Source: Actinoplanes flavus
GTDB taxonomy: Bacteria > Actinomycetota > Actinomycetes > Mycobacteriales > Micromonosporaceae
DNA: 64,000 nucleotides
Reading direction: 5' to 3'
NCBI RefSeq assembly: GCF_017592555.1
Contig: NZ_JAGFNS010000002.1
Coordinates: forward strand, 190,586 to 254,585
This document shows, in pieces, positions 1 to 64,000 of this stretch. A program made the position numbers and the translations under genes. Position 1 is the first letter of the stretch. Every line of letters begins with the position of its first letter. The notes under the pieces were generated by a model, which did no database searches, was not told the DNA's origin, and saw only the letters and a list, made by a program, of their open reading frames with translations.

Positions 1-65
1 TTTTGGTGGTGGGTCTGGGGGGGGGGGGGGGGGGGCCCCCGGGGGGGGGGGGGCCCCCCCCCGCG
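1..65. other. G/C homopolymer tract at window start
   Basis: The first 65 bases are long runs of G and C with almost no other information. Nothing here is coding. It looks like a contig-end or low-quality consensus artefact rather than a biological feature, although a real GC hairpin cannot be excluded. Confidence 0.6.
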
Positions 66-71
66 AGGGGC

Positions 72-245
72 TCAGTGCAGGCCGATCATGGGCAGCGCCG
101 GGGTGTGCTCGAGGATGGCGAGGGCGGCGACGTGCAGGCCGATCAGACCGGAGAGGTGGGCGAGGCTCTTCGCGATGTCGTGGGTCAGGTGGTCGCGGAC
201 CTTACGCAGAACGCTCTTGGGCTCGTTGCCGTCGTTCTGTGACAT
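72..245 (-). CDS. small hypothetical protein
   Basis: About 57 residues from the ATG at 245, which has an AAGGTGA-type ribosome binding site just upstream; an in-frame ATG at 275 has no clear site. The N-terminal half is charged and the C-terminal half (LIGLHVAALAIL) is hydrophobic, long enough for one short membrane or packing helix. No family recognised. It is the last gene of the minus-strand series before the homopolymer edge, so downstream partners may lie outside the window. Confidence 0.45.
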   Translation of the reverse strand: MSQNDGNEPKSVLRKVRDHLTHDIAKSLAHLSGLIGLHVAALAILEHTPALPMIGLH

Positions 246-299
246 GGGCGTCACCTTTCGATCGATGAGATGCAATAGCTGACGGTGCGAACAGCGGGT

Positions 300-559
300 T
301 CAGTGGTTCTCAGGCTGGTCGTCTCCGAGTGCGCGGCACGGCCATCGGGCCGCGTCGAGGCTCAGCCCGAGGCAGGCGCTGCTGTCGTCGTCGCTCCAAC
401 ACCAGGAGCAGGTGTGCTGGTCGGTGCCGGGATCGGCGCCGCAGTCACTGCACGGCGGGGGTTCCGCCGGGTGGAGCAGTCGGCGGTGTGCTCGAAGTAC
501 CAGCCGGTGCAGCAGCCCGGCGGTACACGGACATGAACCAGTGGTGTGGAGTCGCGCAT
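300..559 (-). CDS. small cysteine-rich protein, probably frameshifted
   Basis: The start at 559 gives an N-terminus with CCTGWYFEHTADC that looks genuinely coding. From about 465 onward the coding-like sequence continues in another frame as CSDCGADPGTDQHTCSWCW and ends at 300. Together they read as one zinc-binding protein with paired CxxC motifs, split at a GC homopolymer (455-475). I infer a 1-base indel, either real or in the consensus. Function unknown; small zinc-ribbon proteins of this kind are common on actinobacterial mobile elements. Confidence 0.4.
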
Positions 560-592
560 CGGGGGGCTCCTTCACGCGCGCGAGGAAGGCCG

Positions 593-621
593 CCCGGTCC
601 CGGGATGTGGCCGGGACCGGG
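593..621 (-). terminator. 11-bp perfect hairpin after SSB-like gene
   Basis: CCCGGTCCCGG at 593-603 pairs perfectly with 611-621 across a 7-nt loop. It lies 17 nt past the stop of the SSB-like gene ending at 638. There is no T-tract, as is usual for actinobacterial terminators. Confidence 0.5.
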
Positions 622-637
622 CCATGTACGACCCGCG

Positions 638-1075
638 TCAGCGGGAGCGGTGAACGGCTTCGAGGTCGCCGACGACGTCGGGCCATGCCTCAGCGGCGAT
701 GGTTTCGCCTTCGGGGCTGGTGACGAGGTGGCCACTGCGCTGCCCGGCGGTGGAACGGTTGCCGATGTCGCGGATGTTGACGCTCAGCTCGCGGGCGTAC
801 ATTTTCAGCCCGGGGACGCCGTTGTTGTCGTAGGGCATCAGAGTGATGCCGACGACCGTGACGGTGGTCCGCAGGCTGAGCTTGCGGGCCTGCTGCGCGA
901 GTTCACCCCAGCAGACGATGTCGATGACGATTCGGCCTGACGTGCGCTTCTTGTTGCCGTCCACCCATTCACGGAAGTGGGTGATCTCGAACTGGGTGTA
1001 CTCGCGGCCGTCACGAGCGACACCGGTCTCGGGCCGGCGGCTGACTTTGCCTTCGTAGACGATCTGCGCGAACAT
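638..1075 (-). CDS. SSB-like OB-fold protein
   Basis: 145 residues from the ATG at 1075 (MFAQIVYEGKVSRRPE). The pattern of a short strand, then GKVSRRPETG, then FEITHFREWVDGNKK and GRIVIDIVCWGELAQQA, fits a single-stranded-DNA-binding OB fold, with the WGELAQQA segment matching the usual 'W..LAE.A' stretch. The usual acidic C-terminal tip (DDDIPF) is absent, so this is an SSB-like variant rather than a housekeeping Ssb. A second, more canonical SSB lies directly upstream at 1150-1560. It probably coats ssDNA during replication or transfer of the element. Confidence 0.75.
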   Translation of the reverse strand: MFAQIVYEGKVSRRPETGVARDGREYTQFEITHFREWVDGNKKRTSGRIVIDIVCWGELAQQARKLSLRTTVTVVGITLMPYDNNGVPGLKMYARELSVNIRDIGNRSTAGQRSGHLVTSPEGETIAAEAWPDVVGDLEAVHRSR

Positions 1076-1116
1076 GAGCGGCTCCTGCCAAGACGAGGGG
1101 TGTGCGGGATACCGGG

Positions 1117-1143
1117 CCCGGGGTCGGCACAGCCGGCCCCGGG
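1117..1143 (-). terminator. 12-bp hairpin after ssb
   Basis: CCCGGGGTCGGC (1117-1128) pairs with GCCGGCCCCGGG (1132-1143) around a 3-nt ACA loop, with one G-T pair. It starts 7 nt after the ssb stop codon and separates the two SSB genes. Confidence 0.5.
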
Positions 1144-1149
1144 AACCGG

Positions 1150-1560
1150 TCAGGCGTACTCGGGCTCCGGGACGGTGAGGTCGTCGACCGTCCACGGGGC
1201 GTTCTCCGGCTCCAGCGACTCGGCACTCTTGAATCGCATGCTCAGGCTGACGTTGCTGGCGGTGACCTGAAGCTCGGCGGCGGCCTCGCCGTCGGCGCGG
1301 CGGTTGTAGGCCCAGGGGCGCAGGTCGTCGCGGCCGACGACGAGGACCGTGTCGCCCTTCTTCAGCGACATGCACCGCTCTGCCAGGCCCTCCCAGGCGG
1401 TGACGGTGACCCACGTGGTGTGTGCGTCAGCCCACTCGCCGTCCTTGAAACGGCGGCTGGTGCGGCCGACGCGCATCTGAGCGACCTTCTTGCCGTCGCG
1501 GGTTTCGCGCAGCTCGGGATCGTTGCCGAGGTTGCCCTCGATCTTGAAGTCGAACAACAT
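1150..1560 (-). CDS. ssb: single-stranded DNA-binding protein
   Basis: 136 residues. N-terminus FDFKIEGNLGNDPELRET followed by the typical VAQMRVGRTSRRFKDGEW, then TTWVTVTAWEGLAERCMSLKKGDTVLVVGRDDLRPW. This is the classic SSB order: a GxLxxDPELR strand, an aromatic W..L core, then KGD.V.VxG. The C-terminus ends PEPEYA instead of the DDDIPF-like tip used to recruit partner proteins, which is frequent in plasmid and phage SSBs. It is next to a divergent paralogue (638-1075), so the element carries two. Confidence 0.88.
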   Translation of the reverse strand: MLFDFKIEGNLGNDPELRETRDGKKVAQMRVGRTSRRFKDGEWADAHTTWVTVTAWEGLAERCMSLKKGDTVLVVGRDDLRPWAYNRRADGEAAAELQVTASNVSLSMRFKSAESLEPENAPWTVDDLTVPEPEYA

Positions 1561-2142
1561 GGGGTGGCTCCCGTCGTGTGGTGCGGGTGCGGCTGCCCCC
1601 GGTTCTCGGATCGGGTGATCCGGGGTGCCGGGGTGCCGCGCTGACGGGGCCGGTCAGAGCCCGCCCATGTGCCTGGGGGTGCAAGCCCCCGTTCTGCGGA
1701 AGATCTTGGCGGTCGAGCGCAGCGCTGACCTGGGTGCCAAGATGTTCTGCTTGAGGGCTTAGCGCCCTCGGCGCGGGTGGGCTGACCTGCGGGCCATCTC
1801 AGCGGCGGACACCTCCGGACGCCCTCCGGATTGCACGTCAAACGCCGGGACTGAGTCCGCGAGTGCACGCTGTGGGTGGTGACCCGGTGAAGGCCCGACG
1901 GCCACAGGGCTCCGGCGGAAGTGCCGGAGGTTCGGGCTGTAGCCGAAGGTGTCGCCGACCAGCGGTGCCGGCGGACAGGCAGCAATGGCAGCGTCAGGCC
2001 AGGAGTCGACGTCAGTGTGACCGGATCCGGTGATCGGTTGGATGCGGTCGACGGCATGGTGGGGCGATCGGCTCTTGCTGCTTCGAGCCGGTCGGGAGGA
2101 GCGGCTTGTCGTGTGCGACGCGGGAGTGGTCAGGGACCAAGG
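1561..2142. other. 582-nt gap rich in inverted repeats
   Basis: No convincing gene. Besides the helices at 1675-1769 there are further short stem-loops: GGGT/ACCC around a GGTG loop near 1875, CTCCGGC/GCCGGAG at about 1909-1929, and TTCG-GCT/AGC-CGAA near 1931-1948. The density of hairpins distinguishes it from other gaps in the window. It could hold a large structured RNA or an origin-like region; I see no iterons or DnaA boxes. Confidence 0.5.
1675..1769 (+). ncRNA. candidate structured RNA in intergenic region
   Basis: Three tightly packed helices lie in a 580-nt gap. (1) GGGGGT/GCCCCC at 1675-1690 closes a GCAA tetraloop; as plus-strand RNA this has a G-U pair and a GNRA loop, both lost on the other strand. 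(2) ATCTTGGC (1703-1710) pairs perfectly with GCCAAGAT (1736-1743) and encloses a second hairpin (1711-1730). (3) GAGGGC (1753-1758) pairs with GCCCTC (1764-1769). GTTCTGC occurs at 1691 and again at 1744. Plus-strand transcription would be opposite to the flanking genes. Whether it is transcribed is unknown. Confidence 0.35.
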
Positions 2143-2466
2143 TCAGAACAGGGACAGCTGCTCGTGGCCGCCGGTCGGTATCGGCGGGGTTCGCCTGTTG
2201 GTGCGTGATGCCGCGCGTTGAAAGTGCGGGTCGCGGCGGAGCAGGTTATCGACGTGGATGCGGTGGCTCGGGCCGATCCGCGGGTAGCGGATGCCGTTGG
2301 TGCCGGGTTGGCGCGGGGCGCGGCGTACCTCGACGTACGGCCAGTGCAGGGCGATGATCGCGCATCGTGGCTGCTGGTAGCAGATCGGCTGGGCCAGCAG
2401 GGTTCGCGGCGTGGGCCAGACGCGCATGCCTACCCAGAGGTCACCAGGAACGATCTTGGAGGCCAT
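2143..2466 (-). CDS. hypothetical protein
   Basis: 107 residues starting MASKIVPGDLWVGMRVWP, with AAAGGCTCC ahead of the ATG at 2466. The first half (QPICYQQPRCAIIALHWPYVEVRR) has a compact beta-like hydrophobic pattern; the rest is basic and ends EQLSLF. No family recognised. It is the 3'-most gene before the hairpin-rich gap. Confidence 0.5.
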   Translation of the reverse strand: MASKIVPGDLWVGMRVWPTPRTLLAQPICYQQPRCAIIALHWPYVEVRRAPRQPGTNGIRYPRIGPSHRIHVDNLLRRDPHFQRAASRTNRRTPPIPTGGHEQLSLF

Positions 2467-2825
2467 GGAACTGGAGCCTTTCGTTCAGGCGGGCCAGGGG
2501 TCGATGGCCTCGCCGAGCCACAGGGATGGTCAGCCCGCCTTGCTCGCGCGAGCAGGCAATGCGTACTGGGCGGAGTTGTCGTGCGCCCGCGCGGTGCATC
2601 GGGGTTTGCAGGCTGACCTTCGACCTGGCCAGGGTGGCGGCGGCTGGCCGCGGCGATCTCGTCTTCGGCCCAGTCGATGGGTGCCAACAGTGACCTGACT
2701 TCCGTCTGGATTGCGGCGAACAGAGCGGCTGGGCCAGATCCCTTAAAGAAGCGCCATTGAGGCAGAGACGGTGTCGCCCCTGCCCGCACTGGCTTGTCAA
2801 CCGTTGCCGGGCGCCGAGCTTTCAC
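2430..2825 (-). CDS. doubtful hypothetical protein
   Basis: The only candidate for the stretch 2467-2796. The section AALFAAIQTEVRSLLAPIDWAEDEIAAA looks coding (amphipathic and acidic), but the remainder becomes Pro/Arg-rich and overlaps the next gene, as in a shadow frame. Either the true gene changes frame partway or only the first half is real. No family recognised. Confidence 0.25.
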   Translation of the reverse strand: MKARRPATVDKPVRAGATPSLPQWRFFKGSGPAALFAAIQTEVRSLLAPIDWAEDEIAAASRRHPGQVEGQPANPDAPRGRTTTPPSTHCLLARARRADHPCGSARPSTPGPPERKAPVPWPPRSFLVTSG

Positions 2826-4116
2826 CCTCAGGCGGCTGGCGTGTCGTGCCGAGGACCCGCACGGTGGTGCTCGCCTTGATCGGCAGGTTCTCCGGCCCTT
2901 TCAGGAATGGGTCGATGTCGATTTCTTGTCGGAGGGTGCGGCCGGGGCCGTATGCCTGGTTGCGTTTGTGGCCGCTGACCCAGAATCGGTGATCGGGTTT
3001 CGCTCTGCCGGTTCGTGCGCCGGCTGTCGGGGTGTCGGCCAGTTGTGGGGGTGAGCTTCGCGGTCTGATCCGGAGGAGCCGGACCTCCGGTGCGGGTCGG
3101 CGGGCGCGGGCGTATGCCTTGCGGATGGGCGAGTCGACCGGTGTCGGTTCGTCGTGGGTGAGTTGCTGGGCGATGATCAGCCAGGATGCGATCAGCGCGG
3201 CCAGTGGGTGGTCTCCGTTGACGGTGAACTCGTGGGGAACATGTTCGACGTGGATGGGCACGAGCCAGCCGATCTCGTGCCGGATTGCTTCGGTGGCGGC
3301 CGGTGGCTGGTCGAGGCCGAGGCTGCGATAGCAGATCATCTGCCAGCCGTCTGGTTGTGGGGCCCAGGAGGCGGCGGCGATGCGGTGACGGTGGTCGAGT
3401 GGGGTGGACCAGGCCAGTAGGCCACTTCCGGCGGGGACGATTCGGTCGGTGATGTTGGTGTCGGGCAGGTCGGTCAGGACCTCGGCGACGAGTGTCGTGA
3501 ATTGGGGGTCGATCCAGTAGAGCCGGGCTTGGTCGAGGCTGTCGGCGATGAGCCGACGCGGTTCGGGGTGGTCGATGGGTGCGGGTAGGCCGATCGTGCC
3601 GCGGAGCAGCCCGGCGAGGCGGTCGCGGACCTTGGGCAGGGTTGACGCCTTCAGCGGTGCGGCGGTCTGTGCGCCGGTGGTGAGTAGGGTTCTGCCGGGT
3701 TCGCGGGTGAGCACGATGGCACGGTGGAGGAGTCCGAGGAGCTGTGCCCTCGGGTCGGCGGGGTGCCAGCGCATCACGGCGATGCTGCGTTGGGTGAGCG
3801 TGACGTGGTCGTCCTGTTCGATGAGTGCAGCGCACGGGATGCAGATGTTCCACTGCGTGCTGTAGGTCTCGGTGATCTGGCGGGTGCCCTGGGACATCAC
3901 CTCGATCTGCGGGGTCCGGTACATCCAGACCGGCTCGTTGTCGCTGCACAGGTGGCAGCGGCGGTACACGTCGGCGAGCTGGTGGGCGGGTACCGGTGCC
4001 GGGTTGTGGCCGCCGCCGGCGGGTGCGACGGGGTGTTCGTAGGTGATCGTGCCGTTGTCGTCGATGGGGTTGAGGGCGTAGGTACACACCGTGCAGGCCT
4101 TGTCGTGCTCGATCAT
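2797..4116 (-). CDS. zinc-finger protein with mobile-element C-terminal motif
   Basis: 439 residues from the ATG at 4116. Three Cys pairs (CTVC, CHLC, CIPC) within the first 100 residues suggest zinc-binding knuckles. The middle is a long unrecognised helical region. The C-terminus carries RFWVSGHKRNQAYGPGR followed by IDIDPFLKGPENLPI, a pattern I associate with the ends of several unrelated actinobacterial plasmid and phage proteins. The start codon overlaps the stop of the diguanylate cyclase gene (ATGA), so the two are translationally coupled. Function unknown. Confidence 0.75.
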   Translation of the reverse strand: MIEHDKACTVCTYALNPIDDNGTITYEHPVAPAGGGHNPAPVPAHQLADVYRRCHLCSDNEPVWMYRTPQIEVMSQGTRQITETYSTQWNICIPCAALIEQDDHVTLTQRSIAVMRWHPADPRAQLLGLLHRAIVLTREPGRTLLTTGAQTAAPLKASTLPKVRDRLAGLLRGTIGLPAPIDHPEPRRLIADSLDQARLYWIDPQFTTLVAEVLTDLPDTNITDRIVPAGSGLLAWSTPLDHRHRIAAASWAPQPDGWQMICYRSLGLDQPPAATEAIRHEIGWLVPIHVEHVPHEFTVNGDHPLAALIASWLIIAQQLTHDEPTPVDSPIRKAYARARRPAPEVRLLRIRPRSSPPQLADTPTAGARTGRAKPDHRFWVSGHKRNQAYGPGRTLRQEIDIDPFLKGPENLPIKASTTVRVLGTTRQPPEGESSAPGNG

Positions 4117-4859
4117 GCGGTGCCCTCGCCGTCGAGTTGCTCGTCGCGGTCGGCGGGGTGCTGGTCGTGGCGGCGGGGTCCGTGGCGTCCGGCGTTGTGC
4201 GGCATCCGCATGTGCGGCAGATAGGTGCGGTGGCTGCCTCGTTGCCGTTTGGCCTGGTAGAGGGCGATGTCGGCCTGGCCGAGGAGGGTGTCGAAGTCGC
4301 CGTAGGTGCCGTCGAAGACGGCGATGCCAGCGCTGGCAGTGGGGTGCACGGTGATCTCGCCGTCGTGGGTGAGCAGCGTGGCGGGCTTGGCCAGTAGGTC
4401 CAGGATCTCGGCGATCGGCTTGGCGGCGTCGGGGTCGCCGCCGTTGAGCAGGACGGCGAATTCGTCTCCGGCGAGGCGTGCCGCGGCGCCGTCGCGTTCT
4501 TTCGCGGCGAGGCTGAGCCGTTCGGCGATGGTGCGCAGCAGGTCGTCGCCGACGTGGTGGCCGTAGGTGTCGTTGGTGTGCTTGAACCGGTCGAGGTCGA
4601 TCAGAGCGACGATGGTCGGCCAGCTGAGCAGGGCGCGGACGGTGAACAGCTTCGTGGCCGAGGTCCGGTTGGGTAGGCAGGTGAGCCGGTCATGGCCGGC
4701 GGCGTACTCGGCGACGCGCAACAGCGCGTCGAGGGTCGCGACCCGGGCATCCAGCCTGGTGATCTCGGCGCGCAGCGCGCGGATAGTGGGCCGGACGCTG
4801 ACCCGGCCGAGGTAGAAGCCCAGGGTCGCGGTGGCGGCCAGGGCGGCGAGGATAGACAC
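4113..4859 (-). CDS. membrane-anchored diguanylate cyclase (GGDEF)
   Basis: 248 residues from a GTG at 4859 preceded by AGAGAGGT; the in-frame extension to 4931 reads through a terminator and is rejected. One N-terminal membrane segment (LAALAATATLGFYLG) is followed by a short coiled stretch and a GGDEF domain: HDRLTCLPNR, DLDRFKHTNDTYGHHVGDDLL, RLAGDEFAVLL, then QADIALYQAKRQRG. The signature is AGDEF, still compatible with making cyclic di-GMP from two GTP. No RxxD inhibition site is evident. Coupled to the zinc-finger gene downstream. Confidence 0.85.
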   Translation of the reverse strand: MSILAALAATATLGFYLGRVSVRPTIRALRAEITRLDARVATLDALLRVAEYAAGHDRLTCLPNRTSATKLFTVRALLSWPTIVALIDLDRFKHTNDTYGHHVGDDLLRTIAERLSLAAKERDGAAARLAGDEFAVLLNGGDPDAAKPIAEILDLLAKPATLLTHDGEITVHPTASAGIAVFDGTYGDFDTLLGQADIALYQAKRQRGSHRTYLPHMRMPHNAGRHGPRRHDQHPADRDEQLDGEGTA

Positions 4860-4935
4860 TGGAGACCTCTCTTTGCGGAGAGAACCCGGGACGCACGTTT
4901 TCCAGGCGAGGCGCCCGGGGTCCAAAAACATGACG

Positions 4936-4959
4936 ACGGCCCGCCGAGAGGCGGGCCGT
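4936..4959. terminator. 10-bp GC hairpin with T-tract
   Basis: ACGGCCCGCC (4936-4945) and GGCGGGCCGT (4950-4959) form a perfect stem with a GAGA loop. TTTTT follows on the plus strand, and a TTTTT also occurs shortly beyond it on the minus strand. It is 61 nt past the gene ending at 5020 and just upstream of the diguanylate cyclase gene. Confidence 0.7.
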
Positions 4960-5019
4960 TTTTCGTGTTTGTGCCGCGCGTAGCGCGGCGGGATGTCGGT
5001 GTGCGGAACGTGCGCTCGG

Positions 5020-5553
5020 CTACCGCACGGGTTCGGGGCCGACCTCGGCCAGCCGCCCGTCGGTGTAATCGAATCGGGTGGCCGACTGCCAGGCCGCGGG
5101 CAGGAACATCAGGGCCGGTGGGTCGCCGATGAGGGCCACGTCGTAGGCCCAAGTGACGGCGAGGATGACCGGCTGGGATTTCTCCAAGTCGGTGAATCCC
5201 AGCGCGGCGGTGACCTCGGTGAGCCCGCGCCGCCGGTGGCGTTCGATGGCCAGGTAGGGGCAGAGGTCGATCGCTGAGTGCATGCAGTCGATATGGCCCG
5301 GCGGGTCGGTGTAGAGCCGCTGCTGGAATCCGCCGAGGCCGCCGACGAACGCGAGCAGGGAGTCATGCGGTTGTCCGCACAGTCCACACAGCCGGTCGCG
5401 GACGCATTCGAAGACGCGGCGGCCGTTGACCATGGCGAAGTTGACGGTGCCGTCGTCTTCGACGTTGACGTACGGGATGGGCAGTCCACGTCGGGGATCG
5501 ACCGGCCGGGCCGCCAACCTCGGGGCGATGGCGGGCCGCTGTGGGCCGGTCAC
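5020..5553 (-). CDS. phage/plasmid-type hypothetical protein with Cys pairs
   Basis: 177 residues from the GTG at 5553, which overlaps the upstream stop (GTGA). It contains LPIPYVNVEDDGTVNF, then CVRDRLCGLCGQPHDSLLAFVGG, TDPPGHIDCMHSAIDLCPYLA and a final VTWAYDV. The CGLCG...PPGH..CM..A...CPY pattern is familiar from hypothetical proteins on actinophages and actinobacterial plasmids, and the Cys/His set looks metal-binding. No biochemical role is known to me. Confidence 0.75.
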   Translation of the reverse strand: MTGPQRPAIAPRLAARPVDPRRGLPIPYVNVEDDGTVNFAMVNGRRVFECVRDRLCGLCGQPHDSLLAFVGGLGGFQQRLYTDPPGHIDCMHSAIDLCPYLAIERHRRRGLTEVTAALGFTDLEKSQPVILAVTWAYDVALIGDPPALMFLPAAWQSATRFDYTDGRLAEVGPEPVR

Positions 5554-5900
5554 CGGTCGTCTCCGGTGGACGGCTCGCCGACGCGCCGCCAGCCAACGTC
5601 CTCGCAGGCCCACATCTGGCCGTGGACGGTGACCGTGTCGCCGACGGACAGGCTCCGGAGCCGAACGCGGACCTGTCCGGCGAGGGCGAGTTGGATGGCT
5701 CTGGCCGGGCCGGCGGGCGCGAGGCCGGGGTGGTTGGATGCGCTGAACGCCGCGTCTGCCCAGTCCTCGGCGCTGTACTCGTCGCCGTCGCCGTCGCCGT
5801 CGAGGGTGACCTGCTGCAGGGCGCCGGGCCGGTAGCCGTCGGAGAAGCTGACGTAGCCAGCGTCGCGGTCCGACCCGGTGAACCCCAGCGTGATGATCAC
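5550..5900 (-). CDS. hypothetical protein
   Basis: 116 residues from the GTG at 5900 with GAGGTGA upstream. Begins ITLGFTGSDRDAGYVSFSDG, has an Asp-rich stretch encoded by a short repeat (DGDGDGDEY), then AIQLALAGQVRVRLRSLSVGDTVTVHGQMWAC. The later half has alternating hydrophobic strands. A much longer open frame continues upstream but is a shadow of the primase gene. The stop is coupled to the 5020-5553 gene. No family recognised. Confidence 0.65.
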   Translation of the reverse strand: MIITLGFTGSDRDAGYVSFSDGYRPGALQQVTLDGDGDGDEYSAEDWADAAFSASNHPGLAPAGPARAIQLALAGQVRVRLRSLSVGDTVTVHGQMWACEDVGWRRVGEPSTGDDR

Positions 5901-5904
5901 GATG

Positions 5905-6086
5905 TCACCTCGTACTGGTGAGATCGGGGTCGGGAAGCTTCGTACGGTTGGCGAACACCGCGCGGTTGTCGGTGAAGGCGAGCACGACGATGCTGCCGTT
6001 GTCGGGCCGGTAACCAAGCAGGTACGGAACGACGGTGGCGAAGTGGACGTTGGTGCGCAGCACAATTCGGGCACGGGAGACGACAT
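5905..6086 (-). CDS. miniature DUF4192-like protein, probable frameshift near start
   Basis: About 52-60 residues: VHFATVVPYLLGYRPDNGSI followed by VVLAFTDNRAVF, matching the first strand-helix-strand of the two larger DUF4192 genes in this window (LLGLVPYLLGYHPTDALVAI at 14.9 kb; LLAALPYVVGVHLDQCVIVV at 23.1 kb). A perfect AAGGAG and an ATG at 6086 are in the wrong frame for this peptide; a GTG at 6063 is in frame. I infer a 1-base indel between 6063 and 6086, or use of the GTG. It ends one step before the 5900 start. Confidence 0.55.
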
Positions 6087-6397
6087 GACAATCTCCTTGG
6101 AATGAGGGCTATTTCCGTAGGTGAGAGCCAGCGGCCGGCAGCAGGGTGAAGTCCTGGCCGGCGCGGTTGGGTCGCTAGTGGTGAAGGCACCACCCGAGCA
6201 GACAGAGGGCGGCCCTGGCCCGGGCGACAGGCGTCCGCGGTCGCGTATGGCGCACAGTGCGGCCGATGGGTCGGGCCAGCGACACCGACTGCCGTCACAG
6301 CGACGGCGGTATGGGCCTGCGGCGCGGAAGACCGGGCGGTGGCGCTTGCAAGCATGGAGCACCACCGTGGTGTCAGCGATGCTGAGCAGTCGGGGGC

Positions 6398-7321
6398 TTA
6401 TCGGCGAGGTCGTTCGCGGCCGGCACGCCATCCGGAGTCGATGGTGCGCTGGGCCTCGACTCGGCTGAGACCGACCTGCATGGCCGCCTCCGTGAGTTCC
6501 TGGCGGGCTGCGGCCTCGTCGACATTGCCGCGGGCGGCGAGCTGTCCCATGCGGAACGCTGCCAGGTGCAGGGTGTTGTTGCGTTCTCCGCCGGCGATGC
6601 GGGTGCCCCCGGAGTACACCGGCACAGGTGCCTGCTGGATGCGCTGCAACTCGCCGTCGAGCGCGGCCCGTGCGTACCGGTCGAACCGAATGATCGTCTC
6701 GGCGGTGGGACTGCCTGATGCGGCAGGCACCGGGACGAGGGCACGCAGCGACGGCGGGCAGGAGGGAAGGGCCAGCCCGTCCCAGGGCTGCTGAAACACG
6801 TATTTGACGCCGCTTACATGAGCCGACGGCGGGGCGACGACCAGGCCGCCGGTGCCGCGCCAATCCACGCCGGGTAGCAGGCCCACCCGGTTCGGTAGAT
6901 CGGTGGAGGCGTACCAGAGATGCCAGCCGTTGCCGGTGCGCACCAGTGGCGCGGCCGGCTTGACGACGTCGAGGACGTCGAGGACGGCGGCGAGCCCGGC
7001 GCCGGTGTCCATGTCGCAGACGTCGAGGGCTGTTCCGGTGGCGAGCCCGACGTTGGCGTGGGGCCACTGCTGCCACCAGGAGCGGATCAGCACCGGGTCG
7101 CGGGAGGCGTCGTGCAGGCCGTGCCGCAGCCGCGGATGCTTGCCCACGGACTCGCACGCGTCTGAGCTTCGGCAGCTGCACGTGCTGTCAGCGGCCGGGG
7201 TGTGCAGCGGCAGCACGGGAATCCCGGATTTGGCGTACCACAGTGCTGCTCGTCGCAGGTTCGGATCGGCCGGCTGCGATCGGTGTCGTGTGCGTGAGGG
7301 TGCGGTCTTGCTGCCGGTCAT
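6398..7321 (-). CDS. bifunctional DNA primase/polymerase (AEP Prim-Pol)
   Basis: 307 residues. LRRAALWYAKSGIPVLPLH is the usual opening of the N-terminal primase-polymerase domain, followed by KHPRLRHGLHDASRDP, WWQQWPHANVGLATG, the metal-binding segment LDVCDMDTGAGL (normally DVDxDxG; here the first Asp of the pair is spaced by Cys), RTGNGWHLWYAS and VDWRGTGGLVVAPPSAHVSG. The C-terminal part (GGERNNTLHLAAFRMGQLA ... AMQVGLSRVEAQRTI) is the short helical tail found in many such plasmid proteins. No helicase domain is fused. It should prime replication of the element. Confidence 0.88.
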   Translation of the reverse strand: MTGSKTAPSRTRHRSQPADPNLRRAALWYAKSGIPVLPLHTPAADSTCSCRSSDACESVGKHPRLRHGLHDASRDPVLIRSWWQQWPHANVGLATGTALDVCDMDTGAGLAAVLDVLDVVKPAAPLVRTGNGWHLWYASTDLPNRVGLLPGVDWRGTGGLVVAPPSAHVSGVKYVFQQPWDGLALPSCPPSLRALVPVPAASGSPTAETIIRFDRYARAALDGELQRIQQAPVPVYSGGTRIAGGERNNTLHLAAFRMGQLAARGNVDEAAARQELTEAAMQVGLSRVEAQRTIDSGWRAGRERPRR

Positions 7322-7412
7322 CGTGAATCACCGGACCGGGGTCGCCGGATGGCTGGGCCGATGGACGTCGGCCAGGTGCGGTGACGGCCATGACCTGGAA
7401 GCGGAATGTTGA

Positions 7413-8282
7413 TCATGTTTTCTGTGCCTTGCGTCGGGCCCGTTCGAAGTTCTCGGCGCGCTGGAGCGCCATCAGCCGGGCGATGACCTGGTGGCCGTAG
7501 TCCAGGCCGGGGCCGTCGGTCATGGCATCGAAGTCCTGGCCGCGGGCCGTGGCGCCGATGCGGCGCATCTGCTGATAGCCCGGGAGTGTTTCGACCGTGT
7601 TGATCAAGGTTTGGCCGTCGGATCGGGTGCGGCCGTAGGTGTAGATCCGCGCGTCGACGTCGACGGCGACCACCATGCGCATCTCGTCCTTGCGAGCGCC
7701 GGGGTGTCTGTTAGCCGAGCGGGTCTCTGCGGGATCCTTGATGTAGGACTCGGACAGCAACGCCCAGGCGATCTGCGGTTGCCGGGGGTCGAGCCCGGCG
7801 GTTATGCGCCAGTGCCGCCACCATCCCGGCCGGGCTGCGGCCTGCCCGCCGAGGGCGTACAGCACATCGGTCGGATGTCCCTGGTGCCAGAAAGTGTCGG
7901 GCAGGTCGAGTTGCTGAAGCACGTAGAGCTGGCGGGCGTGGATCGGGTCCACCGGGAGGTGTGGGGTGGTGCCGATGACAGCGAGCAACGGCTTGTTCCC
8001 CCAGCCGTACGTGGCGTGGTCGGCCTCCCAATGCTCCAGGGTCCGCAGCAGAGTATCGGCTTGGGCGGCGTCGAGTATGGTGCGCTCGCCCTGCAGTTCG
8101 GTCAGTTCCTGCAGGGCGCGGTCGTCGAGGCGGCTCTGCTCGTCGGCGTGCAGAGTCCAACCGAGGCAACCATCGTCGCCGCAGTCGGCGCATGTTCCGA
8201 GCGGCGGGTGGACGTGCAGGCAGGTTCCGCAGCGGTACGGCAAATCGGTGATGCGAACGGTCATGGACTGCTCCTTGGGCAT
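7413..8282 (-). CDS. zinc-ribbon hypothetical protein
   Basis: 289 residues; a better start may be the internal ATG of MTVRITDLPYRCGTC, near 8262. Residues 18-40 hold CGTCLHVHPPLGTCADCGDDGC, a compact zinc ribbon. The rest (TLLRTLEHWEADHATYGWG, LLAVIGTTPHLPVDP, ARPGWWRHWRITAG, DEMRMVVAVDVDARIYTYGR) looks like an alpha/beta domain present on plasmids, but I cannot name it. It sits between the primase and the 8.4-kb gene, all on the minus strand. Confidence 0.7.
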   Translation of the reverse strand: MPKEQSMTVRITDLPYRCGTCLHVHPPLGTCADCGDDGCLGWTLHADEQSRLDDRALQELTELQGERTILDAAQADTLLRTLEHWEADHATYGWGNKPLLAVIGTTPHLPVDPIHARQLYVLQQLDLPDTFWHQGHPTDVLYALGGQAAARPGWWRHWRITAGLDPRQPQIAWALLSESYIKDPAETRSANRHPGARKDEMRMVVAVDVDARIYTYGRTRSDGQTLINTVETLPGYQQMRRIGATARGQDFDAMTDGPGLDYGHQVIARLMALQRAENFERARRKAQKT

Positions 8283-8369
8283 CTGGCATGGGCGGACATG
8301 GCGAGACGGCTGCGGCTCGCGGTGATCTGCGCATGGCCGCTGGCAGGCACGGAGGGATCCGGGCGAGGG

Positions 8370-8846
8370 TTACAGGCCGAAGAGCTGCTCGACGGAGAGC
8401 CCCGCCGTCGTGTCGGTCAGTGCCATGCGGGCGGTCTCGTGGCCGAAAAGGTGATGAACGAGGTCACGGGCCGGTCGCCAGTCGCGGTGCCATGAGCCGT
8501 CTCCGCCGATGGCGAACGTGTCAGGTAGCAGTAGGTGGCAGCGCAGTAGCGTAGCGGTGACGGCCAGGTCGTACGGCAGCCGGCGGGTGTCGCAGTAGAA
8601 CCAGTGCCGCGGCCGAGAGCCAGGCGACGGGAGCAGGAAGCTGTCGCAGCCGGCCTTGTCGGCGCCGTTGAATGCGATGCCGGAAAGCGCGTCGACAAGT
8701 GGTGGGCCGCTGCGATCGGGTCCGGCCAGCGCAACGCTGCGCGACACCTGCTGCACTATCCGAGTCGTGTCGTGGACGACCGACGGCCAGGCCGCAGCAT
8801 AGGCAGGACTGTCCGGCTGGTAGCGCCAGTAGTGGGTGTGACCCAC
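8370..8846 (-). CDS. phage-like hypothetical protein (MGHTHYW family)
   Basis: 158 residues beginning MGHTHYWRYQPDSPAYAAAW. The opening GHTHYW, the central IAFNGADKAGCDSF and the later KxxRRLPYDLAVTATLLRCHLLLPDTF are the conserved parts of a protein often found in actinophages and mobile elements, with no known function. The conserved Cys and His residues could bind a metal. A 17-bp inverted repeat lies 42 nt upstream of its start. Confidence 0.7.
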   Translation of the reverse strand: MGHTHYWRYQPDSPAYAAAWPSVVHDTTRIVQQVSRSVALAGPDRSGPPLVDALSGIAFNGADKAGCDSFLLPSPGSRPRHWFYCDTRRLPYDLAVTATLLRCHLLLPDTFAIGGDGSWHRDWRPARDLVHHLFGHETARMALTDTTAGLSVEQLFGL

Positions 8847-8887
8847 GATGCATCAACTCCCGGAGTTTCGGCGAGTTCGGGCAAGGT

Positions 8888-8933
8888 GGGGCGTGATCGC
8901 CCGTGGCAGGGAAGGAACGGGCGATCACGCCCC
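8888..8933. terminator. 17-bp perfect inverted repeat
   Basis: GGGGCGTGATCGCCCGT (8888-8904) pairs perfectly with 8917-8933 around a 12-nt loop. It lies 65 nt past the stop of the gene ending at 8998 and 42 nt before the next start. No T-tract. Terminator is the simplest reading; an operator is possible. Confidence 0.5.
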
Positions 8934-8997
8934 GGGCAGCCCCGCCCCGGGGGCAAGAAGGGCCCGGCCAGCGGGGGACCGGGCATGCGGAGGAAAG

Positions 8998-9852
8998 TCA
9001 GTGCGACGCGGCCGGGCGCGGTGGATCGGCCGCGATGGCGCGCAGGGTCCCCACAGCGCGGCGTAGTTCGGTCTGTACACCGCCGAATGCGGTGTCGGCC
9101 TGCTCGAGACGGCTGGTCAGGTGGTCTCGGCGACTGGCCGGGTTCGTGCCGTCGAGGCTGGTGATGAACCGGCCGTGAAGGCGTTGGTCGATCGCCGTTG
9201 CCCAAGAGGTGACGACGGTGCGGGTGCGGCCGGTGAACAGCATGAGGTTCTGGATGAGGCTGATGGCGTGGCCGGTGGCCAGGACCGGCGGCAGGGCGTG
9301 GATCGCCTCGTGCAAGGCGGTGCCGAGATCGCCGATGGGCAGGTCGTGTGGCTCATCCGGGAAGGCTGTGACGCTGCGGGGGCGGACGCAGAGCAGATCG
9401 TCAAGATCCTCAAGTAGCAGCGACAGCCGCAGTCGGCCGCCGCGGTGGCCGCAGCGGCGGCAGTCGCACGGTCCGGCGAGGACATGGGCTCCGTGCCGCG
9501 CGGTGATGCTGCCCTGGTAGTGCACCGGTTCCATGTCGGTGACCACCAGTAGCGCTCCGGCCGCGAGCGGTGTGAGCTGGTGTGCGAGCCGGGCGGTGTG
9601 CTGGGCCGCATGGTCGCAGGCGTGACGCACGTCGTTCCACCGCCCGTCGATACGGGCCGGGCCGGGTTCGGCCCCCGGCGGGCAGATGATGTCGGTGACG
9701 TCGGCGATGGCCGTCGCGATCGCCGCAGTGGCGGCGACTGCGGCGGTGATCCCTGCGCTGCGCCCGGCCGCAGTCACGGTGAGTTCGGGGTTGCGGTCGG
9801 CGCGTAAACGGTTGAGCAGGTCGATGACGGTGGCGGTGTTCAGCCCGCGCAC
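8998..9852 (-). CDS. hypothetical protein
   Basis: 284 residues starting MRGLNTATVIDLLNRLRADR. There is a helical N-terminus with an Ala-rich stretch (GITAAVAATAAIATAIA), a central CDCRRCGHRGGRLRLSLLLEDLDDLLC that may bind zinc through its Cys cluster, and a mixed C-terminal half with a Gln/Arg-rich helix. No family recognised. Flanked on both sides by strong inverted repeats, so probably a single-gene unit. Confidence 0.65.
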   Translation of the reverse strand: MRGLNTATVIDLLNRLRADRNPELTVTAAGRSAGITAAVAATAAIATAIADVTDIICPPGAEPGPARIDGRWNDVRHACDHAAQHTARLAHQLTPLAAGALLVVTDMEPVHYQGSITARHGAHVLAGPCDCRRCGHRGGRLRLSLLLEDLDDLLCVRPRSVTAFPDEPHDLPIGDLGTALHEAIHALPPVLATGHAISLIQNLMLFTGRTRTVVTSWATAIDQRLHGRFITSLDGTNPASRRDHLTSRLEQADTAFGGVQTELRRAVGTLRAIAADPPRPAASH

Positions 9853-9918
9853 GAGGTTCCTCCAGCAGATCCAGGCCGATATTTCAGACAGGGCGCCAGC
9901 TGGCGCGAGTCACGGTGA

Positions 9919-9964
9919 GGTGCGCGCCGCGACGGGCCCCGAGGGCCATGGTCGGGCGCGCACC
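9919..9964 (-). terminator. 10-bp inverted repeat with nested stem
   Basis: GGTGCGCGCC (9919-9928) pairs with GGCGCGCACC (9955-9964); the loop can extend the stem through GAC/GTC. It begins 11 nt after the stop of the gene ending at 9975. Confidence 0.45.
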
Positions 9965-9974
9965 TTCGCCGGGT

Positions 9975-10604
9975 TCAGCGCGGTGAGATGTCGAAGGTGC
10001 TGGCATCCGGGGAGGTGGCGGTGGCTTCCGGGAACTGGGTGAGAGTGGCGACGGCGACGGCGATGACCGGTGCGGCTTCGACACGAGCGTGTCGCTCGTT
10101 GGTGGCGTCGAGGTCGATGCGTAGCTGAACGTGCGCGTGCACGGTGGCCGACCGGCCGTTCACAGTGACGGTGAGATCCTCCGGATGTGTGTAGTACACG
10201 TGGACGCCGTTGAGCTGGCGAAGCTGGTCCTCGGCCTGCCGGATGATCACTATCGCGGCCTTACGCGCGGGGAGATCGCTGCTGGCAGCGACAGTGAGAT
10301 CGACGGTGAGTGTGGTGTCGACGAGGTACGGCCAGCCGCGGTGGGTGAGTTCGACCGTCAGTTGCTCGTTGAGTGCGTCGACGATGTCCTCGAAGTCGTG
10401 GCACCAGCCGCGGTTGCCGGCCTCGGAACGCAGGCGCTCGCCGATGCAGGCGATGTCCGCCTGGTGGAGCCGCAGGCGCTCGTCGGCCAGCTGGCGGTGC
10501 CGTTCTGACTCTGCCGTGGCCGCCGCCAGCTGGGCGCGCAGTCGCACGACGTCGGCGATGGTGGTGGTGGAGGCGGCTGGCCGCCGCCGTAGGAGCCCGA
10601 TCAT
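9975..10604 (-). CDS. coiled-coil hypothetical protein
   Basis: 209 residues. MIGLLRRRP then a long helix with heptad character (VVRLRAQLAAATAESERHRQLADERLRLHQADI), followed by an alpha/beta half: WCHDFEDIVDALNEQLTVEL, TTLTVDLTVAASSDL, LNGVHVYYTHPEDLTVTVNG and AHVQLRIDLDATNERHARV. The second half alternates strands and may be a small beta domain. Family unknown to me. It is upstream of the primase cluster and downstream of the ParB-like gene. Confidence 0.65.
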   Translation of the reverse strand: MIGLLRRRPAASTTTIADVVRLRAQLAAATAESERHRQLADERLRLHQADIACIGERLRSEAGNRGWCHDFEDIVDALNEQLTVELTHRGWPYLVDTTLTVDLTVAASSDLPARKAAIVIIRQAEDQLRQLNGVHVYYTHPEDLTVTVNGRSATVHAHVQLRIDLDATNERHARVEAAPVIAVAVATLTQFPEATATSPDASTFDISPR

Positions 10605-10737
10605 GAGGTGTTCGCTTTCTCAATCGGCAAGGGATGAAGGTGGTCGACTGGACCGCCGGCACTAGGGATCCGCCGCCGCAGGAAGCTGGACGACGAGGTG
10701 TGCCGGGCTGGTACTCGGCCGGCCTGGGAAACGACGG

Positions 10738-10780
10738 CACGGTGGGGGCCCTGCGCGAGCAGCACAGGGCCCCCACCGTG
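10738..10780 (-). terminator. 16-bp perfect inverted repeat after ParB-like gene
   Basis: CACGGTGGGGGCCCTG (10738-10753) pairs perfectly with 10765-10780 around an 11-nt loop, 16 nt after the stop of the ParB-like gene. No T-tract. Confidence 0.55.
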
Positions 10781-10795
10781 GGTTGGTGACAGGGG

Positions 10796-12619
10796 TCAGG
10801 CAGCGGTCGCGTACTCCGAACTGTCGTCCTGCCCCGAGGCGAGCGCTGCGGGGTGCAGGGCCACCGGATCGGTTACCTGCGGATCACCGATGTCGTCGTC
10901 GGAGACAGACGGCGATGACTCGCCATCGGGTTCACCGCCTCCGGCGACGCGATCGTCGTCGGCCGCAGCCGTGTCCTGCTCGTTCGACGTCGCGGCGTCC
11001 GGGTCGCTGTCGCCCAGCTCCTCGTCCTCGTCCACGGCGTCGGCTGCGGTGGCCGGCAGCAGTGACTGGTAGAGCAGCTGTTCCGCATCGGACATCGGGT
11101 AGCCGTCGGCGGTGAGCCGGTCGAACCAGGCGACCGCGGGCTCCTTGCTGATCCAGCTCAGGTTGCGCTGCAGGGCATCACCGAGGTTGTTCTCCTGACT
11201 GCACGCGAACTTCGCGATCAGGCTCCGACGCAGCCGGTCCTCGCCAGCCGTGGCGATCTCGGCGCTGGTGAGACCACCGAGAGCCCGATACAGGCCGTCG
11301 AGGTCGCTGCCGCGGTACATGCCGTGGCCATTGTTGGCAGCGCGTAGCGCCGCAGTGGCCAGCTTGCGGCAGTTCTTGGCGGTGCCGTAGTTGCGCTGCA
11401 CGAACTCGTGGCGCACCGCGGCGGCCGCCCGCAGTCCGTCGAGCATTTCTTCGCGGCAACGGTCCTTTTCCTGCTGCTCGGCGATCTCCTGCGGGCTCAT
11501 GCCCTCGTGTTCGTCGGTCTCCGGGAGGTGGTAGCCGTACTTGGCCGGGTCTGCGCAGTAGATGACGGTGCGGGCCTGGCCGCCGTTCTTCTCGACGAAC
11601 GCGTGGAACCCCGACAGGGTCTTGACCTTCTCGACGTCCAGGGGCTGGTTGTCGGCGTCGACGAGCCGGTCGGCGGCCACAGCAGTGCTGCCGTACCCGA
11701 ATTCGCGTGGCTTCGGGGTGACGTCGACGCCGTCGACGAGCAGCTGGGCTTTCTCCAGGTCCCGGCTGCGGCGGTACGTGCGCTTGTCACGCAGCGTGCT
11801 GAGGGTGTGCTTGAACTCGTACTCGCCCTTGTCGATCTTGCCGAGCAGCCGCTGCTGGTCTTCCGGGGAGTCTGCGAACTCCTCCAGCCCTGTCGCCATG
11901 TCGATCGTCAGCGCGCCTGAGTTGAGGGCACGCTGCGCGCGGGCTGGCAGGGACAGGGCCTTGACTGCTGTCCTTACCTGATCCACCGCGATGTTGCGGG
12001 CCTGAGCGATGGCGTCGGCATCCCAGTCGAGGTCCAGCAGCATCTGGTAGGCGCCGGCCTCCTCCATGGCTAGGAGGCCCTTATGGTGGTGGTTGATCTC
12101 CAGCATGGCCAGGATCTCGAACGCGGCGCTGGCGTCTTCGACGATGATGCATGGCACCGCAGTCTGCCCGGCTTTGATCGCCGCATAGTGGCGGCGCTTG
12201 CCGCCGTGAACCTCGAAGACCTCGGTGACCGGCTCGTCCACCTCGTCGCCGTCGACAGGGGGCGTCGGTTCGGTGGGCAGCTCGTTGACCGGTGCCGGGC
12301 GGCTGACGACGACTAGCGGATCGCGGACACCGAACATGCTGATCGACGCGATCAGTTCCCCGAGGTCACCGAGTTCCTTGCGGGGGTGCAGCGGGCTGTC
12401 ACGCAGGTGCCGCGGGTCCAGATAGCCGGCCCGAAACGGGGGCAGCGGGACCTCCTCCCCAGTGTTGAGCCGGATCGGGCCGACGACGATCTCTCCGACG
12501 ACAACGGGCGAGGCCGGTTCGAGGCTGGTTCCCGCCGACGCTGCGACCTCCAGAGTGGCGTCGGTGTCGGGCTTCTCAGCCTCGCTGGAGTTCTCCGCGT
12601 TGATAGCGACAGTAGTCAC
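10796..12619 (-). CDS. parB: ParB-like partition/nuclease-fold protein
   Basis: 607 residues from a GTG at 12619 preceded by AGGAGGA. The ParB/Spo0J N-terminal domain is clear: DPRHLRDSPLHPRKELGDLGELIASISMFGVRDPLVVV, then VHGGKRRHYAAIKAGQTAVPCIIVED (the GxRR.xA motif), followed by the HTH-like segment MEEAGAYQMLLDLDWDADAIAQARNIAVDQV. It is about twice the usual ParB length. The extra half carries helical repeats and a strongly acidic, low-complexity tail. No ParA partner is adjacent, so a role in partition of the element or in transcription control is inferred, not shown. No parS-like site was seen. Confidence 0.82.
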   Translation of the reverse strand: MTTVAINAENSSEAEKPDTDATLEVAASAGTSLEPASPVVVGEIVVGPIRLNTGEEVPLPPFRAGYLDPRHLRDSPLHPRKELGDLGELIASISMFGVRDPLVVVSRPAPVNELPTEPTPPVDGDEVDEPVTEVFEVHGGKRRHYAAIKAGQTAVPCIIVEDASAAFEILAMLEINHHHKGLLAMEEAGAYQMLLDLDWDADAIAQARNIAVDQVRTAVKALSLPARAQRALNSGALTIDMATGLEEFADSPEDQQRLLGKIDKGEYEFKHTLSTLRDKRTYRRSRDLEKAQLLVDGVDVTPKPREFGYGSTAVAADRLVDADNQPLDVEKVKTLSGFHAFVEKNGGQARTVIYCADPAKYGYHLPETDEHEGMSPQEIAEQQEKDRCREEMLDGLRAAAAVRHEFVQRNYGTAKNCRKLATAALRAANNGHGMYRGSDLDGLYRALGGLTSAEIATAGEDRLRRSLIAKFACSQENNLGDALQRNLSWISKEPAVAWFDRLTADGYPMSDAEQLLYQSLLPATAADAVDEDEELGDSDPDAATSNEQDTAAADDDRVAGGGEPDGESSPSVSDDDIGDPQVTDPVALHPAALASGQDDSSEYATAA

Positions 12620-13074
12620 GATGGATCTGTCCTCCTAGAAAGAGAAAAGAAGAGGCCGAGGGCGTCCGCCGAGGGCTGGGTGGCCTGGGCGGTGCTGGCA
12701 CGATCCGTTCGGGCCGGCCGATCGGCGCAGACCCGCAAGACCCACCGGGCAGCAACAGCGAAGCTCGGCGGGTGCAGCGAACGGTGGGTCTTGCGGGGCC
12801 AGACGCGGTCGGCCAGGATCAAGGGCCAGCGCCAGCAGGGGGCCGCCGCCCGCGGCGGCGAACCCGAAACGAGCCAGATAAATGCTGGAATGGCCTTCGC
12901 GGTGGAGAATCACTTCCCTCAACAACGCGCGAAGGCACATTCACTTCTGAAAGAAATGCGTTCCTCGTAGCTGCTCAAGGCTGCCACGAGACGCCCAGAC
13001 TGAACAATTCTCTGGTATTGAAACCGGGTGCAGGGCACTTGCGGCCCCGCGTGGGAATGTCGTCGGAGGCGGCG
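12620..13074. other. intergenic region upstream of ParB-like gene
   Basis: 455 nt without a convincing gene. It holds a purine-rich leader next to the ParB-like start, the long inverted repeat at 12732-12797, and a relatively AT-rich stretch around 12890-13020 that could contain the ParB promoter. No iterons seen. Confidence 0.4.
12732..12797. terminator. 16-bp perfect inverted repeat
   Basis: CCCGCAAGACCCACCG (12732-12747) pairs perfectly with CGGTGGGTCTTGCGGG (12782-12797) across 34 nt that can fold further. It is the longest-loop member of the hairpin series and lies between the CpaE-like and ParB-like genes. Confidence 0.45.
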
Positions 13075-14079
13075 TCAGCGGCCCGGCCGGCGGGCGCGGG
13101 CGTATCGATATCTCGTTGCGTGGGCAGCGATCCGGTTCCGCGTGCCGGGCCGGGAGCGCCGTTGTTCGGCCATCAGGCGGGCGGCGAACAGCGGCGCCAG
13201 TTCGGTGATCGGCCATCGCACCCGCCGGCCGTCATGGACCGGCCCGACGCCGGCGGCGGTGACCACCTCCCACAGCAACTCGGTGACCCGCCGGGGCTCG
13301 GTGCGGTCCCACACCTGCCGGTACCGGGGCCGTAGCTGCGAGTACAGGTCGATGGCCGCCAGCCCCCAGGAGTCGACGATGTCCTCACGGTGCAGCGCCT
13401 GCCGATCGTCGATGTCCAGGACAGCGTCAAACTCAGCCAGCGAGCACAACGCATCGACAGCCTCAGGTGGCAGGTCAGCGACGAAGGCGCCGAGCTCGGT
13501 CACGTCGGTGGCCACCGTGTCGGTCCAGACATCGGGGAACCGGCGGTGCAGCACGCGAAAGTTGCTGCGTTGCACGGCGCTGGCGAAGCCGGCCACGCCA
13601 TCGCCGCAGGCGACCTGGCCGCAGTTGACGTAGACAGCCTGACCCAGGCTTTGGCGCCAGTCAGTGACCGCTGTGGGCGGCACGTATCCGGATCGGCGGT
13701 GGCGGGAGTCGGTGAGGCCGAAGCGGTATCCCGCATGATGCAGCCGGTCGAGGACCACGGCAGCGGTGTCCTCGAACCGCAGCAGAAGGTCGCCCTGGTC
13801 ACGCGGCAGATTCAGCACGTCCACCTTGCGCGCGGCTGCGGTAAGGATGTTGTCCGGCGCACCGGCCGACACGATGATCACCTCACCGCCCGGCGGCACG
13901 GCAAGCTCATCGGTGACAGCCAGCCGGTCGATTCCGATCAGCGTGAGCGGTGGGGCCTGACCCGCCATTTCCGGGGACATGGCAGTCTGCACATTCACGT
14001 GCGCGCCAGCACGTGCGGCCAGCTCCCGGATGTGTCCGATGACGCCCAGGTCACCGGTGATCAGCAACGCGCCGTTCAC
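13075..14079 (-). CDS. CpaE-like receiver-fold protein
   Basis: 334 residues from a GTG at 14079 that overlaps the DUF4192 stop (GTGA). The N-terminus GALLITGDLGVIGHIRELAARAGAHVNV, then PPLTLIGIDRLAV and GEVIIVSAGAPD, follows the receiver-like pattern seen at the start of actinobacterial CpaE/Ssd-like proteins. The P-loop ATPase domain that should follow is absent; instead there is an unrecognised second half with a Cys motif (VNCGQVACGDGVAGFASA) and a basic tail (RRSRPGTRNRIAAHATRYRYARARR). Tight coupling suggests it works with the DUF4192 protein. Confidence 0.65.
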   Translation of the reverse strand: MNGALLITGDLGVIGHIRELAARAGAHVNVQTAMSPEMAGQAPPLTLIGIDRLAVTDELAVPPGGEVIIVSAGAPDNILTAAARKVDVLNLPRDQGDLLLRFEDTAAVVLDRLHHAGYRFGLTDSRHRRSGYVPPTAVTDWRQSLGQAVYVNCGQVACGDGVAGFASAVQRSNFRVLHRRFPDVWTDTVATDVTELGAFVADLPPEAVDALCSLAEFDAVLDIDDRQALHREDIVDSWGLAAIDLYSQLRPRYRQVWDRTEPRRVTELLWEVVTAAGVGPVHDGRRVRWPITELAPLFAARLMAEQRRSRPGTRNRIAAHATRYRYARARRPGR

Positions 14080-15023
14080 GGGTGACTCCGCGACGACGGC
14101 GTGTCCAGGCTCTGGGCGACCGGCCAGCGCACCCGGTGGGCGGGCAGGTGTGCACCCACGATAAGGCTGACGATGCGGGCGAAGCCGTCTGCGGGATCGA
14201 CCTTGTTGGCCCGGTCGAGAGCGGCCTCGGCCAGCGCGTCCTGGCCGCAGCGCCACGCCGACCAGGCGGCCAGACTCGCCGGTGCGACCACATGCTGCTG
14301 CGGGGCGCGGCGGGTGACGTCGAGCCACAGCTCGCGCTGCCAAAGGCGGCCGCTGGTCTGGTGCCACGCCGCAGTGAGCCGGTCCTTGTCGTGCAGCGCC
14401 AGGCACAGCCGGGCCACCTGGTCAGCGGTGAGCCGCTCGCCGGTCTGGGCCGGCGCCATCAGCGACGCCACGTCCGTCTCAGACAGGGCGCCGTTCTCGT
14501 CGAGGGTGTCGAGTGCCGCCTGGGTCTCGGTCTGGGCTACCGGGTCGGGAGCAACCAGCGTGTGCAGGTCCTGCCGTGAGGGCAGCGCCACCCGCCCGAT
14601 CATGGCCATTCGCGCGGCCGTCTGGGTGCTGCGAGGGTCGACAGCGATGCCGTCAGCAGGCGTGCAGTCGCACTGCGGAGTCAGACAGGTCAGGACCCCG
14701 TCGTCGTACAGGAAGCGGCCGAAGACGGGCACCAGGAGCCGCAGTACCTCACTGATCTCGATGATTTTCCGACGCTGGTTGTGGGGTCCGTAGCCGATCA
14801 GGATGATGCCGGCCGTGCGGTCGCGAATGCGCAGAGCCAGGTGTTCCAGCAGTGCCTCGGCCGGCTCGTTCAGCGGCAGGCTGATCGCGTGCGGCCAACG
14901 GCGTTCCGGCTGGTGGATGATGGCGACCAGCGCATCGGTGGGATGGTAGCCGAGCAGATACGGGACCAAACCTAGCAGCTGATCTGAGCCACCCGCACGC
15001 GGTGGGAAAGCGGATTCGAGCAT
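14076..15023 (-). CDS. DUF4192 family protein
   Basis: 315 residues, full family length. LLGLVPYLLGYHPTDALVAI, ILIGYGPHNQRRKIIEISEVL, then VFGRFLYDDGVLTCLTPQCDCTPADG is the standard DUF4192 layout (Rossmann-like start, Y/F-DDG, C-x-C). The C-terminal ~100 residues are helical repeats ending in an AWR..G..LAEAALDRA segment. DUF4192 proteins are common in actinobacteria and their function is unknown. A paralogue lies at 22247-23188 and a miniature one at 5905-6086. Confidence 0.85.
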   Translation of the reverse strand: MLESAFPPRAGGSDQLLGLVPYLLGYHPTDALVAIIHQPERRWPHAISLPLNEPAEALLEHLALRIRDRTAGIILIGYGPHNQRRKIIEISEVLRLLVPVFGRFLYDDGVLTCLTPQCDCTPADGIAVDPRSTQTAARMAMIGRVALPSRQDLHTLVAPDPVAQTETQAALDTLDENGALSETDVASLMAPAQTGERLTADQVARLCLALHDKDRLTAAWHQTSGRLWQRELWLDVTRRAPQQHVVAPASLAAWSAWRCGQDALAEAALDRANKVDPADGFARIVSLIVGAHLPAHRVRWPVAQSLDTPSSRSHP

Positions 15024-15058
15024 GGTTGTGGAGCTCCTTAAGGCGAATGGAAAAGAGG

Positions 15059-15081
15059 GCCGGGCGGTGTCACCGCCCGGC
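15059..15081 (-). terminator. 9-bp GC hairpin
   Basis: GCCGGGCGG (15059-15067) and CCGCCCGGC (15073-15081) form a perfect stem with a TGTCA loop, just upstream of the DUF4192 start and 145 nt past the previous stop. Confidence 0.45.
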
Positions 15082-15225
15082 GGGACGAACTGTTCGGACG
15101 CCGGGAACGCGGATATTCATCGCGGTGTCAGAGAGCAGCGCGGCGTCACCGACGATCACGTCGTATGACGCGGCGGTCAGCCCGGCACCCGCGCATCGAC
15201 GCGTCCGGGCGGCCGTCGCGCCTGC

Positions 15226-16119
15226 TCAGGTTGGCCGGTTACTGTCGGCGTCCACAGCGAGATCGGCGTTGTGCTGCGCGGCGATATGCCGGGCGATCGA
15301 TTCCGAGGCGACGTCGGCGACGGTGGGGATACCCGACGACGGTGGCGCGTCGACGGGCATGACCGACCATCCACCGATCAGGTCGTTGGGCTGTGCGAAC
15401 CAGCGGGCATGTGTCAGGGCGCGACTCAGCGCCGGGCCGACCAGGCCTTGCCACCATCCGGCGGTCGCCTGATCTACCGGCGCGGCGGGCCTGTCGTCGT
15501 CACCGGCAAGGCCGGTGTCGGTGACGGCGGACTGGCCCAGCAGGTAGGCCGCCAGCAGCCGGGCTTCGTCGAGGCCGTAGACATCCCACCAGGCGCCTGC
15601 CTTGATCCAGAGAGTGTGCTGGTCAGAGCCACAGTAAGGACAGGCCGGCAGATCGAGGCGCTGTTGCAGGATGACCCCGTACACCTGGCCGGTCAGCCAG
15701 TACCGCCACTGCCGCGCGTCGTCGGCCAGGTGCGGTGCACCGGTTCGGGCGCGGTACTCGCCGGTGTCGAACAGGGCGACCGTGGTCTGGCCATCACGCA
15801 GCCAGGCCACGGTGGTGGTGTCGTGCCACTGCCGCAGATAGCGCTCGAACCGGCCCGGATCGGCAAATCGTTCGTAGGCGTCGGCAACCCGCGCGCCGCC
15901 GGCCGGCTGGAACACGTCACCGGCCAGCCGAGCCCGCCCGCTGAGACCGATCAGTAACGCTGGAGCGAACGCGTCACCCCACGGCGGGGCGGGGTCACCG
16001 TCGACAACGATCAGCGCGCGCCGGTCCGGCAACAGCGCATCGGTGACAATCTCGACCGCGTGCGCCGCCGTCCACGTGGCGGGGCAATCGGGAGACGGCG
16101 GTGTGCTCGAGGCGGTCAC
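15226..16119 (-). CDS. hypothetical protein
   Basis: 297 residues. An alpha/beta start (AHAVEIVTDALLPDRRALIVVDGDPAPPWGDAFAPALL) resembles a nucleotide- or cofactor-binding fold, and ACPYCGSDQHTLW is a half zinc ribbon. Then come a long helical part (LDEARLLAAYLLGQ, WWQGLVGPALSRALTHARWFAQP) and a tail that repeats the 'hydrophobic...AARHIA' style. No family recognised. The start overlaps the stop of the upstream 16116-16616 gene (ATGA). Confidence 0.65.
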   Translation of the reverse strand: MTASSTPPSPDCPATWTAAHAVEIVTDALLPDRRALIVVDGDPAPPWGDAFAPALLIGLSGRARLAGDVFQPAGGARVADAYERFADPGRFERYLRQWHDTTTVAWLRDGQTTVALFDTGEYRARTGAPHLADDARQWRYWLTGQVYGVILQQRLDLPACPYCGSDQHTLWIKAGAWWDVYGLDEARLLAAYLLGQSAVTDTGLAGDDDRPAAPVDQATAGWWQGLVGPALSRALTHARWFAQPNDLIGGWSVMPVDAPPSSGIPTVADVASESIARHIAAQHNADLAVDADSNRPT

Positions 16120-16616
16120 GACCGGCTCCGCGGTAGATCCGCCGCGGTGGACAGCAAGGCACGGTAGATCTTGTCAGCGGTGGACAGGACGGCGGCCAGC
16201 ACGAACGCGGCTACATCGTCGGCGCCGCGAAACAGTCTGGCGCTCAGCTGACCGGAGGCCACGGTGGTGACATGGCCGACGGTGACCAGGACGAGGAATC
16301 CGCCGTCACGCCGTTCGCCGAGCACGGTCGGCTCGATGCGGATCCCGGTGATCGGGGCGTCGAAGGTGAGGATCTGTCGGGAGACGCAGGCGTCGATGAA
16401 GTCGGCCACGTCGCAACCGAAACTGGCCGATACGGGATCAAGCGCGTCGACGGCCGCCTGCAGCAGCTCGTCGGACTCCGACAGCGACGCCTGCTGCCGG
16501 TGCGCGGTGAGTTTGGTGTCGTCAGCATGTACGACCGGCCAGATCTGTCGCCGGCGGTTGCGCCGCGAAGGGAAGAACCGGAACGAGGAGAAAGGCATCA
16601 ACGTCTCCAGAAACAC
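16116..16616 (-). CDS. hypothetical protein
   Basis: 166 residues. A basic N-terminus (FRFFPSRRNRRRQIW) is followed by a helical-beta domain (ELLQAAVDALDPVSASFGCDVADFIDACVSRQILTFDAPITG, then GGFLVLVTVGHVTTVASGQLSARLF). Coupled to the 15226-16119 gene by an ATGA overlap, so the two probably act together. No family recognised. Confidence 0.6.
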   Translation of the reverse strand: MFLETLMPFSSFRFFPSRRNRRRQIWPVVHADDTKLTAHRQQASLSESDELLQAAVDALDPVSASFGCDVADFIDACVSRQILTFDAPITGIRIEPTVLGERRDGGFLVLVTVGHVTTVASGQLSARLFRGADDVAAFVLAAVLSTADKIYRALLSTAADLPRSRS

Positions 16617-16618
16617 AA

Positions 16619-16652
16619 AGCAGGGCGCCCACCCGAAGGTGAGCGCCCTGCT
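16619..16652 (-). terminator. 10-bp stem with nested CGAA-loop stem
   Basis: AGCAGGGCGC (16619-16628) pairs with GCGCCCTGCT (16643-16652). Inside, CACC/GGTG closes a CGAA loop. It sits 42 nt after the DprA-like stop. Confidence 0.5.
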
Positions 16653-16693
16653 GTACCGGGGAAGAAGGGGTGTGCGGGTCGGCTGCGGTGTGG

Positions 16694-17794
16694 TCAGCTC
16701 CTGCGGTTGATCGCGATGGCCTCCCGGCCGCCGCTGGCGTCATGCACCCAGACAGTGAGGTCGACCGGGACGCTTGGTGCGTCGACCACCAGGTCAAACG
16801 CCGTGTTGGCGGCGTGCGCCACGGATGCGGCCCACACCATGAACGGCCCATGTCGGCGGCGGCCGAGGGCAGCGCCACCGCTGCGCAGCTCCACAGTGAC
16901 CGTGAACGGCTTGATGAACGCGGGCCTGTCGAAGCCGACGGCGTTGATCACGTCATCGATATTGGTGACCATCTCCGCGGAGCCTTCGACGACGAGCTGG
17001 TGACAACCGGCCGCCAGGGCGGAGGTGACCGGTCCCGGCACTGCACACACGTAGAAACCGGCGTGGGCCGCGTGCCGGGCGGCCAGCATGATCTGACTGC
17101 CCAGCGAAGCTTCCACCACGACCGTGCCGGCAGCGAGCCGAAACAGCAGCTGGTCAGCGAAAATCCTGCGTGACGGTGTCGGGCTCGATCCGGGCGGAAA
17201 CGGGCTGATCACCGTGCCGCGGGACGCCGCACGCGCTACGGCGTCGGCCACCGGGGGCCTGAATGGCTGATCGAGACCTTGGTCACCGACCAGGACGGTC
17301 CTGCCGGCCGGCACCGACAGCGCCGTCGAGAGTGCCCGTCGGGCGATTCCGGGTGCCGTGCTCGTGACGATTGTTCGCCGCGCTTCGGTGAGACCGAGCG
17401 TGAACTCTTCGGCTACGCGCAGGCCGTACTCACTGCAGGCGCGGGCGCCGGTGAGCGTTACCGATTGATCGAGCAGGGAGGCGAGGTCCGGGTTGCCCTG
17501 TATCCACAGGGCTGGCAAGTTGCAGCCGGTGCCGGCAGGCCAGCCGGGATCGTCGGGAACGATCAGGGTGGCGCCTGCCGCTCTGGCACGGTCACGAAGC
17601 GAGCGGCCCAAGGCACGTAGTTTGTCCAGCGCCTGTTGTTCGCCGATGGGCAATCCGTCAGCAGGTTTCGGGAACACCCAGGAACCGGGCTGTAGGCCTT
17701 GGGCTCGGACGGCGTCGGCCAGATGGTCGGGCAGGGCACGCCCGGTGTAGTAGGACAGGCCGGCTCGGATGGTGCGATCGTTGTCGGTGCTCAT
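16694..17794 (-). CDS. DprA/Smf-like protein (divergent)
   Basis: 366 residues. The Rossmann core of DprA is visible: IVPDDPGWPAG, LPALWIQGNPDL, SVTLTGARACSEYGLRVAEEFTLGL (the GSR..S.YG motif), TSTAPGIARRAL, GRTVLVGDQGLDQPF, GTVISPFPPGS, FADQLLFRLAAGTVVVEASLGSQIMLAARHAAHAGFYVCAVPGPVTSALAAGCHQLV. The last ~80 residues are an extra beta-rich domain not found in housekeeping DprA. DprA loads RecA on ssDNA; on a mobile element it may protect or process incoming strands. A second DprA-like gene lies at 23712-24686. Confidence 0.75.
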   Translation of the reverse strand: MSTDNDRTIRAGLSYYTGRALPDHLADAVRAQGLQPGSWVFPKPADGLPIGEQQALDKLRALGRSLRDRARAAGATLIVPDDPGWPAGTGCNLPALWIQGNPDLASLLDQSVTLTGARACSEYGLRVAEEFTLGLTEARRTIVTSTAPGIARRALSTALSVPAGRTVLVGDQGLDQPFRPPVADAVARAASRGTVISPFPPGSSPTPSRRIFADQLLFRLAAGTVVVEASLGSQIMLAARHAAHAGFYVCAVPGPVTSALAAGCHQLVVEGSAEMVTNIDDVINAVGFDRPAFIKPFTVTVELRSGGAALGRRRHGPFMVWAASVAHAANTAFDLVVDAPSVPVDLTVWVHDASGGREAIAINRRS

Positions 17795-18212
17795 GCGGCC
17801 TCCGCGTCACCACTAGCGGTTGGTCCGGCGGCAGCGGCGATGCGGGCGCCGCCGGGAGGGACGGCACGAAACCAGCCCGCCCGGCGCGCAGACGGCGTCC
17901 AGCCCCGGCCCCCGTACACCCCGAGCCGCTACGACACCGCACGACGAGGCGGGAGTGGATCGTGGCGGCCGGTGGCTTGACGACGGCGGTGCCCAGGCGG
18001 GACCGTGCCAAGTCCCTTTCCGGCAGGCGCGGCACCGACTGCCCGGCCGCGCACGGCTGAACGCGAGGAACACGGCAAGCAGTGCGCTGGCCGGCGCACT
18101 CGACGATCAAGAGCGGCGCACGGGAAGGCGCGGGTCGCCGGGATCGCGACGCTCATCGCCGCTGGTAGCCGTCCTGACCGCTGCCAGCGGCGTGGTGGCA
18201 GTGATCGGCCGG
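17795..18212. other. intergenic region between lipoprotein and DprA-like genes
   Basis: 418 nt, no supportable gene on either strand. It contains an 8-bp hairpin (CCGGCGGC at 17825-17832 with 17848-17855) close to the DprA-like start and the 18158-18191 hairpin at the other end. Confidence 0.4.
18158..18191 (-). terminator. 8-bp hairpin after lipoprotein gene
   Basis: GCCGCTGG (18158-18165) pairs with CCAGCGGC (18184-18191), 22 nt past the lipoprotein stop. Confidence 0.4.
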
Positions 18213-18905
18213 TCAGTTCAACGCGGCGTCAACCTTCGTAACCGCCCGGCGGGCCACCTCTTCGGTCAGCGCCGTATCGATAGCCTCACCGGCCTGCTGA
18301 ACGATGAAGACGAGCACACCGCCGCGCCGCACGACGGCCATGTCGAGGTTCACAGTCCTGCCGAACACGGTGGCCGTCGTGCGGAAGGCGAACGTCTCAT
18401 CGGCGAGCTGAGGGAACGACAGCGCCGTGAAATACATGTCGAACGCAACGCCGCTGTCCATCTGGGTGGTGAGCTTCTTGCATGCCGTCACGGCCTCGGA
18501 GAAATCGGCCAACATGCCTTGCGCGTCCGTCTCGGCAAGCGGGAGCAGCGCCTCGCTGACGTCGGATCCGTCGGGAGCGGTGAACTCGGCGGAGACGTCG
18601 TCGGCTCGGCTCACCCTCTGCATCACGGCGTCGTATGCGGGACACTGATCGTAGTCTCCGGACGAGTCCTTCTTCGGCGCGCCGGTGTCGGGCTCGGCGA
18701 TCCAGCCGGTCGGCAGGTCGGCCGCGACCAGCAGCGCACTTCTCGCCTGCTCGGCAGTCAGCGTCCGAAGCGGTACGTGTCCCACGGTGCTGACGGCGCC
18801 AGAGTCATCGACGGTATGGGCACGCTCGTCACCGGTGCCGCTACAACCGGCGAGAACGGTCACTGTCACTGCTGCCGCGATCACCCATAGCCCTGCGCGC
18901 ATCAT
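18213..18905 (-). CDS. secreted lipoprotein
   Basis: 230 residues from the ATG-ATG at 18905, with GGGGAGGA directly before it. MMRAGLWVIAAAVTVTVLAGC is a type II signal peptide with a clear LAGC lipobox, so the mature protein is lipid-anchored outside the membrane. The mature part has four Cys-rich or charged loops (SSGDYDQCPAYDAVMQR, EAVTACKKLTTQ) and ends in VLVFIVQQAGEAIDTALTEEVARRAVTKVDAAL, a pattern like the sensor/PknH-type actinobacterial lipoproteins. No enzyme motif seen. Confidence 0.8.
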   Translation of the reverse strand: MMRAGLWVIAAAVTVTVLAGCSGTGDERAHTVDDSGAVSTVGHVPLRTLTAEQARSALLVAADLPTGWIAEPDTGAPKKDSSGDYDQCPAYDAVMQRVSRADDVSAEFTAPDGSDVSEALLPLAETDAQGMLADFSEAVTACKKLTTQMDSGVAFDMYFTALSFPQLADETFAFRTTATVFGRTVNLDMAVVRRGGVLVFIVQQAGEAIDTALTEEVARRAVTKVDAALN

Positions 18906-19349
18906 TCCTCCCCGTAGGAAATCGCCCGACGACATCGGCGATCATCGTAGCGTTGGTGTACCTGCCTTGTGGACTGTCGTATCGGATCCCGCTGGTCAGG
19001 CGTATCCCGCGCACAGGGTTCCAGCCCGGGGATGACCTGTGCTGGAGCCGGAAAGGTCAGCGGTTTCACACGGGAAGTGTCCGCAGCGTGAGGGGTCGGC
19101 TCTGACTGGCATCGGGCGCAGGAAACCGCGGACCTCGGTCAGCGCGAGGCCGAGCAGGTTGCGGCCCGGCCGGCGGGCAGGATCATGAAGCAGCGGGTCC
19201 GCGGTGCCCGGGCCGGCACCCCACACCCCTTCCAGGAGCGTCCTGCCCGTCAACACCTGTGCCGCATGGTGGCGCGGACCGCGGCTCTTGCTGTTCGCAC
19301 TCGACGTGGTGCCGGGAATCGAACCCTCGGGTGTGTCGGCCGGCGGGTT
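18906..19349. other. intergenic region with tRNA T-arm-like sequence
   Basis: 444 nt without a confident gene. On the minus strand 19300-19335 reads GAGGGTTCGATTCCCGGCACCA, which resembles the 3' end of a tRNA, but the T-stem pairs for only three base pairs and no matching acceptor strand exists. It could be a decayed tRNA end or attachment-site remnant. An 86-codon open frame (18996-19256, minus) is not convincing. Confidence 0.3.
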
Positions 19350-19853
19350 TCACCAGTCCCACGACGGCAACGCATCGACGCGGTCGGCATCGCTGTGAAG
19401 CAGGATGTAGGAGGCATCGAAGCGGCTCGCGTATTCCCACAGCTGCCATACCTCCTCCGGCACGGTGTCGGGGTGATCAACGCGGTGTTCGGTGAGCATG
19501 CCCGGGACGTACAGCAGCCAGCCGTATTCGGTGTCGTGGGCGGTGACACCGGAGTAGTCGTCCAGGTCATCGCAGATGTGCTGGGGCAGGTGATGGGTGG
19601 ACAGATCGAGCACGCACAGTATCCGCGGACCTGCGGTCCTGGTGGTCAGGTTGTTTCGGGCGCGGTTGAGCCAGCCGTGAAGCGCGGTCTCGGTGCCGGC
19701 GATCTGAATGCCGTCCTCGCCGCTGTCGGTGATGATCGACAACGTGCCGTCGGGCTCGGGCTCGTCGGCGTCTTTGGTGATCTCGAACGTCTCAGCACTG
19801 TCCAGGACGCGGACATCATGCGCTGCTTCGACGCGTTCCAACCTGATCGACAT
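19350..19853 (-). CDS. DUF5983 family protein
   Basis: 167 residues. The C-terminal half is diagnostic: VLDLSTHHLPQHICDDLDDY, then YGWLLYVPGML, then EYASRFDASYILLHSDADRVDALPSWDW. DUF5983 proteins are short proteins from actinobacterial plasmids and phages with no known activity; the LPxWDW ending is typical. The N-terminal 70 residues are acidic and variable. It is directly downstream of the GHKL ATPase gene. Confidence 0.82.
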   Translation of the reverse strand: MSIRLERVEAAHDVRVLDSAETFEITKDADEPEPDGTLSIITDSGEDGIQIAGTETALHGWLNRARNNLTTRTAGPRILCVLDLSTHHLPQHICDDLDDYSGVTAHDTEYGWLLYVPGMLTEHRVDHPDTVPEEVWQLWEYASRFDASYILLHSDADRVDALPSWDW

Positions 19854-19952
19854 GATGGTGCCTTCCTGCCGGAGCGACGGGGTATCGGTGACGGCCGCCG
19901 CTGGCCTCGCGTCGAGGCCGCGCCCAGCGACGGCCGGTCTGCATTGCTGGGA

Positions 19953-22091
19953 TCAGCCGTGGCGGCTGCTGTTGTCGTCAGCCGCGGCGGCGGTGACCGG
20001 TCCGGTGGCACCGCTGTTGGAAGGCAGATGCTTGTCGAGGCCGAGCCGGCGGCGTTCCAGAGTGATCAGGGCCCGGGCGGGGGCGTGCCAGCTGTCGCTG
20101 TCCATGGCCGCCGCGCTCTGGCCTTCGGACAGAGCGCGCAGGGCCGGGATGTGCTGCGTGTAGGAATCGCCGAGCTTTTCCAGGTCGGTGCAGGCTCGCT
20201 CCATGGCGTCGCGCATCTTCTTGGTCCAGCGTCCGGGCTGCCCCCACTTGGTACGGGGACGGCCGTGCAGGGGTCCTTCGCAGAGGTGGTAGCCGAGCCA
20301 GACGACCGGGGGGTGTATTCCGGCCGCAGTGGCGAGCAGCGCGTTCTTGTCGTAGTCCCAGGCTCTGCCGCCGCGCTGCTGGCGGTGTCCGGTGGCCTTC
20401 GGCTTGGTGAGGGTGCGCCAGTAGTCGGGGTGGACGCCGGTGGACGCGACCAGGTCCTTGGCGTCGCGGAATCCGCCGTCGGTGATAGCACCGGGAAGAC
20501 GGTCGACGAGCAGGTGGGCCAGTTCCCGGCGGACGGCGGGCACTGCGGGGTCGTCCGCCGCTGTCAGGCGCTGCTGCCTGCCGGCTGGCTCGGGTACGGC
20601 GACCAGATCGGGCAGTCCTGCGCCATCGGCTAGATAGCCGAGCAGCAGGGCGCCGAAGTCGCTGAGCAAACGCTCGAAGCCGCGGGTGCGATCTCGGTAG
20701 TCGCGGATCGGTAGCCAGCGTCCGCCGCCTCGGTGGCCGACGCGGTGCGCCGATTCGTGGACCATTACCAGCAGGGTGCGGTGCCGGTCGGCGAGGACAT
20801 CGCGGTGGATCGCCGTGTCGCCGGTGCTCGGTGTGTAGAAGCCGTCCGCACACGGGCTTTCCTCGCTGGCCGAGTAGACGCGGACCCGATCGAGGGCGAA
20901 CGGGCCGATAGCGCGGCGGACGAGGTCGCGAGAGGAGGTGAGCATCTCACGCTCGGCGGCAGTGAGCGCCTTGTTCGGCACCCAGGTGGTCTTGTTACGG
21001 CTGCGTTCGTAGTGGCGGGTCTGCCGTGTTCGGGCAACCTCGACACCGAGCAGGTCCATCAGCGACCGCTGCAGGTAGCTCGACAGACCCTTGGCGGCGA
21101 CCTCGGTGTAGCCGTTGTCGATCAGGTCCAGCGCCGCTTCCTCATTGCCGGTGGTGGTGTAGTACGTCCAGTCGGGTAGATGGGTCCGGGCCCACCAGCG
21201 CCAGGCCGCGCGGGTGTAGGGCTCATACACCTCACTGAAGAACTGCTCCAGTTCCGCCAGCCTCCCGCCGCCGAGCACATGCTGCGCGAAGCGGTCGATG
21301 ATCTTTTCGTCCTGACTGGTGGCGAGCATGGCCCGCACGGCGGTGCGCAACGCACCCGCGTCGACGACGGTCCGATCGCGGTTCTGCAGGCCCTTGGCGT
21401 CCAACGGCAGGTCGTAGGAGGCCAACAGATCCGGTTGGACATTGACCAGGACCCCACCGATCCAGACTCGGCCCGGCTCACCGTCGAGCACACACTGGCC
21501 CGGAGAAGCCGGTGGCCGGTAGCCGGGCTCGGTCAGGGCGCGAAATCGGCCCCGGGCCTCGTCAGCGAGTTCACGGGAACATTCGACGGTGAAGACCGTG
21601 CCTTTGACCCGGCCGGTGCGGTACAGGTGGTAGACCAGCAGCTCCGCACCCTGCTGCGATAGCGACGGGACCAGGCCGTCGAGCAGCCGATGCCGCTGCA
21701 CGCTCGGGGTGAAGCCGTACCCGACGGTCTCACACCGCACCTCGCCGATCTGCGGACTGCGCGCCAAGACGAGCGCTGCCAGTTTCTTGCCCTCACCGAA
21801 CTGACCGATCTGCCCGGCGCCCTTCGTCGAGTGGCCGAGCACGAGCCCTTCCTCCGGGATGCCCGGCCCATCATCGGCAATGATCAAAACGCCGTTGGCC
21901 CAGCTGACCCGAGCGTTCGGGTCCTCATCCAAAGCGTTGGCAATGAGCTCGGACAGCGCCCGAACCGGGGTCCACGAACTCACGTAATCAGGAGAAATGG
22001 GGTAGGTGAGGGTGCTCACGGTTGATTGGTCCGCGTTGCTGGTGGTGTCGAGGCGGTCGGCGGCAACGGCGGTGGCCGTGGAGTCGTCCAC
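19953..22091 (-). CDS. GHKL (Hsp90/MutL-type) ATPase with HExxH motif
   Basis: 712 residues from a GTG at 22091 preceded by AAGGAG; a longer open frame upstream is non-coding. Residues 48-56 ELIANALDE (N box), 73-78 DDGPGI (G1) and 87-103 HSTKGAGQ..GQFGEGKK (G2) form a complete Bergerat ATP-binding fold. Residues 445-449 are HESAH, a HExxH zinc-protease signature inside LLVMVHESAHRVGHRGGGRW, with an acidic helix (GFERLLSDFGALLLGYLAD) after it that could supply the third ligand. The C-terminal ~180 residues are unrecognised. A single chain joining ATPase and putative metallopeptidase is unusual. Confidence 0.78.
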   Translation of the reverse strand: MDDSTATAVAADRLDTTSNADQSTVSTLTYPISPDYVSSWTPVRALSELIANALDEDPNARVSWANGVLIIADDGPGIPEEGLVLGHSTKGAGQIGQFGEGKKLAALVLARSPQIGEVRCETVGYGFTPSVQRHRLLDGLVPSLSQQGAELLVYHLYRTGRVKGTVFTVECSRELADEARGRFRALTEPGYRPPASPGQCVLDGEPGRVWIGGVLVNVQPDLLASYDLPLDAKGLQNRDRTVVDAGALRTAVRAMLATSQDEKIIDRFAQHVLGGGRLAELEQFFSEVYEPYTRAAWRWWARTHLPDWTYYTTTGNEEAALDLIDNGYTEVAAKGLSSYLQRSLMDLLGVEVARTRQTRHYERSRNKTTWVPNKALTAAEREMLTSSRDLVRRAIGPFALDRVRVYSASEESPCADGFYTPSTGDTAIHRDVLADRHRTLLVMVHESAHRVGHRGGGRWLPIRDYRDRTRGFERLLSDFGALLLGYLADGAGLPDLVAVPEPAGRQQRLTAADDPAVPAVRRELAHLLVDRLPGAITDGGFRDAKDLVASTGVHPDYWRTLTKPKATGHRQQRGGRAWDYDKNALLATAAGIHPPVVWLGYHLCEGPLHGRPRTKWGQPGRWTKKMRDAMERACTDLEKLGDSYTQHIPALRALSEGQSAAAMDSDSWHAPARALITLERRRLGLDKHLPSNSGATGPVTAAAADDNSSRHG

Positions 22092-22203
22092 GGATGTTCT
22101 CCTTGCTGAAAATCGGGGGTGGGCAGCGCGAGACGGCAGCTCGCAGGTACCAGCGGTGTCGTTCCGGCGCGAAGGAAAAGCCGCCGAAAATCGGCACGGC
22201 GAC

Positions 22204-22235
22204 GGCCGGTGCCGCGGCATGCGCGGGCACCGGCC
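22204..22235 (-). terminator. 10-bp perfect hairpin after DUF4192 gene
   Basis: GGCCGGTGCC (22204-22213) pairs with GGCACCGGCC (22226-22235), 12 nt past the DUF4192 stop and upstream of the ATPase start. Confidence 0.5.
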
Positions 22236-22246
22236 AGGTCGTGTGG

Positions 22247-23188
22247 TCAGCCGAGGAGCCGCTCGAGCGGGATGGTCTCCGGCAGCGGCCAGGGCAGCTT
22301 CTCCGGTTTGAGCGGCGTGGTCAGGATGGTCGCGATCAGCACCGACAGACTGTTGTTCGGCGACGCTGTCGCCGCCCTGGTCAGCGCGGCCCACGCGAGC
22401 AGGGATTCATGGCGTCGCCAGGCGTTCCAGGCGAGCAGGTTCGCCGGCGTCGTCACGTAGGCATCAGGAACCCGGCGGGTGAGATCCCGCCACAGCTCGT
22501 GCTGCCACTGCTGATCCGTGGTCGCTCGCCAGGCCGCGGAACGGCCGTCGGCGGCAGTGAGCGCCACCGCCAGGTCCGCGACCTGCTGATCAGTGAGCCG
22601 GTCGCCGGCTCGCGCGATCGCCAGGCTGGAAGACACGACGTCGGCCGGATCCGGAAGCAGCTCCGGCAGCGCCGCGAGCGCCGCGGCGATGCGCTGCTGA
22701 GCATCGGTGTCGCCGGCAATCATGTCGGCCAGGTACTGCGCCGACGGCAGCACAGCCCGGCCGCGCAGCGTCATCTCCGCGGGGATGACACTGCTGTCGG
22801 GATCGAGAACGGCACCCTGCTCCGGCGTACAGGGACAGCCGGAGCCGAGACAGTAGTAGCGGCCCTCGCAAACCAGCAGGCAGTGGCCGACCCGCACCGC
22901 CGTGTGCAGCTTGTCCGCGATCTCGATGAGCTTGTCGCGGTCCGACAGCGGACCGTATCCCACGACGAACGCCGCGGCGGCGTCCGTCGTCGAGGCCATG
23001 TCGGTGCTCTGTTCGAGAATCAAGGGCAGCGGTGTGTCCCGGTCGAAGGCCAAGCCATCGGTGAGCAGGCCGTCCAGGTTGAGGAACACTACGATCACGC
23101 ACTGGTCGAGATGGACACCGACCACGTACGGCAGGGCGGCGAGCAGATCGGCAGGGCCACGGGCGACAGACGGCATTGATTCGAGCAT
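22247..23188 (-). CDS. DUF4192 family protein (second copy)
   Basis: 313 residues from the ATG at 23188 with TGGAGTG upstream. LLAALPYVVGVHLDQCVIVV, FVVGYGPLSDRDKLIEIADKL, LVCEGRYYCLGSGCPCTPEQG, then helical repeats ending LAWNAWRRHESLLAWAALTRA match the 14076-15023 protein throughout, including the GYGP loop, the C-x-C and the helical tail. Both C-termini carry the WPLPE/WPVAQ end. It probably arose by duplication inside the element. Confidence 0.83.
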   Translation of the reverse strand: MLESMPSVARGPADLLAALPYVVGVHLDQCVIVVFLNLDGLLTDGLAFDRDTPLPLILEQSTDMASTTDAAAAFVVGYGPLSDRDKLIEIADKLHTAVRVGHCLLVCEGRYYCLGSGCPCTPEQGAVLDPDSSVIPAEMTLRGRAVLPSAQYLADMIAGDTDAQQRIAAALAALPELLPDPADVVSSSLAIARAGDRLTDQQVADLAVALTAADGRSAAWRATTDQQWQHELWRDLTRRVPDAYVTTPANLLAWNAWRRHESLLAWAALTRAATASPNNSLSVLIATILTTPLKPEKLPWPLPETIPLERLLG

Positions 23189-23243
23189 GTGATCACTCCA
23201 GGTATCGCAAACGGGCTGCGGCCCCGATATGCGAACTACCGGA

Positions 23244-23284
23244 GGTGTACCGCGATCGGGAGAGGCCACCGATCGCGGTACACC
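23244..23284. terminator. 16-bp perfect inverted repeat
   Basis: GGTGTACCGCGATCGG (23244-23259) pairs perfectly with 23269-23284 around a 9-nt loop. It is upstream of the DUF4192 start rather than close behind a stop, so an operator or leader hairpin is also possible. Confidence 0.45.
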
Positions 23285-23448
23285 GGTCCGGGACGGGCGC
23301 GGGGCCGCACTGACCCCGGGCGCGGACCGGCCTTGACGGCCCAAGGGCCGGCCAGGGCCAAGCCCCGGGCGGCACAACGGCAACAGCGCCCGTCGGTGGC
23401 AGCACCGGGGCCGCCCAGGGCGCCGTGCCCTTGCCGGTCCGGGACGGG
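23283..23448. repeat. 15-bp direct repeat pair
   Basis: CCGGTCCGGGACGGG occurs at 23283-23297 and again at 23434-23448. Between them is a GC-rich stretch with several short palindromes. Confidence 0.5.
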
Positions 23449-23711
23449 GCCGGTATAGGCGCTTGCGGGCAGTGACGGCCACCGCCCTCTGGCCAGCCGC
23501 GACACCCGCCACGACCGAGCAACCTGTGATGGCTCCCCCATCAACCGCCCCGGATCAAAACGGCAGCCGCGCCGGTAGTGGACGAGCGTCACTTTTGAGC
23601 GGTGTACGCCTCGCCCGGTTGCCAAGATCGCGCGTAGAACCGGCGACCACGAAAGGTCTGCGGCACCCCCACGCGGGCCGGTGTTAATCGTCTGCGAGTA
23701 CCGGAATGGGG

Positions 23712-24686
23712 TCAGACGGCGGGCTGGCCGATGTCCTCGAGCACGTCGTCGACTGAGGTGACCACCCGGGTGGCCGGGTGCCGGCGCAGCAACGCATGGC
23801 AGCCCTGCGACAGCACGGACGTGATCGGGCCGGGGACGATCATTGCCGGCCGTATCAGGTCGATGGCGCAGCCCAGCATCCGGCTGGTGCCACTGCGGGG
23901 CGCGGCCTCCACCACGACAGTGCCCGCCGTCACTGCGGCGATGATTCTGTTTCTCAAGAGAAAACGATGCCGCAGCGGCTCGGCACCGGCTGGCCACTCA
24001 CTAACCAGCAGCCCACGGTTGGCGATCAGGTCGAACAAGGCGGCGTTGCCGGTCGGAGAGGGCCGGTCCAGTCCGCCGGCGAGCACCGCGACGGTTCGCC
24101 CGCCCTCGACGGTCAGCGTGCCTCTGTGCGCAGCAGCGTCAATCCCGTACGCGCCACCCGAGGTCACGGTCCATCCACGATCGGCCAGATCGGATGCGAA
24201 GTCGGTAGTTATGCGGATGCTGTAACTGGTCGCGGCACGGGCACCGACGATGGCCACGGACCGGGTGAAGGCATCACTCAGCGACCAGTCACCCCGCACC
24301 CACAGGCACAGCGGGGGCATGGCGTCGCGACGGCCTCCGCCGAGTGTTCCTACCTGCGTGGTCGCCAGATCGTCGAGGGATGTGGGCCACTCGCTGTCCG
24401 AGGGTGTGACCAGCCGAATGCCCGAACGGTCCGCGCGCCGCATCGCGATCTCGGCGGCCCGCCGGGCATCAACCCCGCGAGTGCGCGCTGCGACAGCGGC
24501 CCGCCGGTCGGCGTCGGCGATGTCCCCGGCGAGCAGCTGGTCCAACGTGGCGATCGCGCCGGACTGCTGAACCATCGACCAGACGCTGCTGTTACCGGGG
24601 TCGGCGAGCCAGGTCAGCGCTACCCGGGCAAACCGGTCCGCGTCGGCCGCGGACCGGCTCGTCTGCGCGATGTCGTGCTGAGTCAT
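23712..24686 (-). CDS. dprA: DprA-like DNA-processing protein
   Basis: 324 residues. Contains LATTQVGTLGG, LCLWVRGDWSLSDAFTRSVAIVGARAATSYSIRITTDFASDLADRGWTVTSGGAYGIDAAAHRGTL (the GxRxxS.YG and SGGAxGID.AAH motifs), TVAVLAGGLDRPSPTGNAALFDLIANRGLLVSEWPAG, RHRFLLRNRIIAAVTAGTVVVEA and SVLSQGCHALL. This is nearer to housekeeping DprA than the 16694-17794 copy. The usual C-terminal winged helix is missing. Known role: binds ssDNA and loads RecA; here probably part of element maintenance. Confidence 0.87.
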   Translation of the reverse strand: MTQHDIAQTSRSAADADRFARVALTWLADPGNSSVWSMVQQSGAIATLDQLLAGDIADADRRAAVAARTRGVDARRAAEIAMRRADRSGIRLVTPSDSEWPTSLDDLATTQVGTLGGGRRDAMPPLCLWVRGDWSLSDAFTRSVAIVGARAATSYSIRITTDFASDLADRGWTVTSGGAYGIDAAAHRGTLTVEGGRTVAVLAGGLDRPSPTGNAALFDLIANRGLLVSEWPAGAEPLRHRFLLRNRIIAAVTAGTVVVEAAPRSGTSRMLGCAIDLIRPAMIVPGPITSVLSQGCHALLRRHPATRVVTSVDDVLEDIGQPAV

Positions 24687-24786
24687 GTGAACCTCCCGAG
24701 AGGGTGAGCAGAAGTGGAAGAAGCGGTGTGCTCACGCTGCTGGCCGGGCACGCGGCGAGCCCGCCGCGGCCTCGAAGAGATCATGT

Positions 24787-25545
24787 TCAGGTCGATGGCT
24801 GTCGGCTGAGGTGGTTTCTGGCGGCGTCCGCTTCGTGCTGCCAGGTGCGGAACGTGCGCTGGCCCTCCAGCTTGAGGCAGGGCGGGATCCGGTTGGCGGG
24901 AATGCCGACTGGTGCCGGGCCGTCGACGGCGAGCAGATCGGAGGCCGACTGGTCGTGATAGCCGGCCGCGCAGTGCCTCGACGGTCGGGAAGACGTTGAC
25001 GACCCGGTCCCGGTACTCGTGAGCAGATGATCCTGGGCGCCGCCGTAGCTGTACGCCCAGCGGAGGTTGGACGGCGGGCACGGCTTCACGAGCTTCTCGA
25101 AGCGGCGGATCTCCTTGGTGTGGCAGTAGAACCAGCTGCCGGGGTGGCCTTGCATGGTCGTCAGCCACGCCAGGTAGGCGTCGGAGAAGAAGTCGCCGGC
25201 GTCATGGACGCGCACGATGGTGCCGCAGCTCTTACGGCCGATCTCGTCGATCATCTGTCGGGTGAAACCGGGCAGGTCGTCGAGCACATAAACGAGGTTG
25301 CGTTTGTGGCGTCCCCGGACGGGCCGGAACCGGTACGAGCCCGCCCGGGCGTAGCAGACTTTCGCGCAGATGCCCGCGTTGGGGCAGGCATTTTGTTGGT
25401 ACGCCCGTCGACCATCCGGCCCGCCCATGCGGGCAGGCGTCAGTTGATGATGCCGTCACGGCGCAGGTTGCGGTTCTGGGTCAAGAGCCGGCCCGGGCGC
25501 ACAGCGAGATGCTGGGCAGCAGACAAGCCGCAGTCCGTAGCAGTG
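24787..25545 (-). pseudogene. GP88 family gene, broken by stop and frame changes
   Basis: The main body reads CPNAGICAKVCYARAGSYRF, HKRNLVYVLDDLPGF, GTIVRVHDAGDFFSDAYLAWL, WFYCHTKEIRRFEKLV and GYHDQSASDLLAVDGPAPVGIPANRI, the GP88 family of actinophage/plasmid proteins with conserved Cys. The expected N-terminus (RLLTQNRNLRRDGIIN) lies upstream but is cut by TGA at 25440-25442, with a frame change near 25405. Between about 25015 and 24963 the family sequence (EYRDRVVNVFPTVEALR) runs in a second frame and then returns, so two compensating 1-base indels are present. Either a true pseudogene or consensus errors. Confidence 0.65.
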
Positions 25546-25682
25546 AACCCTTCTGGTGTGATGGGCAGGAGGCTGACAGCGCGGGTCCGGGGTGTCCGCA
25601 GTGACTGGCCCGTGGGCCGGGTGGCGTCCTCGCGCGGATGCGTTGGCCGATCAGACGGAACCCGCCCGAATTGGCGCTGCCG

Positions 25683-26333
25683 CTACTGCTCGGTGGTGTC
25701 GCGAGCCCTGCGGCGGTCGGCTTCTGTTCGCGGGTAGGTCATCCCTGCCGCGAACATGACTGGCCTCTTGGCGTGTTTGCCGTGGTAGAGCGCGATGTCG
25801 GCGTTGGTTAACGCGCTGTCCCACGGGTAGCCGGCTGGTACGGATGCCAGGCCGGCACTGCCGGACACCGTCAGCGGGCCGGTCGGCAGATCAGTGATGG
25901 TGATGGCGGCGGTCGCCGCGGCGGCGACCGCCTCGGCTGTCGCGCTGGTGGCCGCGGGCAGGATGACGGCGAATTCGTCACCGCCGAGACGTCCGGCCCA
26001 GCCATCGTGCTGGGATGCCAGGCCGGCTAGACGGCGGCCGAGCGCGGACAGGATTTGATCGCCGACGGGGTGCCCGTGTTGGTCGTTGGCCAGCTTGAAG
26101 GCGTCTAGATCGACCAGAATCACCTGTCGGCCTTGTCCGGCCGTGCGGGCGTAGGCGTCCTGGAGGCCGGAGCGGTTCAGCAGCCCGGACAGTGGATCAT
26201 GCAGAGCCCGGCGGGTCAGCGTGTCGACCTGGGCGTGGAGTCGCCGGATGACCGGCGTCGCGGTGAGTCGTCCGGCGACGGCGCCGATCACGACGGCGGT
26301 GAGGTATGGCACGGCGGCGCAGAACCAGTGCAT
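25683..26333 (-). CDS. membrane-anchored diguanylate cyclase (GGDEF)
   Basis: 216 residues from the ATG at 26333 with GGAGG upstream. One N-terminal membrane segment (AAVPYLTAVVIGAVAGRL), then HDPLSGLLNRSGL, LVDLDAFKLANDQHGHPVGDQIL, RLGGDEFAVILPA and TNADIALYHGKHAKR. All catalytic landmarks of a GGDEF domain are present with a canonical GGDEF. No sensor or EAL domain and no canonical RxxD inhibition site. It is the second such enzyme on this element (see 4113-4859) and has the same one-helix architecture. Confidence 0.87.
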   Translation of the reverse strand: MHWFCAAVPYLTAVVIGAVAGRLTATPVIRRLHAQVDTLTRRALHDPLSGLLNRSGLQDAYARTAGQGRQVILVDLDAFKLANDQHGHPVGDQILSALGRRLAGLASQHDGWAGRLGGDEFAVILPAATSATAEAVAAAATAAITITDLPTGPLTVSGSAGLASVPAGYPWDSALTNADIALYHGKHAKRPVMFAAGMTYPRTEADRRRARDTTEQ

Positions 26334-26358
26334 GAGTGGCGCCTCCACACGGAAATCA

Positions 26359-26396
26359 CCCGGATCCCGCAGTCGTGGACGACTGCGGGATCCGGG
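26359..26396 (-). terminator. 18-bp perfect inverted repeat after DUF932 gene
   Basis: CCCGGATCCCGCAGTCGT (26359-26376) pairs perfectly with 26379-26396; realistic folding opens the top pairs to give a small loop. It lies 54 nt past the DUF932 stop and just upstream of the diguanylate cyclase start. Confidence 0.6.
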
Positions 26397-26449
26397 AAGG
26401 TGGCTGGTGCGGGTGCCGGTCGAACGGGCCGGTTACGGGGCCGGCCGCG

Positions 26450-27613
26450 TCAGGCCGTGGCGGCCCTGGCTGCGAGGTGCAGCGCCTGGGTGGCGGTGGT
26501 CTCCATCCGGTAAGCGACGTCGGCGTCAGCGACGCTGCGCCCGAAGGAGGTGACGGCCTGCATGATCCCGCCGGCGCTCAGATCGGCGCCGGTGATGAAG
26601 TGCGCCAGGATCTCCTTCTGCTGTTCCTCGGTGTACTTGAGCTCCTTGCCGACGATCTTGATCGTCTCGTCCGGCCGGGAGACCACGATCCCGGCGGCCT
26701 GCTCCAGGTCGCGAACGGCCCGAGTGACGAAGTCGACGTCCAGGTAGGCGCGGACGGCGTCGATGGTCTGCGCGGTGATCAATTCGAGGAGCTTGCGCAG
26801 TGTCTGCGGCGAAGGGTCGATGATCCCGTCATCGTCGGTGATCTTGGCGCCGATGTGGGTACGGCTGAGCACACCCTTGTCGATGGTCTGACCGTTCTTG
26901 CAGATCTCGACCCGTATGAACGGGGCGACGCTGTACTTACCGAACCCGGTCTCGGAGTTGGTGAGCAGGAAACCGCCGAAGATGACCGGCAGATCACTGC
27001 CGCGGCGACCGTCGAACGGCGAGCGATAGTTGCGCAGCAACTCCGGCGCCATCACCTGCACCTCGGGAGAGATGAACCGGACGTACACGCGCCGGTCGGT
27101 GAGATCGCAGGACGCCACCTTGACGGCCACGCCAGCCTTACGGATGCCGTCCAGGGCGGCCAGCAACACATCGAGGTTGTCCAAGCGCAGAAACCGGTCG
27201 GACAGGAACGCGTGGGTGACACCGTCCGCTCCGGCTGCCGCATTTGCCGAGCGCCGGCAGCGCACCAGGAAGCGCCGGTGGTCGCGCTCAAGCCACGTGT
27301 TGATGTTGTAGTCCAGCGCCGGTAGGTTCTCGTCAGCCATCCGCCGCAGGTAGGGCCCCGGGATCTTCAGCTTCTCGGCGATCCCGCCGAGGGCGATGTC
27401 GTTGAGCTCGTAGGTGCCGTCGCAACTGGTGACGCCGTCCGGGCTCAGGCGCGCCTCGGTTCCTGCGATGATCAGTTTGCCGTCCTGGCAGCTCAGGGTG
27501 CCGGAGCCGGCAATGACGTCCATCGCCCGGGCCTTCTGGTCGTTCAGGATCTCCATGAGCCGGGCGATGTCGATGTGACGGTTCGGTGCGACGGTCAGAG
27601 TTGGCTGAGCCAT
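26450..27613 (-). CDS. DUF932 family protein
   Basis: 387 residues from the ATG at 27613, with GGAGGA upstream. IPGPYLRRMADENLPALDYNINTWL, FLSDRFLRLDNLDVLLAAL, VASCDLTDRRVYVRFISPEV, GFLLTNSETGFGKYSVAPFIRVEICKNGQTI and THIGAKITDDDGII are typical of DUF932, a family of phage, plasmid and integrative-element proteins of unknown function. The protein is full length. It is the first gene of the minus-strand element block; its promoter should be in 27614-27700. Confidence 0.85.
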   Translation of the reverse strand: MAQPTLTVAPNRHIDIARLMEILNDQKARAMDVIAGSGTLSCQDGKLIIAGTEARLSPDGVTSCDGTYELNDIALGGIAEKLKIPGPYLRRMADENLPALDYNINTWLERDHRRFLVRCRRSANAAAGADGVTHAFLSDRFLRLDNLDVLLAALDGIRKAGVAVKVASCDLTDRRVYVRFISPEVQVMAPELLRNYRSPFDGRRGSDLPVIFGGFLLTNSETGFGKYSVAPFIRVEICKNGQTIDKGVLSRTHIGAKITDDDGIIDPSPQTLRKLLELITAQTIDAVRAYLDVDFVTRAVRDLEQAAGIVVSRPDETIKIVGKELKYTEEQQKEILAHFITGADLSAGGIMQAVTSFGRSVADADVAYRMETTATQALHLAARAATA

Positions 27614-28308
27614 GAGGCACGTCCTCCACGAACGCAAAGCCACCACTGCTGTGGCGGCTAACGGGACGCGCCCGCCCGAGCCGGGTCCGAGACGACCGGC
27701 GGGCGAGCGCGTGCTGGCCCCGGTGCCCGTGGCCCGGCCCGGCTGGACGGACGGCAAGGCGAGTACGAGGAGATCTCTGGCCGAAGGCCAAGATGTTCTC
27801 GGGCTCGGCTTGCGGACGGCGCCGGGCCGAGCCAACGTGCCCGGCCAGCACCGCCGCCCACCCGGGGCCAGTTCGGCCCGCTCGGTGACAACATCGCTCT
27901 GATCTGAGGCGTCCACCTGGACGGCTCAAACCGGGCCACCGCGCCACCGTCCGCCGAGACGCAATCAGGTTGCTTCCAGGCAGGCCGGGATTCCAGGAGA
28001 TCGGCGCTTTCCCGCCTGATTTTTCCTTGGGCGAGCGGGACAGCCACGGACAACCGGAGTCAACAGCAGACAACTATTCGCGTTGCTTCCCGTCCGGCAA
28101 TCTCAAACGCGGGAACGGCATCAAGCGCCTCGTCGGCGAATGTCTGAGATGGAGATCGCCGGGAATGTCTCACGCCGTTCGCACCCCTGAAATTCGGGAT
28201 GCGATTGATGCGACGACCTGCCGAGAGCAGTTCTACGGAGGCATATGTGCGCCTGGTGCCAATGCCCTCTGCCCATTTCGCTGCTCAGAGCCTGTCAGGA
28301 GTTCTTCC
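27614..28308. other. divergent promoter region between element block and secreted protein gene
   Basis: 695 nt without a supported gene. The base composition is less GC-rich from about 28000. The motif GCAGACAACTATTCGC at 28066-28081 recurs upstream of the second secreted-protein gene. Confidence 0.45.
28066..28081 (+). promoter_or_regulatory. shared upstream motif, copy 1
   Basis: GCAGACAACTATTCGC, 228 nt before the start at 28309. A 15/16 match occurs at 30602-30617, 251 nt before the second secreted-protein start. Both are preceded by GACAACCG. Role unknown. Confidence 0.35.
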
Positions 28309-28801
28309 ATGTCACGTAGACCCGTCATCGCGGTGCGCCGATCGCGAAAGACGATTCTGATGGCGGTGGTCACCGCAGTCGCCGTCGGTATCGGTGTTCT
28401 GGTTGTTTCCGGCCCGGCTTCGGCAAGCGTATCGAAGCATCATGGCAAATGGATGAGCCAGGTCGCCGGCTGCAAGTCGAACTTCCGGATCGGGAAAACC
28501 GCCCGGATGGTGGCCGAAAATGGAGCGGACTACGGCTGGGTGGAATGGCGGGCGAGCCGGACCGGCGCGTGCGCCGGCTACCAGTGGGTTCGCCTGCACT
28601 TCACCCGGAACCTCGGCTTCGTCGCGGACGAGTCGGACTACAAGGACTGGGGGATCTACTACAAGGACAACCCGTGGGGGCGGGGCATCAGCACGTTCCA
28701 CAAGTACAACATGAAAGTGCGAGGGCTGCGCTACTTCAAGGCCGGCGCCTACAACTCACGGATCTTGAGTTTCCCCCGGTTCGATGGAGCAGTTTTTCCT
28801 G

Positions 28802-29737
28802 CTACCAGCCGGTGGCAGGGGTGAGCAATACGGGCTCGGCCTGGCTTGCCTGAGCGTGATGCCAGGCCGTCTCGTACTCGTCCGGGCTCAGGTAGCCGAG
28901 TTCCTTCTGGATACGCTGGGTGTTGTACCAGCCATCGATATACGCGAACAGCGCGTTCTCGGCCTCGTCGCGGGTCCGCCACTCACTGCGATAGACCAAC
29001 TCGATCTTCAATGTGGACCAGAAGTTCTCCATCAGCGCGTTGTCGTACGAGTCGCCGACAGAGCCCATCGAGGGCAGGATTCCGTTGTCGTACAAGCGTT
29101 CCGCGAACCGGAACGACGTATAGTTCGAGCCCCTGTCGCTGTGGTGAATGAGTTCGCCGTCACGGACCTGACGCGAGTAGATCCCGTATTCGAGGGCGGC
29201 CAGGATCAGATCGGTGTCACACCGGGTGGAAGTCTTCCAGCCCACGATCCGGCGCGAGAACGCGTCGCGGACCGCGGCCAGCCAGAACACTCCCTCGGCG
29301 CACGGGATCCGGGTGGCGTCGGCCACCCAGAGCCGGTCCGGGGCGTTCGCCCGGAACTGCCGGTTGACCAGGTCCGGGGCCGGCTCCCGGGTCGGGTCCT
29401 GCTTCGTGGAGCCGCCGCGCCAGCCGCGTCGCAGGAACGCGCCCTGCCAGCCCTGTGCGCGCATCAGCCGCTCGACCCTCTTGCGGCCGACCCGGATCCC
29501 CTCCCGACGCAACTGCTGATGCACCCGGTCGGAACCGTAGGTGAAGCCGGACGCCTCCCAGACCTCATAAATGTTCGACAGCAACCCGAGGTCGACCACG
29601 TCGCGGTCGCAGGGCTGTTCGACCTGCTTCTTCCAGGCGTAGTAGGTCGACTCACCGATTTCCAGGACCCGTAGCAGGAGCGCGACCGCGAAGCGGTCCG
29701 ACTGTTCGTCAACGAACGTCAGGACCGTCGCCGGGTC
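28802..29737 (-). CDS. IS3 OrfB transposase (DDE domain)
   Basis: The frame runs from about 29737, in -1 register to orfA, through TVLTFVDEQSDRFAVALLL and STYYAWKKQ (HTH_21 region) into the integrase core. The catalytic triad is visible: RLWVADATRIP (Asp), IHHSDRGSNYTS (Asp) and SYDNALMENFWSTLK (Glu). The end YNTQRIQKELGYLSPDEYE is the usual C-terminus. No A6G-type slippery run is present at the overlap, so how the OrfAB fusion is made (or whether orfB starts alone) is unclear. Confidence 0.88.
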   Translation of the reverse strand, partial: DPATVLTFVDEQSDRFAVALLLRVLEIGESTYYAWKKQVEQPCDRDVVDLGLLSNIYEVWEASGFTYGSDRVHQQLRREGIRVGRKRVERLMRAQGWQGAFLRRGWRGGSTKQDPTREPAPDLVNRQFRANAPDRLWVADATRIPCAEGVFWLAAVRDAFSRRIVGWKTSTRCDTDLILAALEYGIYSRQVRDGELIHHSDRGSNYTSFRFAERLYDNGILPSMGSVGDSYDNALMENFWSTLKIELVYRSEWRTRDEAENALFAYIDGWYNTQRIQKELGYLSPDEYETAWHHAQASQAEPVLLTPATGW

Positions 29738-30030
29738 GGGTCGAGCTCCGACGCGAAATACGCTGAGGCGGCTTTCAAAATCTCGTTCGCCCGGCGCAGC
29801 TCCGCGTTCTCCTTTAGCAGCCGCCGGTTCTCCTCGAGCATGTCCGTGGTCGGCCGATCGGCGCGTTCGCCGGCGTCGGCCTCGGCCTGCCGGATCCAGT
29901 TGCGCAACGCCTCCGGATGCACGTTCAACTGCTCCGCCAGCCGCTTGATCACCGGCTTCGGATCCGAGTCCCGATACAGTCGCACGGCACGTTGCCGCAG
30001 CTCATCGGGATACTTCTTCGGTGCTGCCAC
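29719..30030 (-). CDS. IS3 OrfA (helix-turn-helix)
   Basis: 103 residues: MAAPKKYPDELRQRAVRLYR, then LAEQLNVHPEALRNWIRQAEAD (helix-turn-helix), then a leucine-zipper-like helix (LEENRRLLKENAELRRANEILKAASAYFASEL). It binds the ends of the IS and pairs with OrfB. The stop is 29719-29721 inside the start of the OrfB frame. Confidence 0.92.
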   Translation of the reverse strand: MAAPKKYPDELRQRAVRLYRDSDPKPVIKRLAEQLNVHPEALRNWIRQAEADAGERADRPTTDMLEENRRLLKENAELRRANEILKAASAYFASELDPTRRRS

Positions 30031-30214
30031 GGATGCTTCCTCCCCATGGCCATCAGACCATGATCATGAAGCTCCATGAAAGCGGGGGTCCCTCATCTTC
30101 TACGCGCCCAATGAGAAAGCCTGTGCGCAGCTATACACCTATGCCAACCGGTACCGTGTCGGCCTGGAAATCAAAGGCCAGGGAGATCTGCCCAGACTCA
30201 AGTATTGCGCCTGA

Positions 30215-30867
30215 CTCTGACGGTCCCCGCAAGCCGGGTCGACGACATGTGTGTGATCGCTTCATTGTCCTGAACGGCCATGCACTCTGAGGTGGTCCTT
30301 TAATGGGGGTAGCGATCGATGGAGTCCTGTCTTCTCGTCGCTGTGCCGGATGGCGAATCGTGTGAGGGCCGGGGTCATCCCGGCCCTCCGGCACGTTACG
30401 GCATCAGAGTCGGGCCAATGCGCCTACTCGGGGCGTTGCTCGACAGCCGGGTCGCTGCGTGATTCAACTTGCACACCATCATCTATTCCAATGCCCTCCC
30501 ATCTGCGGGTGGTCGGACTGGTGGAGCGCAGGGCGAGAGCGGCCAGACGGCGGGATCCGGGCGGGACTACAGCAGCCAACCGCGGAGTACTGGGGACAAC
30601 CGCAGACAACTATCCGCCCCTTGGCGTGTTCGGCAGCATCAAATCAGCGAGCGGGATTTTCGCGGGCACGAGACGAATGCGCCTTGTCGCACGGAGAGGT
30701 TACCGGAAGTCGCTGGTCGTAGCTGACGTGTCCAGAGGGGACAGACGACGGCCCCAGCGGCAGCAGAGAAACGGGGTCGCTCTGTACCGGTGCATCAACA
30801 GGATTTGCCGGCCGCTCGCCGATCGATCGGTCGGACGGAATGCCGTCAACGCGGAACGGAGTGGACG
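30215..30867. other. intergenic region before second secreted protein gene
   Basis: 653 nt with no supported gene. It contains the shared motif copy at 30602-30617. Short open frames in all frames look random. Confidence 0.45.
30602..30617 (+). promoter_or_regulatory. shared upstream motif, copy 2
   Basis: GCAGACAACTATCCGC, differing by one base from 28066-28081 and at a similar distance from the start of a small secreted protein. Confidence 0.35.
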
Positions 30868-31230
30868 TTGAATCTTCTGAAGAAGAGTCTGATGATCATG
30901 GCCGCCTCGGTCGTGGCCGCGACCGCGCTCATCGTCGGTGGTGCATCCCCAGCATCGGCAGCCAGCACCTCGTGCACGGCCCCGTATTGGTACCCGCCGT
31001 GGTACCGCACGTGCACGACCGGCACGATCTCCGCCAACAGCAAGCACGAGATCTCGATCTCCACCTCGGCCTGCACGGGCAGCCCGTGGAAGGTATGGGA
31101 TACGGGCACCGGCGTGACGATCGCCTCGGGCACCGGCACCGCCAGCCGGAAGGTCGGCGGGCTCTACGGCACGTACAAGGCCAAGCTGACCGACGCGTGC
31201 TGGCGCGACAGCATCTACCTCAGCAGCTGA
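30868..31230 (+). CDS. small secreted protein
   Basis: 120 residues from a TTG at 30868, with GGAG six bases upstream. The signal peptide LMIMAASVVAATALIVGG ends at ASPASAAS. The mature part (about 85 residues) has five Cys (TSCTAPYWYPPWYRTCTTG, TSACTGSPWKVWD, TDACWRDSI), many Ser/Thr and aromatic residues, and reads like a small beta protein (ISISTS, TYKAKL). No family recognised. Its position and upstream motif parallel the disrupted gene at 28309. Confidence 0.72.
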   Translation: MNLLKKSLMIMAASVVAATALIVGGASPASAASTSCTAPYWYPPWYRTCTTGTISANSKHEISISTSACTGSPWKVWDTGTGVTIASGTGTASRKVGGLYGTYKAKLTDACWRDSIYLSS

Positions 31231-31421
31231 GCCATCGTGCTCCGGCCGGGACACCCGAACGCCCGGCCGGAGCACACGGTGCGCCGCGACCACAACTTCT
31301 CGAGACGCCCTGGGCCCGGCGTCCCCTCTGTCTGCCCAGATGTGAATCCGGATACCGGCTCCCGGGCGCGTGGTGGGGCGGCGGCGCCACTGTCCCACCG
31401 ATCCGACTGCACGGAGGAATC

Positions 31422-33104
31422 GTGCGCATCCTGCTGCTCGTGACTGCATTCAACGGCCTTAGCCAGCGTGTCTGGTGCGCCCTGCGCGATCTTGGGCACG
31501 ACGTCGGCGTACACACAGCCGGTGAGGGGCCCGACATCACCGCCGCTGTCACCGCTGCGGCACCGGACTTGATTCTGTGCCCCTACCTGGCCCAGCGGGT
31601 GCCGGCCGAGGTGTGGCAGCACTGGCCGACCGTGATCATCCATCCCGGCCCTGTTGGTGATCGTGGCCCGTCGTCGCTGGACTGGGCGATCACCGAGGGA
31701 GTCGCGTGCTGGGGTGTGACCGCGCTGCAAGCAGCCGAGGAAATGGACGCCGGACCCGTATGGGCGAAACGCACGTTCGCCATGCCGGCGACCGCGGTGC
31801 GTAAGTCGGCGTTGTACGCGGGGCCGGTCGCCGACGCTGCGCTGGAGTGCGTCCTCGAGGTCGTCGAGAAGGCAGCCGATCCCACGTTCGTCCCGACGCC
31901 TGCCGAAAAGCTGCCGGTCGGGGTGCCCGGCGCCAGGCCGCGGCCGGCGATGCGTCAGGTCGACCGGATGATCGACTGGGCCGGATCGGTCGAGCAGATT
32001 CTGCGCCGTGTCCGCGCTGCCGATGGGGCGCCGGGGGTTTTGACCGAGATCGCTGGGCTGCCGGTGTACGCCTACGACGCCCATCCCAGTGGGATCCGCA
32101 AGGGCCGGCCCGGTGAGGTGCTGCTGCGCCGTGAAGGCGCGGTGCTCGTGGCGGCCGGTGACGGCAGCGTCTGGCTTGGCCATCTACGTCAGGCCACCGT
32201 CAACGGTGAACCGGGAATCAAGCTGCCAGCAGCGACGGTGCTCGGCTCGCTCGTGCACGGCGTCGCGCACGCGGCCGCAAAATCCGGTCGCGCCCCGGAT
32301 GCTGCCTTCGGATACGGACAGATCCGATACCGGCGTGACCGGGCAGCGGGCTGGTTGCACTTCGACTTCTACAACGGGGCCATGGCGGTCGGCCACTGCC
32401 GCCGTCTGCTGTCCGGGCTCCGGCACGCTCTGGAGCAGGACACCCGTGTCGTGGTGTTGTGCAGCGGCACCGAAGTATTCAGCACCGGAATCCACCTCAA
32501 TATGATCGACAACGCGCCGGACCCGGCTGTCGAGGGCTGGGCGAACATCCGTGCCATCAACGAGGTGTGCAAGGAGATTATCAACTGCACCAGACAGACG
32601 GTGATCGCTGCGTACAACGGTTCCGCCGGTGCGGGTGGCGTCATGCTGGGGCTCGGCGCCGACGTGGTCGCCGCTCGCGACGGAATCATTCTGAACCCGC
32701 ACTACGACATAGGTCTGTTCGGGTCCGAGTTGCACACCTACACCCTGCGGGCCCGGGTCGGCGCTGATCGCGCGCGACGGTTGTTGTCGGCCAAGGCCCC
32801 GATCAGCGCCGACCAAGCTTCACGGATCGGCTTGGTCGACGACGTCGGACCCCGTAACCCGGACAGTTACCTGGAGTGGCTGGCCACGCTGGCGGCGGAG
32901 GAAGCGGATCCGGCCTTGGTCCGCGCCAGGTCGGAGGCCAAGCAGCACCGGCTCGCCACGGGGCTACCTATCGGCGTATTCGAAGCTCGGGAGCTCGCGG
33001 AAATGAGCTGCGACCTGTTCGACGACCGATCGGGGTTCGCCGCTGCCCGGCAAGCGTTCGTGTCGAAGACCAGCAAAGCCCTGCCACAGTTGCTGGCACG
33101 ATAA
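31422..33104 (+). CDS. hypX: HypX-like formyl-CoA/CO-forming enzyme
   Basis: 560 residues from a GTG at 31422 with GGAGGA upstream. The N-terminal half is an N10-formyl-THF transferase fold (PTVIIHPGPVGDRGPSSLDWA, then ALQAAEEMDAGPVWA). The C-terminal half is a crotonase fold (VVLCSGTEVFSTGIHLNMID, YNGSAGAGGVMLGLGADVVAARDGIILNPHYDIGLFGSELHTYTL). This pairing is HypX/HoxX, which takes a formyl group from formyl-THF to CoA and releases CO for the [NiFe]-hydrogenase cofactor. No hydrogenase or other hyp gene is in the window, so it is orphaned here; its partner cluster may be elsewhere or its role altered. Confidence 0.88.
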   Translation: MRILLLVTAFNGLSQRVWCALRDLGHDVGVHTAGEGPDITAAVTAAAPDLILCPYLAQRVPAEVWQHWPTVIIHPGPVGDRGPSSLDWAITEGVACWGVTALQAAEEMDAGPVWAKRTFAMPATAVRKSALYAGPVADAALECVLEVVEKAADPTFVPTPAEKLPVGVPGARPRPAMRQVDRMIDWAGSVEQILRRVRAADGAPGVLTEIAGLPVYAYDAHPSGIRKGRPGEVLLRREGAVLVAAGDGSVWLGHLRQATVNGEPGIKLPAATVLGSLVHGVAHAAAKSGRAPDAAFGYGQIRYRRDRAAGWLHFDFYNGAMAVGHCRRLLSGLRHALEQDTRVVVLCSGTEVFSTGIHLNMIDNAPDPAVEGWANIRAINEVCKEIINCTRQTVIAAYNGSAGAGGVMLGLGADVVAARDGIILNPHYDIGLFGSELHTYTLRARVGADRARRLLSAKAPISADQASRIGLVDDVGPRNPDSYLEWLATLAAEEADPALVRARSEAKQHRLATGLPIGVFEARELAEMSCDLFDDRSGFAAARQAFVSKTSKALPQLLAR

Positions 33105-33324
33105 GCGGAGGCGAAGGATTCGCGTCGCTACGCGGCGGGCGGTAGCGAGGATTGGGCGCGTTCGCAGAACTCCAGGGCGGACGCTGCCCGGTCGGCGACG
33201 CATTCGGGATGCTGTGCAGCCATGCGACTATCGCCGCGACCACGTGAATCGGCGCCGTGGGATGCCGTAGTGCCGTCGCGGTGGCGGGTTCTGTGGCTCC
33301 CCCATCAGGCCGAGGGTTGGTGTC

Positions 33325-34059
33325 TCAAACGCTACCGGTCTCGTCGAGCCGGGCCAGGCCGGCGAAGAGCCGTCCTGCTGCGGCTTCGGCGGCCAGTGCG
33401 GCGGTGATCGTGGTGTCATCCGCGTTGCCCAGAGCCTGAGGAAGGTCGACGGCGACGAGCGCTACCGCCTGCTGATCACGGGCAGCGGACAGCCAATCGG
33501 GCGCTAACGCAGGCTGTGGATCGCCGGGTGCGGGGCCCCAATCGCAGGCGAACTGCGCCGCTTGGTCGCCGTAGTGGGTGTCAACGCCGGTGAGCGTGTC
33601 GCCGTCGACCCGTACCCGCCAGGCTTCCGGCAACGAGGGCGGCCGGTCGCCTGGGGCGACCGGCCTTAGCCCACTGGCCCGCCAGAAGACCGTCCGGGCA
33701 TCGACCGGTCCTCCACCCAGGTCGGCTATCGTCGCCGACCCGCTGCGAACCAGCGCGGGGAGATTGCCGAACCAGCCGAGCCACACCGCAACGGCGTTCT
33801 CGCCGCCGGCGAGAGCCGCGCACAGCGCCGCGAGGGGCCCAGCCACGGCCGGATCGTCAAGTGCGCCGCTGCCGGGGTCGCGGTGCGACTGCGGGTTGCC
33901 GGTCGGTTCGGGCCGTGGGCCACGCGATGCCATGTTGTCACCGTAGACGCTGAACTGATTCGCGTAGCGCGATGCCGCGGCCGCCCATCGGATACTCGGC
34001 TGTTCCGAGGAACCCGCGTTGGCCCAGTGGGCGTTGTAGCGGTACCAGAAGTCCATCAT
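33325..34059 (-). CDS. hypothetical protein
   Basis: 244 residues from the ATG-ATG at 34059 (MMDFWYRYNAHWANAG), coupled to the stop of the broken phosphatase gene (ATGA). The middle (PLAALCAALAGGENAVAVWLGWFGNLPALV) is hydrophobic but not clearly transmembrane; then LPEAWRVRVDGDTLTGVDTHYG and ALVAVDLPQALGNADDTTITAALAAEAAAGRLFAGLARLD. The end could be a small helical domain. No family recognised. Confidence 0.55.
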   Translation of the reverse strand: MMDFWYRYNAHWANAGSSEQPSIRWAAAASRYANQFSVYGDNMASRGPRPEPTGNPQSHRDPGSGALDDPAVAGPLAALCAALAGGENAVAVWLGWFGNLPALVRSGSATIADLGGGPVDARTVFWRASGLRPVAPGDRPPSLPEAWRVRVDGDTLTGVDTHYGDQAAQFACDWGPAPGDPQPALAPDWLSAARDQQAVALVAVDLPQALGNADDTTITAALAAEAAAGRLFAGLARLDETGSV

Positions 34060-34319
34060 GTCGTGACAGCACAGTGGATCGTGGGCAGGTCGTTCGCCGA
34101 CGATGGGATCGGTGCCGCGATCACGCCGAGATCGCGTTGCGCGGCGGCGAGCCGCCGGTGCCCGCCCTGCTGCGATCCGCGAGTCTCGTTGAGGATGAGC
34201 ACGTCCGGCGAGGCGCTCCGGAGTCGTTTGCGCAGTAGCGGCCACCGTCGGTGCCGTGTCCGGTCTCGTCTTCCAACCCGCCGTGCTGGAGATTCTGCAC
34301 GGCCAGCGGTGATGTGCAT
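34056..34319 (-). pseudogene. truncated endonuclease/exonuclease/phosphatase-like gene
   Basis: Start MHITA, then coding-like sequence moves to another frame (VQNLQHGGLEDETGHGTDG) and returns to the first (RWPLLRKRLRSASPDVLILNE...QQGGHRRLAAAQRDLGVI). QNLQHGG and DVLILNE are the first and second motifs of the EEP fold. The protein then stops after about 88 codons where the family needs about 250, so it is both frame-shifted (possibly consensus error) and truncated. A complete EEP gene follows at 34338. Confidence 0.5.
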
Positions 34320-34337
34320 GGCGTGATATGCGTTGTT

Positions 34338-35204
34338 CTACAGGGCTGATGCGTCGAATGTGACGACGACGGGCAGGTGGTCGGTGGTGTCGCCGACGGC
34401 GTCCGGGTCGACGACGGTGTATCCGGTGACCGCCTCGGTGGGGAAGTGGTGGGTGGCGTACCAGCGGTCGATGCGGCGGGCGGGGTGGTTGTCGGCGGGG
34501 TGGTGGCCGGTGGTGGCGGCCCAGTCGGCCCCGGTGAGGCGGGCGCAGTCACTCATCCGGCCGAGATGGCTCGCTTCAAGGCGGTGCGCGGGACGCCGAT
34601 CGACCTCGCCGGTGGCGGTGAGCTGGTAGGCGTGATCGGGATGCCACGACAGGCCTTGATACGGATCAGGGTCATAAGCGCGGTCACTGCCGATGCAGTT
34701 GAAGTCCCCGCCGAGCAGCCCCGGTGTGGCCCCGGAGTTGAAGACGCGCAGCAGCTGGGCGCAGTCCATGGTCGACCAGGTCAGGTCGAACGGGCTCAGC
34801 TGCACGGAGCCGACCCGCAGCGGCCGGCCAGCGAAGTCGAATACGACGCTGACCGCGCTGTGCCACATCCCACCTCCTTCGCGGGTCAGGGTGTGCAGGC
34901 TGCCCGGCACGGGGGTGATGCCGTCACGCCAGAGCAACCCGGTGTGGCGGATGAGGCCGCCGACCGCGACGGCCGGTTCGCCGTCGATGTCGCAGATGTG
35001 GTCGACGGCGGTGGCCAGCCGGCGCAGCCCGCGTACGGCTCCGGGACGTTTCTGCTCCTGGTCGGCTCCGGCTGCGGTGATCTCCTGGACGGCGACGATG
35101 TCGGCGTCCAAGTCCCGGATCAGGGCTTCGAGCTGCCGGTAGCGGGGCTCGTCGGCGTCGGCGGCGTACAGGTTGTAGGTGTTGATCGAAGCCACAGTGA
35201 TCAT
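34338..35204 (-). CDS. endonuclease/exonuclease/phosphatase family protein
   Basis: 288 residues from the ATG at 35204, preceded by AAGGAG. Metal-dependent EEP motifs are in order: ASINTYNLY, ADIVAVQEIT (catalytic Glu), LLGGDFNCIGSDR (Asp/Asn), RIDRWYATHHF, TDHLPVVVTF (catalytic His). Members cleave phosphodiester or phosphomonoester bonds in DNA, lipid or nucleotide substrates; the substrate here is not predictable. It is not secreted. The broken EEP relative lies next to it. Confidence 0.85.
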   Translation of the reverse strand: MITVASINTYNLYAADADEPRYRQLEALIRDLDADIVAVQEITAAGADQEQKRPGAVRGLRRLATAVDHICDIDGEPAVAVGGLIRHTGLLWRDGITPVPGSLHTLTREGGGMWHSAVSVVFDFAGRPLRVGSVQLSPFDLTWSTMDCAQLLRVFNSGATPGLLGGDFNCIGSDRAYDPDPYQGLSWHPDHAYQLTATGEVDRRPAHRLEASHLGRMSDCARLTGADWAATTGHHPADNHPARRIDRWYATHHFPTEAVTGYTVVDPDAVGDTTDHLPVVVTFDASAL

Positions 35205-35244
35205 GCAGTACTCCTTGGGAAAGTTGACGGCGTCGGGCCTCGCC

Positions 35245-35418
35245 CTACAGGAGACGGGCGATGTCGTACGCGGCTTGGCGGGTGCCGCCGGTCGAGGGCG
35301 GCGAGAAGTGTGATGCGGTGTCCGGGCTTGTGGCGGTACACCGTCGATGACGGAGCCAGCGGGGGTCGGCGCCGGGGCGTCGGTGCGGGCCTTTGGTGAT
35401 TGTCGGTAGGCGTGTCAT
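35245..35418 (-). CDS. small basic hypothetical protein coupled to MFS gene
   Basis: 57 residues from the ATG at 35418, which overlaps the MFS stop (ATGA). Basic and Arg/Pro-rich at the start (KGPHRRPGADPRWLRHRR), then TASHFSPPSTGGTRQAAYDIARLL. Coupling is the main support. No family recognised. Confidence 0.45.
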   Translation of the reverse strand: MTRLPTITKGPHRRPGADPRWLRHRRCTATSPDTASHFSPPSTGGTRQAAYDIARLL

Positions 35419-36803
35419 GCGGGGTCGCTTCCCGCGGCTTGTGCGGTCACCATGTTGGGGACTGGGTCGGGCCGCTGGCGGGGTGCGGCTGTGGTGGCCG
35501 CCTGGCCGGTGTGGGCTGGGGTTGGCCATCGGACGTGCCAGCCCGGGTAGAGGACGGCGATCAGATAGGCGCCGGCGCAGGTCCAGAGAGTGGCGGGCAG
35601 GGCGGCGGTGAGCAGGGTGCCGGCGATCGCGCCGGTGAGGCTGCCCAGGGGGATACCGAGCCAGGCCCAGGCGTTGATCAGTGCGCGGACACGTCCTTGG
35701 AGGTGTTCGGGGATCAGCCGGATCTGGGCGGCGTCGAGGATGACGTTGGTGGTTCCGGAGCCCAGGCCAGCGACGGCGAAGACGGCGAGGACGATTGCTG
35801 GGTCGGCGCCGGCTGCGACGACCAGCAACCGGGAGACCCCGCCGAGTGGGCTGGTGATCAGGTAGAGCGGCCGGGGCGGGAGCCGGTGGCCGATGCTGGC
35901 GGTGAGCAGGGCAGTGACGACGGCGCCGCCGCCGAAGATCCCGGCGGCCAGGCCGGTCAGTGCGGGACCGTGGCCGTGGCGTTGTGCCCACGCTGGTAGC
36001 AGGATTGTCAGGAACAGTTGGTCGAGGCCGTTGGTGACCAGGTACATCAGGACCAGCGCCCGCAGGGACCGTTCCCGGTGCAGGAAGGCGCTGCCGTCAC
36101 GCAGCTGCCGCAGATAGCCGGAGCTGTGCCCGGTTTCGTGGCGCAGCCGCCGTCCGCGGTTGGTTGCGCTGATCACTGCCGCGACCGTGAACAGGCCGGC
36201 GACCAGCCACAGGACACGGGGTCCGATCCCGGCCAGCAGTAGCCCTGCCCCGATCGGGCCGAGGGTGGTGGCGGTGCGTTCCACTGCGGTCGCGTGGCCT
36301 GATCCGAACTCCACCGGCCGGCCCGCAGCGGCGGTCACCGCCGGGAGCCAGACCGTCTTTGCGGTGGCGGCCGGGCCGTCGACGGCACCGACACAGGCCA
36401 TCGTGATGGCCAGGAGCCACAGCGGCGGCGGGCCGGATACGGCCAGCACCGTGATCGCGGCCGCCGAGATGAGATCACCGAACCCGGCGACCGTCCGTGG
36501 CCCGCACCGGTCGATCAGCGGACCGCCGAGGACCTGGGTGACCACGTACGGCAGCGTGTGACAGACCCCGACCAGCCCGGCGTGAGCCGGGTTGCCGCGG
36601 TCGGTCATGGCCAGCCATGGCACGACGATCAGCAATGCCCTGTTCGCGGTCAACGCGGCAGCCTGAGCGCCGAGCACGCCGACCAAACCCACCCATGACC
36701 TGCTGCCCCCAGCAGGACCGGCGGTGCCCGCCGCGGTTCGGCCCTGGGCGACAGGTGTCAAGCGGCCCGGCCGCGGCGGTCCGGCAGGCCGGTGCTGGTT
36801 CAT
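35415..36803 (-). CDS. MFS exporter
   Basis: 462 residues from the ATG at 36803, coupled to a 55-codon ORF upstream. About 12 hydrophobic segments, with the MFS loop RCGPRTVAGFGDLI after TM2 and NRGRRLRHETGHSSGYLRQL as the central cytoplasmic loop. It resembles actinobacterial drug/efflux exporters (ATAVERTATTLGPIGAGLLLAGIGP). The order methyltransferase - small ORF - MFS - small ORF suggests one transcription unit that may modify and export a compound, which is inference. Confidence 0.85.
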   Translation of the reverse strand: MNQHRPAGPPRPGRLTPVAQGRTAAGTAGPAGGSRSWVGLVGVLGAQAAALTANRALLIVVPWLAMTDRGNPAHAGLVGVCHTLPYVVTQVLGGPLIDRCGPRTVAGFGDLISAAAITVLAVSGPPPLWLLAITMACVGAVDGPAATAKTVWLPAVTAAAGRPVEFGSGHATAVERTATTLGPIGAGLLLAGIGPRVLWLVAGLFTVAAVISATNRGRRLRHETGHSSGYLRQLRDGSAFLHRERSLRALVLMYLVTNGLDQLFLTILLPAWAQRHGHGPALTGLAAGIFGGGAVVTALLTASIGHRLPPRPLYLITSPLGGVSRLLVVAAGADPAIVLAVFAVAGLGSGTTNVILDAAQIRLIPEHLQGRVRALINAWAWLGIPLGSLTGAIAGTLLTAALPATLWTCAGAYLIAVLYPGWHVRWPTPAHTGQAATTAAPRQRPDPVPNMVTAQAAGSDPA

Positions 36804-36967
36804 CGACTGTCGCTGTCTGCGCGGAGCCCTCGCTCGGGTGGGGTTGCCGCCGGGTCGCGGCTGGCGAACAGCAGCGTGAGCGCTCGTTGCAAGCGGTAGG
36901 TGCCGACCCGGATCGCGGCCTGCGCAGCCGAGCGGGTGTGGGCCGGATCAGCTTCGTTGATGATCAT
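36800..36967 (-). CDS. 55-residue ORF between methyltransferase and MFS
   Basis: Start ATG at 36967 with GAGGTGAGG upstream; the stop overlaps the MFS start (ATGA). Sequence: MIINEADPAHTRSAAQAAIR, then VGTYRLQRALTLLFASRDP and a charged tail. Predicted helical, soluble. Good ribosome site and exact coupling support it. No family recognised. Confidence 0.6.
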   Translation of the reverse strand: MIINEADPAHTRSAAQAAIRVGTYRLQRALTLLFASRDPAATPPERGLRADSDSR

Positions 36968-36995
36968 CCTCACCTCGTCAGTGCGGGTCGGGTCG

Positions 36996-37805
36996 CTACG
37001 GTTTGCGGGCCGCGCCCGCCCAGTAGTAGGCGGCTTCCGGGTTTTCGACCTTGCTGTCCGGGCGCCAGGCGGAGACCGGGACCAGGCCGGGTTCGAGGAG
37101 CTCCCAGTCGCCGAAGAAGCGCTCGACGGCCTCGCGGTTGCGGGCCACCAGGGTCATGCCGGCGCCGGTGGCGGCGGCGACCGCGGCGTCCACCTCGGCC
37201 GGGTTGAAGTCGGCGGTCGGGTGGGTGATGGCCAGGCAGCTGCCGGAGGGCAGGGCGTCGCGCAGCTCGGCGACCTTGGTCCACGGGTCGTCGGTGTCGG
37301 CGAGCAGCATTAGGATGGCGATCAGGGTGAGGCCGACAGGCTGGGTCAGGTCGAGGGTCTCGCGCAGGGCCGGGTCGTCGAGGATGGAGCGCGGCTTGCG
37401 GATGTCGGCGGCGATGTACTCGCTACGGCCGGCGGGGTCGCTGATCATCAGGGCGCGGGCGTGGACCAGCACGATCGGGTCGTTGTCGACGTAGACGACG
37501 CGGGTCGACGGGGCGATCTGCTGGGCGATCTCGTGCAGGTTGGGCCGGGTCGGGATGCCGGTGCCGATGTCCAGGAACTGGCGGATGCCCTCCTTGGCGA
37601 CCAGGTCACGGGCCGCCCGGTGGACGAACTTACGGTTCTCGCCGGCCATGTACTTCATGCCGGGGATGGCCTGGATGATCGCCTCGCCGACGGCGCGGTC
37701 GACGGCGAAGTTGTCCTTGCCGCCGAGCCAGTAGTCGTAGATGCGGGCGGAGTGCGGCACGTTGATGTTGACACCGGGCGAGGATGGGATGTCGCTGGTG
37801 TTCAT
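36996..37805 (-). CDS. DUF574-type SAM-dependent methyltransferase
   Basis: 269 residues. HSARIYDYWLGGKDNFAVDR, FLDIGTGIPTRPNLHEIAQ, RVVYVDNDPIVLVHARALM, YIAADIRKP and VERFFGDWELLEPGLVPVSAWRP are the signature of the actinobacterial SAM-dependent methyltransferase family with the YWLGGKD motif. The family is large, usually near transcription regulators, and the substrate is unknown. Its stop leads into the small ORF and the MFS. A paralogue fused to an N-terminal domain is at 43146-44507. Confidence 0.88.
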   Translation of the reverse strand: MNTSDIPSSPGVNINVPHSARIYDYWLGGKDNFAVDRAVGEAIIQAIPGMKYMAGENRKFVHRAARDLVAKEGIRQFLDIGTGIPTRPNLHEIAQQIAPSTRVVYVDNDPIVLVHARALMISDPAGRSEYIAADIRKPRSILDDPALRETLDLTQPVGLTLIAILMLLADTDDPWTKVAELRDALPSGSCLAITHPTADFNPAEVDAAVAAATGAGMTLVARNREAVERFFGDWELLEPGLVPVSAWRPDSKVENPEAAYYWAGAARKP

Positions 37806-38656
37806 CGCGGCCCCCCAGTGCCGTGGCCGTACCAGGCGTTATCGGCGGCGCGCATGGCTTCCAGATCGGGAGTCCCGGCGGCCATGAGGCGGCGGGCGCA
37901 GACCGAACGGTGCCGGGCGATGATCACGGTCGCTTCGGGTGAGCCGGAGGTCAGGATCGGCTCCAGTACCGCCTCCAATGATCCGGGCAGGCATCGACTG
38001 CGTGCCAGCAGGCCGCACGCCTCGGCCCGGAGCCCACAACCTACGAGGACTTGGCCGTAGGCCACAGCGATCCGAACTCCGTGCTGGCTCCAGCGTTCCG
38101 GTTCGCGCAGCCAGGCGCGCCAGGCTTGCTCCGTGTGCCGCAACGCCTCACCACAGCGGCCGCCATGGTGCAGGCTGTCCGCTAACCGCAATCGCATCAA
38201 GGTCGCGGCCGAGTTCTCGTCCCAGCCCATCTGTTGGAACAGTTGCCACACGTCGGCCCGGACGAGAGCGGCATGCCGGTAGCGGGCCTGATCCTGAAGG
38301 ACTTGGCCGAGGAGGTCACCAGCCAGCGCGTGCCGCGGAACGTCCCCGCAGGCCACGGCAGAGGTGTAGGCGAACCGGGCTGGCGCCTCCACTTGATTGG
38401 GCACGTAGTCGGATGCGTGGAGCAGCTTCGCGAACTGCAGGGCAGCCGCGATGAGTCCCTCATCGGTGGTGTAGCCACTCAGATCCACCACGCTGAGCCG
38501 GCTTTCGAGCAGGGCCAGGGCTTGGGTCACCTTTTGCTCGTCGATCAGGCGACGGGCGGTGAGTACGGCCATCACCCACTGTTGGGAGCAGGGCGGCTCG
38601 CCACGATGTGGGGCGTCTGCGGATATCCGTCGAAGCCAGGCATCATCACCGTTCAC
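37802..38656 (-). CDS. TPR-like regulator fragment without HTH
   Basis: 284 residues from a GTG at 38656 with GAGGCGG upstream; it overlaps the start of the methyltransferase gene (ATGA) and the tail of the HTH gene. Helical repeats throughout (AVLTARRLIDEQKVTQALALLES, GDVPRHALAGDLLGQVLQDQARYRHAALV, ENSAATLMRLRLADSLHHGGRCGEALRHTEQAWRAWL) match the C-terminal TPR half of actinobacterial XRE regulators, but no helix-turn-helix is present. It probably works with the small HTH protein encoded just upstream. Confidence 0.7.
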   Translation of the reverse strand: MNGDDAWLRRISADAPHRGEPPCSQQWVMAVLTARRLIDEQKVTQALALLESRLSVVDLSGYTTDEGLIAAALQFAKLLHASDYVPNQVEAPARFAYTSAVACGDVPRHALAGDLLGQVLQDQARYRHAALVRADVWQLFQQMGWDENSAATLMRLRLADSLHHGGRCGEALRHTEQAWRAWLREPERWSQHGVRIAVAYGQVLVGCGLRAEACGLLARSRCLPGSLEAVLEPILTSGSPEATVIIARHRSVCARRLMAAGTPDLEAMRAADNAWYGHGTGGPR

Positions 38657-38927
38657 GGCCGCCTCTTCGTGTGGTGCGGCTGTGGCGGTGTGCCGGCCGG
38701 CGCGGCTGCTTTGCTTCGACCAGCAGCCGATGGACGAAGCCGAAGGAGCGGCCGACCTTGGCGGCGATGCCGCGGATGGAGAGCGGCTGCTTCTCGTTGG
38801 TGTAGAGCCCGACGACGGTGGTTCGGAGTTGGTCGCGGGCTGCGCCGGTGACCGGGACACTCGGGCGGCGACGTCGGCCGAAGCTTTGCTGGTCCGTGTC
38901 GGACGGGCTGAGCGGGGCAGGTGTCAC
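38646..38927 (-). CDS. small helix-turn-helix protein
   Basis: 93 residues. DQLRTTVVGLYTNEKQPLSIRGIAAKVGRSFGFVHRLLVEA is a helix-turn-helix of the type seen in many streptomycete small DNA-binding proteins (RS.GFVHR.L.E). The tail is Arg-rich. The stop lies inside the start of the TPR-like gene, so the two are coupled. It probably binds its own promoter in 38928-39000. Confidence 0.75.
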   Translation of the reverse strand: MTPAPLSPSDTDQQSFGRRRRPSVPVTGAARDQLRTTVVGLYTNEKQPLSIRGIAAKVGRSFGFVHRLLVEAKQPRRPAHRHSRTTRRGGRER

Positions 38928-39071
38928 GGCTGCTCCTTCGCTGGGGACAGATCACGGGAAGGGGCGGGAAGCCGGGCCTTCCTGAGCGGGTCATGTGGTG
39001 CCGGGGGGGCGCGGGGTGGGCGCGCCCCCCCCCGTGCCGGGGGTACCTGCCCTGGGGGGCCCCGGGTGTTG

Positions 39072-39104
39072 GCCGCCGCCTCGTCGGCGAGACGAGGCGG
39101 CGGC
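39072..39104. terminator. 14-bp perfect hairpin
   Basis: GCCGCCGCCTCGTC (39072-39085) pairs with GACGAGGCGGCGGC (39091-39104) across GGCGA. Two more stems flank it: 39003-39013 with 39021-39031, and 39159-39170 with 39186-39197. Together they occupy the 276-nt gap 38928-39203, which has no gene. Confidence 0.55.
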
Positions 39105-39158
39105 GCCGCTGGCCTGTTGGTGGACCGGTCGGCGGTGGCGGCGCGTGGACCGCCACAT

Positions 39159-39197
39159 GCCCGGCCCGGATGAAGAGCTGGGGGGTCCGGGCCGGGC
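39159..39197 (-). terminator. 12-bp hairpin after GNAT gene
   Basis: GCCCGGCCCGGA (39159-39170) pairs with TCCGGGCCGGGC (39186-39197), 7 nt past the GNAT stop. Confidence 0.55.
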
Positions 39198-39203
39198 AGC
39201 TGG

Positions 39204-39821
39204 TCAGGTCACCCGCGCCCTGCTGGCGCCGGCCGGCCGCCACATTGGGTGCAGCTGCGGGCTGTCGGGGGTGACCTGGTAGGGGACGAGCGCTTCGAAG
39301 CCGAACCGTTCGTACACGCGGCGCGTCGCCGGGCCGGTCGCTTCGAGGAAGGCGGGGCGGCCTTCGTCGTCCAGACCGGCATGGTGGTGGGTGAGCAGGG
39401 CGGCGCCGAGCCCGCGGCGCTGCCGGCTGGGGTGTACGGCGAGGAACGCGAGGTAGTCGTGTGGCTGGCCGGTCGGATGGTGGTGGTGCATGGCCTGATC
39501 GAGGGCGAGGAACCGGTGCAGGGCGGGGCCGACCGCCTGGCGCAGCCGCTGGACGTAGTCGTCGATGACGATGCCGAACTCGTTGTCAACGGCGTACCAG
39601 AGCGCGACCGCGTCCTGGTCGATGACATGGACGTGGCCGTGCTCGACGGCGTGTTCAGCGAAGATTCGGAAGTAGCCGGGGTAGGCGAGGGCCCGGTGAC
39701 GGGGATCCGGGATGAGCCAGGGCCCGAATTCGCCGCTTTGGAACGCGGCCGCGAGGAGGCCGGTCACCAGCGCGACGTCGTCGGGTTCGGCGCGGCGGAT
39801 TGTGATGTAGGGGTGGGTCAT
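39204..39821 (-). CDS. GNAT acetyltransferase
   Basis: 205 residues from the ATG at 39821, overlapping the permease stop (ATGA). ITIRRAEPDDVALVTGLLAAAF opens a GNAT fold; DYLAFLAVHPSRQRRGLGAALLTHHH is the acetyl-CoA pyrophosphate loop (Q/RxxGxG/A); PAFLEATGPATRRVYERFGFEAL closes it. Coupled with the permease, it may acetylate the transported substrate or a related amine, which is inference. Confidence 0.88.
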   Translation of the reverse strand: MTHPYITIRRAEPDDVALVTGLLAAAFQSGEFGPWLIPDPRHRALAYPGYFRIFAEHAVEHGHVHVIDQDAVALWYAVDNEFGIVIDDYVQRLRQAVGPALHRFLALDQAMHHHHPTGQPHDYLAFLAVHPSRQRRGLGAALLTHHHAGLDDEGRPAFLEATGPATRRVYERFGFEALVPYQVTPDSPQLHPMWRPAGASRARVT

Positions 39822-41326
39822 CGGGGCACCGCCGGGTGGGGGACGGCGGTGAGTGGGGCGATGGCGGCTGCGGCGCCGTCGCCGATGACCCGGTAGACGT
39901 GCGGTCGGCGGGCGGCGAGGTAGCCGGCCCACAGCAGGCCCGCCACCGCCGCCGCCAGATACAGCGCCGGCAGGATCCGGGCGACCGGGTCGTCGGGCGC
40001 CAGGCCGAGGAGCCGGTTGAAGTCGAACACGGTCTGCACGCTGATCCAGCCGAGCGCGACGGCCGCCAGCACACCGGTGAGGATGCTGCTGGTGACGCCG
40101 GATGCGTCGCCGGTGCGCAGCCGGGCGAAGTAGGCGACCACCGCCGTGGAGGTGAGCGCCATCAACAGCAGCACGCCGAAGCCGCCGAGCACGGTGAGCC
40201 AGAAGAACATCTGGGTCAGTGGGTCCCAGCCGAACCAGGCGTAGCAGCCGACCGCGATCACGGCGAGCCCGGTCTGGGTCAGTGAGCCGCCGCGGGGTGC
40301 CTTGGACTTTGGGGCGGTGGTGCCGAGCCAGCGGGCCAGGATGCCTTCGCGGCCGAGGGAGTAGAAGTAGCGGGCGGCGGTGTTGTGGAACGACAGCATC
40401 GCGGCGAACAGGCTGGTGATCAGCAGCAGCCGGCCGATGGTGACGATGAACGCGCCGACGTAGGGGGCGGCGAGGTTGAATGTCAGCTCGGGGCCTTCGG
40501 CGGTGGCGCGGGCGACGACCTGGTCGGGGCCGGTGGCCACTGAGATCGCCCAGGTGCAGAAGGCGTAGAGGCCGCAGATCATCGCCAGGGCGATGAACGT
40601 GGCGCGGGCGACCGTGCGGGAGGGGTCTTTGGTTTCCTCGGCGAACACGGCGGTGCCTTCGATGCCGACGAACCCGGTGATCGCGATGGCCAGGGCGGTG
40701 CCCGCCTCGTCGCCGAGCAGCCCGGCTGGTTGCAGGGTGGTGTAGGTCAACGTTCCGCCGGCGGGGTGGGTGACCTGCGCTATCGCCAGTACGAGGGCGA
40801 CGACGGTTTCGGCGATCAGCAGGGTTGCCAGGACCTTGCCGTTGAGGTCGATGCGGCTGACGCCGAACACCGCGACCAGGACGACGCCTGCCCCGGCGAT
40901 CAGCCACCACGGGACGGTGATGCCGTGGCCGTCGAGGAAACCGGCGGTGATGTAACCGAACCCGCCGACCAGGCCGATCTGCATGGCGTTGTACGCGAGT
41001 ACGGCCATGAACGCGGTCGCGACGCCGAACGGTCGGCCCAAGCCGCGGGTGACGTAGGTGTAGAAGGCGCCGGCATGCGAGATGCGGCGGGCCATGGCGA
41101 CGAACCCGACCGCGAACAGGCCGAGGGCGATCGCGACGGCTATGTAGGCGACCGGGATGCCGGTGACGGCGGTGACGGCCCAGCCGGTGGTGGCGCCGGA
41201 GCCGACCACGGTCAGCGGGGCGGCGGCGGCCAGCACGGTGAACACCAGCGGCCAGACACCGAGTTTGCCGGCAGCGAGGGTCTGCAACACGACGCTGCCC
41301 TGCGAAGCGGGGGCGGAACGGGACAC
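39818..41326 (-). CDS. APC-family amino-acid permease
   Basis: 502 residues, about 12 transmembrane segments. LAAAAPLTVVGSGATTGWAVT, ISHAGAFYTYVTRGLGRPFG, GFVGIEGTAVFAEETKDPSRTVARATFIAL and AMLSFHNTAARYFYSLGREG are conserved APC landmarks (GxEG... EE.. PxR.VPRA). It transports amino acids or amines, direction unknown. The gene leads a two-gene unit with the GNAT gene. Confidence 0.9.
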   Translation of the reverse strand: MSRSAPASQGSVVLQTLAAGKLGVWPLVFTVLAAAAPLTVVGSGATTGWAVTAVTGIPVAYIAVAIALGLFAVGFVAMARRISHAGAFYTYVTRGLGRPFGVATAFMAVLAYNAMQIGLVGGFGYITAGFLDGHGITVPWWLIAGAGVVLVAVFGVSRIDLNGKVLATLLIAETVVALVLAIAQVTHPAGGTLTYTTLQPAGLLGDEAGTALAIAITGFVGIEGTAVFAEETKDPSRTVARATFIALAMICGLYAFCTWAISVATGPDQVVARATAEGPELTFNLAAPYVGAFIVTIGRLLLITSLFAAMLSFHNTAARYFYSLGREGILARWLGTTAPKSKAPRGGSLTQTGLAVIAVGCYAWFGWDPLTQMFFWLTVLGGFGVLLLMALTSTAVVAYFARLRTGDASGVTSSILTGVLAAVALGWISVQTVFDFNRLLGLAPDDPVARILPALYLAAAVAGLLWAGYLAARRPHVYRVIGDGAAAAIAPLTAVPHPAVPR

Positions 41327-41400
41327 GGGGGTGTCTCCTCAAGTAGACGAATCAGCAACGGAAAAAGGGGGGTCGGAAGAGGGCTTGAACGGGCGACGCC

Positions 41401-42189
41401 TCAGGTGGCGGTGTTGACGGCGTTACGCACGGCGGCCTCGGTCAGCCCGACCAGTAGCCGGATCGCGTCGGGGGCCTTGTCGGCTTCGTAGCGCAGGGTC
41501 TCGGTGACGTTGATGTCGCGTGATTGCAGGACGGTGCGGTGCCAGTCGCAGGCCTGCAACAGTCCACCCAGCAGCTGGTCGGACGTGGCCAACTCGTCGC
41601 CGCGGTTCAAACGGTTCAGCAGCCGCGCCCAAGGCCAGGCGGCGTTGGACATGTCGGCCGGTCGGTACGTGACCCGCCGCGTGAGCAGCCTGCGCGTCTC
41701 ACGACGGACGACATGCCCGCCGCGGACCATCCGGTCGGCGACCTGGCCGTAGACACTGTGGGCCAAAAACGGCAGCCAGATCGTCACCGGATGGGTTTCG
41801 CGCATCAGATGGTCCAGCACGCTGTGACATACCGCGTCGTTCGGCGGCATCCGCGACACCACGCGCGCCTCGTACGCCGCGGTGATCGTGAGGTGCCCGG
41901 TCAACACCAGCTCGCCGAGCAACGCTCCCGCGAGTACCAGCCCGGCCACGTCCGGATGCAGTAGGAGCTGGCCGTCGCGCTCGCTGTGGATCAGCCGGAA
42001 CAGGTCATCGGCGGGCGGCGCATTGCGGACCACACCCCGAGCTCGCGGCACGAGCATCGGTGTGGGGCCCGGCGCTACCGCGGTCCCTGTCGGCGGCGGT
42101 TCGGGAGCCGGCGGCCAGGCAGGAGGCGGAGAGCTGTTAACCGGGGCCTGCTGGTCACGCTGGTGCCGCCCCGGGGAAGTGCTCACCAC
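41401..42189 (-). CDS. GPP34 (GOLPH3-like) family protein
   Basis: 262 residues. After a Pro-rich N-terminus the GPP34 fold begins: LHPDVAGLVLAGALLGELVLTGHLTI is the diagnostic LxxALxGAxLxEL segment, followed by YGQVADRMVRGGHVV and a helical C-terminal half. Bacterial GPP34 proteins are thought to be peripheral membrane proteins, and many actinomycetes carry several; activity unknown. The Pro-rich 50 residues are specific to this copy. Confidence 0.82.
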   Translation of the reverse strand: MVSTSPGRHQRDQQAPVNSSPPPAWPPAPEPPPTGTAVAPGPTPMLVPRARGVVRNAPPADDLFRLIHSERDGQLLLHPDVAGLVLAGALLGELVLTGHLTITAAYEARVVSRMPPNDAVCHSVLDHLMRETHPVTIWLPFLAHSVYGQVADRMVRGGHVVRRETRRLLTRRVTYRPADMSNAAWPWARLLNRLNRGDELATSDQLLGGLLQACDWHRTVLQSRDINVTETLRYEADKAPDAIRLLVGLTEAAVRNAVNTAT

Positions 42190-42672
42190 GCTAACCCCAC
42201 GACACAGTTCCTTATGGCCGATCGTCGGGAGGAAGGTGGGGCGGGCACGCCCGCAGCCGCGACGCCAGGAAACAGCGCGCCCGCCCTACCCCGGCCGGCT
42301 CCCAGCTGCTCAACCAGGAACCGGAGTTCTCCCTGGCGCGCCGTGGCTCCGGAGCCCACCGGCAACGCGGGCGTGCGCGCATTCGGCGGGCAACAAGCGA
42401 CTTGCCCGATGACGATGTTCATCGCATTCCCTACATAGGGCACGGTCCGGTTCGCGTTCGGACTGTGCACGCGGCTTTCCGCCCCAATGAGGATTTCTTC
42501 CCGGCGGGCGGGCGCTCAGCTTGACGTCGCAAAATGGGACGGGCTGATGGTTTTTCACGCGCCCTTAAGGATCACAGCAGTATCGATCGAACGGAATACC
42601 AAATCGATGTGCATCGACGGTCGCAGATCAACATCCATATTGCCATGACCAGCCACTTCAAGGGAGCGAAAC
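42190..42672. other. intergenic region, partly lower GC
   Basis: 483 nt without a supported gene on either strand. From about 42550 to 42670 the sequence is less GC-rich than its surroundings and precedes a small plus-strand ORF, so it probably holds its promoter. Confidence 0.4.
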
Positions 42673-42813
42673 ATGATCCACGGCGGTGTGAGCGTTGTCA
42701 TCGTCATCCCCGATAAGGAAACGCTGACGATACTGATTCTGGCCGTAGCGCCGCCTATCGATCCCCATGCGCCGCACGAAAGATTCGGCTCTCCTGCGAA
42801 GGCCGGCGCCTAG
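42673..42813 (+). CDS. 46-residue hydrophobic ORF
   Basis: ATG at 42673 with GGGAG six bases upstream; stop TAG at 42811-42813. Sequence starts MIHGGVSVVIVIPDKETLTI and continues LILAVAPPIDPHAPHERFG. Hydrophobic N-terminal two-thirds, Pro/His end. It stands alone in a 955-nt gap in a locally AT-richer stretch. The ribosome binding site supports it; no family recognised. Confidence 0.35.
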   Translation: MIHGGVSVVIVIPDKETLTILILAVAPPIDPHAPHERFGSPAKAGA

Positions 42814-43145
42814 AGATCTGCCGATTGATCCTCACATCGAGCGGATCCCAATGAGTGCGCTGACCGCGTCTGCCTGTCGCTTTCCGCGAGCCGCCCACGA
42901 AGGGGCAACCGAATGCCAAAAGCGCAGCCAGAATTCCGCTGGTATGCCGCCGGCCCACGACAAGGAGCCGGTGCTCACTGCTGCTTTCCGGCGGTGCGTG
43001 CCGGGCGCTGCCAGGCGCCGGCACGGGTTTGACGCCAATCGCTGCCGCAGCGGCCGGTTCGGGGAGAGCGGCTCGCACTCTCAATTCAGGGCGGCGCGGG
43101 CTGTCTCGGGGGTTGCTGGGCGTGGGCCGCGCCTGCCGGTCGTGG
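42814..43145. other. intergenic region downstream of methyltransferase gene
   Basis: 332 nt between the small plus-strand ORF and the convergent methyltransferase gene. No gene or strong hairpin seen. Confidence 0.35.
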
Positions 43146-44507
43146 TTACGGGAGTCTCCCCACGACGCCGTAGAGGCTCACCTGCTCAGGCGGCGGACGG
43201 TCGTTCGGGTCGTCGACGGGGCGCCAATCACTGACCGCGACGAAGCCTGGCTCCAGGACATCCAGACCGGTGAAGAACGAGGCGATGTCGTCCTTCGTGC
43301 GGGTGCGGGCGTCAGCGGCACCCGAGGCGTACATCTGCTCATAGGCGGCAGCTTCTTCGGCGGTCACGAAGTCCGGCGTGCCATGCGAGACGATCAGGAA
43401 ACTGCCCGGTGCGGCTGCGTCCAGCAGGATGCGGACCACCCGCTGCGCCTCGGCCAGGTCGGGGATGAAGTGCAGCACCGCCGCCAGCACAATGCCCACG
43501 GGGCGGCGCAGGTCCAACGCCTTCGCGAAGTCGGGGTGCTCCAGGATTTGCTCAGGACGGCGCAGGTCCGCCTCAATGTAGGCCGTGTATCCCGCCGGGT
43601 CGCCCACGGTCAGCGCCCGTGCATGCGCCCCGACGAGCGGGTCGTTGTCGACATACAGCACCCGCGACTCCGGTGCGACCTGCTGCGCGATCTCATGGGT
43701 GTTGCCAGGCGCCGGCAGCCCGGTGCCGATGTCCAGGAACTGACGCACACCGCCCTGCGCCACGGCGTCCACGGCGCGACCCAGGAAGGCACGGTTCGCC
43801 AAGGCCGCCTTTCGCACCCACGGGAACCGTTGCGCGATCGCGTCACCGGAGGCCCGGTCGGCCTGGAAGTGGTCCTTGCCGCCGAGCCAGTAGTTGTACC
43901 GGCGGGCCGGGTGTGCCTTGCCCACGTCCAAGGTGCTCGACCTCCACGGTGACGCGCCGTCGGATACCAACCTAACGGCGGTGTCGGGAGTGGATAATCC
44001 GTTTCCCCTGCCGGACCGCGGCTCCGGGGGCGAATGGTCCGCGGCCGCGAGATCCTCGGCCTGCCGGCTCACCGTTGCTGTCCCGTCGGTCTCTGCGTCG
44101 TCGGGCCCGATGTCGTCGACCACCGGTTCCAGCGTCCGCTTGTGGTAGAAGCCGAGGTCCCTGTCGTTGTCGACCCCGAAGAACTTCCTGAAGGCGGCGC
44201 GACGGTACCTCGAGGGCCAGAGGACCTCGCCGCGCTGATACCGGCCGAATTCGCGTTCGTCGAAGAGACCGCCGTTGGCGGTCGCGAGGTCAACGTCGGG
44301 GAAGAGCTTGGCCATGATCTTGTTGAGAACTTCCACTGCTTCCGCCCGTTGCATGCGCGCAGGCCGACCGTCGGGACACGTTTCCGTCGCGGACGGCATC
44401 CGCAATAGCCGCGCCACCAGCTTCGGGTTCGACGATGCCTTGCGCCGCCTGCCCGGCGCGTCGGAGCGAGGCGCGGTTCGATCGAGCTCTTCAGTGGATG
44501 TAGGCAT
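43146..44507 (-). CDS. DUF574-type methyltransferase fused to N-terminal regulator-like domain
   Basis: 453 residues from the ATG at 44507 with GGAGGC upstream. The first ~150 residues resemble the start of actinobacterial XRE-type proteins (RMQRAEAVEVLNKIMAKLFPD, REFGRYQRGEVLWPSRYRRAAFRKFFGV). The rest is the same methyltransferase as at 36996: HPARRYNYWLGGKDHFQADR, FLDIGTGLPAPGNTHEIAQQ, VLYVDNDPLVGAHARAL and FFTGLDVLEPGFVAVSDWRP. The fusion of a DNA-binding-like head with the methyltransferase in one chain is notable. Confidence 0.8.
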   Translation of the reverse strand: MPTSTEELDRTAPRSDAPGRRRKASSNPKLVARLLRMPSATETCPDGRPARMQRAEAVEVLNKIMAKLFPDVDLATANGGLFDEREFGRYQRGEVLWPSRYRRAAFRKFFGVDNDRDLGFYHKRTLEPVVDDIGPDDAETDGTATVSRQAEDLAAADHSPPEPRSGRGNGLSTPDTAVRLVSDGASPWRSSTLDVGKAHPARRYNYWLGGKDHFQADRASGDAIAQRFPWVRKAALANRAFLGRAVDAVAQGGVRQFLDIGTGLPAPGNTHEIAQQVAPESRVLYVDNDPLVGAHARALTVGDPAGYTAYIEADLRRPEQILEHPDFAKALDLRRPVGIVLAAVLHFIPDLAEAQRVVRILLDAAAPGSFLIVSHGTPDFVTAEEAAAYEQMYASGAADARTRTKDDIASFFTGLDVLEPGFVAVSDWRPVDDPNDRPPPEQVSLYGVVGRLP

Positions 44508-44608
44508 GGATGCCTCCTTCTCATGCCGTTGGTGACGCGGACCCGGCGTCACCAACGCGTCCGCGATGATCAAGATCTCCTCGGCGGCGCGCCTGGCCGG
44601 GTGCGCGG

Positions 44609-44929
44609 TCACGCCGCCACCTTCACTGTGGGCGGCTGGCAGGCAGGCAACAGCCGCACCCGGCTGGCCCGATAGTCACGCCGCGGTCGTTGGTAGTCCG
44701 GTCGTACCCAGCCGCCCAGCGCCTCCGCGAACCCCGCGTCCGGCATGTTCGTCCTTAGAAACGCCTCCGCGCTCAGCCCGTGCCGGATCGCGGCGGGTAG
44801 CACGGCGCACCGGCCACCACCACTGCGATACGGCCCCAGCTGCTGGATCGCGGACTCCGGGTGAGCGAGCACCAGCTCGCGCGCGGCGTCCAGCGACGAC
44901 TGCTGCCACACCGCCTTCCTGGCGTTCAC
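44609..44929 (-). CDS. hypothetical protein
   Basis: 106 residues from a GTG at 44929 overlapping the upstream stop (GTGA). VWQQSSLDAARELVLAHPESAIQQLGPYR, FLRTNMPDAGFAEALGGWVRPD, then a basic tail (RDYRASRVRLLPACQPPTVKVAA). Helical start. No family recognised; coupling supports it. Confidence 0.55.
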   Translation of the reverse strand: MNARKAVWQQSSLDAARELVLAHPESAIQQLGPYRSGGGRCAVLPAAIRHGLSAEAFLRTNMPDAGFAEALGGWVRPDYQRPRRDYRASRVRLLPACQPPTVKVAA

Positions 44930-45888
44930 AGGGTGTCCCACGTCAGATGCCGGCGGCAGATCCGGTCGTGGTAGCGGCCGATCCGCAGATCATCGGCGTC
45001 GATCAGCCGGCCGACCATTAGCCGGTACCTGCCGGGCAACACCGCCAGCGCCTCGACCTCGACAAGCTCGGCCTCGCGATAACGGCCGCAGCGCCGCAGC
45101 ATCATCAGGTACGGGCTGACGATGTCTTGCCCCAGCCACGGGTCATGACCCTCCCGGTCCCGCCAGCCCCGCCATACCCGGCCGGCGAGGCGGATGGCAT
45201 CCCCGCACCGGCCGAGCGCATGCAGGGACACCGCCTGGCGGACCCGAGCCACATCGGCCGCGTCCGCGTCGCCGCACCACACATTCGCATCGATCGCCGC
45301 CTGATAGGCGTCGGCTGCCCGCGGCCACCACCCGCAATCCACGAAGGCCCAAGACTCGGCGACCTGAGCGGCCAGCCGAGCCGCTTCCACCGTGCGCGGA
45401 TGACCCCTGCCCCTGAGCAGCGCATTGGCGGCTCGGCTGTAACCCGCCCACGCCACGCACGTTGCGGCAGCATCGGCATAGGTGGCTCGGCTACCCAGCC
45501 GGATGTGCACAGCGTCGGCCAAGACGAGGTCCGGCGCGGCGAGCACTGGATCGATTCCCGCGAACAGCGGCGCTACCAGCTCCCCTGCCCCGCGACAATC
45601 ACCGTCCTCGGCCAGCAGCGACGCCCGACCCACGACCGCGGCCCGCGAGTCCATCGCCATCACGTCGGCACCGGATGCTGGGCTCGAGGACGGGTTCACC
45701 ACCGAGCCATCCTGCTGGCCGTCCGTGCAAGTCTCATCCAGTAGACCGGTCAATCGGCGCCGTAGGCGCGGACTCAGCGGTTGGATTCCCAGCAGCTCGC
45801 GAAGAGCGCGTAGCTCGTCATCACCGAACTCCTCCGCAGGCTCGTCGGCACCGTCCGAAGAAGGCCCCTGATCCTCGAACGCACTCAT
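44926..45888 (-). CDS. TPR-like helical-repeat protein
   Basis: 320 residues from the ATG at 45888 with GGGAGG upstream. An acidic N-terminus, then ELRALRELLGIQPLSPRLRRRLTGLL, and from about residue 110 repeats of helix pairs (YADAAATCVAWAGYSRAANALLRGRG, DAADVARVRQAVSLHALGRCGDAIRLAGRVWRGW) as in the C-terminal half of XRE/TPR regulators. No HTH. Similar in build to the 37802 and 47317 proteins. Confidence 0.65.
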   Translation of the reverse strand: MSAFEDQGPSSDGADEPAEEFGDDELRALRELLGIQPLSPRLRRRLTGLLDETCTDGQQDGSVVNPSSSPASGADVMAMDSRAAVVGRASLLAEDGDCRGAGELVAPLFAGIDPVLAAPDLVLADAVHIRLGSRATYADAAATCVAWAGYSRAANALLRGRGHPRTVEAARLAAQVAESWAFVDCGWWPRAADAYQAAIDANVWCGDADAADVARVRQAVSLHALGRCGDAIRLAGRVWRGWRDREGHDPWLGQDIVSPYLMMLRRCGRYREAELVEVEALAVLPGRYRLMVGRLIDADDLRIGRYHDRICRRHLTWDTL

Positions 45889-46466
45889 CACAAACCTCCC
45901 CAGATGCAGGGCGAGACACATCGTGGCGCGAACGCGGCTGATGGCCCTGCCAGGCACTCCCGCCGGCCCGCAGACAACGCTCGAACAAGCTGCGCAGAAA
46001 GGCAGGACCCCGCGTCGGTTCGGCCCTGCACCGGCGACGTCACGACACTCCTACTCCACTACGACCGGCCTGCCAGCCGACGGCGGGTACTGGTTCCAGC
46101 AGCCGGTGTTGCGCACACGGACCGCACTACCAGGTCAGTCATGGCGTCTCACCCCCCGCCGGCTGCCTGCTCAAGCATCCGTTTCGTCCTACACGGCCAT
46201 GGCATCCGGCATGCGCACGTCAGCCGCAACGGATCGCGCCAACACCACGTCGGCCGGTGCACTCCTCCAGCGCCGCTCCAGAAACGAGAGGCCATGGCAA
46301 CTCCTTACTGGTCCGTCTGACGGTCGAGTCGATGGGATGGCTTATCGCCGCTACTGCGCGGAACGTCATGGCATCCGGCTGCCGTACATGTCCGCGGCCA
46401 GGCAGCACGAATACCAACCGCCAAGGGCGCCGGATGACGTGTGAGCGCTGATGTTGTTCACCGGCA
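45889..46466. other. intergenic region
   Basis: 578 nt without a gene I can support. A 30-40 codon frame on the plus strand near 46336-46441 (MAYRRYCAERHGIRLPYMSA) has no clear ribosome site. No strong terminator seen. Confidence 0.35.
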
Positions 46467-47162
46467 CTACTGCTTCCCGCGAAGATGACGACCGACATCG
46501 ATCAACCTGCCGGCTGCGGCCGAGAAGCGATGCCCGGCTTGATTAACCGGACTCTGCGGCTCCGGCACGACTACCTCACGCCTCCAAAGCGGCCACAGCT
46601 CGATCGGATAGTCAGCAATCACGATCGGCTCCTCGTCGGCCTCATAGCCGTGCCGTTGGAAAGATCTTCGAGCCAGTTCGCCGGGGACCGTCACATACCG
46701 CGGCCCAGATCCGGTGATGAACCTGCGGGGCTCGGTGATCAGCCTCGTCCCGATACCCCGTTGCTGGTGCGCAGGCAATGTGCCGAGATAAGCCAGGTGC
46801 TCATGCGCAGCAACCGGATGACGCTCGACGAGCGCTCGATCCAACTTGAAGAGCCGCCTCGCGAAGCCCGACGCGTCAGGGCCCGGCCATGTCGGCTCGG
46901 CGAAGAACACGGATTGCTGCGAACACGGAAGCCACACTGCGACCGCGACCGTTCCACCGGACACCTCGACGACGCGCACGACACCATGCCGCACACCGTC
47001 GGCCACCACGGTTCGGAAGCGCTCGAACAGAAGCACGCCGCAGACGGCATTACTCTCCAGCCAACGACCGATCGGGCTGACCAGAGCTGCGGAGGCAAGT
47101 ACCCCCGCAGCTGTGTTCATGTCCCAGGGTGTGGCGTCGCGAATCGCCAACTCTGTCGACAT
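46467..47162 (-). CDS. GNAT-like acetyltransferase
   Basis: 231 residues. AIRDATPWDMNTAAGVLASA, then HEHLAYLGTLPAHQQRGIGTRLITE (acetyl-CoA loop QQRGIGTRL) and YVTVPGELARRSFQRHGYEAD. The fold matches GNAT enzymes, with a longer middle region than the 39204 protein. No neighbour suggests a substrate. Confidence 0.8.
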   Translation of the reverse strand: MSTELAIRDATPWDMNTAAGVLASAALVSPIGRWLESNAVCGVLLFERFRTVVADGVRHGVVRVVEVSGGTVAVAVWLPCSQQSVFFAEPTWPGPDASGFARRLFKLDRALVERHPVAAHEHLAYLGTLPAHQQRGIGTRLITEPRRFITGSGPRYVTVPGELARRSFQRHGYEADEEPIVIADYPIELWPLWRREVVVPEPQSPVNQAGHRFSAAAGRLIDVGRHLRGKQ

Positions 47163-47316
47163 GGCCTCAACCTCCGCCCGTCAGGTCCGCTGCGGTATCG
47201 ATCGAAAGAGTGTTCCGCCGAACCTGGCCGCCTGTTCAGACGAAGACCTGGTACGGGCTGCTTGCCCAGATTGGAGACCGAAAGCGGGCGGGCCAGCACC
47301 GATGTCGTGCTTGATG

Positions 47317-48415
47317 TCATCCATCTGCGGCATGCGGCTTCGGCTGGTAAAGATTGGGCTGACCCGCTTCGGCAGATATACCCGCGGCAGCGAGCACCGC
47401 GACGACGGCCGCAGGTGGGAATCCGAGCCTGTCGGCGATCGTGATCACCGTCTGCCTGCTGCTCGTGTAGCGGCCGAGGATCGCGGCGCGAATGCCAGGG
47501 CTTGCCCAGACGTCCGCGTTCTGGAGTGCGGGCTCCACGACGACGGGGTGCCGTCTGGCTGGCACGTTGAATTTTGGGGTCGCCGGTGAGTTGTTCGAGT
47601 ACGGAGTGGCGAATCCTGACAGCGGGCCGGGGCCTGCGGTGCCTGCCTGGTAGTAGGCCATGGTCCGCGCTGCAGATTCCTCGATGTCGCCTGATAGCTG
47701 GCTCGTCGCCGAGTAGATCTGAAGCGAGGTAGGCGGCAGCGGCCGTCTCTGCAACGACCAACAGTCCACTGTAGGTTCGGAGCGTTTCCTGACCTGCCGT
47801 CGTCAGGCCGCACTGTTCAATCAGCCGCAGCGCCTGCAAGAGCAATACTGGGCCGTGGAGGAGCATCGGCTGATGGTGCGGTGTCCAAGCGTGCAAGACG
47901 ATGTCCGCCTGGCGCAGAGCGTTCTCACAGTCACCACTGGAGTGCAGCAGCCGCGCGAGCGCCAGCCGAGCGTGGGCATGCTGATCGGCGGGGCCGCAGC
48001 GTTGATAGTGCGAGGTCAGGGCCCGGCGCAGGTCGATGGCTGCGGCGATGCAGTGATGATCGCGAAGCACATCGGCGAGGCGATCGCTGGCTTCGAGCGT
48101 GTCGGAGTGGCCGTCGCCCCGCAGAACGAGCGCGGCGCGATAGGCATACATCGCCCAGGGCAGCTGGACCTGGCTCGCGGCGGCAGTTCGAGTGTGCAGG
48201 AGAGCGGCCTGCAGCAGCCGCTCGTCAAGCGGTGTGGCATGCGTGTCCAGTAGCGCCAACCGATGCCCGAGGTCGGTCACGGAATCGTGGTATCCGCCGG
48301 GGCCGGTGCTGGTTCGCAGGCGATCACAGGCCGCTAGCAAACCGGCAAAGTCATCGGAATGATCGACAAGCGCAACCGCCGGATCCTGGCGTTCGAAAGT
48401 CAGGTAAGTACTCAC
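47317..48415 (-). CDS. TPR-like protein, probably frameshifted
   Basis: One frame gives about 230 residues of helix-pair repeats (LLAACDRLRTSTG, LLQAALLHTRTAAASQVQLPWAMYAYRAALVL, HAHARLALARLLHSSGDCENALRQADIVL, GLLVVAETAAAAYLASDLL). Beyond about 47715 it turns Arg/Pro-rich, while another frame carries coding-like LSGDIEESAARTMAYYQAGT and RQTVITIADRLGFPPAAVVAVLAAAGI (an HTH-like end). I read them as one gene with a 1-base frame change near 47715. The protein has a TPR body with a C-terminal DNA-binding-like helix pair. Confidence 0.55.
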
Positions 48416-48774
48416 GTCTTCCCCATCAGCATTCGAGACGGGACGTATCGGTCAGCCCTGTCCTCGGCCAGCAGCAGCGCCCGTCGTGGCGGGTGCGGCC
48501 ACGGTCACGCGCAGTCCTCGTAGTCCTCACTCGGCCCCACCGCCCGACGCGCCACGGCTGCGTCCCCGCGGACGACGGCGCATCACCGTATAGCCCCGTT
48601 TCCGGATCTCGCCGCTACGCATGGTTAAACCATGACTGATCCATGTGGACCGCGTAAGGCCGTTTACAGGACTTTTAAAGGACTTGGAATATGAGAACTA
48701 CGCTGTAAGACTCTAATGCGGCATGGAGAAGACCTCTGGTTCTATGCTTCGGAGACCAGCAGTGATGGGAGAGC
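48416..48774. other. promoter region of XRE gene
   Basis: 359 nt without a gene. From about 48630 the DNA is AT-richer and holds a direct repeat (48668-48685) likely to be part of the promoter/operator of the XRE regulator. Confidence 0.4.
48668..48685 (+). promoter_or_regulatory. candidate operator: direct repeat AGGACTT
   Basis: AGGACTT occurs at 48668-48674 and 48679-48685, 11 bp apart, one helical turn, about 90 nt before the XRE start. The spacing and AT-rich setting fit a repressor site. No other copies noticed. Confidence 0.35.
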
Positions 48775-50046
48775 ATGATGAACCCCCGCGCCCGTGGGAA
48801 CACCGCCCTCAAGGCCGCACGCCAGCATGCAGGCTTTTCCTCGCAGCAGGCGTTCGTAGACGCGCTAAATCGAGCCGCGCCCCGAATCGGTCTAGGTCAG
48901 ATGGAAGTGAGCGTTCGGCAGGTTCGACGGTGGGAGTCAAGTAATCCGCCCTGGCCCCGTGCGGAACACCAACGACTCCTCGTTCATGTTCTCCAGCTTC
49001 CGGTGGAGCGACTCGGCTTCACGCCTCCATGGGAAGCCGCAGATCCTGCCGCTGCCCGCGGCGCCTCCGCCGTCCATGGCGGCCATGCCGGACCGGGAAC
49101 GCCACTTCCCTCGGCATCGAGGTCGGTTCAGCCACCCACGATCGGCGCCGATTACAGCGCGATCACAGCTGCACATCGTCGAATGTATTCGAGTGTGCAA
49201 CCGACCCACCTGCACCTCGCGGTCGTTGAACATACGCGGCTAGGACTCCAGTTGCTCACGGAGACAAGCGGGGTAGCTCGTCGGGTGGTCTCGCTCGCAT
49301 TGGCCGAGTCGTTACTGCTCGCCGGCCGAATCGAGTTCTTCGACCTTCGGCAGTCCGAGGAAGCTGACGCAACTTTCATCCGCGCCTTGCAGGCCGCCGG
49401 GGAAGCCGATGACTCGCTGTTGGGCTCGGCCATCCTCGCGCACGCGGCTTTCATCCCCGGCTGGAACAATCATCCGGCGGAGGCTGCCGAGCGCCTTCGA
49501 GCCGCCCGGACTTACGCCCGGCGAGGACCGGCGTCCGCCGAGTTCCTGGCATGGATCGATGCCGTTGAGGCCGAATGCAGCTCTCGTTGCGGGCATCCCG
49601 GCGATGCGCTTACAGCCATCGACAGCGCCGAGGACGTTCTCGCGTCCGAAAATGACAACCACTCGCCTGAGTGGTTCACATGGTTCTCCGCCGCTCGACT
49701 GGCGGCCTTCAAGGGCAACATCCAGCTCCTCGCAGGCCGCTACTCCCAGGCGCGGAGTTCTCTAACCGAGGCATTAACCGGCCTGGAAGCTGGCGAAAGC
49801 AAGCAACGTGCGGTAGTTCTGGCTGACCTGGCCACCGTGGAGGTGTCCCAGGAAAAGCCCGTCGAATCATGCAAGCGCCTGCACGAAGCTCTCGATCAAC
49901 TCGCGGTCACTTGGTATGCGACTGGTATGGAACGTGTCCGCAAGGTTCGCGAAGGTCTCCAACCATGGGCCGACCTCGATGAGGTTCAGTCGATCGACGA
50001 CCGGCTCTACGGCTGGAGCACGACGCTCAACGCCCTGCGAGGCTGA
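48775..50046 (+). CDS. XRE-family regulator with TPR domain
   Basis: 423 residues with GGAGAGC before the ATG-ATG. N-terminal helix-turn-helix: ALKAARQHAGFSSQQAFVDALN, RQVRRWESSNPPWP. From about residue 130 it is all helical repeats of the type used by actinobacterial TPR regulators (VSLALAESLLLAGRIEFFDLRQSEEADATFIRALQAA, GHPGDALTAIDSAEDVL, FKGNIQLLAGRYSQARSSLTEALTGL). The 3' end overlaps the convergent HAD gene by 20 bp. Likely controls a neighbouring gene through the AGGACTT repeat. Confidence 0.85.
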   Translation: MMNPRARGNTALKAARQHAGFSSQQAFVDALNRAAPRIGLGQMEVSVRQVRRWESSNPPWPRAEHQRLLVHVLQLPVERLGFTPPWEAADPAAARGASAVHGGHAGPGTPLPSASRSVQPPTIGADYSAITAAHRRMYSSVQPTHLHLAVVEHTRLGLQLLTETSGVARRVVSLALAESLLLAGRIEFFDLRQSEEADATFIRALQAAGEADDSLLGSAILAHAAFIPGWNNHPAEAAERLRAARTYARRGPASAEFLAWIDAVEAECSSRCGHPGDALTAIDSAEDVLASENDNHSPEWFTWFSAARLAAFKGNIQLLAGRYSQARSSLTEALTGLEAGESKQRAVVLADLATVEVSQEKPVESCKRLHEALDQLAVTWYATGMERVRKVREGLQPWADLDEVQSIDDRLYGWSTTLNALRG

Positions 50047-50686
50047 GTGTCTCAATTCGGGCAGGCAGCTCCGCCAACGAGTCGATACGCATCGTAGGCA
50101 CCTGAGCGGCTTGAGGATCCTGCTGCTGAATGAACCCCCAAGGCCCCCGGCGTATCAGAGCCGTCTTGAAGCCCGCAGTGTTCGCGGGAAGAATGTCGTT
50201 GTCCAGGCGATCGCCCACGTAGATGGCTTCTTCCGGCTTGCACGGCATCGACGCCGCCACCGCGTCGAAGAAGGCGATGTTGGGCTTCGAGACGCCCCAG
50301 TCGTCTGACGTGGCGATCATGTCGCTGGGTAGGTCGAGGGCACGGAGGATGCCGCCCGCTCGTACGGTCTGGTTTCCGGCAATGCCCACCCAGAGTCCTC
50401 TGTCGCGTAGGGCCGACAAGGCTGGACGGACATCAGGGTAAAGATCCTCTTCGCCGAACCACTCCGGCTGGCCAGCGGCTGCACGCTTTTCGCGCTCCTC
50501 CGCTAGGTCGAAGCCAGATCGGAACACCTGAAAGGTCTCCCGGTAATCCAGTCCTCTCGCGATCACCGCGCCGAACACGGCCGAGAAGGTGTGCCGTGGT
50601 ACTCCGAGCCAGTCAGCCCAGGTGCCGTACTCTCTCGCCTCATTTACGAGACACTCACCAACGTCGAAGACTACTGCTTGGATCAC
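50027..50686 (-). CDS. HAD-family hydrolase
   Basis: 219 residues. Motif I is VVFDVGECLVNE: the nucleophile Asp is kept but the usual second Asp is Gly, as in many HAD phosphatase-like proteins of the epoxide-hydrolase N-domain type. Motif II VGIAGNQT (Thr replaced by Asn-Gln), motif III around SKPNIAFF (Lys), motif IV YVGDRLDNDILPA (Asp-Asp). A small helical cap follows motif I. Substrate unknown. Convergent with the XRE gene. Confidence 0.85.
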   Translation of the reverse strand: MIQAVVFDVGECLVNEAREYGTWADWLGVPRHTFSAVFGAVIARGLDYRETFQVFRSGFDLAEEREKRAAAGQPEWFGEEDLYPDVRPALSALRDRGLWVGIAGNQTVRAGGILRALDLPSDMIATSDDWGVSKPNIAFFDAVAASMPCKPEEAIYVGDRLDNDILPANTAGFKTALIRRGPWGFIQQQDPQAAQVPTMRIDSLAELPARIETLSLAGR

Positions 50687-51328
50687 GCCGAGCAGCCTAG
50701 CCTCTGATGCGGAGGCTCGGTGGGCACAGATCGTCCGTTCCGCAGATCAGCGCTCCCCTGGCGGGCCAAATGCAACCGTCATAGCCAGGTGCTCGCCCTC
50801 ACGAACGCTGGCTGACCGTCGCTGAGCAGCAGACTGGCGGCCTGGACGGGCCTGTCAAGATAACGGCTCTGGCTCACATTCGGTGGTGACGTGCTGTAGC
50901 GGCACTGTGGAACTGAGCGAGAGGCCCTGACATCGCCAGTTCGGGATAGGTCGGCCTTTACTTCGAGCCGACAGAGGCAGCAGCCCACTACCTTTGGTCG
51001 GATAATTCCGAGCTACCCAATGCAGCCAGTCGGGATTCGGGCCGGTTACTCACTGCTACCACCGAAAGTGAGACAGAGCCGTTATTCGTACAGTCCCGCC
51101 TGGACCTGGGGAGGAGGCGAGTGTGGCAGGTAGCCGCGCTCGCTCTCCCGGGCGCCGGGCACTCGGGACGACGGCTGCCGGTTCGCTTTGCCATTCGAGC
51201 GGCATCGGCGGTTACGGTAGCGTTCTGTAGTGATGTGCATCTATGTTGGTGCGGTCAAGGCCTTCGGGGTGTCCGGTGGCGCTCAGGAGTGGGTGCGCCT
51301 GCTGAGCGGTCGTGTAAGGATCACTGCT
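50687..51328. other. intergenic region
   Basis: 642 nt without a supported gene. Short open frames on both strands lack ribosome sites. The last 80 nt before the peptidase gene are AT-richer and may hold its promoter. Confidence 0.4.
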
Positions 51329-52042
51329 GTGACCGCCGCAGCGCCGACGATTCTGGCGACGACAATGGGGTTTCACCGCGGGGGCCGGGCGTGGACACCG
51401 TCGCCCGTCTTCGACTTGGCGTTCCGGTTGGCTGGTGATTCGGAGCAGCCGCGGCTGTGCCTCCTGGCAACCGGTAGTGGTGACAGCCCGTCCAGCATCG
51501 TAGGGTTCTACGGCGCGTTCGCCGGGAGCAGGGTGCAGGCGTCGCATGTCGCATTGTTCGAGATGCCGAATGTGGAGGACGTGGCGTCCCATCTGCTCGC
51601 TCAGGATGTGATCTGGGTCGACCGGGGAAGTGTGGTGAACCTGCTCGCGGTCTGGCGAGCGCATCAGCTCGATGAGGTGTTGCATCGATGCTGGCAGGCC
51701 GGTGTGGTGTTGGCGGGTGAGTCGGCTGGGTCGTTGTGCTGGCATGCGGCGGGCAGTACCGACGCGTACGGGCCGGGCTTGTCGGTCACTTCCGGGTTGG
51801 GGTGGCTGCCATATGCGAACGCGGTGCACTACCGGGAACGCCGTAAGCATTTCCACCGGGCGATGCGGGACGGGCTAATGCCGGACATCGGGTACGCCAC
51901 TGATGTGGGAGCCGGGTTGGTCTATCGGGGGACGGACCTGGTGGAGGTTGTTGTGGACCGGTCCGGCGCGGGTGGGTACCGGGTGCAGGTCGCCGGCGGC
52001 GAGGTCGTGGAGAGTGCGCTGCCGGTGCGGCGGCTGGGATAG
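51329..52042 (+). CDS. peptidase E-like (S51 family) protein
   Basis: 237 residues from a GTG at 51329 with AAGGA upstream; a start at 51230 is possible but weaker. MGFHRGG, PRLCLLATGSGD, VASHLLAQDVIWVDRGSVVNLLAVW, and GVVLAGESAGSLCWHAAGSTD with the nucleophile Ser in GxSAG, then the His-containing IGYATDVGAGLVY. S51 peptidases remove N-terminal Asp or act as cyanophycinase-like enzymes. It sits beside the base-modification operon and convergent with the XRE gene. Confidence 0.83.
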   Translation: MTAAAPTILATTMGFHRGGRAWTPSPVFDLAFRLAGDSEQPRLCLLATGSGDSPSSIVGFYGAFAGSRVQASHVALFEMPNVEDVASHLLAQDVIWVDRGSVVNLLAVWRAHQLDEVLHRCWQAGVVLAGESAGSLCWHAAGSTDAYGPGLSVTSGLGWLPYANAVHYRERRKHFHRAMRDGLMPDIGYATDVGAGLVYRGTDLVEVVVDRSGAGGYRVQVAGGEVVESALPVRRLG

Positions 52043-53347
52043 TCAGCCGGCCAGTCGATGGGTGACCTCGCGGACGTCGTCGCGGTCGGGCCAGCGGGCC
52101 AGTACGGGCAGCGCGCGGCGTAGCTCCGTGATGGTGGTCCGTGAGGGGATCGTTGAAGTGGTGTCCAGGACGTTCAGGATCAGTTGGCAGGCGAGGCCGG
52201 GTGCGCCGGCGTGGGCGTGGGCTTGGGCGAGTTTGGCGGTGGTGATCGCGGAGGTGCGGGCGGAGCTGGCGCTGATGCGGGGTAGGCGGGGGCTGAGTGT
52301 GTCGATCGCGCGGTTGCCGGCGCCGAGGTAGACATCGCAGGTGGCGGTGAAGATGCTGAGCAGGTCGTCGTCGGGGACGCTGGCCTGTCCGGGTGTCGGC
52401 AGGCTGCTGCTGTCGTCGGGCTGCTGGAACAGCGCGGCGGTCTGGTCCAGCGCGTATCGGGCCTGGTCGGGGCGTCGGTTGAGGGCGTATCCGTAGGCGA
52501 TTTGTTTGTAGGCCAGGGCCCGGACTCTTGCCGGTGCGGCCGGTACCCGTAAGGCGCGTTGGGCCTGTTCGACGGCGGCCACGCCGTCGCCGGCGTGGCT
52601 GATGGCCAGCATGGAGCGGCGCACGTGGGTGTACGCGGCCATGCCCGGCCAGCCGGCATGGTGCGCCCACTGCTCGGTGCGGTCGGTCCAGTACAGCGCA
52701 GACGGCAGGTCGCCTGACTCCTCGGCCATCCACGACAACGACTCGTCGTAGCGGGCCAGAACCAGACCGAACCGTGCTCGCAGCGGCGGGGGAGCACGGC
52801 GGTGCAGCACCTCGGCCAGAGCGACCTGTGCGGTGAGTGGCCGGATCAGCCTGGCGGGCGCCATCACCCGTGCGGCGTTCTGCAGTCCGGTAAGGGTCGT
52901 TTCCAGGCCGGCGAGGACCTCCTCGTCGACCGCCATGTCCTCGGTTGCGTGCTGCAGGCCAGCGAGCAGGGTGCCGCCGACCGCACCGATGCCCGCTGCG
53001 GCGAGCAGTTCCCGGCGAGAGATCGGCACCCGGATGCCACGACCGGGTATCAACACGAGCACCACGTCCTCGCCGAGGTCACGAACGTTGCGGTCACTGT
53101 CGCCGGGCCCACGGGTGTCGGCGAGGGCGGTAATCGCGCCACCGGTGTCGTAGAGCAGGTCCAGGGCAGTGGCCAGCCACGGAGCAAGGCTACGTCGGCC
53201 GGTCTCCACCTGCGAGAGCAGCGAGGGCGCACAACCCACCCGGCGGGTGACCGCGTCCAGGGTAAGCCGCCGGCCACTGCGAAGACGGCGCAGAACCGCG
53301 CCGAGATCAGGGTCTACGTGGGTGGCGTCGTTACCGGGTCTCTTCAC
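52043..53347 (-). CDS. XRE-family regulator with TPR domain
   Basis: 434 residues from a GTG at 53347. Helix-turn-helix at residues 14-55: LGAVLRRLRSGRRLTLDAVTRRVGCAPSLLSQVETGRRS. Then a short segment resembling a twin-arginine-like region (SRRELLAAAGIGAVGGTLL), common in these regulators, followed by TPR-type repeats. It is divergent from the base-modification operon and shares the 206-nt gap 53348-53553, so it probably controls that operon. Confidence 0.88.
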   Translation of the reverse strand: MKRPGNDATHVDPDLGAVLRRLRSGRRLTLDAVTRRVGCAPSLLSQVETGRRSLAPWLATALDLLYDTGGAITALADTRGPGDSDRNVRDLGEDVVLVLIPGRGIRVPISRRELLAAAGIGAVGGTLLAGLQHATEDMAVDEEVLAGLETTLTGLQNAARVMAPARLIRPLTAQVALAEVLHRRAPPPLRARFGLVLARYDESLSWMAEESGDLPSALYWTDRTEQWAHHAGWPGMAAYTHVRRSMLAISHAGDGVAAVEQAQRALRVPAAPARVRALAYKQIAYGYALNRRPDQARYALDQTAALFQQPDDSSSLPTPGQASVPDDDLLSIFTATCDVYLGAGNRAIDTLSPRLPRISASSARTSAITTAKLAQAHAHAGAPGLACQLILNVLDTTSTIPSRTTITELRRALPVLARWPDRDDVREVTHRLAG

Positions 53348-53553
53348 AGTTCTTCACACCCCGCCGTGCGAACCTCGGTTCACCGAGACGCTGACGTCAA
53401 TCTATGCGTAGACGTGGCGGGAAAGACAGCATGCCGGGCTTACTCCCGGGTGGTCGGCACCCCCACGCCGGGAGGCGACGCTGTGAGTGTCGTGAAGCTA
53501 TTCGGCGCCCTCCCGATGATTCACCGCAGGCCGGACCCAACAGGAGGTGGCCC

Positions 53554-54522
53554 GTGATCGAGTTCAAGGAGTACCAGCAGGCAGCTCAGCAAACGAGCCG
53601 GCTGGCGTTGGGAGGCCCGCAGGCCGCCATCGCCCCGATGCTCGGCCTGGCCGCCGGAACCGGCTCCATCCTCAACGTCTACCGCAAATATTTGCGCGAC
53701 GGCGTCGACCTCGCCGCCTATCGCGAGTTCCTGCGCGAAGAACTGGGCGACCTGCTGTGGTACGTGGCGGCGGTGGCGACGGCGTTCGGTCTCGATCTGC
53801 AGGACATCGCGACGGCGAACCTGCACCGCACCCGTGATCGCTATCCGGTCGGCCCGCCGGAGCAGGCGCTGATGGAATTGCCGGTTTTCGACGCCGCCTG
53901 CCCGCCGCAGGAACGCCTACCGCGCCGGCTGGTGGTCGCGTTCGCCGAGGAGACCCTCGGGTCCGGGCGCCGGGCAGCCCGCCAGATTCTGCTTGCCGCC
54001 GAGCCGAACGCCTTCCCCGACGGCCCGGTCCACGGGGAGGCCGGCAAGGTGGCCGGTTACCGGGTAGGCGGCCCGCTGGGCGATCCGTTGACCGACAACT
54101 CCCGTCGTTCGGACGCCTACCGCTATCACGACGCCATCCACCTCGGCTTCCTGGCCGTCTTGAACTGGTCACCCACGACCCGGGCGCTACTGCACCTGAA
54201 ACGCAAGTCGGATCCGATGGCCGATGAATGCGAGGACGGAGCTCGCGCGGTCTTCGCCGAGGAGGGCCTGGCCGCGGTGCTGTCCCGGCTCGCCGTCCGG
54301 CACGCGGGTTTCCAGAGCGAGGCGAGCGTGGACGGTGAGGTCATCGAGGTCGCCCGCGCGGCCTCGATGGACCTGGAGGTGCAGTCGCTGCCGGTGTGGC
54401 TGTGGCGCCGCGCCATCCAGCAAGGCTTCCAGGCGATGCGACACCTAGCGGAGAACGAAGGCGGCTACCTCGCCGTTGATCTTGACGCCCGCGAGTTGAC
54501 CTACCACAAGGTTCTGCCATGA
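53554..54522 (+). CDS. MazG-like pyrophosphohydrolase with MazG_C-type extension
   Basis: 322 residues from a GTG at 53554 with CAGGAGGTGG upstream. Residues 1-95 are MazG-like: EYQQAAQQTSRLA and FLREELGDLLWYVAAVATAFG, with metal ligands in EELGD (62-66) and the later ANLHRTRDRY. Residues 110-322 are a second domain with GDPLTDNSRRSDAYRYHD (176-193) and HLGFLAVLNWSPTTRALLHLKRKSD, matching what is described as the MazG C-terminal domain in predicted DNA-modification loci. MazG proteins hydrolyse (d)NTPs to monophosphates. The stop overlaps the next start (ATGA). Confidence 0.78.
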   Translation: MIEFKEYQQAAQQTSRLALGGPQAAIAPMLGLAAGTGSILNVYRKYLRDGVDLAAYREFLREELGDLLWYVAAVATAFGLDLQDIATANLHRTRDRYPVGPPEQALMELPVFDAACPPQERLPRRLVVAFAEETLGSGRRAARQILLAAEPNAFPDGPVHGEAGKVAGYRVGGPLGDPLTDNSRRSDAYRYHDAIHLGFLAVLNWSPTTRALLHLKRKSDPMADECEDGARAVFAEEGLAAVLSRLAVRHAGFQSEASVDGEVIEVARAASMDLEVQSLPVWLWRRAIQQGFQAMRHLAENEGGYLAVDLDARELTYHKVLP

Positions 54523-55097
54523 GCGCCGCCAGCGAATTCCGGGCCGGGCTCCGCCGGCTGCACGCCGAGAAGGACACCGCCTACCGGACGGCGTGGAAGC
54601 GCCGCGGCGAGCTGCTGTCCGTGCTGCCCAACATCGCCCGTAAGGCCGACCGGCTGGAATCCGCCGGTGCCGGTGCCCCGGGAACCCGCGACGAGGACCT
54701 GATGGACACGGTCGTCGACCTGCTGGTCTATACCCTGAAATACCAGACGCTGCTCGGCGACCAGGACCCCGCCGTCGCCGCCCACCTCTTCGACCAGCTG
54801 CCGCCGCCCTACAGCGACGGCCGGCAAGGGTTCGAAGTGCTCCTCGACGGGCTCGACCTGAGCCCGCTGGACGAGCCACCGTTCACCGCGTCGGCCGCCG
54901 AGGCAACGACCGAGGTACTGACGGCATTCCAACGGGTCGAGAGCTGCTTCACCGGGAACGCGGTGCCGGCCGGTGAACGTCAGCGGCGGGCAGCCGAGCT
55001 GGCGGCGGCCGTGGTACGGATGCTCGCCGTGTTACGGCACAAGAAGCCCTCCCTGTATCAGGGCTTTCTGGACCGCTGGGGCGGAGGCGATCGGTGA
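54519..55097 (+). CDS. Nmad1 (DUF1599)-like protein
   Basis: 192 residues. KDTAYRTAWKRRGELLSVL, then PNIARKADRLE (residues 18-47), then EDLMDTVVDLLVYTLKYQTLL is the pattern of the nucleotide-modification-associated domain 1 (DUF1599), a MazG-related all-alpha fold named from its occurrence in predicted base-modification operons. The C-terminal 90 residues are helical and less conserved. It is coupled at both ends: ATGA with the MazG-like gene and GTGATG with the TylF-like gene. Activity is predicted only. Confidence 0.68.
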   Translation: MSAASEFRAGLRRLHAEKDTAYRTAWKRRGELLSVLPNIARKADRLESAGAGAPGTRDEDLMDTVVDLLVYTLKYQTLLGDQDPAVAAHLFDQLPPPYSDGRQGFEVLLDGLDLSPLDEPPFTASAAEATTEVLTAFQRVESCFTGNAVPAGERQRRAAELAAAVVRMLAVLRHKKPSLYQGFLDRWGGGDR

Positions 55098-56059
55098 TGC
55101 GAGCCGACGACTTCACCAAGTTGCGCGCAGACCTGGAGAACGAACTGCTCGCCGGTGCCCGCTGCGTTGCCATCCTGGGGCTCACCGAAGTCGCGCTGCG
55201 GCTTCTCGACGTTCTAACCGGGTCAGGACTGATCGCGGCCGTCGACGGCATCTACACCACTACGGAACAGCCTCCGACCGCCTTGAGTGTGCCGGTGGCT
55301 CCTATGGCGGCCCTGCGGCATGCGGCACCCGATGTGGTCGTGGTCGCCTCCGACGAAGACAAACAGGACCTGCTGCTGGCTGCCCTTCCTCACCTGCAGG
55401 GCACTCCGAAGGTGATCGTGGCCGGATACCGCCACCTCGACTTCCGTGACCCCACCTACGAGCAGGAACGCGCCCAGCTGCTGGTGCCGAGCCTTGCCAA
55501 CGGATACCCGCACAGCCTGCCGCACCTATACCAGTGTCTGGCCAACGCGGCCCGCCTGCAGCTGGCCGGCGTGGTCGCCGAGTTCGGCATGTTCAAGGGC
55601 GGCACCACCATGTTCCTGTCGCGGATCATCGAACGTCTCGGGGCCGACTGGCCGGTGATCGGGTTCGACAGCTTCGCCGGCTTCCCGGCTCGGCGCAGCC
55701 CGTTGGACATGTACGACCACCCCGACTGCGTGTTCACCGACCTGGACGCCGTCCGCGGCTACCTGGCCGGCCGCAACGTCGAAATCGTGGCCGGCGACAT
55801 CGTCGAGACCGCCGCCCGCCTGCAGACCGAAGACGTCGTCCTCAGCTTCATCGACACCGACAACTACAGCTCGGCCCGCGCCGCCCTGGACGTGGTCCGC
55901 GAGCGCACCTTTGTCGGAGGGGCGATCGTCTTCGACCACTTCACCGGCACCGACCGCTTCCGCTACACGATCGGGGAACGCATCGCCGGACTACCTCTGC
56001 TGGATGACGCCCGCTACTTCCATCTGCACGGCACCGGAGTGTTCTATCGTCAACGCTGA
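55094..56059 (+). CDS. TylF-type SAM methyltransferase with extra N-terminal domain
   Basis: 321 residues, starting at the GTG (55094) or ATG (55097). Residues 1-115 are a Rossmann-like domain (CVAILGLTEVALRLLDVLTG, APDVVVVASDEDKQDLLLAALP). Residues 125-321 match TylF/MycF sugar O-methyltransferases: QLAGVVAEFGMFKGGTTMFLSR, VIGFDSFAGFP, VEIVAGDIVETAARLQ, VLSFIDTDNYSSARAALDV and GGAIVFDHFTGTDRF. Family members methylate hydroxyls on activated sugars. In this operon a hydroxyl on a modified pyrimidine or an attached group is a possible target, which is inference. Confidence 0.8.
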   Translation: MMRADDFTKLRADLENELLAGARCVAILGLTEVALRLLDVLTGSGLIAAVDGIYTTTEQPPTALSVPVAPMAALRHAAPDVVVVASDEDKQDLLLAALPHLQGTPKVIVAGYRHLDFRDPTYEQERAQLLVPSLANGYPHSLPHLYQCLANAARLQLAGVVAEFGMFKGGTTMFLSRIIERLGADWPVIGFDSFAGFPARRSPLDMYDHPDCVFTDLDAVRGYLAGRNVEIVAGDIVETAARLQTEDVVLSFIDTDNYSSARAALDVVRERTFVGGAIVFDHFTGTDRFRYTIGERIAGLPLLDDARYFHLHGTGVFYRQR

Positions 56060-56104
56060 CCAAACCCGACAAACAAGATCAATACGTACGGCGATGGGAG
56101 CCCC

Positions 56105-57139
56105 ATGACACTGCGACCCCCTGTCGCACGCAACGGCATCTACGAGCACTACTGGGCCTTCGCGTCGCGGCGCCAGGCGGCCTTCGAGCGCCGGGTCGCA
56201 GGCCTGCCCGCCCCATGGACCGACGATCCCATCCTGCAGACGTTCAAGTTCTGCAACGTATACCGGGCTGCCGACCGCGTCAGCCAGTACATGATTCGCG
56301 ACGTCTGCTACCACGACGAACCCTGCACGCCGGAAGACCGGCTGTTCCAGATCGTGGCCTTCCGCACCTTCAGCAAAATCGACACCTGGCGGGACGTACA
56401 CGCCACCCTGGGGCGCTATCCCACCCTCGACGACCTCGGCGACGGCTCGTTCACCCGAGCCCTCGACGAGGCGCGCCGCCGCAACGGCGGCCTCTACACC
56501 GGCGCGTTCATCCTCTGCGCGACCGACGCCTACGGGCAGGGACTCAAACACCTCAACCACGTCGAACTGTTCCGCCACATGTTCCTGACCGACGACCTCG
56601 GCGCGAAACTCCTCGCCGCGACCTCCCTGCGCGAGGTCTACGACCAGCTGCACGGCTACCCGCTCATGGGCGACTTCATGAGCTACCAGATCAGCATCGA
56701 CCTCAACTACTCCGGTCTGATCAACTTCTCGGAGAACGAGTTCACCCAGGCCGGACCGGGCGCGCTCCGCGGCATCAAGAAATGCTTCACCGACCTCGGC
56801 GACTACACACCGGCCGACACCATCCGCTGGATGGTCGACAACCAGGAGAAGGAACTGGACCGGCTGGGTCTGCCGTTCAACGGTCTCTGGGGCCGCCCGC
56901 TGCACGCCATCGACTGCCAGGGCCTCTTCTGCGAAACCGACAAATACTGCCGGGAAGCAGCCCCCGAACTGGCCAGCGCCCGCAAGCGAATCAAGGCGCG
57001 ATTCACGCAGACGGCCGAGCCCATGGAATTGTTCTTCCCGCCCAAATGGGACATCAACCAGCAGGTGCCGACGGGTCAGGTGCTCGGCACCACAGCATCG
57101 CCCGACCGGATGTTCGAGCCCCAAGGAACGTTGTTCTAG
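56105..57139 (+). CDS. 5-hmdU DNA kinase helical-domain family protein (putative base hypermodification)
   Basis: 344 residues; ATG at 56105 with GGGAGCC upstream. It is all helical with the conserved points I know from this family: FKFCNVYRAADRVSQY (residues 48-62), GDFMSYQISIDLNYS (189-203), EFTQAGPGALRGIKKCF and LHAIDCQGLFCETDKY (266-281). These resemble the 'putative DNA base hypermodification' proteins also described as HMUDK helical domain or alpha-glutamyl/putrescinyl thymine pyrophosphorylase-related. The basic helical fold suggests nucleic acid or nucleotide binding. It is the last gene of the four-gene operon. Catalysis is not established. Confidence 0.75.
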   Translation: MTLRPPVARNGIYEHYWAFASRRQAAFERRVAGLPAPWTDDPILQTFKFCNVYRAADRVSQYMIRDVCYHDEPCTPEDRLFQIVAFRTFSKIDTWRDVHATLGRYPTLDDLGDGSFTRALDEARRRNGGLYTGAFILCATDAYGQGLKHLNHVELFRHMFLTDDLGAKLLAATSLREVYDQLHGYPLMGDFMSYQISIDLNYSGLINFSENEFTQAGPGALRGIKKCFTDLGDYTPADTIRWMVDNQEKELDRLGLPFNGLWGRPLHAIDCQGLFCETDKYCREAAPELASARKRIKARFTQTAEPMELFFPPKWDINQQVPTGQVLGTTASPDRMFEPQGTLF

Positions 57140-57244
57140 AAAGAGATCGCGCCGGGTGGTGGTCGATGGCCAACATCTTCACGTCGGATAGGGCTACGCA
57201 TACATGTGTGATCTTGGTGAGCAGAGCCCGGCAATCGTCGATTC

Positions 57245-57826
57245 ATGATCCAAATGCGGGAGCCCTGCGACGGTCCACGGGCTCTGATGCGCTGCCGATG
57301 CGATGATCCGCACCACAGAACAATCGAAATCGGGAGGTGGCTCCTGAAAGGTATTCCACGTTTCGCCGTCCACGTCATCAGCAAGGCCCTGCAAACCTAC
57401 TGGAAGGTTTGCAAGCCCAGGACCTTCGGCGTCAAGGCACTGATCCTGCACCCGGCCGACCCCGGGTTATGCGTAATGATCAGGCACTCCTACACCGATC
57501 AAGAGCGCTGGGGATTACCTGGTGGGGGCTATCGCCCTCGGAGGGAATCGGCCGAGGACGCTGTCCGTCGGGAGTGCATGGAGGAGCTGGGGGTCGAGTT
57601 TGCCGCAGCAGTCGATGTGCTAAAAGAAGTCGCGACGGAACTCGAAGGAAAACGAGACCATCTGACCATTTTCAGGGGCACCGCGTTGTCGGCTGAACTT
57701 CGGACGAATGAAGAGGTCGCGGAAGCCCGATGGACGCCCTCTGATTATTCCGGGATTCCTTCTGGAAGGCTGCTTTCTCGGTGGGCAAATATTGCCATTT
57801 CCGCCCACCGGGAAGCTAAGGCTTAG
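57245..57826 (+). CDS. Nudix hydrolase
   Basis: 193 residues from the ATG at 57245; a shorter start near 57344 after GGGAGG is possible. The Nudix box is complete: GGGYRPRRESAEDAVRRECM followed by EELGV, with LPGGGY before it. FGVKALILHPADPGLCVMI precedes it and the end is a short helix. Nudix enzymes hydrolyse nucleoside diphosphate-linked compounds. Its location after the modification genes suggests a nucleotide-derived substrate, which is inference. Confidence 0.87.
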   Translation: MIQMREPCDGPRALMRCRCDDPHHRTIEIGRWLLKGIPRFAVHVISKALQTYWKVCKPRTFGVKALILHPADPGLCVMIRHSYTDQERWGLPGGGYRPRRESAEDAVRRECMEELGVEFAAAVDVLKEVATELEGKRDHLTIFRGTALSAELRTNEEVAEARWTPSDYSGIPSGRLLSRWANIAISAHREAKA

Positions 57827-58369
57827 GCCGCGATGCTGAGCCTCAGTTCACGGGCTACCCGAACACCACAGCGCGCGTCTGTCCAGGTCGGCGACATAAA
57901 TCCCCATGCAGATTCCCGGCGAATTCCTCTGTGTTTGGCCTTCCTGCCGGTTCCCTGGTGCTGGATCGTGGGCCTACACAACAACGCCTGACCCAATTTC
58001 GGAGAACGAGTCGTTCGGCATCAACGGTTCCACCGAGCGCCACCGCCAGTGATGGCCAGTTCACCGGCCCGTGCCGCCCGGGCCGGTTGGCTACAGCGCC
58101 GTTGGGTGACCCCGGCTGGTGGCGCCGACACGCGTAGTGCCAGGCCCGTCGAGCGTCCGTACGAGGGTTCGATCCCCAACGACTCGCAGGGGTAGCCCTC
58201 TCGAACGAATGTACTACCCGATGTGCGGACTTCGTCGTCTCGCCGACACCGCAGGCGCGTCGGCCCCCGATATCAGTAGAGACACGGCGCCCCGATCGGT
58301 GTCCGCATCCCTCCCGGCCATCGAGCCGGCAAAACGGATCGCCCCCAGAGGGCAGGAGGGCAAGGTCAG
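57827..58369. other. intergenic region
   Basis: 543 nt without a supported gene. A T-arm-like stretch near 58160-58185 (AGGGTTCGATCCCC) pairs for only three base pairs and is not called a tRNA. The end (58350-58369) holds GGAGGG, the ribosome site of the next gene. Confidence 0.35.
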
Positions 58370-58594
58370 GTGAGTACCAGCGTCGACGACACCCGCCGGG
58401 GCATCGTCCCTACTCAGTCCGATGCGGGTGCGCAGCCCGAGCATCGGCCGATGTGGTGGGAGCAGAGGATGCAGGCCCACGCGGATGCCGGCCTGTTCAG
58501 CCTGTTCGCGAACATGCCGCGCCTGGTGGTGCAGGCGATGAGGATGGGCTGGCGTGTCGACCGGTGGCGCACCGAGGCCGGGGAGGCTCGGTGA
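58370..58594 (+). CDS. 74-residue ORF with motif shared with next gene
   Basis: From a GTG at 58370; its stop overlaps the next start (GTGA). The second half, QRMQAHADAGLFSLFANMP, resembles FRAQARSDAGLFTRWVNYP near the start of the next protein. The N-terminal 25 residues are Thr/Asp/Gln-rich and look disordered. It may be a partial duplicate of the phosphotransferase head or a docking peptide. No family recognised. Confidence 0.55.
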   Translation: MSTSVDDTRRGIVPTQSDAGAQPEHRPMWWEQRMQAHADAGLFSLFANMPRLVVQAMRMGWRVDRWRTEAGEAR

Positions 58595-59379
58595 CCGGTG
58601 AACAGAAGGGCCGGGTATCGGCGGCGGCGCGGTTCCGGGCGCAGGCGCGCTCGGATGCGGGGTTGTTCACGCGTTGGGTGAACTATCCGGTGGCGGCCCA
58701 GTGGTGTGTGTTCGCGTACCGGATGCGGCTGCGGCCGACCACGCTGACGCTGGCGAACCTGCTGCTCGGCAGCGCCGGATCCGTCCTGGTGATCGCGGCT
58801 GCTCCGACGATCGCCGCTGGTCAGGCGCCGGGTGTGGCGGCTGCGGTGCTCGCGTGGTTGATGTGGCAGGCCGCGTACTGCTGTGACTGCGCGGACGGGC
58901 AACTCGCGCGGGTGACGGCCACCAGCACGCCTGCCGGTGCCCGTCTGGACGTGCTCTGCGACATCGGCGTGCAGATTATGCTGGTCACCGCGACCGCGGT
59001 GGCCGCCGCAGCCGGAAGGCCGGGCCTGCCGGTGTGGCTGCCCGTGGCGTTCGCCGGTACGTGGATGGTCAACCTGGTCACCTCCGTGATGGCCCGGCAG
59101 GGCAGCAACACCAGCCTGCTGGTCTCCGCCGGCTGGCCGGTGCAGGCGGTGAAGCTGACCCGTGACTACGGTTTTGTGCTCACCGTCATCGCCGGCACGC
59201 TTGCCGCCGCGCCTGACCAGCTGATGTGGCTGATGGCCGGTTTCACGCTGATCAACGGTGGTTTCCTGGTCGCGAGCATCATCCAGTCCACCCGAGCCGC
59301 TTGGTCCGGGAGCAGGCGTGCGACACCCACGGCAGGGTGTGATGGAGACACCGGACGCGGGCGGGGAGCGGCATGGTGA
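58591..59379 (+). CDS. CDP-alcohol phosphotransferase
   Basis: 262 residues from a GTG at 58591. The motif is CDCADGQLARVTATSTPAGA followed by RLDVLCDI (D-x2-D-G-x2-A-R-x8-G-x3-D-x3-D), so all metal-binding Asp are present. Five or six membrane segments follow (LANLLLGSAGSVLVIAA, IMLVTATAVAAAAG, MWLMAGFTLINGGFLVASII). These enzymes move a phosphoryl-linked group from a CDP-alcohol to a second alcohol. The N-terminal AQARSDAGLFTRWVN is extra to the usual family. Coupled to both neighbours. Confidence 0.88.
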   Translation: MTGEQKGRVSAAARFRAQARSDAGLFTRWVNYPVAAQWCVFAYRMRLRPTTLTLANLLLGSAGSVLVIAAAPTIAAGQAPGVAAAVLAWLMWQAAYCCDCADGQLARVTATSTPAGARLDVLCDIGVQIMLVTATAVAAAAGRPGLPVWLPVAFAGTWMVNLVTSVMARQGSNTSLLVSAGWPVQAVKLTRDYGFVLTVIAGTLAAAPDQLMWLMAGFTLINGGFLVASIIQSTRAAWSGSRRATPTAGCDGDTGRGRGAAW

Positions 59380-60683
59380 CCACTGATCCCCAGCCGGACA
59401 CTGTGCCCGCGGCGGTGCGGGCGCTGCGCCGCAGTGGCCCGCCGGTGCGGCAGGCGTGGGCGGCGTACGCGATCTCGCAAGCCGGTAGCGGTATCGGCGC
59501 CGGCGCCCTGCCTCTGGTGGCGATTCTGCTGCTGGACGCCTCGGACTGGCAGATCTCACTGCTGGCCGCGGTCGCGGGGATCGCCGGTGCCGTCGCAGTG
59601 GTGCCGCTCGGGCCATGGGTCGAGTTCCATCGCAAACGCCCGATCATGATCGGCGTGGATCTGCTGCGCGGTGTCACCCTGCTCAGTGTTCCGGTCGCCG
59701 CCTGGACCGGCGGGCTGACATTCGGTCAGTTGTGCCTGGTGGCCGCCGCGCAGACGGTCGGGACGATCGTGTCCTCGGCGGCCAGCACCGCATACCTGAG
59801 GTCGCTGGTACCCGGCGACCAGTTGGTGATGGTCAACTCGCGGTGGGAGAGCACCATGTGGACGGCCAGCACGCTCGGCCCACCAGCCGGCGGGATGCTC
59901 GCCTCCTGGCTCGGTGCGCTCGCCGCAGTCCTGATTGACGCGGCCAGTTTCCTGCTGTCGGCGGTCACGCTGGGCCGGGTCCGGCACCGCGAACCCGTAC
60001 CCGTGCCCGTAATCGCGGGGCGTGGCCGGCACTCGATGGCCGAGATGACCGCGGGGTGGCGGCACATCGGCGTCCACCCGGTTCTTGTCCGGCTTTTCGG
60101 GCACGCCTTGATCTTCGGCGGCTGCATTGTCGCGTCCACACCGCTGATCGCCGTGCTCATGCTCCGCGATCTCGGGTTCAGCCCGGCGCAGTACGGCCTC
60201 GCCCTCGGTGTGCCGTGCGCGGCAGGGGTTCTCGGGTCAGTGCTGGCACCGCGAATCATCCGCTGGGCCGGGTTGATGCCGACCCTGCTCGCCGCGGGGG
60301 CAGCGCGCTGTCTGTGGATGGCCGTTATCCCGTTCGCCCCGGGTACGACTGCCGGCCTGGTGCTGATCATTGCCGCGGATACGGCGCTGCTGCTGTGCGC
60401 CGGAATCTTCAACCCCGCGTTTTCGACCTACCGGATGCGGGCGGTCGCCGACGGCTACCTGGCGCGGGTGACCGCCGCGTGGGCGGTCAGCAGCAAGGTC
60501 GCCCAACCCATAGTGATCGCGGCCGCCGGCGTGGTCGCCGCGGCGGTCGGCGCCCGGGTGGCGCTGCTGGGTCTAGCCGGTGTGCTGCTGGCCAGCATGG
60601 TCGTGTTGCCCTGGCGCAGCTGGACCACGCCAGACTCGGCCGTAAGCATCGGGCCAGTCCAGACAGCGGGAGCACAGCCGTGA
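59373..60683 (+). CDS. MFS transporter
   Basis: 436 residues, ATG at 59373 overlapping the upstream stop. Twelve hydrophobic segments; GPWVEFHRKRPIMIGVDLLRG is the loop after TM2 and RHREPVPVPVIAGRGRHS the central loop. It resembles actinobacterial exporters of the EmrB/bypass type (LSVPVAAWTGGLTFGQLCLV, LASWLGALAAVLIDAASFLLSAVTLG). Likely exports the product of the cluster, by inference. The stop overlaps the next start (GTGA). Confidence 0.85.
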   Translation: MVTTDPQPDTVPAAVRALRRSGPPVRQAWAAYAISQAGSGIGAGALPLVAILLLDASDWQISLLAAVAGIAGAVAVVPLGPWVEFHRKRPIMIGVDLLRGVTLLSVPVAAWTGGLTFGQLCLVAAAQTVGTIVSSAASTAYLRSLVPGDQLVMVNSRWESTMWTASTLGPPAGGMLASWLGALAAVLIDAASFLLSAVTLGRVRHREPVPVPVIAGRGRHSMAEMTAGWRHIGVHPVLVRLFGHALIFGGCIVASTPLIAVLMLRDLGFSPAQYGLALGVPCAAGVLGSVLAPRIIRWAGLMPTLLAAGAARCLWMAVIPFAPGTTAGLVLIIAADTALLLCAGIFNPAFSTYRMRAVADGYLARVTAAWAVSSKVAQPIVIAAAGVVAAAVGARVALLGLAGVLLASMVVLPWRSWTTPDSAVSIGPVQTAGAQP

Positions 60684-60898
60684 GCGACCCGATGCGGAAT
60701 GGCCGGTTCGCGCGGCCTCGCCGGCACGGCGACACCATCGAACGCGCGATCACTCCAGGGCAGGCCACGCCGGCTGCCAGGTTCCTGATCAAGGAGCTGG
60801 CGGCCACGCCGCCGGGCTGCCATCGCGTGCCGGCCAAGGTCGCCGAGGAGCCACGCGGCGAACCAGGCCAGCGCGCCACCTCCAGGACAGAGCTCTGA
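60680..60898 (+). CDS. 72-residue hypothetical protein
   Basis: From a GTG at 60680 overlapping the MFS stop. MRNGRFARPRRHGDTIERAI, then TPAARFLIKELAATPPGCHRVPAKVAEEPR. Strongly basic start, short helix, polar end. Only coupling and frame length support it. No family recognised. Confidence 0.45.
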   Translation: MSDPMRNGRFARPRRHGDTIERAITPGQATPAARFLIKELAATPPGCHRVPAKVAEEPRGEPGQRATSRTEL

Positions 60899-60926
60899 TT
60901 TGCCGACCGCCTACCGAAGAGGAGAA

Positions 60927-61409
60927 ATGAAGGTGACTGACCCGCACCCGCTTGAGCCGGCGGGGCCGCCGCCGCAGCACCCGGTGGACGTCTTCCTGCT
61001 GCTCACCGACGCCGACCGGATCCTGCTGGCGCTGCGCGAAGGCACCGGATACCGCGACGGATGGTGGAACGTGCCCAGCGGAAAGATGGAGTACAAAGAG
61101 GATGCTGTCGCCGGAGTTCGGCGGGAGGCGTACGAGGAGATCGGCGTGCGATTCGCCGACGACGAACCCCGTTTCGCTGGCGTTGTGCACCACCGCAATC
61201 CCGAAGGGCAGGGCCGGATCGCTCTGGTCTTCACGGCCGAGTTCGACGTCCGCCGTCACGGTGCACCCGTCAATCGTGAACCGCACAAATGCGCCGACAT
61301 CCGATGGACCTCCATCAACGAATTGCCGGCCAACACCGTGCCTTACACCGTTGCCAGCATCGACCTCTGGCGCACCGGCGCCGGGCTACAGATCAGCGGC
61401 TGGCAATAG
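60927..61409 (+). CDS. Nudix hydrolase
   Basis: 160 residues from ATG 60927 or GTG 60933, with AGGAG just before. VDVFLLLTDADRILLALREGTG, WWNVPSGKMEYKEDAVAGVR followed by REAYEEIGVRF (complete Nudix box), IALVFTAEFDV. Second Nudix enzyme of the cluster. It is nearer to the mutT/dNTP-cleaning group (short, soluble) than the 57245 enzyme. Probably hydrolyses a nucleotide or CDP-linked compound made in this cluster. Confidence 0.87.
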   Translation: MKVTDPHPLEPAGPPPQHPVDVFLLLTDADRILLALREGTGYRDGWWNVPSGKMEYKEDAVAGVRREAYEEIGVRFADDEPRFAGVVHHRNPEGQGRIALVFTAEFDVRRHGAPVNREPHKCADIRWTSINELPANTVPYTVASIDLWRTGAGLQISGWQ

Positions 61410-61462
61410 CCGCCCCGCGCGTCCCTTCACCGCGACCGAAGCAAGAACGGAGGAACCCGAAA

Positions 61463-61978
61463 ATGACCGAACAGCGAGAAGAGTGGACCCGATGGCCGCA
61501 TGACTGGCCGGCGAAGAAGGACGGGTCCGGCTGCGTCCTGTGCACCTTCGTCGGCAACGAGGATCCGGCCTGGGGCGTGCGCGTCTACACCGGGCGGGTC
61601 GCCAACGCCTACCTGGCCACGATCGGGCAGATCCGCGGCTACTGCTGGGTGATCTGGCGCGACGGCCATGTCTGCGAGCCCACCGACCTCGATCCTGCCG
61701 ACGCCCAGCTGTTCTTCGCCGACATGCTCACCGTTGGCCGGGTCCTGCAGGAGCTGCTGGAGCCTGCCAAGCTGAACTTCGAGATCCTCGGCAATAAGGT
61801 GCCCCATCTGCACGCCCATGTCGTGCCACGGCCGGTAGTGGATCCGAACCCGGGGCATGCGCTGCCGTGGACCTATCTCAACGACGGCCACCCCGACCTC
61901 GACGACGTCCACCAACTCGCGGCGCAACTGCGTGTCCGGCTCGGCGAGTCCGGCGGCCCGGCGTCCGCGGGGCGGTGA
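61463..61978 (+). CDS. HIT-family nucleotide hydrolase/transferase
   Basis: 171 residues from ATG 61463 with GGAGGAACCC upstream. CVLCTFVGNED is the zinc-type start of some HIT proteins. VTDLDPADAQLFFADMLTVGRVLQE leads to NKVPHLHAHVVPRPVVDP, the histidine triad H-x-H-x-H followed by a basic loop. HIT enzymes split nucleotide-phosphate bonds (AMP-NH2, ApnA or nucleotidyl transfers). The stop overlaps the nitrilase start. Confidence 0.88.
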   Translation: MTEQREEWTRWPHDWPAKKDGSGCVLCTFVGNEDPAWGVRVYTGRVANAYLATIGQIRGYCWVIWRDGHVCEPTDLDPADAQLFFADMLTVGRVLQELLEPAKLNFEILGNKVPHLHAHVVPRPVVDPNPGHALPWTYLNDGHPDLDDVHQLAAQLRVRLGESGGPASAGR

Positions 61979-62823
61979 GCGTGGCCGACCGAATCCGTAT
62001 CGCCATCGCGCAGACTCCCGTCACCGTCGACCCGGCCATCAACGGCACCGCGATCCGGGCCGCCATCCGGCAGGCCGCCGACGGCGGCGCCCGGCTCGTC
62101 CACTTCGCCGAAGGCGCGCTGAGCGGCTACGCGGGTGCGGCCAAGCCGCACTATGCCGGATGGCGCATCGACTGGGAGCCGGTCGCCGACCAACTGGCCG
62201 CCACGATGGCCATGGCCGGTGAGCTCGGGGTGTGGGTCGTGGTCGGCGGCAACCACCGGCTCACCGGAGACTACCGGCCCCATAACTCGCTGTGGGTCAT
62301 CGACGACAGCGGCCGGCTGGCTGACCGATACGACAAACGGCTGTTGTCACACAACGAGGTCACCGGCTTCTACACCCCGGGCGAGCACGTCTGCACTTTC
62401 ACCGTGGACGGGTTCACCTTCGGCTGTCTGCTCTGTATCGAGGTCAACTTCCCCGAACTGTGGATGCGGCAGGCCGACCTCGGCGTGGACTGTGTGCTGT
62501 TCTCCAGCTTCTCCGAGGATCCGATCTTCGAGATCATCGTCCGCGGGCACGCCGCCACCACCGGCTGCTGGGTCAGCATGGCCGTACCCGCCCAATGCGC
62601 GCCAGCCGCGCCGTCGGCGCTGATCGGCCCGCACGGCTACCTGCTGCGCCGCGCCCGCCCGGACGGCCCGGACGTGCTCTGCGTCGATCTCGACCGCACC
62701 GATGCGGATCTGGACATCGCGTTGAACAAGGCCCGGCCGTGGCGAGCCACCGCACGGGCCGGGGACATCTACGCCACCCGCCGGGTCGCCGATGCCCGCA
62801 GCCTCGACCGCACCCTCCCCTGA
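61975..62823 (+). CDS. carbon-nitrogen hydrolase (nitrilase superfamily)
   Basis: 282 residues from a GTG at 61975. The catalytic triad Glu-Lys-Cys is present: HFAEGALSGY (E46), RYDKRLLSH (K121), CLLCIEVNFPEL (C154). GGNHRLTGDYRPHNSLWVI and GAWRATARAGDIY-like ends follow the family. These enzymes hydrolyse amides, ureas or nitriles (amidase, carbamoylase or NAD synthase-like). In this cluster an amide linkage on a modified compound is a possible target, by inference. Confidence 0.87.
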   Translation: MSVADRIRIAIAQTPVTVDPAINGTAIRAAIRQAADGGARLVHFAEGALSGYAGAAKPHYAGWRIDWEPVADQLAATMAMAGELGVWVVVGGNHRLTGDYRPHNSLWVIDDSGRLADRYDKRLLSHNEVTGFYTPGEHVCTFTVDGFTFGCLLCIEVNFPELWMRQADLGVDCVLFSSFSEDPIFEIIVRGHAATTGCWVSMAVPAQCAPAAPSALIGPHGYLLRRARPDGPDVLCVDLDRTDADLDIALNKARPWRATARAGDIYATRRVADARSLDRTLP

Positions 62824-62846
62824 CCAGCTGACCGCGAGGAGCAGCC

Positions 62847-63764
62847 GTGACCGATCTCGACCGCGCGTTCGACGCCGTACCGCCCGGGTTCTACACCCAC
62901 CACGTGGAGCACGGCGAGACCGTGCACCGGTCGGCGCCGGAGTCGATTCGCCGCGAGCTGGCCGCCCTGCAGGTCCGCGCCGGGGACCGGGTGCTCGAGA
63001 TCGGCACGGGGTCCGGGTACAGCGGCGCGCTGCTCGCCGAGCTGTGCGGACCGCAGGGTCTGGTCACCAGCGTCGACATCAGCGATGAGCTCATCCGCCG
63101 CGCGACCGCCATCCATGCCGAACGTGGAGTCACCGGGATCGACTGCCGCGTAGCCGACGGCCTGGGCGGCTACCCCGCCGCAGCGCCGTTCCAGCGGGTC
63201 GTGTCGTGGTGTGCTCCGCCACGGCTTCCGCAGGCGTGGACCCGGCAGGTCGTCGATGGTGGGCGGATCGTCGCATGCCTGCCGATCGCGGCGTTGCCGT
63301 CCACCACACTGATCGCCACCGTCACCGTCGCGGCCGGGCAACCAGGTGTCGAGGCCGTCGCCGGGGGCGGCTACGCCCAGAGCACCCCCGTCGCGGTCGA
63401 CGATGCCCTGACCGTTCCCGGCCGCTGGGTCGACTACTGCGACCGCCAGCCTGATCCGTCCTGGATCGGCATCTGCTGGCGTGCCGCCGATGACGCGCAG
63501 CACACCGGCGCCCGTACCGTCCTCGACCAACTGCTCCATCCCGGGCACACCGAAACGTATCGACAGATGGAGCAGGACTGGCGATCCTGGTACACCTATC
63601 TGGCTGCGCTCGGCGACCCGCAGCTGAGTCTGGTGTCGCTGCGCAACGAGATCCGCGGCCTCGGGCACACCACGCCCGGCTCGGCGGCGGTCATCCTGAC
63701 CGACTTAACCGACCACCTTGCAGAGTGTTCGTCATGTTTGTCTGACTTGCCCGCATTCACATAG
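62847..63764 (+). CDS. PCMT-like SAM-dependent methyltransferase
   Basis: 305 residues from a GTG at 62847 with GAGGAGC upstream. VLEIGTGSGYSGALLAELCG (SAM loop), GLVTSVDISDELIRRA, RVADGLGGYPAAAPFQRVV and WCAPPRLPQAWTRQVVDGGRIV place it with protein-isoaspartate O-methyltransferase-type enzymes, including those used on ribosomal peptides and secondary products. The C-terminal half is helical. Last gene of the cluster. Confidence 0.85.
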   Translation: MTDLDRAFDAVPPGFYTHHVEHGETVHRSAPESIRRELAALQVRAGDRVLEIGTGSGYSGALLAELCGPQGLVTSVDISDELIRRATAIHAERGVTGIDCRVADGLGGYPAAAPFQRVVSWCAPPRLPQAWTRQVVDGGRIVACLPIAALPSTTLIATVTVAAGQPGVEAVAGGGYAQSTPVAVDDALTVPGRWVDYCDRQPDPSWIGICWRAADDAQHTGARTVLDQLLHPGHTETYRQMEQDWRSWYTYLAALGDPQLSLVSLRNEIRGLGHTTPGSAAVILTDLTDHLAECSSCLSDLPAFT

Positions 63765-63823
63765 CGTGCGCCTTAACCGAACCCGTTGGGGATGTTCGGA
63801 TTGTTGGCGGACGTGGGGGATAC

Positions 63824-64000
63824 GTGGCCGGTCGGCTGGTGATGGGGGACCTCCGGGTGCAGGAGGTCCTGGGTAGCGACGGGCGGCGGGCCGTCACGAT
63901 CATGAACGCTGACGGGTCGGTGCACGCTGCCGCGGAGGGCTTCCTACGTGATTGCGCCGGCGGGACGGACCGGACGTACGGATATTTGTTGGTGGACCAC
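63824..64000 (+). CDS. partial site-specific integrase/tyrosine recombinase (N-terminus)
   Basis: Open from GTG 63824 (or ATG 63842) to the window end, 59 codons. MGDLRVQEVLGSDGRRAVTI then AAEGFLRDCAGGTDRTYGYL resembles the N-terminal core-binding segment of tyrosine recombinases (RTYAYLLVDHLRWL-type). The catalytic part is beyond the window, so the call rests on this short match. It begins 60 nt after the PCMT-like gene, consistent with an island end. Confidence 0.5.
   Translation, partial: MAGRLVMGDLRVQEVLGSDGRRAVTIMNADGSVHAAAEGFLRDCAGGTDRTYGYLLVDH

What the first reader, a model, noticed from the sequence alone, without database searches (positions are those of the whole stretch)
53554..57139. 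Four-gene operon with MazG-C, Nmad1-like, TylF-like and hmdU-kinase-type families: candidate nucleotide or DNA base modification system
Seen: four plus-strand genes; the first three are joined by ATGA/GTGATG overlaps and the fourth starts 45 nt later. An XRE regulator diverges upstream. Established: MazG proteins hydrolyse (d)NTPs; DUF1599 (Nmad1), the MazG C-terminal domain and the 5-hmdU DNA kinase helical / thymine pyrophosphorylase-like family were named from predicted DNA base-modification loci; TylF enzymes O-methylate hydroxyls on sugars. Inference: the operon could make or clear a modified pyrimidine and methylate it. The combination with TylF and a MazG-C fusion is one I do not recognise as described. 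No base hydroxylase or thymidylate-hydroxymethylase is in the window, so the substrate could come from elsewhere.
Basis: partly seen in the sequence, partly recalled or inferred. Interest (0 to 1): 0.85.

Follow-up and report, generated by a model that had tools for sequence, protein, structure and literature searches.

The report
Four-gene nucleotide or DNA-base modification operon
A soil-type actinomycete carries four neighbouring genes that resemble enzymes phages use to decorate their DNA, plus a methyltransferase not usually seen with them; relatives often lie beside anti-phage genes, so it may be a defence module that handles or caps an unusual pyrimidine, but its chemistry is untested.

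Summary
Observation confirmed. Profiles place 53554 as MazG+MazG_C, 55094 as TylF, 56105 as HMUDK_hel. The 54519 product has no direct Pfam hit, but DUF1599/Nmad1 appears in 6 of 14 relatives, its model resembles an all-alpha dUTPase, and the domain is fused elsewhere to thymidylate-synthase-like (TS) or MazG_C proteins. The four-gene order recurs in 5 of 19 related loci, most with a defect. TylF lies just upstream of HMUDK_hel in 12 distinct genomes. In Rhizobiaceae and Glycomyces the upstream partner is a uracil-type TS fused to the 54519 domain; in phage LuckyBarnes two glycosyltransferases fill TylF's slot. HMUDK_hel models as DNA-glycosylase-like; the phage-type P-loop kinase is absent from 46 of 46 cellular loci. 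ImmA or TIR genes lie nearby in 14 of 14 sampled genomes and 36 of 46 loci. The window lacks these, no dUMP hydroxymethylase was found in its genome, and its MazG motif I is lost. Best reading: a conflict-associated pyrimidine-modification variant in which TylF O-methylates hydroxymethyl-uracil; biochemistry inferred.

The parts
52043..53347 (-). divergent XRE-type regulator, NsdA family (probably not part of the conserved module)
   Evidence: HTH_31 40.1 bits, NsdA_fam_reg 100.8 bits; in the other TylF-type loci only an HTH-level match in L020
53542..53547 (+). Shine-Dalgarno-like AGGAGG before the GTG start of the first gene
   Evidence: sequence
53554..54522 (+). MazG (motif I degenerate) + MazG_C protein, 322 aa
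   Evidence: MazG 22.9 bits, MazG_C 177.3 bits; the window reads GLAAGTGSI, its four-gene-order relatives GLASE[TA]G[SA]I (one Glu kept), a more distant relative GLAGEAGEL; MazG_C His/Asp/Glu columns kept
54519..55097 (+). Nmad1/DUF1599-like all-alpha protein, 192 aa; the same domain is fused to TS or to MazG_C in relatives
55094..56059 (+). TylF-family SAM-dependent O-methyltransferase, 321 aa
   Evidence: TylF 43.3 bits; sugar O-methyltransferase CalS11 E 2.7e-5; FIDTDNY and GGAIVFDHF in the sequence
56105..57139 (+). HMUDK_hel protein, 344 aa, HhH/DNA-glycosylase-like predicted fold, no P-loop family

Best explanation
The operon is a chromosomal variant of a widespread, HMUDK_hel-centred pyrimidine-modification module that in cellular genomes often lies in anti-phage loci. 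SHOWN: gene families, operon layout, recurrence, fusions, absence of the phage-type P-loop kinase, and neighbouring ImmA/TIR genes in relatives. INFERRED: MazG_C and the dUTPase-fold Nmad1 protein bind or hydrolyse pyrimidine nucleotides and so set the pool. The HMUDK_hel protein, with a glycosylase-like fold, recognises and flips a 5-modified uracil in DNA or in a nucleotide. TylF transfers a methyl group from SAM to the hydroxyl of a 5-hydroxymethyl-uracil, giving a 5-methoxymethyl cap, in the slot where a phage uses glycosyltransferases. The most likely role is phage conflict. The hydroxymethyl source in this strain is not identified.
For: Recurring order. TylF on the same strand just upstream of HMUDK_hel (gap 311 nt or less) in all 12 distinct TylF loci (13 rows, L018 and L133 being one genome) and in 2 further same-genus loci, one with a truncated TylF frame. 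TylF only inside HMUDK clade 1, 3 changes against 11.7 under shuffling. The 8 clade-1 rows outside the TylF subclade all carry TS-Nmad1 fusions. Catalytic Cys and uracil-type Asn in the TS-Nmad1 proteins checked, 6 of 6. LuckyBarnes has TS-Nmad1, TAGT, TAGT, HMUDK_hel. 42 of 59 viral HMUDK_hel loci have a TS within 3 kb (31 of 43 after merging at 90% identity). ImmA or ThsB within 8 kb in 14 of 14 sampled genomes and 36 of 46 loci overall. In L024 the TIR is ThsB_TIR, and in L024 and L012 the neighbour is Nmad2. A 5hmdU-kinase domain and a TS domain are among those newly validated in E. coli anti-phage systems, while MazG and MazG-C are predicted only (PMC13092281, sections 5 and 8 and passages).
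Against: The window genome has no TSfredii-type gene (3 of 4 other genomes rang), no ThsB_TIR (3 of 4 others rang), and only a canonical ThyA plus a cytosine-type TS relative elsewhere. MazG motif I is lost in the window, and Nmad1 shows no EExxE motif, so hydrolysis is doubtful. The solved TylF relatives found with a named substrate act on sugars. A TS-like gene may simply be a thymidylate synthase (warning in PMC5977210). The fold match rests on middling Z with Foldseek E above 0.5. No ImmA or TIR near the window operon, nor in 9 other loci of 46, among them L016 (6.3 kb contig) and L020. L028, placed inside the TylF subclade, has no TylF.
Confidence: 0.4

Rival explanations
1. Defence against phages whose own DNA carries 5-hydroxymethyluracil: the phage supplies the substrate, the glycosylase-fold HMUDK_hel protein flips or excises hmdU (or its phosphate), and TylF/MazG_C/Nmad1 process the released base or nucleotide.
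For: No dUMP hydroxymethylase found in the strain; glycosylase-like fold; precedent of Brig3, a glycosylase that excises 5hmC from phage DNA (PMC13160076, abstract); hmdU phages exist (PMC6449724, passages).
Against: 32 of 46 cellular loci have a TS-like gene within 3 kb, so self-made substrate looks the commoner state; viral HMUDK_hel loci mostly carry a TS gene too (42 of 59), so the family cannot simply destroy hmdU-DNA.
Confidence: 0.25
2. Host DNA modification: the operon puts a modified thymine into the strain's own DNA as an epigenetic or self mark.
For: Families shared with phage DNA hypermodification clusters.
Against: Patchy occurrence: PF18723 in 7 of 298 genomes of the order, own included, and an A1-type match in 10 of 394 of the class, own included; 21 plasmid records with a match; ImmA/TIR company; no source of hydroxymethyl in the strain found.
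Confidence: 0.15
3. Orphaned, partly decayed module that lost its TS, HTH-ImmA and TIR partners and does little now.
For: Missing partners; MazG motif I lost; the four same-genus loci fetched keep ImmA and TS-like genes, one of them (L148) with a truncated TylF frame.
Against: All four frames open, genes 1-3 overlapping, GC3 0.84-0.88 against 0.65-0.85 for five neighbours; 82% identity of the 56105 product to Actinomadura; a similar set without visible ImmA/TS partners in L020, though its Nmad1 has an internal gap.
Confidence: 0.12
4. Biosynthesis of a nucleoside or sugar natural product; TylF methylates a sugar as in macrolide pathways.
For: Solved TylF-type relatives include a sugar O-methyltransferase; actinomycete host; MFS transporter and NUDIX nearby.
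Against: Those flanking genes recur in 0 of 15 TylF-type loci; TylF-HMUDK_hel recurs in two rhizobial plasmids beside TIR genes; no glycosyltransferase in the operon.
Confidence: 0.08

Closest known systems
Phage 5-hmdU hypermodification clusters (here Pseudomonas phage Ab18, Mesyanzhinovviridae)
   Same: HMUDK_hel protein next to a TS-family enzyme; stand-alone or fused Nmad1-like proteins in some
   Different: Phage loci add a P-loop kinase (34 of 59 viral loci within 3 kb) and, in Ab18, an amino acid:DNA transferase; the cellular loci have no such kinase (0 of 46) and the window has no TS
Brevibacterium phage LuckyBarnes TS-Nmad1 / TAGT / TAGT / HMUDK_hel cluster
   Same: TS-Nmad1 upstream and HMUDK_hel downstream of hydroxyl-decorating transferases, no kinase found
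   Different: Glycosyltransferases in place of TylF; the window has MazG_C in place of TS
Bacterial HTH-ImmA-TSlike-HMUDK_hel-MazG_C loci (Sinorhizobium fredii, a cyanobacterial plasmid, many actinomycetes)
   Same: HMUDK_hel with MazG+MazG_C
   Different: Belong to HMUDK clade 2; no TylF beside that gene; carry ImmA and a TS-like gene that the window lacks
DefensePredictor validated E. coli systems with 5hmdU kinase and thymidylate synthase domains (PMC13092281)
   Same: Same domain families (sections 5 and 8, passages and figure legends seen)
   Different: TylF is not named in that paper's main text (0 occurrences); whether the two domains are in one system and in what order was not seen (figures and tables not held)
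Thoeris
   Same: ThsB-type TIR gene, often with Nmad2, lies near HMUDK_hel in relatives
   Different: No ThsB found in the window genome; ThsA was not looked for in any locus

Membership tests
HMUDK_hel (PF18723) | Pfam profile over gathering cut-off | tested here: met
   326.5 bits, cut-off 25, profile positions 3-280 of 281
5-hmdU DNA kinase (enzyme) | P-loop kinase domain fused to or beside HMUDK_hel | tested here: not met
   no P-loop family in the four proteins; kinase profile built from phage Ab18 ORF12 finds 0 of 46 cellular loci, window included; ORF12 itself has GTSGSGKS and a sub-threshold PF18748 hit. Against: an annotated dTMP kinase follows HMUDK_hel in L110, not caught by this profile
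Amino acid:DNA transferase / aGPT-PPlase (PF18724) | profile similarity to ADDT | tested here: inconclusive
   hhalign of A3 with one phage ADDT: probability 0.8%; no Pfam hit; only one sequence compared
MazG NTP pyrophosphohydrolase | metal-binding motif I (E..E) and motif II (EE..D); motifs recalled | tested here: not met
   motif II EELGD kept, motif I reads GLAAGTGSI in the window; profile score 0.9 bit over cut-off
MazG_C (PF18722) | Pfam profile and conserved H/D/E columns | tested here: met
   177.3 bits; H192, D193, H196, D224, E225, E227, D228 invariant in 13 rows
DUF1599 / Nmad1 (PF07659) | Pfam profile match | tested here: inconclusive
   window protein no hit; 6 of 14 relatives, best E 0.0047; a viral DUF1599 protein (44.7 bits) is also found by the profile built from the window's family (26 bits); three other viral proteins found by that profile have no Pfam match
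TylF O-methyltransferase (PF05711) | profile and acidic metal-site motifs | tested here: met
   43.3 bits, cut-off 23; FIDTDNY and FDHF seen in the sequence; which residues bind metal is recalled, not tested
Thymidine hypermodification pathway | dUMP hydroxymethylase of the TS family in the cluster or genome | tested here: not met
   none in the window; genome has a canonical ThyA and one TS relative with Asp at the uracil/cytosine-selecting position; the meaning of that position is recalled
Thoeris / ImmA-type conflict locus | ThsB TIR or HTH-ImmA partner near the module | tested here: not met
   absent from the window, and ThsB absent from the genome; present within 8 kb in 36 of 46 loci, the window being one of the 10 misses
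Active modification in vivo | modified nucleoside in DNA or pools | not testable with these tools
   needs mass spectrometry

The most novel reading that the evidence does not exclude
A cellular defence chemistry in which a TylF enzyme O-methylates 5-hydroxymethyl-uracil, giving 5-methoxymethyl-deoxyuridine in DNA or in the nucleotide pool. This would be the bacterial counterpart of phage hydroxymethyl-base glycosylation: either a self cap read by a glycosylase-fold partner, or an antiviral nucleotide in the manner of viperin products (recalled analogy). MazG_C-Nmad1 would have replaced the TS-Nmad1 supplier in this lineage.
Probability: 0.2. Interest if true: 0.85.

Novelty: new variant of a known kind. 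Interest (0 to 1): 0.6.

Why it matters
Families named from phage DNA hypermodification also sit in bacterial and archaeal conflict-type loci, and what they make there is, as far as I know, unknown. Here the TylF-HMUDK_hel pair, its TS-Nmad1 relatives, the phage glycosyltransferase counterpart, and the TIR/ImmA company together give a concrete, testable prediction: an O-methylated hydroxymethyl-uracil. They also suggest that 'nucleotide kinase domain-containing protein', the name most of these proteins bear in the plasmid records, is misleading, since the phage-type kinase is missing in 46 of 46 cellular loci. If the prediction holds, it would add a new base or nucleotide modification and tie it to phage defence.

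Tried and rejected
Kinase reading of the 56105 product: rejected (no P-loop family). Reading that the MazG_C fusion is unusual: rejected. Own-genome C34 TS relative as the hydroxymethyl supplier: not favoured, because its selecting residue is Asp and it sits with a glycosyltransferase-like gene and other biosynthetic-looking genes, not with Nmad1 (the nature of those neighbours is read from sequence by eye, no profile was run). Conserved flanks (NUDIX, S51, CDP-alcohol transferase, MFS) as parts: rejected. PADLOC and NCBIfam scans of the four proteins: nothing useful. Sequence search of the PDB with 56105 and 54519: nothing meaningful. Foldseek gave no match at E 0.001 or better for either model; only VIA-align rows informed the fold, and the tool warns that such Z can be common for helical proteins. 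hhalign of A4 with A5 only found the Nmad1 stretch already fused in two A5 rows, so it says nothing on MazG-Nmad1 homology. Sigma-70 promoter scan: nothing. The key 2015 comparative paper on nucleotide-centred conflict systems and two hypermodification papers are not held, so prior description of the TylF link cannot be excluded. A search for 5-methoxymethyl-deoxyuridine listed one paper on nucleoside analogues, unread beyond the listing. Nmad2 absence in the own genome had no positive control. No background rate was computed for ImmA or TIR genes near random genes. The genus DNA search scored only a few candidates per genome, so its counts are lower bounds.

Rows dropped: L020 and L023 left out of alignment A4 (L020 for an internal gap of about 46 residues; L023, a near-copy of other rows with a longer tail); L029, L108, L112 and L133 and frames of 250 aa or less left out of the tree; G543 (45 matching residues only) not fetched. 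Broken or odd members of the four-gene order: L027 HMUDK in two pieces, L033 Nmad1 in two frames, L020 Nmad1 with the gap, L017 a shortened MazG frame; L016 and the window are the clean cases. L148 TylF frame is 126 aa. L028, inside the TylF subclade, has neither TylF nor any other partner.


Full report
WHAT IS THERE. Pfam places gene 1 as MazG+MazG_C, gene 3 as TylF and gene 4 as HMUDK_hel; gene 2 has no direct Pfam match. NCBIfam gives no family over cut-off for the four, and an NsdA-type label for the divergent regulator. Gene 1 starts at the GTG at 53554, with AGGAGG at 53542-53547. Neighbouring genes are not conserved with the operon. The genome is 9.68 Mb in 94 contigs. It is probably an Actinoplanes relative: two genomes of its genus, G782 and G748, have hit contigs of the same lengths as the Actinoplanes regularis and Paractinoplanes polyasparticus contigs (inference).

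RECURRENCE. Of the 19 loci, chosen for similarity to gene 4, 5 have the order MazG_C, Nmad1, TylF, HMUDK_hel (L016, L017, L020, L027, L033), four of them draft metagenome assemblies, three with a broken member and one with a shortened MazG frame. TylF is next to HMUDK_hel on the same strand in 13 rows of the 46-locus survey, 12 distinct genomes including the window, and in two more same-genus genomes, one with TylF truncated. A tree of 51 HMUDK_hel proteins, with several long branches, gives two large cellular clades of 23 rows (support 100/99, and 92/86 for the second). TylF occurs only in a part of clade 1; it needs 3 changes against 11.7 in shuffles. One of the unlabelled rows there, L027, does have TylF but lies just outside the distance I used; the other, L028, has none. 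The other 8 rows of clade 1 carry TS-Nmad1 fusions without TylF. The simplest history, an inference since the root is not known, is TS-Nmad1 plus HMUDK_hel first, TylF inserted between, then TS replaced by MazG_C in the window's line.

THE SLOT. In Sinorhizobium, Rhizobium and Glycomyces the order is TS-Nmad1, TylF, HMUDK_hel. In phage LuckyBarnes it is TS-Nmad1, two TET-associated glycosyltransferases, HMUDK_hel, and another viral locus, L065, has such a glycosyltransferase between HMUDK_hel and TS. The TS-Nmad1 proteins keep the catalytic Cys and the uracil-type Asn, 6 of 6 examined (the meaning of the Asn is recalled). Hence the inference that TylF decorates the hydroxyl of a hydroxymethyl-uracil. 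A TS-family protein need not be a hydroxymethylase: PMC5977210 warns of this (passages).

COMPANY. In many relatives a TIR gene and an Nmad2 gene form a neighbouring pair (families by Pfam and PADLOC in L024, and Nmad2 by Pfam in L012 too; elsewhere by profiles built here), or an ImmA gene with a second TS-like protein stands nearby. In the 14 genomes that rang and were fetched, 14 of 14 have ImmA or ThsB within 8 kb; in all 46 loci it is 36, the misses being window, L016, L020, L028, L029, L031, L032, L104, L108 and L109. No background rate was computed. One cyanobacterial plasmid has a CBASS-type phospholipase gene directly beside HMUDK_hel. A 2026 paper reports that a 5-hydroxymethyluracil kinase and a thymidylate synthase are among domains newly validated in anti-phage systems in E. 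coli, and lists MazG and MazG-C among predicted ones (PMC13092281: sections 5 and 8 and passages seen; figures and tables not held).

THE WINDOW IS A STRIPPED CASE. The genome has no TSfredii-type gene, with three of four other genomes ringing; no ThsB_TIR, with three of four ringing; and no second Nmad1 protein. Its two TS-family genes are a canonical ThyA and one with a cytosine-type Asp elsewhere. Both Glu of MazG motif I are lost, where the other five four-gene-order relatives keep one. The four same-genus loci fetched keep ImmA and TS-like genes. So the substrate source is unknown, and the operon could use a phage-supplied base, an undetected enzyme, or be a remnant.

VERDICT. Family placement and recurrence: about 0.9. 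Role in phage conflict: about 0.5. TylF acting on hydroxymethyl-uracil: about 0.3. Novelty: new variant of a known kind; three searches with TylF listed no paper that joins it to these families (and 12 of 272 papers), in a library that lacks the main comparative studies.

Noticed in passing
L039 (own genome, contig C34), 7978-12593: TS-family gene with cytosine-type Asp between what look by eye like a glycosyltransferase and a radical SAM gene, then an exonuclease-like gene: a possible separate nucleotide or DNA modification cluster in the same genome.
   Followed up: partly
L012, L013, L019, L022-L025, L030, L034, L107, L111: ThsB-type TIR and/or Nmad2 genes beside HMUDK_hel modules in unrelated bacteria, a recurrent association of TIR signalling with pyrimidine modification.
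   Followed up: partly
L040 5459-6028 (phage Ab18 ORF12): Annotated terminase small subunit has a P-loop (GTSGSGKS) and lies beside HMUDK_hel; probably the hmdU kinase subunit, misannotated.
   Followed up: partly
L111 90-4660 (Gloeothece plasmid): CBASS-type patatin phospholipase gene directly upstream of HMUDK_hel and MazG_C, with TIR and Nmad2 after them.
   Followed up: no
L107 3838-6928 (Parabacteroides plasmid): HMUDK_hel followed by a radical SAM gene and preceded by TIR and Nmad2, perhaps another tailoring variant.
   Followed up: no
L105 6891-8469, L106 1-2675, L110 1198-4276: Acyl carrier protein, holo-ACP synthase or phosphopantetheinyl transferase genes next to HTH-ImmA genes (and C1 peptidase genes in L106 and L110) in loci with HMUDK_hel; role unexplained.
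   Followed up: no
window 57245-57826 and 60900-61409: Two NUDIX hydrolase genes downstream of the operon; the first was searched for and is not conserved with it.
   Followed up: partly
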